A stretch of 64,000 nt of DNA. Source: Linnemannia elongata. Its lineage: Eukaryota; Mortierellomycota; Mortierellomycetes; Mortierellales; Mortierellaceae. Below the pieces are notes generated by a model. The model was not told the origin of the DNA. It worked only from the letters and a program-made list of their open reading frames with translations, and did not search any database. The first letter of the stretch is position 1; every line of letters begins with the position of its first letter. The translations under genes were made by a program, and so were the position numbers. Location of the stretch: positions 248,001-312,000 of the forward strand of contig JAXBDG010000017.1 in the NCBI GenBank assembly GCA_036320915.1, in the 5' to 3' direction. This document shows positions 1-64,000 of the stretch, piece by piece.

Positions 1-180
1 GTGGAAGATGAGATGGAGGAAAGTGAAAGCAGCGAGTCAGACTATGACTACATTCAGGAATCGGACTTTCCGGCGCATGAGAAACCCTTCTCTTGGCAGA
101 GCCCATCAGTTACCACACTGCAGAATGTCCTGCACTGGGGTCGGTCCTCCCATGGATGCATCAACCTCGTTAGTTCGTAA
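1..180 (+). CDS. 3' end of an acidic protein, partial
   Basis: Frame 1 is open from the left edge to a TAA at 178-180, giving 59 residues. The first half is acidic and Ser-rich (runs of E, S, D, then an SDYDY piece). The end is mixed, ending in LVSS. The composition looks like a real C-terminal tail rather than chance, but it is too short to assign to a family. The rest of the gene lies outside the window. The overlapping frame-2 ORF at 8-256 has an Arg/Met-rich random composition and I treat it as a shadow. Confidence 0.45.
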   Translation: MEDEMEESESSESDYDYIQESDFPAHEKPFSWQSPSVTTLQNVLHWGRSSHGCINLVSS

Positions 181-2871
181 AAACGAACCCCAATGCATGC
201 TGGCATGGTATGCATGCATGCATAGCGAGCGAGTAAGCGCGGCCCTTTTGTCCTGAAATGTTAGTGTCCTTTTTTTTTTCTCCGTCCCGTCGCAGCTATA
301 TTCTCACTCACTCACATCGACTCATCCGCCAGATCAAATGAAACCCATCATCCCAACAAAAACAACCATGTACAATAAAAACGACCGATCTTTGTCTTCA
401 TACCTCTTCTTGTACTTTTTCAGGGCGCGGATGCATGCTTGCTTGCGTGGCTCGCTTTTCTAGATATTCTCTACTCTCCTCCTCGGACTTGGTAGAGTAC
501 AAAAAGTCTACGGATCGAGGCATGCAGGCACATCCCGAAATAACTCTTCTAGTTGCCCCTTCACTCCTTTCCCCTTCATTGAAACAAATGAAAGGGAGCT
601 AAAAGAGAGGGTGTGAGGGTGAGGAGTGCGCGAAAGAAAGGGGGCAGTGGAAGAAAGTTACTTGCATCTCCATCTCTATCCCATCTCCGTTTTTCACCTA
701 TCCTTGAATTGAGAGTATGGGAGGAAGAAGAAGTGGTGGGGAGGGAGGGAGGGTTTTTCTGACGCCCTTTTGAGCAGTTTGCCTCCCTATACCTTCCCCT
801 TGAAAATAAAGTGTTACCCTAACCTCTTCGTAGCCCTTCTGGGTTGAAGGGAGCGGTTGTACCGAGGCTTTTTCTTCGAATTCCTATCCTCTTTCTAATT
901 TTGTATGTCCCCTTTCCTATGCCCCTTTCGCATTATATCCATTCTCCCATCTCTCCTAGGATTATTTTTTCTGCTAGCATCTTTTCTACGAACTCGCGAG
1001 AATGATGCTAACAACGTGTGGAATGCAGGAGGACGAGGAGAAAGTAAGGAGATGAATGGATGCGCGTGTTTTTTTTATTCTGATTGCCTCCGGGATCGGG
1101 GACAACGTGTTGGACGGTTGGGATGATGATCGACAAGTATTTACTAGGAGGCCACCGTCCAAAATAGTGAGATCGTAACGGTCAAGGTAAGGCATCTAAA
1201 ATTCGCGCAAAGGTAGGCATCGTGATTGGATGGGGGAGAATTTTAGTTTAATGAGTATGTGTGGCATGGTCTACGAGTTGACGAAAGTTGGGTGTAAATG
1301 AAAGAACTGACAGTGGGCTAGTTTGAGAAATGGCTGTGGTAGGCAGGTGGGGGGGGGACATGAGGGGGAAAGAGAAGGCAGGGAAGGGGGGAGGGAGAAG
1401 GTTAGAGAGTTCTAGGGCTGAAAGCTCTTCCAAGGAGCGAACAAGGCGAGAGCCTGCAAAGGGGAGAGAAAAAAAGGAGCAGGAGCTGGGTCCTCCATTT
1501 CAAAGCAGCTCAGTCGCTTCTAGTGCTATCGCTTGGAGGGATAAGGACTTTTGATAGGGCTTTTCTACCGACCATACAACCACTGTTGATTTTTGTGGTT
1601 GCTAACATCCCCGCATTGACCAGGGCACACACATACACACTCAAACACAGAAACGGAAAATAAAAGTGTACATGGCTCAACTATTTTTAAACCCATAACC
1701 CACAAGGAGTAAATTCAAAAGGGGTTTACTGGGAAGGAGTTGCATGTATGAAGTGCGCGAGAGGGGAGGGGGATGAGGGAAGAAGGGATTGGGGGGCCAG
1801 GCGAAGAAAAAAAAAGATTATTAGATTGCAGGTGCTCTCAACACGGTCAGTCGGACGAACGGACACGCTCTCCTTTATTTTTCTTTCGTGAGGTATCTTG
1901 TAACCAGTGCAGGAGTACATTTCATTCTGCGATTTGCATTGACCCTCCCCTCTCCCCCAACTCAGACACATCTGAACTTCTCTTTCTGCGCGCCCATGTT
2001 TCTCATCCTGTGCTGAATAGTGAACAAACAACGAGCGAGGGGATGCAAGATGGGGGGGAGGGCTAGCGTTTTGAAGCTGGTAAAAGACCCGCAAGGGGGG
2101 AGGGATGGATGGACATGTACATTGAGCCCGGCTACACAGCTTAAAGTGGTCAGTGTAGTATTTTCATTGTAGTAGTTTTGGGTCGTTGCACCTGCAGTAT
2201 GTAACCTGGAATGTGTTCTATGAGCAGGCTAACTCGCCGGCATGCCAAAAAAACTTCAAACACGATTGACGGAGGTAGATGCCCCTTTGTACCTGATCCC
2301 TGATCTCCGTCCTCCCTCTCTTGCTGCACTCGCACCTCACATACCCGTACTCGTCCTTACTTTTACATACCAGTATTATGGACAGGATTAGGGTGACTGG
2401 CTATTAATATCAGCAAACCCATGAAGGGGTTGTCAGGAGACAGGGTAAAGATATGAAAAGGGAAGGCGACACTGAGCTGAAAGGCAAAGACCAAAAACAA
2501 AACAAATAAGCACTCGCAAAACATTGGATGCAGCTCAAGGAGAAACCTGGTTGACAATTTGCTCACAGGGAGACGGGGGGGAGGGGCCACCATTCAATAC
2601 CGGTTCTGGGACTCTTTTCCTTCTGCATACATCTTCTGTGCAGTTTAAGTATTCAAAAGCAATTGTTCATTGCTGTTGTTGTTCTTTTTGAGGGGGGTTT
2701 TTTTGTATAAAAGGGCAAGGTGCCGGTGCCAGATTTCTTTTTTTTCTTCACTCCTCAACCAACTCACTTTCCAGCTTTTACAGCAAACAGCCTCTTCCCT
2801 TCCCTACCTACTCGCGTCAAAAAGCTCGACTACCACTCTCAAGCCAACTCCAACCACCCCCAGCTCCAAAA
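181..2871. other. Intergenic, no gene seen
   Basis: This 2.7 kb stretch separates the partial gene from the secreted-protein gene. It holds only short ORFs on both strands (60-120 codons) without domain-like composition. A TGCATGCA-rich patch lies at about 195-225. The right end is the promoter and 5' UTR of the secreted-protein gene. I see no tRNA or mobile element. Confidence 0.5.
2706..2713 (+). promoter_or_regulatory. TATA box of the secreted-protein gene
   Basis: TATAAAAG sits 166 nt before the ATG at 2872, downstream of a T-rich patch and followed by a pyrimidine-rich leader. The position suits a strong TATA promoter with a leader of about 130 nt. Confidence 0.55.
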
Positions 2872-3609
2872 ATGAGAATCAGCTCTTTCGTTCCTGCCAT
2901 CATGGCCTTCACCCTCTTCACCGCCACGACCCAGGCCCTCCCCACGCTCCCCCACCACGAGCGTGCCATCGACCTCCTCAAGCGCGGCGGCAGCAGCACG
3001 ACCACCGCCCCCGGCCTGATCGATGCCGTTGTCAAGATCTTTGTCCAAGCCGAAACCAAGATTCTCGTCGATGCCTGTGTCGACCTCAAGGCCTCCGTCT
3101 GCGCCGATGTCGACGTCAAACTGCACGCCAAGGCCAACGTCCTGGGTCTTATTGGCGTTGACGTAAACGTCAAGAAGCTTGAGGTCTCTGCCAAGGCCGA
3201 TGTCGATGCTGACATCAAGGCCCGTGTCGACGCCGACCTCAAGGCTGTCGTGCTTGCCAACATTGATGCCCATGTCCGCGCAGTCGTCCTCAAGGTCTGC
3301 CCCAAGGCCGACAAGGCCTGCCTTAAGAAGAATGCCCATTCGATTGTTGTCCAGGTTGCCGCTTTGATCAATGTTGATGTCAAGAAGCTGACTGTCAAGG
3401 TCAAGGCTGATTTGCAGGCCCATGCCAAGCTCCGTTTGGATCTTTTCATCAAGAAGTTGGACTTGAACGCTTTGGGTTTGGCCAGGGTTACTATCTCGGC
3501 GATTGCTCACGTCCGTTCTGACATTGATGTTCATATCAAGGCCTTTGTTGATGTTTGTGTCAAGTTGCTTGTCAGTGCCAAGATCATTGCCGACATTGGA
3601 GCTCTGTAA
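2872..3609 (+). CDS. Small secreted protein with alternating hydrophobic/charged repeats
   Basis: This is a single-exon gene of 245 residues. The N-terminus is a clear signal peptide (about residues 1-22, with core MAFTLFTATTQA). It is followed by a short pro-segment ending in a dibasic KR at 37-38, a likely Kex2 site. The mature part is built of degenerate tetrads of the form A-x-[VIL]-x with D, K or R at the x positions, for example ADVDADIKARVDADLK. This puts hydrophobics on every second residue. Five Cys are present in the mature region. There is no TM segment after the signal and no GPI tail. Codon use is strongly C-ending, suggesting high expression, and a TATA box lies upstream. I know no named family. 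Surface-active, matrix or effector roles are only guesses. The start is chosen because it gives the signal peptide directly. Confidence 0.85.
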   Translation: MRISSFVPAIMAFTLFTATTQALPTLPHHERAIDLLKRGGSSTTTAPGLIDAVVKIFVQAETKILVDACVDLKASVCADVDVKLHAKANVLGLIGVDVNVKKLEVSAKADVDADIKARVDADLKAVVLANIDAHVRAVVLKVCPKADKACLKKNAHSIVVQVAALINVDVKKLTVKVKADLQAHAKLRLDLFIKKLDLNALGLARVTISAIAHVRSDIDVHIKAFVDVCVKLLVSAKIIADIGAL

Positions 3610-4339
3610 AGTAGTCTTCTCTCCCTCCTTCCTCCCTTCCTTCTCATTATTTCCGCTCTTGATATCCATCTTTGTTCACACACATACACAGTTCTTTATC
3701 TAATTTCTTTATTCAACGCGACTAGCACGCGTTCATGACTGCAGATCACCAAAACTAAAAAAAAATAAAATATCAAAATTGATGGTTGAAAAAGTACAAA
3801 GCAAGTTCAGATACGAATGATGTCCAGCAGCGCGTTCATGCCTATTGAGTACTGATCAAATCAAAGCTAAAACATAAAATTTGAAGTTGATGGTAGACGG
3901 TTGAAAAATACAAAGCATGTTCAAGTACGAATGATATCCAGTAACACATTCATGACTACAGAGAACTGATCAAGTCTAAGCTAAAACATAGGAATCGAAA
4001 GTGATGGGTGATAGTTGAAATAATACTTACTGTACAAGCGTGCTAAAAAGCGCGTGCTTTGAAACATAATTTTTCGACGTTATCGAAATATATCTGATCG
4101 TGAATGTTAATGTTCAACTGCTTCGAATGTGACGTTGATCAGTTATTTGTTTATCGCATGTGCTGTCTGTTTCCCTGCTCACACACTGTTTGCCCCGCCC
4201 CGGCCCGTAATTTTTTCGAACGAGCGAACGCAGCCTCTGACAGAGTACAACTCAAGAACGACGACTTCCTCTTTTCTGATTTCTTTTCTACTCAGTTCCA
4301 TCCTCCCTCCCCCCTCTCCCCCCTCACATACATCACACC
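3610..4339. other. Intergenic between the secreted-protein gene and ATP1
   Basis: Contains the 3' UTR of the secreted-protein gene, the tandem repeat described separately, and from about 4180 a pyrimidine-rich stretch that should be the ATP1 promoter and leader. No gene seen. Confidence 0.5.
3732..4050. repeat. Imperfect tandem repeat, about 105 bp x 3
   Basis: Three successive copies start with TTCATG at 3732, 3835 and 3949 (spacing 103 and 114 bp). Each runs through a shared CTAAAA piece, a GATGGTTGAAAAA-type piece, TACAAAGCA and then a GAATGATGTCCAG-type piece. The third copy is truncated. The array lies just after the secreted-protein gene, in its 3' flank. No coding potential. Confidence 0.7.
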
Positions 4340-7315
4340 ATGCTTCGCTCTCTTACCCGCGCTGCTCGCCCCGCCGCCATCGCCTTGGCCCGTAGCTCCC
4401 CCGTGGTACGTTCTTCATCACCCACTCATACTCTCACACTCTCACGCACACTCTTTTTTTTCCCACTCGTTCCTCCTCCCTTTTCTCCCTTATTATTCAG
4501 CTCCAAGCTGGGGAGACTCATCAGGAACACAATATTCGACTTCGACAACAACAACTCGCTCGTCCACCAACAATCAAGTACTTTCAGGAGCACCAGCGCA
4601 ACCAACAACAACAACGATAACAACAACGGGAGCTGCTATAGATGCATTAGTTAGTCGTATATCACTCTCGTCTTGTATCTGGACCCCTGATAATTCTTGG
4701 ACCCTCAGCGCGTCGCTTTTTGGGGACCTGGAGTACGAGGACCTTCATCGCTTCAGCAATACGAGTCGGTTACAAGTTCACAATAGGATGGGATACTCAA
4801 CAGAACGAAGCCCGCGGGATCAACTGAGAGTTAAATCCATCATCGGGAAGGACTGATGATCGGTGTTGGTCTCAATGTCACTGTTGGATCACAGTGGAGA
4901 CACTCTCTCCCCGCGTTATATTTTCCCAGCCTGATCTGGACGTATATACAGAGAGGGACTGATCCTTCTTTGGAGACAGGGAACACGAAGTGTTCGTCAG
5001 TCGAGTTGGACCGCAACAACTGCGTTGCAGCCTGAAAGGGATCCAGTCTGATGAAAGAATAAGAGGAGAAGGATCGTCCCTTCCTGATCATGGAACCAAG
5101 GGATCGGAACTGGTCGGATCTGAATAATAATATTAGGAGCTGGTTGTTTCTGTGCAAAAATCCTATCCCCTCCCCACCCCCACTTCCCACGTTGATACCA
5201 TTCCCTCTGGTTGCCCTCAACTGAACCATGCGATCCTAACGGTTTATCGCTCTTTTGTATCCTTCTGGTTTATCTGTAGGCTCGCGCCAACGTCGGTGCT
5301 TTCTCGGCCATCCGTAACTACGCTACTGCCAAGCCTGGTAAGAAATCACAGGCACATCACAAACAGAGAACAACGAGAGTGATAGACACCAGCTCCTCTT
5401 CTGCAATTGACAGACTCCCAAAGCCATAGTGGCAACTCCCGAAGCTTCTGATACATGAAAGCTGACTATGTGCATGGTATCCAATTGTTTACTTTCAATA
5501 GCCACCTCTGAGGTCACCTCCATCCTCGAGGACCGCATCAGCGGCCTTAACTCCTCCGTCGATATCCAGGAGACCGGCCGTGTTTTGTCCATTGGAGATG
5601 GTATTGCCCGTGTCTATGGTTTGAAGAACTGCCAGGCCGAGGAGATGGTTGAGTTCTCCAGCGGTGTCAAGGTAAAGCACTCGCACTCTTCAGAGCATAA
5701 GGAGAGGCTTCAGGAATCTTTCCTTTCCCATCGCGATTGGGATTGGGGAGCTAGCAACTCGAGGATCGACACTCTTTTGCGGTCTTCTTTTCTGCTGCTG
5801 CGCTTTGGACACAGATCGAGCGGGTCATTCCGGCCAACTCTTTCTATAACAGCGACAATTGACCGATCTCTTGCAACGGCAATTGAAAAAGGAACCGTAA
5901 TTGGCGAGACTGAAGTGGTTTTAAACCAAGGACTGACATTTTACTTCAATTGATGTGAATATGAATAGGGTATGGCCATGAACTTGGAGGCCGACAACGT
6001 CGGTATTGTCGTCTTCGGTAACGATCGTCTCATTCGCGAGGGTGATACCGTCAAGCGTACCGGTAACATTGTCGATCTCCCCGTCGGTGAGGCTCTTTTG
6101 GGTCGTGTCATCGATGCCCTCGGTAACCCCATCGACGGAAAGGGCCCCATCGCCGCCTCTGAGCGTCGCCGTGCCCAGGTCAAGGCCCCCGGTATTCTTC
6201 CCCGTGAGTCCGTCCGTGAGCCCATGTTGACTGGTATCAAGTGCATTGACTCCATGGTCCCCGTTGGTCGTGGTCAGCGTGAGTTGATTATTGGTGATCG
6301 TCAGACCGGTAAGACCTCCGTCGCCCTCGACACCATTCTTAACCAGAAGAAGTGGAACGATGGCACTGAGGAGGCCAAGAAGTTGTACTGTGTCTACGTC
6401 GCCGTTGGTCAGAAGCGTTCCACCGTCGCCCAGTTCGTCCAGACCCTCGAGGAGAACGATGCCATGAAGTACTCCGTCGTCGTCGCTGCCACCGCCTCCG
6501 AGGCCGCCCCTCTTCAGTACCTCGCTCCCTTCTCTGGATGCGCTGTCGGAGAGTACTTCCGTGACAACGGCAAGCACGCTTTGATCGTTTTCGACGATTT
6601 GTCCAAGCAGGCCGTCGCCTACCGTCAGATGTCTCTTTTGCTTCGTCGTCCCCCAGGTCGTGAGGCTTACCCCGGTGATGTCTTCTACCTTCACTCCCGT
6701 CTTTTGGAGCGTTCCGCCAAGATGAACCGCAAGCTCGGTGGTGGTTCCATGACCGCTCTCCCCATTATTGAGACCCAGGGAGGAGATGTCTCTGCCTACA
6801 TTCCCACCAACGTCATTTCCATTACTGACGGTCAGATCTTCTTGGAGGCTGAGTTGTTCTTCAAGGGTATCCGTCCCGCCATTAACGTCGGTCTTTCCGT
6901 CTCCCGTGTCGGATCCCACGCCCAGACCAAGTCGATGAAGAAGATTGCTGGTTCCATGAAGTTGTACCTCGCCCAGTACCGTGAGGTCGCTGCCTTCGCC
7001 CAGTTCGGTTCCGATTTGGATGCCTCTACCCAGTTCTTGTTGAACCGTGGTGCCCGTCTTACCGAGTTGCTCAAGCAGCCCCAGTACAAGCCCCTCCCCG
7101 TTGAGCACCAGGTTGCTATCGTTTTCGCCGGTGTCAACGGTTTCCTCGACAAGATCCCCGTCAACCGTGTCGGCGAGTACGAGCGTGCCTTCATCCCCCA
7201 CTTGGTCTCCAACCACAAGGACCTCCTCGAGGAGATCCGCAAGTCTGGTGATTTGAGCACCGAGTCCTTCGCTAAGCTTAAGGATGTCACCACCGAGTTC
7301 ACCAAGAACTTCTAA
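4340..7315 (+). CDS. ATP1: Mitochondrial F1F0 ATP synthase subunit alpha
   Basis: Exons are 4340-4405, 5280-5337, 5502-5671 and 5969-7315, which join in frame to 546 residues, the normal length (yeast has about 545). The first 40 residues are Arg/Ala/Ser-rich and lack acids, a mitochondrial targeting sequence. The body is the alpha subunit of the F1 head, which binds ATP non-catalytically. The P-loop GDRQTGKT lies at about residues 207-214, and the [10 protein letters not shown] segment carries the Arg that reaches into the beta active site. Intron 1 is long (874 nt), the others 164 and 297 nt. Codon use is strongly biased to C-ending codons, as in highly expressed fungal genes. ARP2 follows on the same strand after 640 nt with its own promoter. 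The assignment is secure; only the exact ends of the short exon 2 rest on splice consensus plus phase. Confidence 0.97.
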
Positions 7316-7957
7316 GTTACTTTTCCTTTTACTTTTTGTATTTCGTCGTCTCTCTCTCTCCACACTTACACTTCTCTCCTTTAACCAATCTCACCACTCA
7401 TTTTGTTCACGATAAATATTACTTTTCACTCCTCTCTCTCGATAAAGTCATACACTAAATACCTTTAAAAAAATATCACTTTGAATGCATGGTTGATTCA
7501 ACGTTGGGACACCCTGGCAAGGTCCATTTGGATAGTTCGATTACTTGAATAAGATCGAAGGACTGTAGGAAGGCTATATCGACCTCATCATTTATTTTTG
7601 TAGTTCATTTTGTGTGGGTGAATGAGAGCACATACGCAGCAGCGCGGGATGGGTGGGATGTCCCGCCTTTTCAACCCTGGCCGTGACGTATTTTTGAAAT
7701 CCAACGGTGTTTCTCGCCCTGTAATTGTTCGCGTTATTTTTTCCCTGTCGACTTCCGTTTTTGCATTCTTTTTTCTCCTTCCTCCATCAATACCCTTCCT
7801 CCACAACTTTCTCTCTTCCTTTCACACGCCCTTTTTTTTTCTTCTTTCTTCTTCTTCAACACAAGCAAGAGTTACAGTCAGGACCACCACTACCACGACC
7901 GCCAATAAACCAACTCAAAGGATACGAGTACCCCCGAAATAGCATCACCTACAAACC
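7316..7957. other. Intergenic ATP1-ARP2
   Basis: ATP1 3' UTR (a T/C-rich region with AATAAA-like AT patches) followed by a CT-rich ARP2 leader from about 7730. Nothing else seen. Confidence 0.5.
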
Positions 7958-10422
7958 ATGGACGCCTCAAAAACTATTGTCGTCGATAACGGCACAGGGG
8001 TAAATCATCACTTCTTCGTTTCTTTCTTTCAGTTGCGCGGGGAGGGACGAATGAATTGAGAAATGAGGATGAGGACGAGGGTGGAGATGAAGGGCCAGCA
8101 TTGAGAGATAAGAAACAGTTGGACATGACGCAGGACAGGATGACTTTTATTCATAGCAGCCAAGAAACATGGGAGGCTAGAAAAAAAAACACGATGCTGG
8201 ACTCTCAAGGGACGAACACGACACAACTCTAGGGAGTGAGGAAAGGAACCATCCATTGGCCCTACAGTCCTGTAGAGTTGACTTGGACGGTCACTGAGGA
8301 AGGAGCAGCTCTTTCTGGTAGCTGCTGAGACACAATTGACGACACCTGAGTAAGGTGTGAAAAAGGGTGATGGTGTGAGGAATGCACCATGCAACTACAT
8401 TGAGATGAGGAAGCGTGAGCGAGAGCAGAAGGAGGGTTCCGCTTGACACTACTATTGTGCCTGAACGGGGGCAAAAGTCCTCATTATGACTATCAATTCC
8501 CATGCGATTCACCGTTCACTTGTGTGAGCAATTGAACACACCAGTACACTCTTCAATTGACATGCCTTCCTTTCTCACACTCACCTTCATATCCTCTCCA
8601 TCGTTGCATGGCCTAAATAGTTCGTCAAGGTCGGTTACGCCGGCTCGAACTTCCCTGAACACGTCTTCCCCTCGGTCGTGGGTCGCCCAATCCTGCGTGC
8701 AGAAGAGTCGATCGGGAATGTGGCCGTGAAGGATATCATGGTGGGAGATGAGGCCGCGGAGCTGCGATCGATCCTCCAGATGTCGTACCCCATGGAGAAC
8801 GGTATCGTCAAGAACTGGACCGACATGCGTCACCTCTGGGACTACACCTTCAACGAGAAGCTCAAGATCGACCCCCGCGACTCCAAGATCATGTTGACCG
8901 AGCCTCCCATGAACCCCAAGGCTAACAGGGAGAAGATGGTCGAGTGCATGTTTGAGGAATATGGCTTCCAGGGCGTCTATGTCGCCATCCAAGCCGTCCT
9001 CACCCTCTACGCCCAAGGTTCGTCTTCTGTCTTTCTTTCCTGTATTCAGGTTTCGACGTCAAAGTGCCAACTTTTGTATTAGACCTAATCATCGACTCTC
9101 ATTGCTCTATCTTTTTAAAACAGGATTGTTGACGGGTGTGGTTGTTGACTCGGGTGATGGTGTGACCCATATTGTGCCCGTTGTTGAGGGATACGCCCTG
9201 CCCCATATCACCAAGCGTCTGGATGTTGCTGGTCGCGATGTGACCCAGTACCTCATCAAGCTGCTTCTCCACCGCGGTTACGCTTTCAACCGCACTGCTG
9301 ACTTCGAGACCGTCCGCCAGATCAAGGAGAAGCTCTGCTACACCAGGTACATTGGGAGGCGTTGGTGCACCAAAGCGACACGATGCGTTTTCTTTTATTT
9401 TTTCATTCATTTTATGCTAATGGGCTGTTGTGTGTCGTTTTTGTGCAATTCGTTTTTGATGATAGTTACGACTTGGAACAGGATCTCAAGTTGGCTCAGG
9501 AGACGACTGTTCTTGTCGAGTCTTACACTGTAAGCAATTCGCTCATCCAGCATGCAGGGATTCTTCGTACTTTTCCTCCGCTATACAGGAATGTCGCTTG
9601 TCCTTACACGTTCGGCCATATTAACGCCTGCTCTTTTGTACAACAATAGCTCCCTGATGGTCGTGTTATTAAGGTCGGATCTGAGAGATTCGAGGCTCCT
9701 GAGTGCATGTTCCAGCCACACTTGATCGACGTCGAGTCACCCGGTGTCGCAGGTTCGTATTAGTGCATTGGATACATAAGAAAACTGGATATTGACGGGT
9801 GTCATCAGGACATTTTACAATCATCAACAAAGGAAACTGACAAGTTGCTTTTATCGAACGTATTCCCAATAGAATTGCTGTTCCAGACAATTCAGTCGGC
9901 ACCTTTGGATACTCGTTCGGATCTGTACAAGCATATTGTTTTGTCGGGAGGATCGACCATGTACCCCGGTTTGCCCAGTCGTCTCGAGAAGGAGGTCAAG
10001 CAGCTCTACCTTACCGATGTCCTCAAGGGCGATGTCCAGCGCTTCCGCGTACGTTTTTTTTTTTTTTGCCTTCTTTTTTTGCTTTCTCTTTTTGTTTTCG
10101 TTATTTGAATGAAGGAAAATGGCTTTGAGTGGTTCAAATGTTATTCAATGGGACACTGGCAAAACAACGCTTACTTACCAATTCTAACCCATTTTTTTTT
10201 TCTTTTTTTTTTTCTATTTTTTTTTTCTTTGTTTCTTGGATCAAATAGAACTTCAAGATGCGTATTGAGGATCCTCCTCGTCGTAAGCACATGGTGTTCT
10301 TGGGAGGCGCGGTGTTGGCGGATATTATGAAGAACAAGGACAGTTTCTGGGTTACAAAGCAGGAATGGGAGGAGCAAGGTGTTCGTGCCCTTGACAAGTT
10401 GGGCGTTGTCCAGTCCAACTAA
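7958..10422 (+). CDS. ARP2: Actin-related protein 2 (Arp2/3 complex)
   Basis: Seven exons: 7958-7999, 8621-9017, 9124-9346, 9466-9529, 9650-9752, 9873-10048 and 10249-10422. They join in frame to 392 residues, matching Arp2 length (about 390). Arp2 and Arp3 form the template for a new actin branch, so this gene serves cortical actin patches and endocytosis. Visible actin-fold marks are phosphate loop 1 ([15 protein letters not shown], split by intron 1), phosphate loop 2 ([10 protein letters not shown]) and the [12 protein letters not shown] segment. The Arp2-typical GRPILRAEE and [14 protein letters not shown] segments separate it from actin itself. Intron 1 is long (621 nt), the others 106-200 nt. 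The short 5' ORF pieces that read into introns are not real. Epsin, another endocytic gene, lies in the same window but is not linked. Confidence 0.97.
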
Positions 10423-10628
10423 GATATCGTTTGTTTTGAGGCGTGTTTTTATTTTTTGTAGAGGAAAAGAGAGAACACGGGAGGAAAATAAAATAGCAGA
10501 AACGATGATGAATTTCATGGATGTAAAGCAAAAGGGCTATGTTGGTTGGCTTTTATTATTTTTGTAAAGTAAAAAAAAAAGGGGATATGTGATAGTAACA
10601 AAAAATGTGTGCAAATGGTAAGGTACTT

Positions 10629-10689
<61 letters not shown>

Positions 10690-11046
10690 GTAATGATGTT
10701 AAGGAAAATATGATAGTACAAAGCTACAAGGTAAATGATTGCAAAGAAAAGAATGAAGACAACATATTGACTAACAAGGTTGAAAAGAAGTACGAACGGA
10801 AGGCCTAGGTTTTAACGTCAGCAGGTCATTGCTCACACACACACACACACAGACAAACATCTCCAGATTTCTCAATCCTCCTTCCCGCCCTTCTCTCGAC
10901 TCTCTCAGAGATCTTGTTTTGTTGACGGTGTGTTATGTCGATTAACCGCGTGAGTGAGTCGCTGGAAATTCAATCGGGCGGAACGGTGTGTGCAGGGTGT
11001 GGAGGAGTGAAAAAAAGTACAAGGTTTTTGCGTCTATCGGGTTGCC
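10423..11046. other. Convergent intergenic region
   Basis: Lies between the 3' ends of ARP2 (+) and the Reg1-like gene (-). Contains the TG microsatellite, an A/T-rich ARP2 3' UTR and little else. Confidence 0.5.
10633..10687. repeat. (TG)n microsatellite
   Basis: About 27 uninterrupted TG dinucleotides in the 3' flank of ARP2. A short CA tract (about 10836-10851) follows nearby in the opposite sense. Confidence 0.9.
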
Positions 11047-14000
11047 TTAAAAGGTGCTGCTGTTGAAGACCAAAGACGAAGCCCAGTTGACGAGTCCTTT
11101 GACATTGGCGACAAGATCCGTGGCCCGCTGCTGCATCCCTCCATTGGCAGCCATAGCCTTCTCTGCCTCGAGTGCTGATGCCAATGCTGTCCTGGCCGCG
11201 CTCGGTGCAGGTGTTGATGTGGTTGTCGTTGAGATAGGAGCAGGTTGTTCCAGGAACGATGTTGAGATCGTGCGAGGCGAGGAAGTGTGCGTCACGACAA
11301 AGGTTCCAGTCTGCTGCTGTTGTGATGGCTGTGGCTGCTGTGAGATTGCTGTAGGTTGTGCTGATAATACTGGTTGCTGTTGCTGCTGTGGTTCTAGCCG
11401 AGGTAGTTGTCCCTCCATATCGCTACTGTTGCTGACAGGCGTCGATGATGCCGAGTAGAAAGGCGCGGAAGAAGCCGAAGAATCTGCAGAGGCAATCGAT
11501 CCAGCAGACGGAGAAGGAGGCGACGGTCGGGTATAGGAGACATCGTCCAAGGCGGCCTCATGAGGAGCATCCTGACGCGAACCAACATAGGCTGTTCCTG
11601 ACCCAGTGTAAGGGTTGCCTAGATAGATTGGTTCGTCAAACAGTCCTTCCTCATCCTCATCATCCGTCGTAGTAGCATCCTCAGGGTCCTCGAGGTCATC
11701 GTCCTGCATGCCGTGCAGACTGGCCGCCTTGAGAGTTGTCGAATCAATGCGGACAATGCTGCGTGGGTGTTTCCGGGCAGAGATGCGCATCAACAATCCA
11801 CCATCCTCGTCCTCATGGCGTCCGTTCAGTCCGGCTCGTGCATCCTCATCATCCTTCCCGTTCCCATCGCTGTTACTCTTGCCAATATCGACGTTTTGGT
11901 TGTTGTCATTGGCAAGACTCTCCTCCTCCTCCTCCTCCTCCTCAGAGATGACATCAGTATCGATCGACACGCATTGTTCAACAGAATCATTGAAGCGAAG
12001 CTTGGGTTGCCGGTGTTGCTTAAAGACTGCACTCTCCCGAGCCTTGTTGAAGGGTTCAATCTTGCGGTGCAATCTCAAATCAGATTGGACATGGAAGAGC
12101 GTGTCGGCTTTGAACAGCTCTGAGGCAGTTTTGTGTTTAAGAACAGGTTTCAATGGTCCACCTGACTTGTAGAGTCCACTCCTTGAAGCTCCAACTCCCG
12201 AGGTTATCGATGCTGGGGGTGTTGTTGGTGCTGATGATGTACTAGTCGGTCTTGAAGTAGAGATGATGGAGGCCAGGTCGGTCGGCAGGATGGGGGCAAG
12301 GATCTCGTGAGTTGGTGTGGTGGGTATCGAGATAGACCCTTCTTCGGCGACAGCGACCGTCTGTGCGCCAAATCGGGACCTGTCAAACTCATCGATTGCG
12401 GCCTTGTAGAGAGGACCGTAGAGCCATGTGGTGTCACTGTCCTTGAGCCTAGTGCATGAAAAGAAGGATGATGTTTCAATTGAACACACAATCGCATCAA
12501 CAACCAGGCGAGATAAAAAAGATAAACAAATAAACAAAACAAGGTCAGTTAGTCGGAAGGACGAGAGAAAAAAAACGAGATCGAGCGCCAGTATCCAATG
12601 GTGTAAAAATAGGGTTGCGTCTTTTTTCTTCGTTGCAACAAGAAACACACTCTCCACTCCTTTTGCTATCCGACGACTTGAGCCAAGAGAGAGATTAGAT
12701 GAAAATAATAAAGGGTCCCCCTTGAGAACAAAAGGACGAGACCAACCACCATGAACGTACTGTATCAGCAGTATCCCCCACATTCATCATTCATTAGACT
12801 AATTGTGATATATATTTTCAACAATTGTCCCATTATCGCATGTGTGGGTGAACGGGAAGAATTGAAGGGAAGAAAGAAATAGGAGAGGAAATGGGAAACA
12901 ACGTAGAGTGGATTAAGCAAGGGCCAAGAAGGAACGCTTGTTGATTTCGCGATCGAAGAGCATCCTTGCATAAAAAACAAGAAAAATGAGTCGTTTTTTT
13001 CTTTGCCGGATTGTTTGCTGTGTGAGAAAAAGGATACACATCGTTATTATTCCCCCCCACAACGCTGTATTCCCTGCCCTTCCGCCTCATACGTACACAT
13101 TCATACAGACAAACTGTCTTGTAAGACACGCACCACAACCCCAAAGTCTCGCACTTTTCTTGTCATTTTTCTCCACAAGCTGACTTGGCGCACAATTTTT
13201 CTGTCGTTTTCGCTCTTTCGTAGCAAAACGCTTCCTTGCGACTGAATCCTTTTTGTTCTCCGTTTGTCCGTTCATCCAGTTTACCCCATAAATAAAAAAA
13301 GCCAGCCAACCAGACACAAACAACAACGACAACAACAAACAACAAAAAAAAAACGAAGAAAGTGGAAGGAGGAGGAGGGGAGGTGGCAGTAAGGAAGAGC
13401 GAAGGAGGAAACTTGTCCATCTACTCTCTCAATCAACACACTCAAAAAAAAAAAAAAAAAAGAGCCTTCAACACAAAAGCAAAAAAAAAAAAAAAAAGCA
13501 AAATAAACAATTGCAAAAGTAAAGCTTTCTAGTCTTACCAGTTCAAGGACTTTGGACTAATAGTTTTGAGGTTATGGCGCTGTTTAGCCCAGTTGCGCCA
13601 AGAGGCATTCTCCAGTCGAAGGCCATTGATCAGGTCATTCTTTTGCTTAGTCATGAACTTCCACGATGCCGCAATGTCATCCTCGTTGTTCCATCCGTTG
13701 CCAAGGTAATCAATTGCCGCTGCTGGAGGGTTGATAGGGATCAAACGACCAGCGTCAGTGTCGTCGTGCATGGGAGTTGTCTTTGCAGAGGTGGAGGTTG
13801 CGGAGAGGAGGCCGCCTGGACGGGGGTGGTGTGCATGGTAGGTTGAGTGTCCATTGTTGTTGTGGGAGTGGGAGTGTTTGCTGTGGCGGCGGGATGACCG
13901 TTCGCTGTTGACGGATGAACTCCGAGGCCGACTTGAAGAAGAACTACGGTGTGAGCTATGGTGGCGTCTAGTTGAGGTTGGGGGAGTGTTGGTGTCGGGT

Positions 14001-14167
14001 GGGGTTTGTTGGTTGTGGCTATGATGGTTATGGTTATGGTTGTGGTTGTGGGAATGGTGGCGACGAGAGGAAGAGGAGGATGAAGAAGGGGAGGAAGGTG
14101 AAGAGGGCGCAGGGGAAGAAGGGGCGGGGTGGTTGAGGTAAGGCGAGGAGTGTAGTTGGGAAGCCAT
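11047..14167 (-). CDS. Reg1/Hex2-like PP1 regulatory subunit with AreA GATA-like (DUF1752) domain
   Basis: Two exons, complement(13539-14167) and complement(11047-12448), join at phase 2 across a Trp codon to give about 676 residues. Exon 1 has a Ser/His/Asn-rich low-complexity head. It ends in the short AreA GATA-like motif (aromatic SWKFMTKQKN, then LRLENASWRNWAKQRHN), which runs to the splice site and is completed after it. Exon 2 has an ILKHKT-like piece (PVLKHKTASELF). It also carries KLRFNDSVEQCVSID at about residues 359-373. This matches the RVxF-type PP1 docking motif followed by the conserved FND-VEQC block of yeast Reg1. A further RSIVRIDSTTLKAASL block follows, then acidic and Gln/Ser/Pro-rich tails. 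By family, this protein would target the Glc7-type phosphatase in glucose repression. The start is the first ATG giving the MASQL N-terminus; the upstream in-frame stretch is CT-repeat leader. The intron is 1,090 nt. Confidence 0.8.
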
Positions 14168-15202
14168 CTTCCCTCTGAGCTGGGTTTGGTTTGAGAAAGG
14201 AAAGGAGGGAAGGGAGGAAGGGGGCAGAAGAAGGAAGGAAGAAGGGAGGGACTGGGAAGGAGAGAGACTGAGACTGAGAGTGAGAGAAAGAGAGAAAGAG
14301 AGAAAGAGAGAAAGAGAGAAAGAGAGAAAGAGAGAAAGAGAGAGAGAGTGAAAGGGTAAGTGGTGATGTTCTATTGCTGAGAGGAAAGGAGGAGTAAGGA
14401 AGGAGAAGAGTGAAGAAAAGGGAGGGAGGGAGAAACGAAGAAAAAGAGAAAAAGGAGAAGAGCTCAATCAAAGAAGTCAAAAAGAAGAAGGGAGGTAATA
14501 AAATAAAATAAAATCCTTTTTAGTGACTGCGACAATGAGAGAAAGAGAGAGAGAGTGATCAAATTAAAGTTGGTGATTGTTGTTCGTGCACCGCCCGTCT
14601 CTGTCAAAGTCAATGCCAAGTCCGCCCATCAACTGTCGCCATTTCGGCACTTGCTCGCGGAAGGAACCGTATATTTTGCTCTTTTTTTCTTTTTTTTTTG
14701 TCAACTTCTCAAGAAGGGAATGCGAAAGTAACCATGGCCACGGATACAAACACTATACATTCTCCTTACTTCCTTCTTTCCTTCCTACCTTCTCCCCTAC
14801 CTTCCTTCCTTCCTTCCTTCCTTCCTTCCTTTCTGCCTTCCTCCCATCAGCACAAAAAAAAAAAAAAAAAAAAAAAGATCGAACTGTGCCCCGCATTGAC
14901 CAACCACTGTAAATACTGGTACTGCGCCAGAAGTTGAGGCATTTATTCACTTACAAATTGCGCCACCACCATCCATACATCCTCTACTTTTCTTCCTTTT
15001 TCTTTTAGGATCTCTGCATTCACCTCTCCACTCCATTGTAACTCACCATCACGGAGCACAACATCAACTACTCGGAATGAATCAGTGGTTGGATTATCCC
15101 TCCAACTTCTCTCCTTTTTTTTTTTTTTTTTTCTCTCCCACGCATAAACCTCCTTCCCCCCAACCATAACCCACGGCTCATATGTTGGTTTTGGTACTTA
15201 AC

Positions 15203-15233
<31 letters not shown>

Positions 15234-16414
15234 CAACATGGCTCCTTTTGTTATAACAACAATAACCACACACCCCCAACGCACGTGCGGATTCCAGTTG
15301 CTCATGATCGTCATCAAAACCCTCCCCTCCCCATCACGGCTATTTTACTCTTTTCTTTTATGGCTTCAAAGTCAGCCAAAAAAAAGAAAATAAGATGAGG
15401 GAGAAAACGCAGGATAGGATTGGAAGAGGTTGGATTTGCATGCGACAAAAAAAAAAAAAAAAAAAAAAGAGAGAGAGGAAGACTAACCCACTTATATGCA
15501 CTCACTTGGCTTAAGTACCATCGATCAAAAGTTGGCAAAAGGATGGCTTCAATGAATGAAAAAGAAAAACACATGAGAGTAAGAATTAAATGAACTTCCA
15601 ACAACAACAAACAACACTAAAACAACAAAGGAAACAAATGAGAAAGAAGGATGACAAGAGTAGGAAAAAAAAAAAAAAAAAAGAAAGAAACGACCACACT
15701 CCATGAATATCGATCAAGCGTATTATCACGAAACCATGCGCTCAAATATCGTCTCTCCAATGTCCCCCCTCTTATGCGCATCCCAAAGGGAACAAAAAAC
15801 AAATGACAGAGTAAGAGAGGAAAAAAAAAAAGGCTTCACGCACAGACCAATGTCCAGTTTAGGGACTTGACCCTTTAGCTCAACTAAGGTCCTTCTCTAG
15901 TTAGTCCCTGCCTTCCCATCCCTGTGTCTCGGACTCTTTCCTTGCACTTTTTCTTTCCTTTTCACCCCCACCCCTTGAGCACTCTAAACACCCCCCTCTT
16001 TCATGAGTGTTTTGAAACAAAGCCAAAAGTATAACGAAACAAAAAGAAAAAAATATGCGCAACTTCAATCCCCCCGCGGGCTTGCAGCACTAAATACAAG
16101 CGAAGGAATATTGCATGCAGAAAATGCCCGAGAAAGTACATAGGATTATTGTGTTCGATGAAAAATGGCGCTGTGATTATTATTATGTGAAAAATGGTGC
16201 GGATATATGAAATAATGTGGTGTCCAACGCTACATGCAACAAGAAAGCAGAGAGACCTTTCTTTCCTGTCGAGTAAGCGCCGTGTGATGGCAGGAGCAAG
16301 CAAAAAGTAATCCAGTGAGTACATGGATGAAGAGACGATCGATTTGCTTTGCCGCCTTTTCTTCAGCCGATAAAATCGATCGGAAACGAGTGGCAAAAAC
16401 CTTCCTCGACAGAC
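14168..16414. other. Intergenic, simple-sequence rich
   Basis: Upstream of the Reg1-like gene and downstream of the Sho1-like gene. It holds CTTCC repeats (about 14770-14830) and several homopolymers, including T27 at 15207-15233 and an A tract at about 15447-15468. ORFs here are artefacts of these tracts. No gene or RNA seen. Confidence 0.5.
14284..14348. repeat. AGAAAGAG octanucleotide microsatellite
   Basis: About eight tandem AGAAAGAG units lie in the predicted 5' leader of the Reg1-like gene, reading as a TTTCTCTC tract on the transcribed strand. Such CT tracts are common in fungal leaders. Confidence 0.85.
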
Positions 16415-18740
16415 TTAAATAAGCTGGAGGTAGTTACTAGGCGCGATACCAATGGTGCCGTCCTGCTTGCGAGCCTGCCACCACTTGCCCTTGTTGTCCA
16501 CAATGTCCAGAACCTCGCCCTTGACGAATCCCAGCTCGTTAGCATCCTCGGGGTTGGCCTCATAAGAGTACAATGCGCGAGCCTTATAGGCGTAGTCCGA
16601 TGATGCTGCCACCACAACCGAGCTCAAGTTGTTGTTGTCTTGGGGCTGAGTCGCATTCATTACGCCGTTAGGAGCCGATGCAACGCCCGTACCCGCAGCA
16701 CCGTGAGCCCTTGGGATCGTGAATCCGTTAATCGTGCGCAATGCCAACGAATCCTCTTCTGCTCCAAAGTAAATCACCCAAAAGATCTAGATCCATCAAG
16801 CAAAAAAGTTGTCAGCCTCGATTCGCTTGTTTGTACGGTACTTGAAAGGTATGTATATACTCCACGACACATAAATACAACTTACGAGAACAAAGGACTG
16901 GATAAGGAGACCGGCGGCGACGGCACTGAGCTTTGGAGCATGAGAGACGTTGATGGTGGCATCGATGCTGATGAAAATGAGGGTGAGGGATCCTCCGATG
17001 AAAGTCAGCAGGGCCAGACGATAGTTGTGAACAGATTGTGTGGCAACTGCCAATGTGGCTCCGAGAATGATAAAGAGGTTATAAAAGATATCGACCCAGA
17101 CCAAGTGGATCCAAGCGCCAATTGTACACGCAGCAATGAACGTGATGATCCATCCGATCTATTGTTCATTGAACACAAGGGTAGACAAAGAATAAAAGAT
17201 TGGTCAGTCAGTTTCCTTGTGCCTGCGCGTGTTTGTTGTTGTTTGGAGCAGAAGTAGTAATAATATGTCATTCCGTTGGACTAGCATATTAGTGTAGGGG
17301 TAACAGAGTAAGAGCAAAGAGAAAGGAATGAACTAAGCATAACGATACATTTATCTTCCTGAAGCGAAAGAAGGGGAGAGGAGGGATTGTCGGGCAAGAG
17401 TAGTAAGGATGAGCAACGCTTGTTCGTTTGTTCGTTCGTTCGCACATTCGTTGTTTTGCCGACAGAAAATGACGACCCCATAGTAATCCGGTATGGTTCC
17501 CTCTTTCTACTCTATTACCGCCGCAGTATCATTCATCACCATGGCTGGACCGTTCACACGCAACTCTCAGTCTCACTGTTCAATGGTCTGTTCGCCATGG
17601 ACCCCTGGGGTTATTGTTTTGCTGTCCTTTAAATGCAATCACCGCCACTCCAATGTTGTTTTCTTCTTGTAAAAAAAGTGGGTGGGTAGGTTGGGGGGTT
17701 CAAAAGTCCAAGCTTTTCTTTCTTTCTTTCCTTCTCCAGGGTCGATATATAGAAAGGGGCGCGGGAAAGGAGGGGAGAGTTATTTTTATGCCCTGGCCTG
17801 GGACATGGGTGGGACAGGAGGAGGAGGAGGAGGGGGGTCAGTCATCCTCCAAGAAAAATGCAAAAAAGGGAACTAAGAAGGGCTGTCTTGTGCTGTTTCC
17901 ATTCGATTGACCTATCCCGTGAAGCTGTGGTGACACTTGGTCCTGGCTGGAGTCATTGTACAATACCCCTAACGACATGAGTGGTCCGGTGTCCCACACC
18001 TAACTCCTTTTCTTCCTGGTTTTTGTTGGATATGCATGTATGCATCCTCCTATTTGTTCATATACGTGTGTCCCTTGACCCTTGTTCTCCTCCTTGCCTC
18101 TTCTTACTCTCAGCCCGTCCGGTCGACCGACCGACTGACTGACTGCTGCCTGCCAGCAGGGTTCAAGGGGATGACTGAGTCGGGCGGAGGTCCCTTTTCG
18201 TCCTTTTTTTCTTTTTTTTTTTTTCCCGCTCCGTTGTCTCTCTTATGCTTTTAGTCCAAGCGGAAGGCCGGTCGATCCACACAAATGTTATTATATTTTT
18301 TTTTGGTTTGTCGTTTTTGCCGTCGTTGGGTTATTGTTGCTTTGTTGCTTTGGATACAAATGGGAATAGAGATGAGGATAGAGAGTAGCGCGATAGGTGA
18401 CAGAAGAGGTCAGCCCATCCTCCTGTGCTGTCCGTCCCTGTTGTCTCACACACAAGGAAGTAGCCGTTTGGTGACTGTGTTGGATAACATGTGATGCGCC
18501 ATGTTGTCTGTCTGTTTTCCTCTTCCTTGTTGTTGGCTGTTGTACAAAGTGTGTGTGTGTGTGTGTGTGTGGGGTGATAAAAAGAAAGAAGTGCGAAAGG
18601 TGAAGAGAAGGGGAGAGTAGAACGAGGAGTGTTGAAGTGTTGCTGAAGGGTGTTGTGTGTGGTGCTCTTACCAGGAAGAGAACGAGGGAGCAGAGGAAGA
18701 ATGGCTGCGCCAGGACGAGGTTGATGTCGATGAAGGCCAT
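16415..18740 (-). CDS. SHO1: Sho1-type osmosensor: four TM helices plus SH3
   Basis: Exons complement(18672-18740), complement(16886-17158) and complement(16415-16786) join at phase 0 to 237 residues. The first about 115 residues form four membrane segments: [57 protein letters not shown] and [19 protein letters not shown] short Ser/Asn linker follows. The end is a complete SH3 domain from about residue 178 ([19 protein letters not shown], then KGKWWQARK and [11 protein letters not shown], all hallmark blocks). This order defines Sho1, the plasma-membrane sensor whose SH3 binds the Pbs2 MAPKK in the HOG pathway. Intron 1 is very long (1,513 nt), intron 2 is 99 nt. The protein is somewhat shorter than yeast Sho1 (about 370) because the linker is short. 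Exon 1 is the least certain piece, but it carries ATG, TM1 start, correct phase and a GTAAGA donor. Confidence 0.88.
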
Positions 18741-21162
18741 GGCTTTTTGTAAAAGTTGTTTGAGGTTGACTCTGCTATGATATTAGGGAGTGTTTGAGAG
18801 TGGTGATTTATAGGTTGATTTGAGTTGGAGGAGAAGGAGGTAAGGGAGGAGAAGGAAGGTCAAAGTGTGATGAATGTGCGGTGTGTTGAAAGAAAATAAA
18901 AGGTAATGGAAGAAAACAGGAGGAGGAAGAAGAAGAAGAAGAAGGAGAAGAGAGCAAAAAGAGAAGGAAGTAGAAAAAGTAAAGGGAAGAAGAAAAAAAA
19001 ATCCGACACAAAAAGCAAAAAAAAGTAAGGAACCATCAGTCAGTCTGTCATCAGACAATTAGACAAGACGCGCTAAATAAATATGTCTGATATCACTCAC
19101 TCTCCTCTGACACCATCGCACTTCCATCATCACTGATATTCGCCCTCCCCTTCTCTCACCTTCATCATCCCTTTTCGATGCTTCATGCTTTGGATGGAGG
19201 TAATTGAATGTTCCTTGCTGCCTGTCATCTCTCCAATAAAAAAAGAAAGGCATATCATACCCAATCTTCCATCCAACTCCCCACCATGCAATGCACATCC
19301 CCCATCCAACCAGTTCAACGAACTCAATCCAACCAACCAAACAAAACAAAAGGGTACTCAACAGACAGATAAAAATATCCCTCTCCTCCTCTGCCCTTGT
19401 GGGTGTACAGCCCGACATCAAACCCCATGTCATCTCATCCCCTTTCTTATTCCTCCTTCCTCCTCCCTTTTGCGCACAAACACCTCTTCCCTTTCTTCTG
19501 TCTACTCTACGCCTGTCCTCCCTTCTTCCACGTAGAACAATTCTCTGAGTTTTGTTGTCTGTCTGTTTGTCCTGTTTATTGTTGTCTGTTGCCAAGACCA
19601 GCGAAAGCTGGACAAATGACGAAAGGAAACCCAAAAAAAAATCATGCCCTCTCTTTTTCAATCCTCTGCCTCCGAAAAAAAAAAAAAACAAAAAAAAAAA
19701 ATAAGGTCTGTATGCACACCTGTCCCATGGCATCATACACAACAGCAACGAGGTACAAACCAACAAAAAACATAGGAAAAAGGAAAAAGGAAAGACACCG
19801 CCTCCAAAAAAAAAAAAAAAAAAAAAAAAAATTGAAGACCCGACACACACCCCAACTTCGACTATTTTTTTTTTTGTGGACTACCGGTCGGTCGGCATGC
19901 CGCAAAGGATGCATACCAAATTGTGGACTGGGTGTATGTATGAGGATCGGAAAAAAAGAGGGGGCCCCGAGAACAACAACGTATGCCAGGGCCAGGATGA
20001 ATCGAGAGAGAGAGGGAGAGAGTGAGAGAGTGTCTGTGTATGTGTTGCATTAAAATTGGAGATGGTGGTTTTTTTTTTTTTTCTGAAATGAGAAGAGAGG
20101 GTTGAGATATTGCACATGAAAAAAGTGAAAAAGAGTCCCAGGAATAACAAGGGGGGGCGGAGGTGAAGGAGGGGAGACGAGGATCAAGGAGAGGAGAGGG
20201 GTGGTCAAAGTGTGAACAAATAACACTTTTTGCCGACCTGCTCAACGCAACAACTAAACACACAAGAGATAGGCGCAAAAGAGAAACTAGAAGGAGATGC
20301 AAGATATATATCGCGAGAAATGTGGACATGACAATCAACCATTCACACATTCTTCTGCTTTCACCCTTACATTTTGCATCGTGGCAATGTTCGTTCTTGA
20401 AGGGAACATTTTTTCGCGACACAGGTTCGATAGGAAGGTAGACAGGCATTGCGCCCAAGCAAATCACGATAACAAGTGGCAGCGCTAAATAATGACAAAT
20501 CAGAAGCAAACGGTACATCCTCGGTATACGTCGCTGTCTCTCTCTCTCCTCATTGTCAACGAGGGGAAAAAACAGGAGACCTTTCATTGTTCAAGAGAGG
20601 CACTGCAACTATTGATATGATGTGGCAGTGGAAAAATGTCAACGAACCCTGATCTATGCCACTCATGTTCACAGCCCTTGCAGAACAACAGATGCACCAC
20701 TGCCCCTCGAAAAAATAAAATGAAAAGATATATGAAAACCACGAGCAAACAAAAAGATGCAAACCATGAGCAAACAAAAAAGATGCAAACCATGAGACAT
20801 GCAATAAGGGGAGGCCATCGCTCACAAATGCTAGAAAGACTACAGCAATTTATAGTTTCCGTTTCCTCTCCTCTGCATTTCCTCAACCTGCTACCAATTA
20901 GCCCTAGCCTCCTTCATAGATCGTTGAACCCTGACCGTTTATTATTTTTTACCTTCCTTCTTATTGAGCCCTGTTCTCGTGGCCACCTTCCTACTCTTCA
21001 GGCAATGGTGTATGGCTCTAGACCCATGTACAATGCTTCTCCCATTGGCATCCGATTGATAATTCTAAAACGTTTTATTTACAGATATAGCTTACATATT
21101 TCTTTTTCGCGTCTTCGATCTTTCTGAGTTACTCTTCATCTTTTTAGTTGAACCAACACCCT
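18741..21162. other. Intergenic between the Sho1-like and giant genes
   Basis: 2.4 kb, rich in A/T homopolymers, including A26 at 19806-19831. A 25/26-bp direct repeat at 20736-20786 (core AAACCATGAGCAAAC) is present twice, with a third partial start at 20787. The longer ORFs here (for example 19059-19850 minus) are low-complexity Phe/Arg/Lys runs across homopolymers and not credible. No gene or structured RNA recognised. Confidence 0.5.
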
Positions 21163-22829
21163 TCAAACCTCCGAAAGTATCCTCTCAAACTGCTCAATCA
21201 TGAACGGCTGCTGCTCCTGATGATCACCTCCCAACAACTCCACCTTCTCAACTCCACCACTTTCCAACTCCAACTTGTCCACCGTAGTAGCACCAGAACT
21301 AGTTGAAGAATCCGTCGACAGACAATCTGCAATCTGCTTGACGGCGTTCACCATGTACTGCAATGGCGTCGAAATCGTTCCGAAATACGGCACAAGCGCC
21401 AGTGTCGTCAATGCCGCATTCAGCGCCGTGTAACTCGCATAGATCACAGCACTGGTACCCGATGTCAACGCCTGGAAGAGTCCATCCATCAACGGATTCA
21501 GTGTCGACGCTATCAAGAATCCGGCCACAGGGATCCCTGCGATTTGAACCAGCAGCGCGTTGGCGATCATGCGAACAATCTGGATGAGGCCAGTACAGTT
21601 GCTTCCACCGCCACCGCATTCGGTCGGGATGTCGAGGAGACCGACAAGGCGGAGGAGGTAGTCACGGATCGGGTTTGTTTGGTTGGCGGGGGAGACGATG
21701 TTGACCATTTGGAGGATGCCGTATAAAAGTGCGACGGTTCCGCCGATGGCGGTGGCGATGCCGGTCTGGAGATCGATCACGAGGGACTTGAGCGCTGCCA
21801 GGAGAGGGGTAATGATCAATGGGCCCACAACGGGGAAGGAGCCAATGTCGTCTTGAATGAACTGGATAAAGTCGCCCAGGACGCCTGACAGTCGGTCGCG
21901 GTACATTGTGCACTTGTCCGCGAACAGCGCAATATTTACTCCTAAGTCGCGATGGAAATAAAATGAATGATGAGTTTTCTAGTATATAGCGTCGCTCGTC
22001 GGCAAACAACACGGATGATACAGACTAACCATCGGGGTTTCTTACCTTGGCATTTGAGGGCCTCGCCAAAGGCTTCGTACATATAGAGGAGCGAGTTCGA
22101 GAAATCACCATACTTGACAGTATTGCCTGCCGTCTTTCCAATCAACGCACCAAACGTCTGTCCAGTCGCGCGAAGCGTTGATGTATCGCCGGTGGTAAGC
22201 GTCTTCTCCAACGCAGTTGTAATAGCCGCCAACTGGCTCTTCATGTCCGCCGTGACAGGCGCCGGAGTCTGTGTCGCCTTTATGGTCACAGCGGCAGCTA
22301 CCCTCCTGTACATTGTCAAGATTCCCGTACAATCAGCCGTATTACTATTCGCACAGCTGACAACCATCTGAATCAAGGTCTGCAAATCGGGTATGGATGA
22401 GTTGAGCGCCACGCTAGTCACAAAGTTGAGCGTCCGGAAGTCGACCTGGGCAGTCGTGAGGAGTCGGAGAGCACTGGTAACAGTGACACCAGCAGGGGCG
22501 GCAATCATAGTCAAGGACGTGAGATCATCCTTGGAGGCCGCCAGATTTGCAGAGACTTCGTTCAGGGTGGCGATCAATGGTGCGTAGACGACCTGTGTGA
22601 GGTTGTTGGTAAGGAGAAGAGCTGTCATCGCTGCAGTGACTGTTGAAATCTGGGCCGTTGCTGCATTGACGGCGGTTGCGCACTCCTTCTTGCAGGAAGC
22701 CTGTGGGAGGCTGGCATAGCAGCCTGCCACACAGACGGATGCTAGTACCGGAGTTAAACCGACTGCTGTACAGTTGTACAAGGTACCGCTGGACAGACCA
22801 CAGTTCGTTGGGAACGCCGATCCGCATGT
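21163..22829 (-). other. C-terminal hydrophobic domain of the giant protein (exons 23-24)
   Basis: After a last partial cysteine unit (TCGSAFPTNCG), the sequence changes to about 490 residues poor in Cys and rich in Ala, Leu, Thr, Ile and Val. Predicted helices include VTAAMTALLLTNNLTQVV, ALLYGILQMVNIV and AGIPVAGFLIASTL. Several stretches look amphipathic or weakly membrane-like. The end is polar (HQEQQPFMIEQFERILSEV). The exon 23/24 junction is phase 1 across a Gly codon. I cannot assign a fold. Self-association or surface binding are possibilities only. Confidence 0.7.
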
Positions 22830-25800
22830 CTATCATGCAGGCGAATATGGATGAAAAGTGATTAGTTTTGGATACCTTATAGGCGGTGAATGTAGGTATG
22901 AAAACTGACATAAAGAAGGGGCGGCAAAACTTACAGCGGCGGTGCTTCGGCACTTGCAAGGATCCTGACAGACAGCGTTAAGACCCGACAAGACACAGGC
23001 TTGAGCTCCACAATCTGCCTTCAACACGGGTGCTTGGCCGCTCACACAGGTGTACAACGCACTCGGGATAAGATTACACGACGGGGCAAACGAGGCACCG
23101 CATCTGACATTAGTGTCCGTACATGTACAGCCTGCAGCTTGACAGGTGCCAATTGCACAACCATTCGGACAGGCGGTAACGGTTCCTGCGGGGCAGGTCA
23201 CCACAGAATTGGCGGGCTTGGCACAATCTGCCGGGAATTGGTCGGTGCATACTGTTCCTGTACCGACACAATCGCAGACCTTGTTGGCCACGCAGACATC
23301 AACTCCTCCAGGGACCATCTGACAGATCTCGGATGATTGGCAGTCTGATTTCTTGACGGGGAGGGCGCGATTGGTGGCGCAAGTGTAGAGCGAGTTGGGA
23401 AGGTAGCCACAGTTGGCGGGGAAGGACTTTCCGCAGGTATCGCCTACTCGTCCGCATGCACAGGGGTCGAACGCACAAACGTCTGGTGCACTTGGGATCA
23501 CGTTACAGTAGCTCGTGCATGTATCCGAGACGACGGGGACGTCGCCTTGGTTGCCGCAAGACATTAGTGTCTTGTTGTCGTACTTGCAGTCTGCAGAGAA
23601 CGAGGACGCACAGATCTAGAGAAGGTAATGGAAAAGAGATACATTGTTATGTAAAATAGTCAACCCCGGTCATTCGACATGGCCGCACATTCTCCAAAAC
23701 AAAGTTGCAGCATCAAGAAGAACTTACCGGTACGTTGGCTACTTGACAAGCGCACTTATCAACACAGAAATCATCTCCAGCCGCCATGAACTCAGCCTTG
23801 CCAGAGTTGATGTTGGAAGAACACGTGCCATCTCCACAATCCTTTTTGACCGCCGGCACTAGGCCCGTGGTACAACTATAAAGTGTGTTCATGGCGTATC
23901 CACACGAGTTCGGGAACTGTGACCCACAATGGAGCCCGCTATCCTTGCAGATGCAATCCAATGACGTGCATGTCGGTCCAGCAGCGGCTGTAGTACAAGT
24001 TGAGCCCGAGTTGCATTCAAGCTTCTTCACAGGAGCGGCACTCGGACCTGCACATGAGTAGACAACGGTGGGGTTGTAACTGCAGTTTGCAGGAAGCGAA
24101 CCGCCACAAATGTCGCCGGCGACCGTGCATGCACACGGGTCAAAGTTGCACTCACTGGTGGTGGGTGTCGTTGTACATCCCTTGGTGCAGACGTTCATCA
24201 ACACGGGCATGTCACCGACATTTTCGCAGCTCATCAAGGCCGAGGCGTTGTAGTTGCAAACCGCATCGAATGTCGAACCACAGACCTGTTGTATCACGAC
24301 AGTTGCACTTGCGTTAGTCGTCCGGCTTTGATCTTTACCCCTCAGCTCAGTTCATAGCAAAGTGGCCGTAAAAAAAATGCCTTATAATACCCTCTGAGCG
24401 CACTTACCAGAACTTCGCTTTCCTTGCATGCACACTCGTCAATACAGAACTCATCAGCTGCCGTCGCCTTGAAATCCGTGGGCTTGTCAGCCATAACAAC
24501 AGTGTCATTCATATCGGCACCAGCAGTCGACGCATCCGAGACAACGTTACCCGAACAAACACCAGGCGAGCAATCCTTCACGACTATCGGCAAGGCGCCC
24601 GTAGTACAGCTGTAAAGTGTGTTACTAACCATATTACAGGCACCAAAGAACGCCGACCCACAGTGCTTGTTATCATCCTTGCAGATACAATCTGGGAGGG
24701 TGCACTTTGGACCGGCGGGTTGGACGAAACAGATGGCGTTGCCGAGACAGCCGACCTTCTTGACAGGCAGGGCCTTGAGGGCTGAACAGCTGTAGATGGC
24801 CGTGTTTTTGAGGTTACATTTTGCTGGGAACGCCGTGCCGCAGACGTCGCCGATTGTCGTGCAGGCACAGGGATCGAAGGTACAGACATCTGGTCCTGCT
24901 TGGACTGTGCAGGATAGAGTGCAGGTTTCCTTGACTGTTGGAACGTCTCCCACATTGGCACAATTCATCAGCGCCTTGGTGTTGTATGCACAGGTAGAGC
25001 TGAATACTGAGCCGCAGACCTATTTCCGCACAACGAATGGAGCAATGAATTAATAACAATGCTTGCAATGACCTTGGGCTAAAAACAAGAAAAATGCATG
25101 TCGAGTCCAAATGACTTACCGCAACGCCGGCCTCTTTACAAGCACACTGGTCAATACAGATATCATTCGCCATCGCACTAAAGTCCACAGAGGTTCCCTT
25201 GACAACATTCGCAGAACAAGTGCCCGTTCCACAATCCTTGACAAGCACCGGAAGCGTGCCATTGGTACACTTATACAGGCTGTTGGACACCAACGAACAT
25301 GACGATGCAAAAGTCGAGCCACATCTGTCAGCATTCTCCTTACAGATACAATCAGGTGGGGTGCAGACCGACCCTGTTGCAGTAACGAGACAGACATTAC
25401 TGGCTGGGCAGGCAATCTTCTTGACGGGCAAGGCCTTGTTGCCAGAACAAGTGTACTGAGAATTCTTCTCGTAGTTGCAGGTGTCAGGGAAAGCAGAGCC
25501 ACAGGTGTCGCCGGACTTGGTACAGGCACATGGATCAAGTGCGCAAGCGTCCGATCCGATCTTGACCTCGCAGGAAGCAGTGCAGTTCTCTTGGATTGTG
25601 GGTACGTTTCCGAGATTGCCGCAGGTAAGAAGGGCTTTGCTGTCGTAGTTGCAAGACGCATCGAAAGTAGAGGCGCATACCTATTTCCAGTCAGGGAAAA
25701 CGAGGGAGGGCATCGTCAAAACTAACATCGAGCCATGTCGTCCATCTTGAAGTTAGTAAGAGCAGCCTCGACAACTTACCGAAACATTAGCCTCCTTGCA

Positions 25801-28800
25801 TGCACACTTGTCAACACAGATATCCACAGCCTCCGGTCCAATCTTGCTTCCCGAATCCAAGACGATGTTGGCCGAACAAATGCCAGTCAGAGCGCAATCC
25901 TGGGCAACACTCGCGATAGATCCATCATGGCACTGGTAAAGCGTGTCGCTCTTCAGTCCACACTCTTTGAAAAAGGTCGATCCACAATGTGTCGCATCGT
26001 CCTCGCAGATACAGGCTGTAGACGCACAAGTTGGACCTTCTGGTGTCTTGAAACAGTTATAGTCGTCCTGGCAAGCAGACTTCCTGACGGGCAAGGCTTT
26101 GATTGCAGAACAGGTGTAAATGGACTCGGATTCGTAAGAACAGCCAAAGGGCAGGTTGCTACCACACATGTCGCCAATCGTGGTACATGCACAAGGATCA
26201 ACTGTGCAGACATCAGGACCGAGTTGCTTGGTGCAAGAGAGAGTACAAGCCTCCTTGACCGTTGGCACATCTCCCGCATTACCACAGTCCATAAGTGACT
26301 TGTTGCCATAGTTACAGCTCGGGTCGAACACCGAAGCACACACCTATTAAGAAGGAATATGGCGTTAGCGAACGATTGCCCTGTATCGAGTGTTCAGCCT
26401 TTGTTTTGGAAGTTAAGATATGACAATGTACTTACAGGAACATTGGCTTCTTTACACGCGCACTGGTCGATACACTTGTCCTCGGCCATGGTAGCGAACT
26501 CTGCCGTACCTGCAACCACATTGGCTGAGCATGTTCCAGTGCCGCAGTCCTTGAGAACTGTTGGAAGCGTTTCGCTGGTGCACTTATACAGCGTATTGCT
26601 TTCCAGTTTGCATGACGCTGCAAATGTCGAGCCGCAGTGGCTTGCATCATCTTTACAGATACACTCGGGAGGAGTACAGACTGATCCTGTTGCATTGACG
26701 AGACAGACCTGGGAGCCTGGACAGGCGGCTTTCTTGACGGGTAAGGCCTTGTTGGCTGAGCATGAGTACTGAGAGTTCTTCTCGTAGCTGCAGGTATCAG
26801 GGAAGGCAGAGCCACAGGTGTCGCCAGCCTTGGAACAAGCACAAACGTCGAGTGCGCATTCATCTGGATCGGGAGTAGTGTCACACTGCAACGTGCATGT
26901 CTCCTTGACCTTGGGTACATCCGCAATGCTACCGCATTCCAAAAGCGCCTTCTTGTCGTAAGGGCACGACGCGTCAAACTCGGAAGCGCAGATCTACAAC
27001 ATCAGATTAATAATCATTGACGATCAGCATCCTACCATTCGATATTTTAAAATCGCCAATCTTGAATATTCACGAATGGTAGGAGTACTTACAATAGCTC
27101 CGGGTTCCTTGCATGCGCATAGAGGGATGCAGATATCCACACCATTAGCACCAGAACTCGCGGCGGTGGTGTTGGTGGAGCAAATTCCTGGCAGACAATT
27201 CTTGGCGATGACAGGAGTGGCAGTAGGCACGCAAGTGTAGAGAGTACCGGCCTGGAGGTGACATCCGTTAAAAAAAAGTCGATCCACAGTGAGTCTCGTA
27301 GTTCTTACAATTACAGTCAGAGAGCTTACAGATCCCCACGGGAGTGTTCAGGCAGATTCCATTCTCCCAATCTGCACCGGTACCTGCACCTGTTACCACA
27401 CCTACACCTTCTGGACAGGTCATTTTTTCCCGGGCAACATTCGATCTCAAATACATTTTAAACCGTGCTTACCTCGTAGCCACAACCGGCGGGAAGATTA
27501 CTGCCGCAGAAATTTCCGGCTTTGTTGCAGGCGCAAGGGTCGAAGGCACACATGTCTGCTCCAGGTTGCTTGGTACACGAGAGCGTGCACGTTTCCCTGA
27601 CAGTCGGAACATCTCCAGCTTGGCCACAATCCATGAGTTGCTTGGGATTGTAGTTGCAGGTAGAATCGAATGCAGATGCGCAGACCTACAAGGGGGTAAT
27701 AGCGGCACTCGTGTGTTCAGTGAAGCGTAACAAACATGCTACCGCATAATAGAAAAGGGTTACGGGAAGTAACATGCTCGATTTACTTACCGGAACACCA
27801 GCCTCCTTGCAGGCACATTGATCGAGACACTTGTCATCAGCAGTCGCTCTGAAGGCAGCAGTTCCCTTGACAACGTTTGCGGAACAAGTTCCAGTTCCAC
27901 AATCCTTGATGAGAGAAGGAAATCCACCAGTCTTGCACTGGTACAACGAGTTCTTCTGTAGCATGCAGCCATCAATGAATGTCGAACCGCAGTGAGCTTC
28001 ATCATCCTTGCAGATGCAATCTGGTGGTGTACAGGTCGGTCCTGTCGGGATCTCGAGGCAGACTTTGCCACTCTCGCAGCCAGATTTCTTTACAGGCAGT
28101 GCCTTGATTGCGGAGCAAGTGTAGACTGAGTCCTTCTCATATCCGCAGTTGGGTGGTAGAGTGCCTCCGCAAGCATCTCCAACCTTGGTGCATGCACATG
28201 GATCGAATGTACACACATCAGGGCCAGGTTGCTTGGTACAGGATAAAGTACATGCGTCCTTGACTGTAGGGACGTCTCCAACGTTTCCACAAGCCATCAG
28301 AGACTTGTTGCCATAGTTACAGATCGGATCGAAAGAGCTTGCGCAAATCTGATAAATAACAAATGAAACGCGTTAGTATCCAAACTCATTCGTTGCACAA
28401 GCAACATGCAAAATAATAACTATAGCCTTCACTCACCGGCACGTTAGCTTCTTTGCATGCACATTGATCAATACAAGTATCATCGGCCATGGCTTTGAAC
28501 ACCGCCAAACCAGCCACGACGTTGGCGGAGCAAGTGCCCGGATTGCAGTCCTTTGCAGAGCTCGGGAGTGCTCCATTAGCGCACTTGTACAAAGTATTAG
28601 AGACAAGCTTGCAGGCTGGGATAAAAGTCGATCCACAATGCGAGCCATCGTCCTTGCAGACACAGTCAGGTGGAGTACATGTTGGGCCGGACGAGGTCTC
28701 GAGACAGATATTTCCGCTGGGGCAGGAGTCCTTCTTTGTCGGCAGCATCTTATTTCCGCCACAGGTGTAGACCGATGTCTTTTCGTATCCGCAAGTTGGG

Positions 28801-31800
28801 TCAAGGGAGTTTCCGCAGACATCTCCAGCCTTGGTGCAAGCACATGGGTCGAAGGAGCAAACGTCCGGTCCTGGTTGGGCCGTGCACGACTTGGTACACA
28901 TCTCCTGGACTGTTGGGACGTCTCCCACTTTGGCACATGTAAACAAGGCTTTGTTGTTGTAGTTGCACGAAGCGCTGAATGTATTGGCGCAAACCTATAG
29001 AAAGAGAATGAAATCAAACCATTAATTAAAAGTATACGGTCACCGGATTAAGTCACAAGAAGAATATATGCGGTTTAAATAACTTACTGGAACGCCCGCT
29101 ACTTTGCATGCGCATTGATCGACACAGATATCGCTCGCAGCCATGGCTGTAAAGACAGCCGCGCCTACTACAATATTAGCCGAACAAACACCGGGAGCAC
29201 AATCTCGGACAGGAACAGGCAAAGCGTTCAAGGTGCACTTGTACAACGTCTCCGACTTGAGGGAACAGATAACAGGGTATCGCGATCCACAGTGTGAGTC
29301 GTTGTCCTTGCAGATGCAATCCGGCGAAGTACAGACAGGATCAAGAGTACTCGTCTTGACGCAAACGTTGCCGGTGGGGCAGGTATCCTTTTTGACAGGA
29401 AGTTTGCGTTCTCCGGTGCAGGAGTATCGTGCGTTCATATCGTATCCGCAACTGTCTGGGAAAGTGTTGCCGCAGGTATCTCCGGCCTTGGTGCAAGCGC
29501 ATGGATCGAGGGCGCAGACATCAGGTCCAGGTTGCTTGGTGCACGAGAGGGTACAGGTCTCTGTGACCGTGGGGACATCGCCAGCCTGTCCGCAGGCCAT
29601 GAGATCCTTTTCCTTATAGTTGCAGACTGAGTCGAAAGCAGAAGCACAGATCTAGAAACGACATCATATTTCACAGAGGAAAAAAAGCCCCCCGTTAGAA
29701 CATTTTCATTCCTCTCTGCCATGAACGACGCTATTACCGTACTGAAAGCCGCTTACCGGAACATTGGCTTCTTTACAAGCGCATTGGTCAAGGCACTTAT
29801 CATCAGCGGTGGCTCTGAACTCAGAAGTACCCTTCACCACGTTCGCAGAACAGGTGCCAGCTCCACAATCCTTGGCTAAAGCGGGAAGACCACCGTTCGT
29901 ACACTTGTAGAGCGAGTTCTTCTGCAAGTTGCAAGCGTCGATAAAGGTCGAACCACAGTGAGAACCGTCGTCCTTACAGATGCAGTCTGGAGGCGTGCAT
30001 GTCGGTCCTGCCGGGGTCTCAAGGCAGGCTTTGCCACTCTCGCAGGCTGACTTCTTTACAGGTAGAGCCTTGATTGCGGAACAAGTGTAGACTGAGTCCT
30101 TCTCGTAGCCACAGTTGGATGGTAGAGTGCTTCCGCAAGCATCTCCAACTTTTGTGCATGCACATGGATCGGATTTACACTCATCAGGGCCAGGCTGCTC
30201 GGTGCAGGATAGAGTACAAGTCTCCTTGACTGTCGGGATATCTCCCGTATTGGCGCAGTCCATCAGCGCCTTGGAGTCGTAGTGACAGATAGGGTCGAAC
30301 GTTGAAGCACAAATCTATCGCAAAGAAAAGTTAGGTGAGTTAATACCTCTACCATATAACGAGCAATTGTTCAGCCAGAAACGCTCGATTGTAAAACATA
30401 CCGGAACACCAGCCTCCTTGCATGCACACTGATCGATGCAAGTGTCGTCTGCGGCAGCGCTGAATTCTAACGTGCTCTTGATCAAATTAGCCGAGCAAGT
30501 TCCGGTACCACAATCCTTCTCCAAATTCGGAGGCTGTCCGGTCGTACACTTGTAGAGCGTATTGTTCTGAAGGTTACAGGCATCAACAAAAGTAGAGCCG
30601 CAATGAACGGCGTCGTCCTTGCAGATGCAGTCTGGTGGGGTGCAAGTTGGGCCAGAAGGTGTCGTGAAACAAACAGTGCCTGATTTGCATGGAGCTTTCT
30701 CCGTTGGTAGCGCCTTGTTTCCGCTACACGATAGCACTGTCTCGGGTTCGTAACCGCAAGTATCGGGGAATGTCTGGCTACAGATATCTCCGGACTTGGT
30801 GCAGGCGCACGGGTCAAACGCGCAAATGTCGGGTCCTGGCTGGACTGTACATGACGCTGTACAGCTCTCCTTGACAGTCGGTACATCTCCGGCCATAGTG
30901 CACTCCATGAGGTCCTTGGCCTTGTAGTTGCAGAGAGGATCGAAAGCGGAAGCGCAAACCTAGGAAATGTTGTATTGTAATTAGAAAGTTAATTAAGCAT
31001 ACATAGTAAGCAATTGAATAACAGTTCCCATAGGCAGAGGTACTTACAACGACGTTGGCTTCTATGCAGGCGCAGTGATCGATACAAATGTCCTCGGCGG
31101 TCGCCCTGAAAACAGCGGTTGCTTGGACAACATTTGCGGAACAAGTACCAGCTCCACAATCCTTGACGAGGGTTGCGAGACTACCCGTTTTGCACTTGTA
31201 GAGACTGTTCTTCTCGAGCTTGCAAGAGTCAAGGAATGTAGACCCGCAGTGTGAACCATCGTCCTTACAAATACAGTCCTCAGGCGTGCACGTCGGTCCA
31301 GTAGGGGTGACCAGACACACTTGAGGAGATGGACAGGTTTCTTTCTTGGTGGGCAACTTGCGCGGACTTTCGCAGGTGTACACCGAATCCTTCTCGTACG
31401 GGCATGTCGAAGGGAAGGTGTTGCTGCAAGTATCACCGGCAGCGGTGCAAGCGCAAGGGTCAAGGGCGCAGTCGTCTGGTCCATCTTTCTTGTCGCACGA
31501 GAGTGTACAGTTCTCTTTGACTGTGGGTACATCAGCCATATTTGTACAGTCCATCAGAGCCTTACTGTCGTACGCGCAAATAGAATCGAAAGCTCCTCCG
31601 CATACCTAAAGATCCAACAAAGGTTTGAGATTAAACACAGGGACTCTTAATGTCGTTGTCAAATACCAGCATGCAAAAACACCATAATCAAACTTACTGG
31701 AACTCCGGCTTCTTTGCAGGCGCATTGGTCGATACAGATGTCATCCGCTGTTGCTCTGAAATCTGCCTTAAACTTGGCCACATTCGTCGAGCAAGTTCCA

Positions 31801-34800
31801 GAGCCACAGTCCTTGACCGGAGTCGGAAGCTGTCCATTGGTGCACTTGTACAAAGTGTTATCCTTCAGATTACAGAGAGCAACAAACGTAGAACCACAAT
31901 GGGAGCCGTCGTCCTTGCAAATACAGTCAGGAGGCGTACAAGTCGGTCCTGATGGAGTCTCAAGACAAGCGGTCGCCTTGGCACAGGCATCCTTCTTTTC
32001 GGGTAGAGCCTTGTCTCCAGCGCACGAATAAACCGTGTCCTTGTCCAGTGGGCAGGAGTCTGGGAAAGATTTGCTACAGACGTCGCCAGCCTTGGTGCAG
32101 GCACAGGGATCGAGCGTACAAGCATCTGGGCCAGATTGTGGGGTGCAAGACAGAGTGCAGTTCTCCTTGACAGTGGGAACATCTCCTGTGTTGCCGCAGG
32201 CCAACAGAGGCTTGATGCCGTAACTGCAAGACGAGTCGAACGTGGAAGCACACACCTAAGTACATAATAATGAAGATTATCAATACTATTGATAGTAACT
32301 TTGAGCAGTAAAGCGCGAAGGCACAAAAATATAGGACACTTACAGGAACGTTGGCTTCTTTGCACGCGCATTGGTCAATGCACTTGTCATCCGCCAGGGC
32401 TTTAAATGCTGCTGTGCCTGCAACCACGCTGGCTGAGCATGTTCCAGTGCCGCAGTCCTTGAGAACTGTTGGGAGCGTTCCGCTGGTGCACTTGTACAGC
32501 ATGTTACTTTCCAGTTTGCATGAATCTGCAAATGTCGAGCCGCAGTGGTTTGCATCATCTTTGCAGATACACTCGGGAGGAGTACAGGCCGACCCTGTTG
32601 CAGAAACGAGACAGACATTGGCGGTTGGGCAATGGGCCTTCTTGATGGGCAAGACCTTGTTGCCGGGACAAGTATACTGAGCATCCTTCTCGTATTTACA
32701 ATTTTCTGGGAAGGCAGAGCCACAGGTGTCGCCAGCCCTACTGCAGGCACATGGATCAAACGCGCAAACATCTGGTCCAGGCTGGACGGTACATAATGCA
32801 GTGCAGCTCTCCTTGATAGTGGGTACATCGCCGACGTTCTTGCAGTCCATGAGTTCGTTGGCCTTGTAGGTACAAGACGAGTCAAAGACAGATCCACAAA
32901 CCTAAACAAAACGCGAAATTTTGGTAAGCCAAACGCATTTTAGAAGACTTTAAAATGTACAACGCAACGAAAAGAACAATACACATAAAGATACTTACAG
33001 GGACGTTGGCTTCTTTGCAAGCACACTGGTCAATACAGCTATCACTTGCTTCGGCCCTGAAAACCGCCAGACTGGCAACAATGTTTGCGGAGCAAATTCC
33101 AGGAGCACAATCATGGTCCGCTGTAGGAAGAGCTCCTTTGACGCACTTGTAGAGAGTCTCCTTCTTCAGGTTACATGCTTCCACAAAAGTCGAGCCGCAG
33201 TGAGTGTCGTCATCCTTGCAAAGACAATCCTCTGGGGTGCAGACTGGTCCTGCAGGCGACTTGAGACACGTCTCCTTGGCGGCGCAGGCAGCCCTCTTCT
33301 CTGGGAGCACGGCAGCAGCCTTGCAGGAGTAGATACTCTGGGCCTCATAAGTGCAAGTGTTCGGGAAACTGCTTCCACAGACGTCTCCAGCGGCTGAACA
33401 AGCACATGGATCAAACTTGCAGACATCTGGAGCGTTCTCCTTTGTCTCGCAAGCCAGGGTACAGTTCTCTTGCAAAGTTGGAATGTCACCGAGCTTGCTG
33501 CAGCTCATCAGCGCCTTGCTATCGAGTCCACAGATCGGAGCAAATGTCGATGCGCATACCTACCAATGCACAATTTGATGTTCAGTCAGCTCACTTTTGT
33601 CCAACCATTGACAACAAGTCATCATTATTCAAAATTTACTTTCAGAACCCGGAACAATGACTTACCGTTGTGCTGGTTTCTTTGCACTCACACTCCTTGA
33701 TGCAAAAGTCCGAGACCGAATGCGTCGTGTCTGGTGGAAGAACATTCGCAGAGCATGTTCCCTTGTCACAACTTCCCACAGGAGGGAGTGGAGCCTTGCC
33801 GGCAACGCAGACGTAAACGGCGTTCTTCTCGAGGCCGCATTTGTCAGGGAAGGTGGAGCCACAGCGTGAGTTGTCGTTCTTGCAGACACATTTGGGTAGG
33901 ATGCACATGTTGTCAACACAAATGTTCAAGTCCAGACAGTCCCTGTCCTTCTGCGGTTTGCCATCGGAGCCGCACTTGTACACTCCTTCGGGAAGGTGAC
34001 AGGCAGGAGAGAAGTCCTTGGAACACTTTGTATCGGTTCCTGTGCAGGTGCACAGCGACTTGCACTTGGCACCATTCGACTCCTCCGTACAGACCTCGTC
34101 CATTGTGCACTTTGTACTCTTGACTGGCTTCTGTCCATCGTCTGAGCAGGTATATATGCTGCTGGCGTCGACAGGCTCTCCAAGAACAGATTCGCATGAA
34201 AGGTCAAGGCTTGATCCACAGATCGAGGCTGTACTATTGCAGAAGCAGCGGGAGGGAGGTTCGACGATGGGTCCACAGCTGTCGGGACCCATGCTGGTCA
34301 TGCAGTGATCATTCATGCATTTCTCCGCGAGCACTGGCGCGATTCCGATCGACGTGCAGCTGTAAAGGGAGCCGGCATCTAGTTTACAGGCATCAGAAAA
34401 TGTACTTCCGCACATCTATATAAAAAAAGTAATATGAAGGAACCGATCAATAAACAAGACGTAGCAGTCGCCAAAAACTAATTGTGTGAGAACTCGACTG
34501 CTTACCATATCAACGCTGGGGCACACGCAAGGATCGATACATTCGATCGTAGGAGGTGACGAGTGGTGCACGGGGACATCGCAGTATCCGGGAGAGCAAT
34601 CCTTATCCAAGACAGGACTATCTCCGGCGTGGCAAGTGTACAAGGACGAACCATTGAGCTTGCACGATTGAGGGAACTTTCGCCCACAGACCTGTCCATC
34701 CTCAGTGCACTTGCAGTCGGTTGAAGTACAAGTGGCTCCACTAACAACAGATACGCACGACTGATCGCCTTCGCAATCCTTGTCCAAGACGAGACGACCG

Positions 34801-37800
34801 CTCGGGGTGCACTTGTAAACGGCGTTCTTCTTGAGACCACAGCCGTCTGGGAACTGGTTCGAGCACACCGACAAGTTTCCGGTACAGGTGCACTTTGATC
34901 CACAGCATGAAGCCCCTTCAGCGTTTTCTTGACAGGTCGTGCCAGGGACGCAAAGTTTCTGCAAGACTGGAGTAGAACCAACGCCCGCTGTGCAGTCGTA
35001 GATCGATTGGTTCGAGAAGTTGCATCCCGACTGCATAGATCGTCCACAGAGTGTTCCAGCTTTCTGACAGGTGCAGTCGGGCTTATTGCATTCGTCGGAG
35101 GAGTCGGGTTCATTCTGGGCAGCGCAACCCTCAGGACATAACTCGCCGGCGATTGGTGTTGCGCCTGATGAAGGACAGCTGTAGATTCTGTCTGCATCGA
35201 GCTTGCACTCCTCTGGGAATGAGTTGCCGCATACCGCCTTCTTGTCCTTGCACACACATTGATCAGACATGCAGACATCATCGGCGCCCTCCTTGACAAG
35301 ACAACGGCCAGACGCACACTTCTCGTCAAACCTTGGAGTTGAACCCTTGCCAAATCCACACTTAAACAACGCTTCCTTGTCGAAATTGCAATCCTTCGGG
35401 AAGGCTGAGCCACAAACTCTAGTAACATCTCGACAGGTGCAGTCCACGACTTCGTGGGGCACTGTCTTGCAGCGATCCGCCTCGGCGGGGTAGTTCTTGA
35501 GACACCCGAATCCACAGTTCTCGAGCTTGGTGGGTAGACTTCCTCGTCTGCTGCAGATGTAGAGATGTTCGGGGTCAAAGTGGCATTCATCTGAGAATGT
35601 CGAGCCACAAATATGTCTGCGGTCCGTGCACCTGCAGGGATCTCTAGGTCCACAATGACAGTTTCCGCTTTCTTCCTCTGCACACCCGTTCTCGACGCAC
35701 CTCTCGGATGGGATTGGGTCGCTGCCGATACCGCCTGGGCAGGAGAAAAGTTGGTCCGGGTTATAGGCGCAAGTCTCGGGGAACTTTCGTCCACAGACAT
35801 CGCCGGGTCCAGTGCACTTGCAGTCGTTGCAGTCGTCGTCTCCGGGGTTGACTACACAAGAGTCGGTGCCTGGGCAGAGTTTGGCTTTAACGGGCTCCTG
35901 GTTTGGCCCATTGCACCTGTAGACTTCGTTCCTGTCATATCCACATCGTTCTGGGAAACTCTGTCCGCAAACCTATAAAGACAGCCAAGGCGCAAAAAGG
36001 AACAATTTGATATCTCAATACTCAACAGCTAAAACCACCAACAAAAAAAAATCAAAAATCAATACCCAAGGCGTACTTACCATAGCGAGTTCCTTAGTAC
36101 AATGGCAGGCGGACATGTCCATATAATCGATATCCGACAGAGCGTCATCAAAGGCCGTGTAATTGGAAACTTGTGCACGAACCCCTCCTCCTCCTCCTCT
36201 TGTTGGTACTGCCTCCGCTTGCAATTCTTCAGGCTCAGCTTCCCGGACAATCTTATAGGAGGCACAGCGATCAGGTGCAAAGTCCTTGATAAAGATCGGA
36301 GACTCGCCTTTGGTGCAATTGTACAGCGCTGTTCCCTTGAAGCCGCAGGAAAGGTGGAATCTCTCGCCGCAAGTAAAACCATCCACCTCACACTTGCAGT
36401 CGTTAGAAACGCACTGAGAACCGTCGGACTCGGTGACACAGACTTGCTTGGAAGTACACTTTTGGACCAGCTTGGGGATTCCTGAGGCTGAGCACCTGTA
36501 GACACTGTTGGGACGAAGGCCACAGCGTTCCTTGAAGGCTCTCGCACAGAGTTCCGTGACTCCTGTACAGTCACATGTCGTTCCACCACAGGCGGCTCCA
36601 ATGGGCTCTGGTTGGGAGATGCAAATGGTTCCTGGTTGACAAATCTGCTGAATCTCTGGCAAGGTTCCTGGTCCGCCCGGACAGTGGTACACGAGGTTGG
36701 GGTCGATATCCATGACTTTCCTGCAGAACGTCGAGGCGAGAACCTTGCCGCAGACAGGTGAAGAAGATACAGGACAGGTGCAGATCTCACTTGGTGGAGG
36801 GTCGACATGGGCGCCTGGTCCGTCACAAGTGTCAGGTCCAGCATTGGCGACACACTTTCCTTCTCCGCACAAGGTGGTTGGGATAGGCGTGAATCCAGGT
36901 CCGGTACATTTGTAGAGGATGTTCTTGTTGAGGTTGCAGGTCGATGGAAAAGTCGATCCACAGACGACATCGTTTCGTTCACAGGAACAAGGATCAACGC
37001 AGCGATCGCCAGTTAAAGGCCCGACGGCTGAACATCTTAGAGGACCACAGTCGTGCTTGGCAACAGGGGCTTGTCCTTTGGCACAGGTGTAGACCGTAGA
37101 GCCTTTGAGCTTGCAACTCAGCGGGAAAGCATCGCCACAGACTTCACCCTCCTCGGAGCAGATGCAGTTATTACTGACACAGGCAATGGTATCGTTATAA
37201 TTGACACAGGTCGAAGAAGGGTCGCATTTGCGGACACTCGTCGGTAGAAGCACGGTCAACGAGCACCTGTAGATCGTGTTGGGTTCCAGGCCACAAGTCT
37301 CTCGAACGTTGTCCGAGCAGATCTCGCCATTGATGGTACAGTTGCAGGACGTGGCACTACAGGCAGCACCGGCAGGGAACGGTCTCTTCTTACAAAGCGT
37401 TCCTGGATGACAGGCCGAGAGGACCTCGGGAGCGAGCTGTTTGGCGTCTCGACAGATGTAGATCGAATTGGCCTCGGCCCTGCAGGAGGCTGGGAGATCG
37501 CTACCGCAGATATTGCCGACACCGACGGTCTCACAAGAGCATACATTGTGTTCGTTGCCATCACCGTCATGACTACAAACATCAGCACTGGCCTGAATAG
37601 TACACCCCTTAGCGCACTTCTCGCCTGCTATGGGGTTAGCAGCAGCACCAGTGCATTTGTAAATAGTGCTCGCATCAAGCTTACAGGTTGGTGGGAATGA
37701 CGCTCCACACACCTACATTGTCAACGTAAATAACAGCTAATTAATACAAACACCTCATTGAACAAGCAACAGCAAGACAGTGTGTAAGAAAACCAATCTT

Positions 37801-40312
37801 TTCAACCTACATCTCCTTGAACGGTACATGCACATGAATCAACACAGAGGGTGGCAGGAGGAGTAGTCAGACAAGTTGTTCCTGCACGGCAATCGGTATG
37901 AACAATGGGAGCCTGGCCCTTCTTGCAATTGAACACCTTTGTCGACGACAGGCCGCACGACAATGGGAATGCGCCTCCACAGACCGAACCGTCTTCAGTA
38001 CACTTGCAGCCATTCTCGGAGGTCCCAGAGGCAGCACAAACAGCACGATTCAATTGTCCAGGGACACAAGCCAGGGAGGAAGAACAGGTGCTCACGAGCT
38101 CGGGAACACCAGAGGCAGAACACTTGTACACGCTATTGGGGATGAGCTTGCAGCTGAGCGGGAATTGGTCTGAGCACACCGCGACATTACCAGTGATGGC
38201 GGTGGTGCAGTTGCAGTTCGAGAAACCGCATTGAGGCTCTAGGGGGCGAGGGCGGCTTTGGGAGATAGTTCCAGGTGGGCACTGCTGAAGGACCACAGGA
38301 GGATCATTGTCACTACCGTCGCCCTGGCTGCCATCACCATCCTTGGGACAATAATAAATAACCGTCGGATCCGCATGACACTCTGGTGCCAAATCAGCAC
38401 CCGCCAAAATACCTCCACCCACGCTCTTGCAAGAACACGTCAATGGCTTTCCTTTGTCGCCGTCAGTATGACCAGGGTTCGAATCGTCGCCACCGTTGAT
38501 TATGCATGGGGAGCTCGTGGGGGTTTTTGATTTGGGTGCGATACATTTCTCGCCGGGGATGGGTGGAGATCCGGGGGTGGTGCAGGTGTAGAGGGTGTTT
38601 GCTTCGAGCTTGCAGTAGTTCGGGAATGTGCCACCAGATACCTATTGAAGTATCAAGATTGAAAAAAAATGAGGTTTCAGGTTTCTTGTGTGGCACAAGA
38701 TAATTAGCGATATCATTTCAGTCAAACAAGCAAAAACGAAAGAGATAGGGACTTACGGTTCCGGGAGAGGTGCATCGACAACTGTCAACACAGTCATTAT
38801 TCACCAACCCCTCAAAAACAACATTACCCGCAGTCATCGCCGTCGCCGATCCTGCTGTAGACCCAGCAGAAGAACACCGCCCTGACGCACAATTCTGAAT
38901 CAATACCGGTGCCTCGCCTTTGACACACCTGTACAGCGCAGTCGTCGGGATCCGACACCTCAATGGGAAGATCTCACCACACGCAGTACCGTCCACAGGG
39001 CATGTACAGTCGTTTCTGACACAGAGGGTTCCACCGGAGATGGAGACACATGTCTGATCGCTCGCGCATTCCTTGACCATGTCTGCTTTACCGCCATTGT
39101 TGAGTGAGCACTTGTAGGCGGTGTTCTTGGAGATCCCAGGGCAGTTGTCGGGGAATTGGTCAGCACAGAGTTGGTTCGAGCCTGTGCAGTCACACGTCGA
39201 GGCTCCACAAATGGGATCGGCACCATTAGAACGGGCTCGACATTGAGTACCGGGTTGGCAGATTTGGAGGAGCTCGAATTTGGAACCGGGTCCGTGCGGG
39301 CAAAAGTAGATTGCGTTGGGCTCGATGTTGCAGCGGGCGGGGATTTGGGATCCGCAGATGGGGATGATGGTGGTGGCTGATGTGCCTGGAGCACACTTGC
39401 AGGGGTCTTGTGGATCTGTCCCGTTTCCTCCACTATTATCCCCCCTAGATCCACCACAGACTTTGGCATCAATCAACCGGACCAAAGGCTTGGCTCCAAC
39501 GGCCTGGCAGTCGTAAAGCGTGGTCCTTCGGAACCGACATCCAAACATTCGGCTTCCACAGAAGTGTCCCTTGGCAATACAGAGATCCTTGTAGGGGTGG
39601 TGAGGCCGTTTTTGTGGCTGCTGGTTGCCAGGATTTTGCTCGTTATGGGGATGGTTACGACCGTCATTGTTCTTCGCCTCCAATCGACCATCAACGGCGC
39701 TCTCGTCTAAATCCTCATAATCGTCACCATCATCATCCTCTTCGCCGTCGTCGTCGTCGTCGTCGTCACTATCGTCCTCCCCATCAACCTCCTTGACATG
39801 GTCAACGGCTTCATACTCTAGGCTCTCGTCAATACTGGCTTCAGAAACAAGAGGCCGAACCAGGACACCTTGAGCCTCATTCTTGCGGGAGGGAAGGAGA
39901 GCATTAGAACAAGGAGAGCTCATAAAGACATAGTTTTGTTTGATGCGTTTGCGTGTGTTGAGCGCGTACAGCTGTCCGCCAAAGTCCTCGTCGTCTCCTT
40001 TGTTGTTGTTGTTGTCAGGGTTTGGGAAGGGCGATTCCTCGAGATGGATGTGGGATGGTAGGGATGTTGAGCGACGGCGACATCTGACCTTGTCGATGAT
40101 TTTGCCGTCGCAGACGAGATTCAGCTGTCTCGTCACTGTTCATCGTGAAGTTCATTGTGTGTTTATGATTCCAAGAGAAAATAAGGTGCAAGTTAAAACA
40201 AGCGCGTGTGAAAAAAAGAAAAAAAAAATGCGAAACAAATAAAGTGAAACTGATAAAACCAAAAAGAGACGCGTCAAAGTGAGAAACTCAATCAGACGCG
40301 GCAGAGACATCC

Positions 40313-40343
<31 letters not shown>

Positions 40344-41093
40344 AATCGTACCTAAATTTCTGGCGCGAGGTGACTTCTTACCACCTTGCCCGTGTCCGGC
40401 GCCGTGGTGCCTAAGTTTCTCGTGGTGCTTATGTCCATGCTTACGGACCTTATACTCTCCATGACGGTGCACGTAATCACCTTCCTTCTTATCATCGCGT
40501 CCGCCGGGACGTTGCCCATTGCGATCTCGATGAACAACACCCTTCTTCTTGCCATAACGTCCACGCAAATGACCGCGACCGTGGCCACGGTGGTGGCGGT
40601 GCTTGGATTTTGAGTTCCGATGAGTATTGAGAGTACCCGGTCTCTTCTTCATCCCCTTCTTGCTCTCAGCAGTGGATTCCCCTGTCATCGCCTCCCTATT
40701 GGCCCCCACTACTTCTCCCTCCAAATCATCCTTGTCCTCGACGCTCTGCTCAGGCCCTGTTGCTGGTATTGGTGCTGCAGGTTGCAGGACGATAGACCCT
40801 GCCGGCTCCGAATCAATCCAGACACCCCTTACTCCCACTCCTTCTTCCACTCCTTCCTCTTCAACTGCAGATCCGTCAAATGGGCCATCCTTGCCAATCA
40901 AGAACGAGTCCTGACCCTGAACATTGTTGATATGGTTGTTGCCTTGACCCACGCTAGAATCGGCATGAACGAACCCAATTGTTGCTGTTGTTGACGAGAT
41001 AACACAAAGACATGCTACTATGCTCACAATACCCACTACAACGGCTGTCGTCGTCGTCGTTGTCATCGTCGATCGCAGTGTGAACACCCTCAT
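21163..41093 (-). CDS. Giant secreted cysteine-repeat protein, about 5,800 residues
   Basis: Exons in gene order, all complement: 40352-41093, 38757-40135, 37811-38641, 36081-37712, 34506-35972, 33666-34415, 32999-33559, 32344-32901, 31698-32255, 31048-31605, 30402-30959, 29757-30314, 29088-29651, 28437-28994, 27791-28348, 27473-27685 with 27093-27363 (damaged), 26436-26993, 25780-26343, 25120-25680, 24408-25019, 23728-24285, 22935-23615, 22046-22829, 21163-21941. Internal junctions are phase 0 except the first and last (phase 1). Exon 1 has a signal peptide (about residues 1-44) and a basic His/Lys/Arg/Gly-rich region. Exon 2 starts with an acidic run (EDDSDDDDDDDGEEDDD). Then come about 78 copies of an 8-Cys unit: xCGxxFxxxC, (L/V)YxC, LP, C, C, C, then CxC. 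Exons 23-24 encode a hydrophobic Ala/Leu/Thr-rich domain with few Cys. No GPI signal or terminal TM segment is seen (the protein ends in ERILSEV), so it is probably secreted. I do not recognise the family. That this is one gene rather than several is inferred from unbroken phase and the lack of any internal signal peptide or promoter-sized gap. Confidence 0.8.
23728..33559 (-). repeat. Tandem exon array: 15 three-unit cysteine modules
   Basis: Exons 7-21 of the giant gene each encode one module of about 186 residues with about 24 Cys. Nine are exactly 558 nt (exons 8-12, 14, 15, 17, 21); the others are 561, 564 or 612 nt. Exon starts are spaced 645-734 bp apart, mostly 645-665, and introns are 87-122 nt. 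Every exon opens with [V/I]-C (GTN or ATN, then TGY) and closes with a VP-like pair just before a GTAAGT-like donor. All are phase 0 at both ends. Within each exon three unit types follow in order. Type A has GDVPTVKE, then DPCAC. Type B has YTC, KALPVKK, then DCICKDD. Type C has HCGSTF, LYKC, KDCG-GTCSANVV, then DQCACKEA. The A-B and B-C borders have no introns. Confidence 0.9.
27093..27685 (-). other. Damaged module 16 of the giant gene
   Basis: The module begins normally (27473-27685, type A unit to GCGYE). Then a GTAAGC donor with an immediate in-frame TAA interrupts the type B unit, exactly where the other modules continue with KDSVYTC. The B unit resumes in frame near ENGICL at about 27363 if a 109-nt intron with a GAG acceptor is assumed, which would drop about 24 residues including two Cys. 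The type C unit then reads CGSTFF and stops. Eight A on the + strand (27270-27277) put a TAA in frame, and one base fewer would continue into NGCHLQAG. So there is one internal lesion plus one 1-base frameshift. The frameshift may be a homopolymer sequencing error, while the B-unit disruption cannot be. Confidence 0.7.
34506..40135 (-). repeat. N-terminal cysteine-unit region with 4- and 8-unit exons
   Basis: Exons 2 and 3 hold four units each, exons 4 and 5 eight each, and exon 6 (33666-34415, just outside this span) four. These units are more diverged than those of the 3-unit array. They read VCG-FP-C or ICG-FP-C, with Tyr-x-Cys and often CxCTG or CKCT linkers. The all-multiples-of-four layout contrasts with the three-unit exons downstream. 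Exon 22 (22935-23615), after the array, again has four. Confidence 0.75.
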
Positions 41094-43052
41094 CGTTCCT
41101 CTATTTCCTTTTCAAACGCTGTCAAAATGTAAGTTTGGCAGTACGAGAAAAGGTATCCGATCACCACTTCTTGTTTAGCCCCGTCCTTATTGCACTTGTC
41201 GAAAAACTGTCGGTTATTCTCTTCCAGATTTGCCTGTCGCTGAGATCCTGGTGAGTAGATATTGTTGGCTGATGTTGGTTTTCTTTGGCGAACGAAGAAA
41301 ATGAAGAGAAGAAGAAAGCAAAGAGAACAAAAACAGAAAAAAAAATAGAAAAGAAAAAGAAAAAGAAAAAGAAAGGGGAACCACCCTGAACAAGCAACAG
41401 GTACAAACGAGCCAATCCCGTTAACTTCTACACCTCCAAGGAAAAAAAGGAGTGCTCCAAAGCAATGACAGTAAGTATTACAAAAAGGAACAGGATAAAA
41501 CGAAAAGGTAGACATATTCCCCCCATTCGCTTTACTCGCTTCAGCAACACAAGGGAGGGGTGAGAGTTTTTTTCTAGTTTTATCAAAGGCTGCATATTTT
41601 TTTTTAATTCCGCACTATCGCCAGCTCACAATGTACTTTATACATGATTGATTATTTGTTTTGTATTGTTTCCTTTGGCATGGGAACAAATAAAGGAGGA
41701 AAGTCAGCAAAGAAGTTGAAGGGGTTGAAAAGAGCGTTGTATCGGCGGACGAGAAAGTTGAAAGGGGGCTTGGAAAAATGAACTTTTGCAAGCACAAAGA
41801 AAAGGAAAAAGGGGTTCGATGAAGGAGGAAGAGGAGGAGCAGAAAAAGAAGAGGGGGTTTGGGACGGGGGGAGAGTTGAAAACAAACACGATGGAGATGT
41901 ATGGATGAGCTTCGAGACTTCAGAAAACTGTTTAGGGAAGAGGAGGCATGGATGGATAGTCAATCCAATGCCAAAGCAATGCTGTTTGAATCTGATCGAG
42001 AGTCCAGATTTTCTCGCAATCCGGCAGATCGGGATTTTTCTTAGACTTTACCTTCCTCCTCTTTCAAACCCTTGTCGTCTCCCTTTTCGCGATTCCTCTG
42101 TCGTCCCTTTCGCTCTTTTCCTTTTCCCTTTGTCTTTCCTTTCTTCCTTCCTTCCAGGAGATTGATCTTCCTTAATCTCTATGGAAATCCAACAAAGTAC
42201 AACGTGTATCGTTGCTTCCTGTTGCTTTGCGAAAATAGCATCTATTACTGACTCTCCCGGAATGGATAGGAAAACGAAGGGAAGAGTGGGAAGAGTGGGC
42301 AAGAGCAACAATAGTTCGAGGGGTGAAAAACACAACAAACAGATACGAAACGAGTGGTAGTAAAAAAAAGGAAACGACGCGTCTCCTTTTGTGCCTTAAA
42401 AATAGTCTCAATAGGACTGTGATTGCTCGCCGTTTTAGCTTCGTTTGCTCCATAATACCAGACAAAAGTAACACGGGCCTGAAGGACGAACGGCCTGGTC
42501 TTCGGGTTCTTTCGATGATTATCCGTCTTTGACACCCTGTTTTTGTTATGTAGACTAGGAACTGAACGGGAAGATAGGCATCGCGATAGAATATGCTTCT
42601 TTCGTAGAGATAACGAGGTAGAGACAGGAAGACAGTTGTAGCAGGGAAGCAGTTAGGAACCGGGAAAGCAATGCCCACGTTAACAAACATACAATGTAAC
42701 TCTCACCCATTTTCCGTTTTGCATGCACCTCGCAGACAACCCTCAATTTTTTTTGCTCAACCATCCGAAGAAAAAAATCTTTCATTTCTTGCTAGAAAAT
42801 AAGAAGCTCAAAAACATTTTTCTGAGAGAAAATGGACTGAAAGAAATATATTCATTTGTTCAATGCACTGCGATGGCTAAAATACAAGACTATTGACAGA
42901 GTATGGGGGATAGGTTGTGATTGGGAGAGATACGGAGAAATAGAAAGATGGATAGATTTGCTATGATAGAAAGTAGTAACAATGCTGACCAGGATGGATG
43001 TCACTGACCGCATTAGCAGCAAAGGGATGAAGGGGTGCAGCAAGATGGTAAT
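41094..43052. other. Upstream region of the giant gene
   Basis: Two kb between the giant gene start and the 3' end of the MARVEL gene, both on minus. A GAAAAA-repeat patch lies at about 41340-41375 and CTTCC runs at about 42140-42155. ORFs such as 42172-42690 minus have no domain-like features. It should contain the giant-gene promoter, but I cannot point to a clear TATA box. Confidence 0.45.
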
Positions 43053-44090
43053 TTAGTAACCTCCAAAGGTTGGTTGTTGCTGGCTCCACGACTGCTGCTG
43101 TTGCTGCTGCTGCTGTTGTTGGTATTGGAATTGCTGTTGTTGTTGCTGTTGCAACTGCTCACGCTCGTTCTCCTCACGCGGCTGGTTGTGGACTTTGAAC
43201 TGTTCTCCCTTCAAAAAGGCCAGGTGAGCATTGGTGTTACTGCTTGGGCGGGCTGGGCTGTTGTTGCTGCTCATACCTGCACCTGCACCTGCACCATACG
43301 GCGAATAATAGGGTGCGGGCGAAGACACGGCTGTAGGGAGAGCAGTGGGCATGGCAGAGGTGTAAGGGTCCCTGTAGACCCTGTCGGAAAAGCGCCCATC
43401 GCTCAAGTCGATTGTTGTCGTTGCTGCACTGTTGTTCGCTGTCGAGGTTGCCTCTGTTCCTGTTGCTGCTGCTTCCTCGTGTTCTCCTGCTCCTTTAAGT
43501 CGCTTGGCTTCCTCGTCCTCCTTCTCGGCCCGGCGGTACTGGGACAAGGTAGTTGTCAGTTTATAATGTCCACCGACCTGGTTCTTGCGGTTCTTCCTGT
43601 TCCTCCAGGACGACTTGGCCGAAAAGACCGAGAGCATGATGGCGGTTGCAATAAAGAACAGGGCCGAGACAATACAAAACGCCGTCGAGGCAAACATAGC
43701 CTGACAAGCGCGGATATAGTTGGCGTCCGAGGTATCCTTCCCGTCAGGCAAGACCTTGCAAGACACGTTAGACATTCCGTTAGGTGGCCGGATGATTCCT
43801 CCGACAGCAGCGAGAATCCAGAGAGCGATGGCCAAGAAGATCCAGGTGGATTCAAGGAAGGCACGCATGGTCTTTCCAGACTTTTGGCGGAAAATGAGAA
43901 TGAGGGTGATAAGGGAGGAGAGGCAGGCAAAGGCCAAGGTGCCGATTGCGATAGGGGAGAGCGGCTGAGCATCGGGCGACTTTGGGTAGGAGGAGACGTA
44001 GAGGCCAACGCAGACGGCGACGATTATGTTGGCGAAGAAGGTGCCGATCTGGACGAGGAAGAGGGAGATGGAAGTTGGCATGAGCGCCAT
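43053..44090 (-). CDS. MARVEL-type four-TM membrane protein with polyGln tail
   Basis: Single ORF of 345 residues. Four hydrophobic segments lie at about residues 8-32, 45-67, 80-103 and 130-153, with a Cys-containing loop between TM3 and TM4 (SNVSCK, then IRACQAM). This is the layout of fungal MARVEL-domain proteins of cortical membrane domains. The cytosolic tail is basic just after TM4 (SSWRNRKNRKNQ). It then turns Ala/Thr/Ser-rich and ends in long Gln runs. A 39-nt piece at 43539-43577 starts with GT, ends with CAG, contains a CTGAC branch-like motif and is a multiple of three. It could be a tiny intron and would give 332 residues. The start is the first ATG, giving a hydrophobic N-terminus. 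Family call from topology only. Confidence 0.72.
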   Translation of the reverse strand: MALMPTSISLFLVQIGTFFANIIVAVCVGLYVSSYPKSPDAQPLSPIAIGTLAFACLSSLITLILIFRQKSGKTMRAFLESTWIFLAIALWILAAVGGIIRPPNGMSNVSCKVLPDGKDTSDANYIRACQAMFASTAFCIVSALFFIATAIMLSVFSAKSSWRNRKNRKNQVGGHYKLTTTLSQYRRAEKEDEEAKRLKGAGEHEEAAATGTEATSTANNSAATTTIDLSDGRFSDRVYRDPYTSAMPTALPTAVSSPAPYYSPYGAGAGAGMSSNNSPARPSSNTNAHLAFLKGEQFKVHNQPREENEREQLQQQQQQQFQYQQQQQQQQQQSWSQQQPTFGGY

Positions 44091-44650
44091 GGTTGATTAC
44101 TTGTGTGCTTTGATGAGAGAGAAGGAAAGGAAAGGGGGGAGGGTGAAGGTGATGAGAAAAGAACAAAAAAGAAAACAAAGAAAAAAAAAAAGAAAAAAGA
44201 AGGTTGTGGTGGGGAAGGGATTGGGAAGGGTGTGTGAGCAGTATGCGAGAGGAGGGTTTGGTCGGGGTGAGCGTGCGTGTGATAAGCAGCGACAGTGAGT
44301 TGAAGAAGAAATAGGGTTGGAAAGAAGGTGGCCATGACATGACGCTGCTTTTGGAGGAACGAACGGGAAAAGGAGAAGGGAAAAGGAGGGTGAGGGAGAG
44401 AGACAAAAATAGAACTTCTATCCTTATGCCATACCATGATGCCATGCTCCAAACAGACTAGCATACACAATAGTGTATGGGAAAGGTGGTCATAGCCAAG
44501 CATCGCCATTCTCCATCATCATCTTGGCCTTTCCTTTCTTCTTTCCCTCTCACTCTTGTCCTCCCTCCTGCAAAGAAAAGGGACTCAGCCACAGCCCAAA
44601 ACAGCAAAAAAAAAAGTCCCGTTGAAGTGCCTATCCTTGACTGTGCATTT
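44091..44650. other. Leader of the MARVEL gene and gap
   Basis: Purine-rich on +, so a pyrimidine-rich leader for the minus-strand MARVEL gene. Nothing else seen up to the gene remnant. Confidence 0.45.
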
Positions 44651-45255
44651 TTATTTACTCCACATGTTCCTGGGGGACGCCGAATTGTTATCGCCGACGT
44701 CGATAACGACCTGCTGAACATCTCTGGGGTCCTTTGGGAGTTCTGAGGGTGCTGGCATCTTGTCAGTCCCTTTTGTAGGGTATCCAATGATCTTGCTGAT
44801 GTAGACGTTGTCGGTGCATTACTTGTGAAAAGTCTTTCCATAGCCTTCAATTTTAGGTGCCGAGATTGTGCTGAGTGCGTCATTCCAATCCCTCTCCAAG
44901 AAGTTAACAATCCTTGATGCAGCATCAATCTGGACGAAGAAAGGGATCAACCGAGCACCGTCGATCAGAAGAAAACCAAGTCTGGTCCCGATAGATTGGA
45001 CTTGGTGAAGAAAAATGGCGCGACAGGCAGTTCCACCTCCTCATCGTCGACTGTCGAAGTCTGGGATCGTTGGCGTGATCGAGATTGGGGAAGGACAGGA
45101 GCAGCATCGGCGAGGGCCTTACCGCTGCGTAAGTTCATATGAGGCTTGTTGAGCATGGTGATGAGGAGGAAGAAGTGTGAGAATGGACTATCGTTGTTTT
45201 CATCAGTCAGCCAAAGGGCACTAAAAGACAAGCCTGTGCGAAAAAAATACGTCAA
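44651..45255 (-). pseudogene. Broken remnant of a crinkler/RHS-like gene
   Basis: Reading minus from 45255, one frame gives 96 codons with a Ser/Arg linker, then an acidic DDEEVELP piece, ending at SGPDLVFF and a stop at 44965-44967. From about 44985 the next frame continues the sense with a GFLLIDGARLIPFFVQIDAA-type stretch and a KIEGYGK piece. It meets an in-frame TAA at 44819-44821, then stays open through YISKIIGYP and a DVQQVVIDVGDNN block to a final TAA at 44651-44653. One frameshift plus one nonsense codon in otherwise coding-like sequence indicates decay. From memory, SGPDLVFF, FVQ, IYIS and PSELPKD-type blocks occur at the C-terminal ends of crinkler/RHS-like proteins abundant in Mortierellaceae. 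The family name is uncertain, the pseudogene status likely. The upstream part of the gene is missing. Confidence 0.55.
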
Positions 45256-45634
45256 AATTCATGTATTTTTCCACGCGCGACTTTAGAAGGCTAACTCGAG
45301 TTTGTATTCGTATTCTGGAGGGTCCTGAAATAAGGTTCGCCACTGCCCCTTATGATCAACAGCTACAAGACCGACTTAACGAGTAGCCAACTTTTGTGAA
45401 TCATCACCCTCTCTCTTTCCTCTCATTCTCATCCCCTCCCTTTCACTCTCTCATTCATAGAACACTCCACTTCATCTACCCACTTCCTTCCTCCCTGACC
45501 GTCAACACATTCATCACGGTCAGCCTTTTTTTTTTTCTTTTTTCTCTTTCACTCCCTCATCTCAGATTCATTCGTTTCCCTTACGTCCACTACTTCCCTT
45601 CTTCCCCACTTCCTTCCTCCCTATCCTTTCCATC
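45256..45634. other. F-box gene promoter and leader
   Basis: CT-rich leader immediately before the ATG (CCTTCC and CTCTC runs). No other feature. Confidence 0.5.
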
Positions 45635-47683
45635 ATGTCGACGATATTCGACATCCCCGAGCTGACAATCATAATCGGCCCATACCTTTCAACCCACGAC
45701 CTAGCCCAATGTATCCGCGTCAACAAGGCCTGGCACACTCTCTTCACCCCTCTCCTCTGGCACTCCCTCCCACCGCCACCACCCTCTCGCCTGCCAACAC
45801 CAACTCGACGCTATTTTTTCGGGTGGGATGATCTTCGCGTTCTGCTACAAGAGGATTATCTTCTCTGGAAACAACAACAACAGCAGGAGCTCTCAGGGCT
45901 GAGCAAGGACGACTACAAGGAGGAGCAGAAGAAGAACTCACAGCCGTATCGGTCAACCAGATCGTCATCGTCATCGTCGTCATCGTCGCTGCTGTCAAAG
46001 TACGGCCCCTTCATCCAGAAGGTGACACTGGAGCCTACGTTCTTAAAACCAAGAAACCCAAAAACATTTCCATGGTTCATCATCCCCCGCTCTCGAGCAG
46101 AATTACATAGTATTCGGCCCCCCTACGAGCTGCCGACAGATCTCGCACTCTCGGAACCCATCGCACGTTCACTTCCGGAACCGACACCCGAGGAACTATT
46201 TATTCATTTACTCAAGCATTGCCCTAACCTGCGCTTTCTTGAGCTTAATGGATGGAGTCCTGACAAGGATCATGCAGAGTTCTGGAGGGTAATTGCGCAT
46301 GATGTGGTGCCCCGACTGGAGGCGCTTGAGGTGGGGGGTCTTTTTAGGGCTGTGTGGGATGGCTTGGCGATGGTTTCTTGTTGTTCTCCGAGGATGCGCC
46401 AATTGAGGCTTCCTGAGTTTGATAAGGGTGTTTGGCAGGATGTGGTGGGAGCGAGTGGGGGTGCTGGAGACGGGGCAGGAGGAGGAGGAGGAAGACAGGA
46501 GAACATGTCGGCGTGGTCCATGTTCATGAAAAACGTGTGCATTAACCTTGAAAGCCTTCAGATCGATATCGTTGATCAAGGGTGGATGCAAGCCTTGAGT
46601 AGAGCGACCCCACATGTCAGAAGTCTGCACATTCAACATATCTACAACAGAGACTGGCGTATCCTCATCCACTCTCTCCAAACCGGCCGCCTTCCTCACT
46701 TGGACAGCATCCACATCAACCTTGAACGTGGATACGACAAGGACAACCGAATCGCAGACGGAGAAGTCGCAGAATTAATCAATGCAGGTCAAGCGGGCTG
46801 GCGAACGATTCATATTACGAGGTTGGGTCCTCTTTCTGTTGAGGCTTTGATCCAGCAGGGTCATTGTGCGAGTATTGAACATATTGAGGCGGTCGAGACT
46901 GGGGGGGTTACTAGTGACCAGTTGCGGCGGTTGTTGTCGTCTAGTCCGAGACTCCATACCTTTATCATATTGGAGAATGAGGGGCAGATTATACCGAGTG
47001 TGTCACACTTCTTGGTGGATGACTTTATTGACCTGGATCTGGATTTGAACCTGGACGACGACAACGACACTAAAAGCGGTGGCGGTGGTGGCGGTGGTGG
47101 CGGTGGTGGTAGTGGTTGTAGGAGGTCTTTGAAGCCGTGGGCATGCGAGTCCACTCTCCGGGTATTCTCCGCCAAGATCCTAGGGATCCCACGCCCAGAC
47201 ATCACAGTCTCATATTACAACACTCCCATCCCCGAAGACGCGACCATCCAAGAGACCTACCCAGGCCAAGGTCTCGATCTGCAACAACGCGTCTACGAGC
47301 GTCTTGCCCGGTTCAGTCAGCTGGAAGCTCTAGAACTCGGTCACGATGACCGTGACTTGGGCGGGAAATACAAGTACGTCCAGGACGCCGCAGGAAACGT
47401 AATCCACGATGATCGAGACGAGTATCAATATTCGTGTGTGGACATGAACCTCGGTAGTGGATTAAGGGTTCTGGTGGGGTTGAAGCAGTTGAAGAGGTTG
47501 AATGTGACAAGGATGGCGACAAGGATTGGGGTTGGGGAAGTTGGATGGATGGTGGAGAATTGGTCGAGGTTGGAGGAGTTGCATGGGTTGAATGTTGAGC
47601 AGGAGGAGGTAGCGGCTCATGAGTGGGTGAATGAAATGTGTCCTAGTAACCTGTCGCATCCTTTCAAGTTCTCGTGGAATTGA
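45635..47683 (+). CDS. F-box protein with leucine-rich C-terminal region
   Basis: Single exon, 682 residues. The N-terminus (about residues 1-48) is an F-box: DIPELTIIIGPYLSTHDLAQ, then CIRVNKAWHTLFTPLLWHSL. It would bind Skp1 in an SCF ubiquitin ligase. The remainder shows irregular Leu-rich repeats (LRFLELNG, LESLQIDIV, VRSLHIQHI, LEALELG, LKRLNVTRM), the usual substrate-recognition part of this fungal F-box type. Low-complexity inserts are present: a Ser run near residue 110, a Gly-rich stretch near 285 and a 10-Gly run after an acidic LDLDLNLDDD piece near 480. No intron needed. The substrate is unknown, and such F-box genes are highly expanded in early-diverging fungi. Confidence 0.88.
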   Translation: MSTIFDIPELTIIIGPYLSTHDLAQCIRVNKAWHTLFTPLLWHSLPPPPPSRLPTPTRRYFFGWDDLRVLLQEDYLLWKQQQQQELSGLSKDDYKEEQKKNSQPYRSTRSSSSSSSSSLLSKYGPFIQKVTLEPTFLKPRNPKTFPWFIIPRSRAELHSIRPPYELPTDLALSEPIARSLPEPTPEELFIHLLKHCPNLRFLELNGWSPDKDHAEFWRVIAHDVVPRLEALEVGGLFRAVWDGLAMVSCCSPRMRQLRLPEFDKGVWQDVVGASGGAGDGAGGGGGRQENMSAWSMFMKNVCINLESLQIDIVDQGWMQALSRATPHVRSLHIQHIYNRDWRILIHSLQTGRLPHLDSIHINLERGYDKDNRIADGEVAELINAGQAGWRTIHITRLGPLSVEALIQQGHCASIEHIEAVETGGVTSDQLRRLLSSSPRLHTFIILENEGQIIPSVSHFLVDDFIDLDLDLNLDDDNDTKSGGGGGGGGGGGSGCRRSLKPWACESTLRVFSAKILGIPRPDITVSYYNTPIPEDATIQETYPGQGLDLQQRVYERLARFSQLEALELGHDDRDLGGKYKYVQDAAGNVIHDDRDEYQYSCVDMNLGSGLRVLVGLKQLKRLNVTRMATRIGVGEVGWMVENWSRLEELHGLNVEQEEVAAHEWVNEMCPSNLSHPFKFSWN

Positions 47684-47839
47684 CTTGGTCAAACAAAAAA
47701 TGAACATCTGGTTGCCTAAAATGGTGGTGATGTGATTAGATGAGGCGGCGGTAAAATGGGAGGTAATTAGATGGATACGATAGTAAATGATCTAGGAAAC
47801 TATTACAACTGACAAGAGTACTGTGACATAGCGACTCTG

Positions 47840-47993
47840 ACGCGCCTGACATCGAATTGGAATTCTTACAGTCAATTGAGGGAAGGGATACCTTAATTGC
47901 CCTCCAAGACAACTTACCTTAACTTGATCGCCCAATTTTTTCGCGTCGCAATCCAAAATTGTGACGGCTCTTAATGTTGTTAAGTGTAACGCG
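47840..47993. promoter_or_regulatory. ACGCG (MCB-like) elements upstream of RNR2
   Basis: ACGCG cores occur at 47840-47844 (+), 47942-47946 (as CGCGT) and 47989-47993 (+), within 300 nt of the RNR2 start. ACGCG is the core of the MluI cell-cycle box bound by MBF, a known regulator of G1/S genes including ribonucleotide reductase in yeasts. Function here is inferred. Confidence 0.5.
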
Positions 47994-48001
47994 CTCTCAA
48001 G

Positions 48002-48009
48002 TATAAAAG
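48002..48009 (+). promoter_or_regulatory. TATA box of RNR2
   Basis: TATAAAAG lies 133 nt before the RNR2 ATG and just after the last ACGCG element. Confidence 0.6.
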
Positions 48010-48134
48010 GCAGGCTGTGTTTTTCATTTATCTCATTTTATCCTCAACACCCGTTCGCCCAAACTCTCTCTTTTCACAATCACACATCCACGCAAACCTC
48101 CACTTCCTACTCCATACACAAAAACACATCCAAG

Positions 48135-49500
48135 ATGGCCACTACCATTTCCTCCAACCCTGCCGCCCCGACCCAAGTCTCCAAGACCCTCACCGCCGAC
48201 GCCCAGATTGAAGCCAGCCTGGCCGCCAAGCTCGACAACCTCAAGCTCGCCGAACAAGAAGAGCCCCTCCTCAAACCCAACCCCCGTCGCTTCGTCCTCT
48301 TCCCCATCAAGTTCCATGAAGTCTGGCAGATGTACAAAAAGGCAGAAGCCTCCTTCTGGACCGCTGAAGAGGTCGACCTCTCCAAAGACATGCACGACTG
48401 GGAGAACCGACTCAATGCCGACGAGCGGTACTTCATCTCGCACATCTTGGCCTTCTTTGCGGCAAGTGATGGGATTGTGAATGAGAACTTGTTGGAGCGC
48501 TTTTCGAATGAGGTGCAGATTCCTGAGGCGAGATGCTTTTATGGGTTCCAGATCATGATTGAGAATGTTCATTCGGAGATGTACTCCTTGTTGATTGACA
48601 CTTATGTCAAGGAGCCTGCGCAGCGTGACCATCTCTTTGACGCTATTGACACCAGTAAGTTTCTATGGGCTTTGATTGTTGATTAATTTTTTTGGACGCG
48701 TTCCGTTTGTTAGTTTGCGTGTTTGTTTATTTTTTGCATTCGACGCGTCCCTCATACTCTCTCGCACCACACAATTCACTTCATACATAAACATTTCACT
48801 TCACACACACACAATTCACTTCACACACACTCATTCATCTCATACACACACATAACAATTACACCCCTTTATTAATCTCCCTCTTCCTTCGTTCCCTCCA
48901 ACAAAACGAATAGTCCCATGCATCCGCAAGAAGGCAGCCTGGGCACTGCGCTGGATCTCCGACTCAAACTCCACCTTCGCTGAACGCCTCGTCGCCTTCG
49001 CAGCCGTTGAGGGAATCTTCTTCTCCGGCTCCTTCGCCTCCATCTTCTGGCTCAAGAAACGCGGTCTCATGCCCGGCCTCACCTTCTCCAACGAACTGAT
49101 CTCCCGCGACGAGGGTCTTCACACCGATTTCGCCTGCCTCCTCTTCTCCCTCCTCCAGAACACCCGTCCCGACAAGAAGCGAGTCAACGCCATCATCACT
49201 GAGGCTGTGACTATCGAGCAGGAGTTCTTGACGGATGCCCTGCCCGTGATGTTGATTGGTATGAACGCCAAGCTCATGCAGCAGTACATCGAGTTTGTGG
49301 CTGATCGTCTGTTGGTGGCTTTGGGCAATCCCAAGCATTACAATGTTGAGAACCCTTTCGATTTCATGGATCTGATTTCGTTGCAGGGCAAGACCAACTT
49401 TTTCGAGAAGCGAGTTTCGGATTACCAGAAGGCTGGTGTCATGTCTGGCGCTGGTGCTGATAAGGCCGTTAACAACTTTACTCTTGACGCCGACTTTTAA
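48135..49500 (+). CDS. RNR2: Ribonucleoside-diphosphate reductase small subunit
   Basis: Exons 48135-48654 and 48914-49500 join at phase 1 in an Ile codon to give 368 residues. This is the beta (R2) subunit of class I ribonucleotide reductase, which holds the di-iron centre and tyrosyl radical. By alignment to mouse R2, all six iron ligands are present: D81, E143, H146, E206, E240, H243. The radical Tyr is Y150 in [11 protein letters not shown]. The C-terminus FTLDADF is the peptide that docks into the large subunit. The length is slightly short of the yeast protein (399) because the N-terminal tail is shorter. A strong TATA box and ACGCG elements upstream fit S-phase expression, and the 259-nt intron holds two more ACGCGT sites. 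The start follows a CCAAG leader and is the only ATG in frame near the conserved region. Confidence 0.97.
48696..48748. promoter_or_regulatory. Two ACGCGT (MluI box) sites in the RNR2 intron
   Basis: Perfect palindromic ACGCGT at 48696-48701 and 48743-48748, inside the single RNR2 intron. With the upstream cores this makes five MCB-like sites at one gene. They could act as intronic enhancer sites. Confidence 0.4.
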
Positions 49501-49977
49501 ATTATGTCTCTTCTTTTTCTCTTTGACATATTTAACCACCCCTTCTGGTGTTCCCAGTTGATGAATGGGTTTCCCTCTTGTTGCTTCTTTCATATTTCCC
49601 TTTTGCATTTGTATATAGTCCCCCTCCCTTTCATTCATTCCCCTTCTCTTCTTCCCCCCCCCCCCCCCCCCCCTCTTTCGCCTCGCTTCTCCCATGCAAG
49701 TGTTGCGAACCATATCCCCTTGGCACACACACACATTCATAAATAAAATAACAAAATACCATCATTCTCGAAGAACACAAAAAGTGAATAATGAAATCTA
49801 ATGTTTTACTATTCCTTGCCACTCCTATACTCGTGGGATACCATGAATCCAATTTGTACATGCAAAAACTCTACTAATTTTCTCCTACACCTTTCCCTCC
49901 ACTCCTCGCAGTTCAGAACTCGTTTATGCTTATGTGTACTGACAATGCGTTATCTTTCAATCGCCTATGTGGTCGCG

Positions 49978-50010
<33 letters not shown>
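49501..50010. other. Convergent region between RNR2 and the VIP36-like gene
   Basis: RNR2 3' UTR with a C20 tract at 49654-49673. It ends in a T31 tract (49982-50012) that reaches the stop codon of the lectin gene. No gene. Confidence 0.55.
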
Positions 50011-50016
<6 letters not shown>

Positions 50017-50215
50017 GCGCTTCATGTCGTTACGCTTAGTGGCAGCTTTGTAGGCAAAAATAACAACGGCAACAAAGACGCCGCTGCCAGCAACGTACTT
50101 GACAACCGTGCCGAATCCAGATGCCGACTTGGGGGGAGGTGTGTTGTTAACCCTCTGTCAGATCACACAAGAAAAGAAGAAGAAAAAAAAGTGTGAGTGG
50201 TGGATGATTATCAGG

Positions 50216-50261
<46 letters not shown>

Positions 50262-50834
50262 GAAACTTACGTGGACGACATAGTTCTCGGACTTGGGGAT
50301 GATGTTGGTGGTGACACTGATGATGTCGTGGTTGTCGTGGACCTCACCAGTGTGTGATGTGAAGCCGAGGTAGTAGGTCGAGGGCAGGACGATATCGTGC
50401 AATGTGAAGCAAGTAACCCACTCGTCCCATGAGCTCGTCTGCAACTCCATCTGATTATTCCAATTTGTTCATATAAATGGAGATACAAAAGTGGTTAGTG
50501 ATGCGGTTGATCAGCAAGCGACCAAGACGTGAGAATAGATCGAAATCAGATAACGCTTCTCAAAAAGTGATCAAGACGTACGTGAAGCTGCTTGGAGCCA
50601 GAGTTGTAGGTAATACGGGCGCGGGTGGGGACCAACTTTCTTCTAAAGTCAGCCTCGCATCCTCCCAATCTGTTGGCGAGACCGTCGTTGTCGTTGTCGT
50701 AGCTCGTCCGGCCATCGCCCATCATCGCCATCACGTATGGGAACGAGTGCTACAAATAAGCAATTATAAAACATTCAACTTAGATTTAGCACATTGGCCA
50801 TCCTCTGTTACAGACAACAACAAGAACGAGAAAG

Positions 50835-50865
<31 letters not shown>

Positions 50866-51969
50866 AGAAGGGGCTTACAGAGTGGCGGCCGTTGGCGTAG
50901 GTATCGAAAAAGATACCCAAACCCTCGAAGCGATCCCGGTTTCCAAAGACAGGTCCTATCTCGGCACGCTCCTTGGTGAACCAGACGGCAAAACCGTCAC
51001 CAACAATGCCATCGCCCTTGCCGTCCACCTCGAACTGGAAGTCGACCTGGAAGTTGGCAGCCATCAACGGCTATTCGAATGAATTTAGATCGAAAATTGA
51101 AAAGAGATGCGTGTGAGTTAATAGTATAATGTTCCCGCACATGCACGCTCCCACACGGGAAGATGAGTGTGTTTGGGCGCAATTGCCTAAGCACGTAAGT
51201 GGTCGGGTCGGGAGTGTAGCAAAAAAAACAAACAAAAACAAACTGAAGTCTTCTTACAAGTCTGCTCCAGAGCCATCCGCTCTGGGAGGGAACATCCTGG
51301 GTCAAACGAATGTGTCTGTTGGTGTTGACAATGGTATCGCCTCCAAAATCGAACCAACGGTTCTGAAGATCATTGTCTATCAATTAGAAAGCAGAGAGAA
51401 ACAAATAGGGATATCGGTCAGTGTCTCCGTAAGCTTGGTAGCAGCAAGGAAGGAATAAAAGCAATAACTGGTGTGGGTTGATTCCTTATTTCTGAATAGA
51501 AATAAGGATGAGACCGCCGTGCAAAACTAACGTCTGAAGTCTGTCTGTCCCACTTCTTGCAAGTTATGATCTTGACGCCGATGCTGAACCGTTGGAGCCT
51601 CTGCCTCGATGTCGAACTTCAGTCTACAACTCATCACCCCTGACCCCCCTTCCCCAGCTGTTCCCCCCCTCTTCTTCTTCCCTGATGTCATCCTGCTACT
51701 GATTCCTTTCCCGAGTCGTTCGCTGCTTCCCTTGAATCAAACTTGGCCATTCCCGTTCCTGTTCCTGTTCCTGTTCATTCTTGCTAAACACCTCGTCAAA
51801 ACAGAACAATAAACGACAAGCCCTACTTACCGATATAGGGCATGTAGATAGAGTGAGTACGAAGGGGCTCCATCACCACATCGTCATCCTTGGCAGCCTG
51901 AGCAACCCCAACGGTGGCGAAAAGGGCAACAATGGCGCCCAGGGCAAAGCTTTTCTTCATGAAGACCAT
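50011..51969 (-). CDS. L-type lectin cargo receptor, VIP36/LMAN2-like
   Basis: Six exons, complement: 51831-51969, 51258-51376, 50879-51070, 50582-50749, 50271-50450 and 50011-50154. They join in frame to 313 residues. The signal peptide is about residues 1-25 (KKSFALGAIVALFATVGVAQA). The luminal L-type lectin domain follows, with GDGFAVWFTKE, FEGLGIFFDTYAN and a DNDNDG loop (Ca and sugar site region), then GCEADFRR and WVTCF cysteines. After a short Pro-rich stalk comes one TM helix (about residues 283-300) and a basic cytosolic tail ending KRNDMKRF. The KRF end resembles the KRFY end of animal VIP36 and the aromatic ER-exit signals of Emp46/47. By family it binds high-mannose glycoproteins and cycles between ER and Golgi. 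Homopolymer tracts sit in introns 3 and 5 and at the stop codon. Confidence 0.93.
50216..50258. repeat. A43 homopolymer in an intron of the lectin gene
   Basis: Forty-three uninterrupted A on + (T43 on the transcribed strand), close to the donor of intron 5. A second tract, A28 at 50835-50862, is in intron 3. Tract lengths may be inexact in the assembly. Confidence 0.85.
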
Positions 51970-52682
51970 GGCGTATGTGTTTTAAGTGAGCGATCGTTGG
52001 TGTGACGCGAGATGAGACGAGTGGTGTGTCGGGTGTGAGTTGGAGTGTCCTTGGAGGTTGGAAGGTTCGTGTCGCTTTTTCTTGGAGGGAATAAAAAAGA
52101 TCTCGTTAGAACGAGTAGGAAAGGGCGTAGAGAGTGAAAGGAAGGAAAGGGACAAAGGTGAATGCAAAGAAGAAAGGACAAAAGATGATGAAGGTTAATA
52201 AAGCTATTGAGAAAGGCAGTGATGAAGGTCTGATATAAATAATGGCACGATCTGATTGGCTACCTGCAATAATTTATGAATTACACATGAGTATCGACCA
52301 TGGGCGCCTCTTTTTGGCTGAGGTTCAAAGGTTTTTTTTTTCTGCTGTTTTTTTTATTATTTCACAAAAGAAAAAAGAAAGGGGAGAATCTAAAGCTAAA
52401 GGCATATGGGCTGTCGTTTGTTTGTTCGTTGGTGATCGTTAAGAGGAAGAAAAAGAAAAAAGAGAATGGTTTTCATAAACTGAAAGCAGACCTATCGGTA
52501 GCCTTCTTTTTTTGGAGTGCGGGGTAGTTATTTTTTTTTTTGTTTGTTTGTTTCGTTACGATGAAAGTTTCGTTACTAAGTGTTTTGTTTCGCTGTATCT
52601 GAAGAAGACACAGCACTTGTCAATCGCAATCATGGCTGACAAAAATTGAATGAAAGGGGTATTGCTGTGCATTGGGGGTTGT
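51970..52682. other. Intergenic, lectin leader and epsin 3' UTR
   Basis: Purine-rich leader of the lectin gene (minus) and the 3' flank of epsin (minus), with T/A homopolymers. No gene seen. Confidence 0.5.
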
Positions 52683-55600
52683 TTAGAACAAGGTGTTGTT
52701 GCTGTAGGCACCGTTGGAGTTTCCGTTGACGCCTCCAAAGCCTGTAGGGTTCGATGCAACAAATCCGTTTGCACCCTGGAAAGGGTTGTTGTTGTTCTGA
52801 TTGCCGGTCATGCCGCCAATGTTGGAGCGCTGGAAGGGGTTCGATGCACCTGTGATCTGACCACCCAACGCGACTGGAGCACTCGCCGTGTGGTGACTAT
52901 CAATCAATTTTATAAAATAAAAAGTAAAGTTAGAACATGACAATGGATCACCACAGACCCAGTAACATAACTCTATACCATGCCATTGGTATTGTACCTT
53001 GGGAGACGGAGCTGTCCAGTGTTGCCAAAGGTATCCATGCCATCCTCGCGGTTAGAAAGAGCAAAGGCCAAATGGGCGTACTTTTCGTCATGAGCATTAG
53101 GAGCCTTCGTGACGGGGACCTATGTAACAGAAGAGGGCAGATCGGTTTTGTCAACTGAGCAGTTCAAACGGTTGCTAGTTAAAAAGTGTTTCGAGCGCAA
53201 CTTGATACCCGATGTTGACTTACAGCAGGCACTGCGGGAACAGCAGGAGCAGCAGGCGTAGGAGCAGCGGGTGCTGCTGGGTTCATCACATTCTGGAGGA
53301 ACGCAAGATCACCCAAAGAGCTGCTGTTGTTATTGTTGTTGTTGTTGCTTCCGAATCCATTGCTGCCGAATCCGTTATTGTTGTTACCGAATCCGTTGTT
53401 GTTTCCACCAAAGCCGTTGTTATTTCCTCCAAAGCTGTTGTTGTTGCCGTTGATACCAGTCTTGAAGGAATCAGGGAAGGGCTGGTTGGCAGCGGCCTTC
53501 TGGATGTTGTTGGCGCTGAAGGGGTTGTTGGATCCAATAGAGGGCGCACCGGTCATCTGAGGCATGAGCTGCTGCTGGTAAGGGTTGTTCATCTGGTTCA
53601 TGAAAGCTTGCTGCTGTTGCTGCAAAAGCTGCTGCTGCTGGAACTGTTGTTGCATCAACATCTGCTGCTGCATTTGCTGCTCTTGAAGCTGCTGCTGCTG
53701 GAACTGAAGGTAAGGATTGTTGAATCCGGTAGGCTGCGACTGAATGAAGTTGTCGTTAAAGTTGTTGTTGTTGAACCCATTGTTGTTGTTGTTGTTGTTG
53801 TTATCAAAGCCCATCTGACCCTGACCGCCGAAATCGTTGCCGAAAAAGTCTGTGTTGTTGTTGTTGTTGTTGCTGTTCTCCTGCTGCTTCTTGGCACTAG
53901 GTGATAAAAAGGCAATGGATACATGGTTCATATAGGGATCAAGAGACACCATACATGCAGTTGGCCAGACATTGCGCGATCAAGAATACATACTTGGCAT
54001 CGGCCTCCCAGTCCTCAGTCATGGAAAATTCGTTGTACTGCTCGACCTTCTTGGCTCTGTCCTGTTCCTCCTTCTTGCTGAGAGCCAGAGCCTTCTTCAG
54101 CTCATCATCATCACTATCAATCCAATTGGAAAAGAAAAAAAAAACAGTTAGCATGTCCCTTACGTGAACGTGCGCGACGAGAGAAAATATAAATGCCCTT
54201 GCAGTACCTGTTGTCGCCTTGGGATTCACGGGCCATGCGTCTGCTCTCCTCCAAAGCTCTCTGAAGGTCACGATCATCATCGCCAGCACCTGGGCGCTCA
54301 TAGGTAGGAGTAGTGGCGTTGTAGTTGTTACGACCCTCGCCAGGAGCACGTCCACTCATACGGTCGTGCATAGCTGATCTGGTTCTTCTCTCCTCCTTGA
54401 GTCGCGCCTCATCCGTGAGCAACGCCGTGATATCCTTGGCCTTTTGACGAACTAGTCCCGTGAAAAATATGCCCATTTGAAACGCGTTAACACCAACGGT
54501 CAAGGATCGTCTTTTTTTAGTCTTTCACATTGCAACAAAGAGGATATAACTTGATGATTACCGTTGGATCCTTGATCCTTGCCATCTTCGTCGATGAACT
54601 GGAACTCCTTGAGGGTCTTGACGATGTAGAGGTTGTCGCGCGCGTATCTGACAACGTTCTCCGATCCTGTATGAATGATAATTAATTAATCCGAAATACA
54701 CAATTTGTCGCGTGCAGGACAAAGGACGGAAAAGCAGCAGCCCAAATGTCGAATCCCACAACCCGTAAAAATAGAAAATGGTTTCCCTCATTAGTTAGTT
54801 ATTGTCTCCAATGCTTGTTTGTCGCACAAACCCATATAGTAAGGGGACGCAGAAACCACCCTTACACCCTCTCTTCTTTTCACTGAAACAACGTCATAGA
54901 ACGTACCGACATGCAGCAGATAATCCAGAACGGTCAACGCCTATAATATATATAATCATCACCATGATGAAAGAATAGAAAACAAGTCAGTGAATAACGT
55001 ACATTGACAAGCGGGAAAACTCTTTTTTGCGTATGGTTGTTTTTTGAGCTCTTGACAGCTGCACAGTTTTTTTTTTTTGTTGTTGTTGGTGCTCTCGCGG
55101 AGGTGTTGTTTTGTTATGTCTTTCAAGAGCAAACAGAGGTCAGAACCAACGGGAAACGAGAGGAAAACAAGAGGCTCAACTGTGTACTAAACACATGCAC
55201 ACAGTTTGAGGTTTTGGCCATCTAAGAATATATATGGAATGGCGGGACGTACCTTGAAGACATGGCGCCAGTTCTTGCCCTTGTCGTTCATGCGTTTGTC
55301 GAGGATCTCCATGATCTCCAAGAAGGCCTGTCTATGAGCAGGAATGGAATGGTTGATGGTAAGAGAACAATCCTTCCTGTTGTTCCTCCTGTTGGCTTGC
55401 CCTCAACATGAGAGTGATGTGCTTACTGGTTGAAGGTGGCGTGGGCGAGTTCGTTCATCTGCGAGCCACTGGGACCCCATGGGTCGTTGGAGGTGGCTGT
55501 GCGGACCTTTCCTTGGATATCTGTGTAGCCCTTGGAGAAGTTTTTACTAGTGTTTGTCGTCGATGCATGAATGATATAAATATGCGGGTTGATAAATTGT

Positions 55601-55743
55601 GATAAAGGGAGTGTTGATTAGGATTGCTGCTTGTGGTATTTGGTATGTAATACAGTTGTTGAGGAGTGAGTTGAGTGTGAAGAGACGTACAGCGAGCGAA
55701 TGGTGCTCTTGGCAGCGTAGATTGGTGCTCCTGAACCAGACAT
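52683..55743 (-). CDS. Epsin (ENTH-UIM-NPF endocytic adaptor)
   Basis: Ten exons, complement: 55691-55743, 55427-55546, 55253-55331, 54907-54940, 54562-54666, 54208-54451, 53994-54113, 53224-53896, 52998-53119 and 52683-52896. They join to 587 residues. Residues about 10-145 are an ENTH domain (NDPWGPSG, IMEILDKRMNDKGKNWRHV, ALTVLDYLLHVGSENVV, IVKTLKEFQFIDEDGKDQG), which binds PI(4,5)P2 at the plasma membrane. Two ubiquitin-interacting motifs follow (DRDLQRALEESRRMA and DDELKKALALSKKEE). Then comes a long Asn/Gln/Phe-rich tail with at least three NPF motifs (SNNPFSAN, SNPFQRS, NNPFQGA) for EH-domain proteins. This is the Ent1/Ent2 layout, acting with clathrin and actin patches. Exon 4 is only 34 nt. 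The Asn and Gln runs come from AAC/CAG-type repeats on the minus strand. Confidence 0.94.
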
Positions 55744-58700
55744 GGCGTATTCTTATTATTGTTGTTAGTTGTTGTTTGTTGTTTGTTGTTGTTGCTGATG
55801 TGAAGGAGGATGTTCTCGGACTGGGTCGTTGGCAAAAGAAAAAAAAAATGAAAAGGGGGGTATAAAACGTGGGTTGATGAAAAAGGGAGGAAGTGTGGTC
55901 TGTAACAATCAAAAAGTGAGTGAGACGATGGTTGGTGGAGTGTGGGGGAGAGAGAAGGGAGGGAATGAAGAAAAGGAACAGAGAGAGAGAGATGGGAGAG
56001 TGTGGGAGAGTAGGGGAGAAAAGAAAGAAAGAAAAGAGGGCAAAAAAAAAAAAAGTGAAGAGTGAAGACAAGGAGGGAAGAATAACCGGAGAGAGTGTAG
56101 AGGGACGAGAGGGAAGACAAAATAGGATCCTCTGTCAAGGCTGGAGAAGCACGTCTTCTTGACACCATTCGAGAAAAGGTCACGTGGGGGATCGTACAGC
56201 TGATCGTGCCTGGATTGAACAAAATGTGTGTTCGGTTTCACAGTGCAAAGGTGATTGGATCAGCGTCGATGATTTGGTGCTGATCAACCTACTGCTCCAC
56301 GGTCTTTTTATTTTTTTTTTATTTTTGGATGCTGGCGATGGCAACTCTACTCCTACTCCTTTCCCTCGTTCTAAATTACATATACATGACAAACCATGCC
56401 GATGGATGCTCCTCTTCTGACTTGCCTCTTCTCCGCGAGCCTGAGTGGCTCTCTTTTTTGTAGGAGGATAAGAGAGTTTGTCAATTGACTTTGAACCTGC
56501 CAATTGAACAATTGAACCACTGAACACCTAAAGAAAAAAAATCCCCGCAGCCCATTTTCGTATGTGGCTCAGTCATTTCTCCTGGTGACTGTTTTCTAAC
56601 TTTGAATGTCACCCAGGGAAACTTAGTGAGCAAAGGGATGTCGAGTGTGATGAAGAAAAGAGAGGAGCGAGTCAGAGTGATGAGTAATGTAGTCAGAATA
56701 TGTAGAAGAGAAGTAGGAGACAACCGTTAGTTGTCACTGACTCTAAAATAATAAAAAAGGGGGCGGTTGCAGCAGGGATCGATCCATTCCAAGCCCATTT
56801 TGAACTAGGTATGTCAAAGACATGACGCACGGGATGTCCGTTTTACCTTTGACATGGGGGGTTGTGGGAGCAGGAATAACACATCAAGTCCTTCTCCAAG
56901 TGGTGCCAGCTACTTTTTTTGTATGTGCTATGTGTTATATGAGTATATGGTATCCGTTCAGTCTGTTGACATGCCTTTGTTCGTTCTCCTTTATCAAGCA
57001 ACCCCCTTTCTCCTTCCCGTGTTCCGGGCAACGTGCTGTAGCTTTTTCTTTCCTGAATACCTTCTTCCTTCTGGCCTGCTGAGCAAGAAAAAGAAAAGCA
57101 GTCGCCGTACTAGTCACTGAGTCTTGAGGGAGTTCATCTCCTTCTCGCCCATCCATCCACTCCTTCTCCCTTACTCCTCTTCACCCTCCGCTCCTCCTTC
57201 CTCATCAACGTCTGCATCCATTCTCACCTTTCTCCCTCCCTCGCCTGAATTCCCTTTTGCCGTACCACCCCTTGTGCATCCGTTACTTCGTCCTTCTCCC
57301 CCCTCCAGACATGAACCCTGCTCTCCTCACCCTCTCCGAGTCCCATCCCTCTGCAACAACCATACCCCCGCCACTTTAAGAACCTTTCTTGTTATTCACA
57401 GCTACACTTACTTTCTGACATCCTTCACCTATTATCTGTCTATATTACTCAACAACCTTCTCGTACCAATCCTTACACTCCACCCCACTCTTCTTTTCGA
57501 CACTGGCAGCTCAGAACTGATCCTCTCTTCCTTTTGAGGGGAGGCCCGCCAAAAAAAAAGAAAAAATCATTCAAAAAAAATATCGACTCCAACCACCTAC
57601 CCAGCCTACTACACCCCCCCCCCCCCCCCCCCCCCCCAATACAAACAACTCGCCACCATTGCTTCTCAGACATACCGAAACTCCTTTTTTTCCCCTGCGC
57701 AAACAAGAACACAAAGACCACTTCCGTTCAAAGAGTAAGTGCCCCTTCCTTCGTGCTTTATTGTATTTCATCCTGTATCACCTGGCTGACACAACTGTGG
57801 CAACGATAACAACGAATGGATGAGGCGAGGGATACTAGCTAAAAAAAACAAGGCCCGATGTAGGCAGCTTTTAGCCTTCTGTTTCTGTTGGCAGTAAAGA
57901 GGAAGGCGAAGAAGATCAAGCGTCCGTTCGAGTTACAAACGATTTGAACGACAACGCGGCTAACAGAAAGAAACGGTACACAAAGTGTGGTTGTGGGTGT
58001 ACCCGAGTGCAAGAAGAGGTACAGACAGCGAGTTTGTGTATCTGCGTGGATTGAGGATGATGGGGCATTCAGTCAAAATCAACCAGTCGCTCATTCTCTC
58101 CGTTTGCCCTGTTGATGTATGGACAAATAAGCAAGCATATCTCATATCTCGTGCTCTCTACTTTTTTTTCGACTATTCATTCATCCCACAAAACAACCAC
58201 CTTTCCTTTACATCCATCTGCTCCTTGCTTCCTTCTCTCTCGTTCCCCTTGGAGTCCCTGCTTGACCTTGCACTTCATTGCTATCCCTCATCTCCCTGCT
58301 GGTCATTCGTGCGTCTTATAAAGACAAAAGAAAAGACAAAGAGTGCTCTTGTTGATGAGCGATCCCAACGCTCTCTTCATTTCCCTGGCTCATATTTGTG
58401 ATGTTGGGAGGTACATAGATAGAGAGAGAGGAGAAGAAAGAAAGAAGAGGTGGAACAAGAAAAAGGGTGTGGTCTGTGTGGGGATATATGTGGAGCAGAC
58501 ACTTTCTTATTCAGTGAGTGAGCGAGTGATGGTGGTTGCAGAGGGTTGTTGCGTGTGACCCTATGCGACGATGACCCCTCCTGATTGCCGCGGCGGCGTG
58601 GGCAGTGGGCTAGACTTGGGCTTGTTCTCATTGCTGCTTAATATTTGTTTGTTGGTTAATGTTTGTTTGTTGCTTGTTGTCTGTGTGGATGTAACATATC

Positions 58701-59775
58701 TCACTAAAAAAAAAAAAAGGTTTATTGTACGTGTTCATCCCTCTCTCCCTCTCTCTCCTTTTTTTTCTTCGCTCCATCTGTCCCCTTTTTGTTATTTCAT
58801 CCATCACCATTATCAAAATCATAATCATGATCAGAATCACTCCGTACAAAGTACGCGTATATGCCAGGGTTGGTCACAGCAGCACCACGATTGATTGCCT
58901 ACTGCATACAATGGACAAGGGGGGAAAGGAGAAAAACAAGAATGGTCCAATGCGCCCATTGTAACATATCAGATACCCATAAAAGAGAAACAAGAAGAGA
59001 AGGGACATGCATGCCAGCCTGTTGTGGATTCACTCTGGTGGTTGCAATTGGAGGTATTCTGCACCCGTCTTGGGAGCAAAGACGATGAAGCAGCAGCATG
59101 GGCAACAACAACAGCAATGACAATGAAAGCGGTCTGCATGTATCCAGACTGTGCTTTATTTTTGTGGCATGATACAGTACGCAGCCTTCTCATGCCATGC
59201 TTGAGTTGAGTTGAATTCAATTGAGTTAAGTTGCGTTGCGTTGAGTGGGCTATTTGAGTGAACGCTTGGACGTGATTGGTCATGGACCTGATAGAAACCA
59301 GATCCGCACTCGTCCCAATATCCATCCATCCCTCTTGTTCCGTCCCTCTTCTCTGCCACCACTACCACCACGATAGACACAGCGTCAACAAAAACTTACC
59401 TGAGTGATATATGATGCTACAACCACCCTTACCTCACTTTTATGTTTTATGTACCACCTTTTCACTGCATTAACCGGTCATCGCCCTCCCACTTTCATAT
59501 CCGCCCATTAACCGCGTCTTTCATTTCAGTCGCCAATATGTTCAATCCTCTTTATGATTATCTGCTAACTGACTTCTTTCCCTTCATATCTTTGTCGTTC
59601 TTTTTCTTTCCTTTCTCTAGCCTAATATCCACATAGCCATTCACCCTCATCCTCTTAAACCGCCGCTTCCTTCTTACCCACTCTCTAATTCAAACACCTT
59701 TTCCTACTTCTCTTTCCCAAGACCACTACGACAACCACCCATCCCCAAAACTGCAACAACAAGACAACATCAAAA
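55744..59775. other. Four-kb divergent intergenic region
   Basis: Separates the epsin start (-) from the kinase start (+). It contains purine-rich epsin leader sequence (55745-56100), a C24 tract at 57614-57637 and a TTGAG/TTGCG pentamer repeat at 59201-59245. A GTAAGT at about 57734 and a pyrimidine-CTAG acceptor-like site at about 59612-59620 could bound a 5' UTR intron of the kinase. No ORF over about 140 codons has domain-like composition other than low-complexity ones. No tRNA recognised. Confidence 0.45.
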
Positions 59776-61803
59776 ATGACCGCCATGCTGACACGCCACG
59801 AACAACGCCGCAACGTCCTTGTCTTCCCAACAGACTTTTACCGAAAACACACCGAGTCAAGCTCAAGTGACAGCAACTCGATGCCCAACCTCATGCACAA
59901 CAACAATACCAACAAGTACCTTCACTCGCTCAAGCTGCAATCACTCCAGGGCAAGGGCAAGACACGACCCAACACCAGACAACATCCATATCAACCCCAG
60001 CTTCAGCAGCTGCTCTTCCAGCAACCCTCAGAGCGTTTCCCCCGAACCCGCCAAGGCCATGTCGATGCAACTCACTCTGCCTTTGGTCAAAAATACCCAG
60101 CTCAATCTCCTAATACGAATGCTTTGACGAACACCATCCGGCCATTGGACATCAATCTCCTCACCCCAACGAGCGCAGCACCAGAAACATTCTCTTCGCC
60201 ATCATTTCCGTCGTCCTCTTGCTCAACCACCTCCTCTACCTCCCACCTCCACTCTGATACCCATGCTACCTCGAAGGCATCCACAGTTTCCACCAACCTC
60301 TCGACAACCACGCCCAACATCAACACAAAGGCGGTGATTAGGATCCCAACCTTGGCCGCGTTCACGAAAAAGCGCAAGGCTGAAAGCAACCACACCGCAG
60401 CTGAATCATCTGCCGCGTCAGAGTTGAGCGGCGCCGCACCCTCTCCCGATCAGAAGCGCCTCAAAATTCGGCTAAAGCTCCGGTCGTTGCCCAAGGAGGT
60501 CTCCGTGGCGAAACCCGAGCCCAAGCCAGAGCCGATCGTGATTTCGGATGACAGCGACGATGACTTGACGTCGACCGAATCGACTTTGAGCCAAGACGAC
60601 GAGATGGACGCGGACGAAGAGTCTAACGACTACGCTTCAAGCAGCTCTGAACGGGTCAAGCTTGACCATCAATTGCGACATGTCCTCAACACCATCTTTC
60701 CCAAGCGCGAAGACAAAAACCGCGCCGCCTTGAAGAGTGCTTTTGAGCTCTGTAGCCAGCTCCGTGACGACTACATTGTTGGGCGTTTGCTGGGAAGCGG
60801 CAGCTCTGGCTTTGTTCTGTCCGCTAAGCGTGTCTTTGACGGCAGAGAGGTATGTCCATTGAAACTGCTGTGGTCTTTTTTGTTTTCTTTTGCCGCTCAG
60901 TCCTTCAGAAAAAATGCATGCGATGCAAATTACAGCTACTTATTCAATATTAATGCATGATACAATCACACTCAATAGGTCGCCATCAAGGTCATTCCAT
61001 CGGACAACAAGTACACCGAGAGCAAGTTCCGACGCGAGCTCGACATTTTGAATGCGTTGACGCACGAAAACATCTTGGGTTTTGTCGAGTACTTTGAGTC
61101 GCCCGACTGCAAGTTCTTGGTCACCGAGATGGGCGGATCCTCTCTGTTTGACTTTATCGAGATGCACAAGTCTCCCCAGGGCGCCGCGATGAAGGGCGGC
61201 CACTTTGGGTCTGGTATCCAGGAGAGCGTCGTCCGGTCGATCTTTATGCAGCTGTCGCTGGCGCTCTGCGCGCTCCATCAGAACCACATTGTCCACGGAG
61301 ATATCAAAGACGAGAATGCACTGATTACCGTCGACCACAACACCAACACGTACCGAGCCCGGATCTGTGATTTTGGACACTCGAAACGCATCAAGGAAGG
61401 CAGTCTGCCTTCGTTCACGTTTTACGGTACGACTATCCTGGCGCCTCCGGAGATGGACGCCAACAATGCTCTGCGGGAAAAGATGAAGCGGAGTGATATT
61501 CAGGTTGAGCACGACGACTGGACGCGATATTATGGATATGAGGCGGACGTGTTTGCTATGGGTCTGATGCTGTATACCCTGGTCCATGGAGACTTGCCGA
61601 GCGAGCTGATGGAACGGGACCCCAAGCTGTTGGCTGCGTACAAGCGTCGACGTCGATCTGTGAAGACGTTTCCTTTTGCTGTTCTCCAGAAGAACATTGA
61701 TGAGGACCTCAAGGATCTGCTGAAGAGGATGCTTGCCGTGACACCCTCTCGTCGCATCACCATGGCCGAAGTCATCAACCACCCCTGGCTCACCAAGTCC
61801 TGA
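59776..61803 (+). CDS. Ser/Thr protein kinase with disordered N-terminal half
   Basis: Exons 59776-60849 and 60979-61803 join at phase 0 to give 632 residues. The first about 320 residues are Ser/Thr/Asn/Gln-rich, with a basic KKRKAE patch and an acidic DDSDDDLTSTES region, probably disordered. The kinase domain spans about 335-632. It has glycine loop GSGSSGFV, Lys362 in VAIKVI, catalytic loop HGDIKDEN with Asp466, DFG at 489-491, APPE at 513-516, and a C-lobe ending in a HPWL motif typical of CAMK-like kinases. HGD replaces the usual HRD, so the activation-loop Arg contact is missing, as in some PIM/PASK-type kinases that do not need loop phosphorylation. The domain looks active. The closest group may be PAS-kinase/PIM-like, but no PAS domain is visible, so the subfamily is open. 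Intron 129 nt. Confidence 0.9.
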
Positions 61804-62388
61804 ACCATCCATCACGTCATTTCTCCTTGTCTTTGTTCTTACACACATCTCCACACGCTCATACTCTCATATTCTCGTTATTCGCCTCTTCTTCTTTCAA
61901 GACCAAATGATATGCATCACCCTTTGGTTTGTCCCCCTTCTTCCTCATTTCTATGAAATCTATTCCCCATCACAGCACCCTTGCGACCAACAATCAATGC
62001 CTCCCCACTCTCTCCATCTTGTACAATGTTCCTTTCTCTTTTCTCTATAGTTGTCTTTGTGTTTTTTTTTTGCCTTGAATAAAAAATGACTTTCGTTGAT
62101 ATGTAATATGGTGAGCTATCTATCAGCTGACAAGAGTCCACTTTCAATTGGCCTGGCTTGCCCAACCCCCTTTCGCCCAGTCAAAGAGCAAAGAGAGACA
62201 GACGTTGGCCCTCCTCTTTCGCTCTTTGCTCTTGAACCTGCAGCGGCCTCCTGTCCATTATTTCATACAATCTCCTTGTTTCCTTCTTCACTTCTCCTTT
62301 TTTCACACCATACACTACTTCTTTCCCTCTTCCTCCTCTTAACTACTTACGACATTGCTTGGTCATTAACAACAATAACAGCAACACA
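61804..62388. other. Intergenic, kinase 3' UTR and GH95 promoter
   Basis: Pyrimidine-rich on both sides. An AATAAAAAATG patch at about 62078 may serve kinase polyadenylation. No gene. Confidence 0.5.
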
Positions 62389-63958
62389 ATGCACACACCA
62401 CAATCAACATGGATGGTGGCGCTCCTTGTTTGCATGCACCAAGTCCTTGCTCACTCTCAACAGCAACAACAACAACAACAGCCGTTACATGTTCCCTACG
62501 AAAAACAACAAGGACCATTAGAAGAAGTTCCCTTCTTACCACCATCAATTCCACCAAAAGTAACCACTCCAGCGCACAACGAGCCTGATTCACAATGGCC
62601 CCTGCACGGGTCAGGGACACTGTTTTCTCCTTCTTCAACGGTACCAAAAGAACCCCGCTTCCTGGGAGCCGCAGACCCACCAACCAATTCGACACTCCGC
62701 CTGTGGTACCGTCGACCCGCCGATGCGTCCTCCTTAGAACAACAGGGCTTTCTAATCGGCAATGGGCGTACACAGACCATCTCCGGAGGAGCCGTCAATT
62801 ATGAACGCCTCATCCTCAGCGAAGAATCCTGTTGGACCGGTGGACCTCACGAGTATTCGTCGTATTGGGGTGGGAATGTGCCCAGGGACCAGGCGGGTCC
62901 GAAACAGGAAGCTTTGGCGAGGGTTCAACAGGCGCTGGCCGAGAAACGGATCTTGAAGCCGAGTGTACCGTTTTTGAAAGATGTTATGGGGGATGAGGGA
63001 GGGTTTGGAAGACATGTTGGGGCTGTTGGAGAGGTTACGGTGGAGGAGGTGGATTTGAGGGAGTCAGTGTGGGGGTATCGAAGGGAGGTGGATCTGGAGA
63101 GGGGGGTTGCAAGGGTGCAGTATTCCATTGGCAAGACCCTTTACTCGAGGTAATCATTCATGATTTGCTTGCTTGGCATTGATGTATACACATGCTTCTT
63201 GTTTTCTTTCTTCCTTGTGATCATGCCCTTATTCACTCCTCTGGTCCATTTCCATGTGGTAAATGACTCAATAGGGAGCAGTTTTGCAGTTATCCCGATG
63301 CGGTCTGCATCCTCCGAATCCAATCCTCAACACCCAAGACAATCAACATCAGAGTCTCTCTCTCCACCCCCCACAGCTCAACAACCGCAGAGTATACAAA
63401 CATCCACAACCGACTCGGTTTCAAATCACATCTAGACTCTAACAGCCTCACCATCGAAGCCCAGGTGGCCGTCAAGGCGGAGGGTGCCACGGGGATCTCG
63501 CTCGCAACCAGTCCACAGCAGATTGTCCTCATGGGATTCGATGCTGTTACGCTTTATTATACTTTTGGAACTGGATGGGCCGCGAGTGCGTTTCCAGAGT
63601 TCACGAATCTGGACCCGCATGAGCGGTTGATGGGTGTTCTGGATAAGGTTATTATAGGGTGGTATGGCGATTTGGTAGCCAAGCATTTGAGTGATTATGG
63701 AGGACTGTTTTCCAGGTTCCGAGTGGAGTTTGGGGAAGCCGGTCAGGACCAAGGGACTATCGGGAATACTCTGACGACGGACCAATTGGTGGCCAGAAGC
63801 GCGAGAGGGACTTTGCCCGCGGAGGAGGAGACGTACTTGGAGACGTTGTTGGTGCAATACAGTCGGTACTTGTTGATTGCCTCTTCCAGACCAGGCTCGT
63901 TGCCTGTGACAGGAAACGGCATTTGGGCCTCGAAAGATAACATCCATGCCACTCTCTC
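62389..63958 (+). CDS. GH95-type alpha-L-fucosidase/galactosidase, N-terminal part
   Basis: Exons 62389-63149 and 63275-63958 join at phase 2 (AG|G, Arg). A GTAAGT donor at 63959 shows that the gene continues past the window, so about 481 residues are visible. The ATG at 62389 gives a signal peptide (WMVALLVCMHQVLAHS) followed by a Gln run. The upstream in-frame ATG at 62359 would put an Asn-rich stretch before it and is less likely. The family is marked by LWYRRPAD, FLIGNGRTQTISGGAVNYERL and CWTGGP near the start. The later YSRYLLIASSRPGSLP block precedes the catalytic (alpha/alpha)6 part. GH95 enzymes remove alpha-1,2-fucose or related sugars by inversion. The catalytic residues lie beyond the edge and cannot be checked. 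Probably secreted. Confidence 0.85.
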
Positions 63959-64000
63959 GTAAGTGCTGATTTCATTTTGGAAAGGGGAAAGAGACGTTTT

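Follow-up and report, generated by a model that had tools for sequence, protein, structure and literature searches.

A candidate stalk protein with a long array of eight-cysteine units in Linnemannia elongata, and its paralogues

Fibrillar stalk-and-head proteins are a recognised class of surface protein. The gene described here and its paralogues are like them in having fixed ends joined by a repetitive candidate stalk of varying length, and the C terminus of one paralogue (C32) gives a weak match to pAdhesive_17. They are unlike them in being fungal, in using a unit that lies outside Pfam, and in having a middle that alternates between a cysteine-rich rod and a Thr-rich stretch. The Thr-rich spacers of two further paralogues, C28 and C3, resemble mucin-like glycoproteins, whereas the present gene has units in that place.

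Arrays of peritrophin-A (CBM14) domains, as in peritrophins and EHEP, are likewise made of short cysteine-braced tandem modules; Avr4 has a single such domain. The likeness extends to a C-x(12-13)-C pair and a weak resemblance in fold, but the units described here have eight cysteines with a spacing of their own, number 34 to 77 per gene, and draw no support from HMM or profile comparisons.

The EB module (PF01683) is an eight-cysteine module. It shares this number with the present unit, but it gives no match at the unit loci of the genome: the genome search returned six places, none above cut-off and none in the arrays. When 79 units were scanned singly, weak EB rows appeared in eight (best E 0.019).

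The window gene

The stretch analysed (the window) comprises 64,000 nucleotides of an L. elongata contig. On its minus strand, a hand-built splice model of 25 exons gives a single open frame from an ATG at 41093 to a stop codon that ends at 21163. The CDS of 17,301 nt encodes 5,766 amino acids, including 622 Cys. The features, in the order of transcription, are as follows.

40352..41093, minus strand: exon 1, signal-type hydrophobic N terminus and His/Lys/Arg-rich tract, followed by phase-1 intron 1 (from the splice model and the start regions of paralogues)
38757..40135, minus strand: exon 2, carrying the conserved N-terminal region (motifs LVCDGKIID..C and PCS), an acidic stretch, and four units of which one is the cap
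37811..38641, minus strand: exon 3, units 5-8, with C1 and one other Cys missing from units 5 and 6
36081..37712, minus strand: exon 4, units 9-16, of which unit 16 lacks C4 and C6
34506..35972, minus strand: exon 5, units 17-24
33666..34415, minus strand: exon 6, units 25-28, closing the part with a four-unit period
27791..33559, minus strand: exons 7-15, nine exons in phase 0, each with three units (A-B-C), a length of 558-564 nt and 24 Cys; the introns between them are 87-105 nt long
27473..27685, minus strand: exon 16, unit A and the beginning of a second unit
27252..27472, minus strand: intron 16 (221 nt), with decayed unit B/C sequence
27093..27251, minus strand: exon 17, remainder of the second unit
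23728..26993, minus strand: exons 18-22, five more exons with three units and 24 Cys apiece, 558-612 nt long and in phase 0
22935..23615, minus strand: exon 23, units 73-76
22046..22829, minus strand: exon 24, last unit (7 Cys, lacking C8) and the H1 half of the C-terminal helical region, followed by phase-1 intron 24
21163..21941, minus strand: exon 25, H2 half of the C-terminal helical region, ending in the stop codon
21074..21079, minus strand: possible poly(A) signal AATAAA, shortly after the stop codon

GT-AG borders are found at all 24 introns, which are in phase 0 apart from introns 1 and 24. The 22 phase-0 introns fall at unit borders in every case but one, intron 16, which lies inside a unit. 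Downstream of 20 of them a single residue precedes a Cys; after one other, the sequence is VSGG and C1 is lost.

The gene model rests on the DNA sequence and on comparison with paralogues. A first splice pass used a bonus for Cys, and the acceptor of exon 5 was set by hand to 35972. When a second pass was scored on codon usage, with no bonus for Cys, most of the chain was recovered. This pass started at 39923 (with no exon 1), split exons 2 and 4 and chose another acceptor for exon 5, for a product of 5,371 letters including the stop. The join of exons 1 and 2 crosses a weak donor (GTACGA) and was accepted mainly because the models of paralogues C31, C32 and C3 place the homologous N-terminal region after a phase-1 intron. 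The gene-finder score is 1608 on the true strand, versus 3 on the opposite strand and at most 11 in 20 Markov-2 sequences; because the codon table was trained on the window gene itself, this comparison is a control of strand and frame and not an independent prediction. At the codon level, purifying selection acts on two pairs of close modules, with dN/dS of about 0.11 for exons 12 and 15 and about 0.26 for exons 8 and 18.

A sequence-only reading of the same DNA had proposed one gene with these coordinates, which are exact to the base. The continuous phase chain, the splice model and its controls support the single gene, and the estimates of about 5,800 residues, 600 Cys and 78 units lie close to the modelled values (77 units are found). 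Its series of exons in unbroken phase also stands, with the correction that exons 16 and 17 form a two-unit module split by intron 16.

The eight-cysteine unit

A unit HMM of 58 positions was built iteratively from the unit-array proteins themselves. In the window it finds 77 units on the minus strand, all within the gene, between residues 440 and 5302 and with gaps of at most 25 residues. The rest of the window has none, and neither the window when reversed nor a single shuffled version of the gene region gives any. The cysteine-rich array claimed earlier is thus borne out. Exactly eight Cys are present in 70 of the 77 units, as counted by hand from the HMM listing, and the median spacing across all loci is C-x7-C-x9-C-x12-C-x4-C-x8-C-x4-C-x-C. 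In 8 of 251 units both C4 and C6 are missing, the one clear case of paired loss, and this co-loss suggests that the two are joined by a disulfide.

The repeat period of the array is four for units 1-28 and three for units 29-77. When each of the first 16 units is assigned its best match among the unit types of paralogue C31, the order is kept in 15 (unit 9 is the exception), and it is lost from unit 17 onward. Aligned with one another, the 14 A-B-C exons agree at 66% of bases on average. For their introns the figure is 65%, versus 60% for shuffled introns, and this near-shuffled level is why the duplications are taken as old. At an E threshold of 0.01, a unit-like peptide is seen in intron 16 and in none of the other 23. 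The best such peptide has 28 residues, 57% identity and an E value of 1.4e-9 (against the small set of introns as database), and the intron is likely coding sequence turned intron, as if from part of a three-unit exon.

No Pfam cut-off was passed by any unit among the matches listed, which agrees with the earlier failure to match the unit to a named family, and the unit is a candidate for a new domain family. A structure prediction of one three-unit module, proposed earlier as a check, was run with AlphaFold and gave a confident, strand-containing model (pLDDT 87.5). Its fold matches are weak. Some of them are to peritrophin-A proteins, and perhaps the units are diverged CBM14-like modules in a multivalent binder of chitin, chitosan or polyphenols that coats or cross-links a surface, either the wall of the fungus itself or a foreign one. 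We consider this unlikely. Foldseek gave no rows at E <= 0.001 in either library, and the top PDB rows are other disulfide-rich proteins (factor XII at 0.54, NEL, follistatin, megalin and Notch EGF). The unit does not fit the six-cysteine peritrophin spacing CX15CX5CX9CX12CX5-9C, in which only the distance from C4 to C6 is close, and a putative C1-C5 pair, if right, conflicts with the peritrophin bonds 1-3, 2-6 and 4-5. Aligned with hhalign against a six-sequence CBM14 set, the unit profile scores a probability of 0.3, about that of a reversed control. The protein has one Trp in 5,766 residues, and none within units. Moreover, chitin binding is not universal among peritrophin-A domains themselves (PMC10619976).

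The CBM14 and CBM19 models match elsewhere in the genome, outside the arrays. CBM14 (PF01607) matches two places, both on contig C23, with none in the arrays among the best candidates scored; it gives no rows among the 79 single units, in a search where HMMER's filters remove most matches with E values higher than about 0.1. CBM19 (PF03427) is above cut-off at three places in the genome, none of them in the arrays. On the units it gives rows below cut-off, in 1 of 79 single units (E 0.15) and in 1 of 96 windows (E 0.38). The two C23 matches are small secreted-type proteins encoded about 5 kb apart, with CBM14 above cut-off (E 2.7e-9 at L043:871-1311 and 1.2e-8 at L044:1048-1503).

A family of seven genes

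The genome searched comprises 51.1 Mb in 32 contigs, and genes are named here by contig, with the window gene as C9. Unit arrays are found at five loci, with 77 units in C9, 48 in C31, 43 in C32, 34 in C2 and 52 in C7. The C32 count leaves out one plus-strand match (E 0.0054) dropped as chance, and the C7 count is 51 when less flanking DNA is taken. A second unit query, taken from C7, matched these five loci again, and at E 0.001 no further locus came up among the best candidates scored. Gene models of the paralogues are drafts. Exons hold three, four or eight units in C9, about four, eight or more in C31, and mostly single units in C7, and C32 has one modelled exon of 5.3 kb. The array period is four in C31 and strongest at eight in C32.

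A telomere-like tandem repeat of the TTTTTTAGGG type closes the contig of C32, about 21 kb from the paralogue. Downstream of the C7 gene (C7 1497087-1499550) are frames like short secreted Cys-containing proteins of the CMSVCEAQNKWCSS type, which are apparently repeated.

All five array genes start with a signal-type segment and a His/Lys-rich tract. Both were judged by eye, and the former is in keeping with the signal-peptide exon of the sequence-only reading. An N-terminal query from C31 matches six loci, including a weak match at C9 (E 0.005), and adds two genes, C28 (E 3.8e-4) and, weakly, C3 (E 0.028). These two share the N-terminal region, and each has a cap and His-rich tracts. In place of an array come Thr-rich spacers together with helical domains of four Cys, a single one in C28 and four in C3. 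The C28 spacers contain 134 Thr in 213 residues. The signal segment of the C28 gene was not located. The first 4 kb or so of the C28 stretch retrieved, upstream of the gene, reads N. A cap query matches all seven loci (C28, C3, C7, C32, C9, C2 and C31), with E values from 6.6e-36 (itself) to 0.003 at C2 and 0.004 at C31, and N-terminal motifs can be aligned by eye in all seven genes.

The C terminus of the window gene is matched in C31, C32 and C2, and in these four genes it consists of two tandem halves, H1 and H2, with four Cys each. Profiles of the halves align to each other with an hhalign probability of 94, or 87 with other settings. A profile of the C3 and C28 helical domains aligns to H2 with a probability of 86 (1.3 for a reversed control and at most 1.9 in 20 column shuffles) and weakly to H1 (16, versus 0.6 for a reversed control). 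The C-terminal domain had previously been called unique. A domain it is, and one common to three array paralogues and distantly shared with the two mucin-like ones. No Pfam family was above cut-off among the helical pieces for which cut-offs were printed, and the nearest row is that of pAdhesive_17 for the C32 C terminus, at 24.4 bits versus a cut-off of 27. The AlphaFold model of exon 25 has low confidence (pLDDT 57, from four sequences), so its structural matches are read no further than "helical". Like the unit, the domain is a candidate for a new family.

Fixed ends with a variable repetitive middle, of 34-77 units or of Thr-rich spacers, are thus found across the seven-gene family. The exception is C7, which has the N-terminal end and 52 units, and in which a helical domain was neither matched nor seen by eye in the 3.6 kb from the last modelled exon.

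A candidate stalk protein

We give a probability of about one half to the reading that the window gene encodes a secreted stalk protein, probably associated with the cell surface or wall. Secretion is probable from the signal-type start alone. The N-terminal region, comprising the His/Lys/Arg-rich tract, the LVCDG..IID and PCS parts and the cap unit, would be one fixed end, putatively anchored within the wall or at it. The other would be the pair of tandem four-Cys helical domains, perhaps with an adhesive or coating role. The 77 units, mostly with eight Cys, would form a long, disulfide-braced spacer that holds the helical domains off the wall. Because the array is swapped for Thr-rich spacers in two paralogues, the middle appears exchangeable and is best read as a stalk. 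The family evidence likewise best fits the earlier suggestion of a disulfide rod serving as a surface fibre, adhesin or matrix component, at the level of inference; nothing in the analysis points to the binder of other organisms that was also suggested. A ligand might also be bound by the units themselves, and "spacer" would then be too narrow a term. Mucoromycotina walls are described (PMC7928374) as rich in N-acetylglucosamine or glucosamine and in glucuronic acid. Such a wall, if present in this fungus, could suit a basic anchor.

Length would be gained as phase-0 exons, each with a whole number of units, were duplicated in tandem, and the modules amplified would differ from paralogue to paralogue. 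Somewhat more tentatively, the family may constitute a stalk system of this lineage's own. In such a system, an eight-Cys unit absent from Pfam would be amplified independently in each paralogue as blocks of three, four or eight units, or as the single-unit exons of C7, and would be replaceable by mucin-like spacers rich in Thr. The two ends would be a His-rich N-terminal part and a four-Cys helical head particular to the family. The copy number of exons would then set the reach of the head.

If real, an extracellular fungal protein of about 600 kDa with up to about 311 disulfides would represent an unusual load of folding and secretion, and would be a natural long disulfide rod. A family with kept ends and a swapped middle makes it directly testable whether the middle is a mere spacer.

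The Cys content of about 11%, together with the His-rich N-terminal tracts of the paralogues, might instead reflect an extracellular metal store or scavenger, in which tracts and units bind metals. This is quite improbable, because the conserved Cys spacing, the co-loss of C4 and C6 and the confident strand-containing model suit disulfides better than metal thiolates, and because C28 and C3 retain the His-rich tracts without arrays. It is more improbable still that the 20 kb comprise several separate genes misjoined by the splice model: the joins are predicted from DNA, one of them at the weak donor of intron 1, and the codon-scored pass drops exon 1, but the phase chain is unbroken, the strand and Markov controls agree, one N-terminal and one helical region stand at opposite ends as in C31, C32 and C2, and the C32 model holds a large part of its array in its one 5.3-kb exon.

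Ten frames of the window outside the candidate stalk gene were scanned against Pfam, and two gave no rows. The other eight belong to ordinary eukaryotic genes, with matches to ATP synthase alpha and to the actin family in two frames each, and to SH3, MARVEL (below cut-off), F-box-like and protein kinase. The frames at 16418-17158 on the minus strand combine membrane-like segments, judged by eye, with the SH3 domain, and we take them to resemble a fungal SHO1-type osmosensor.
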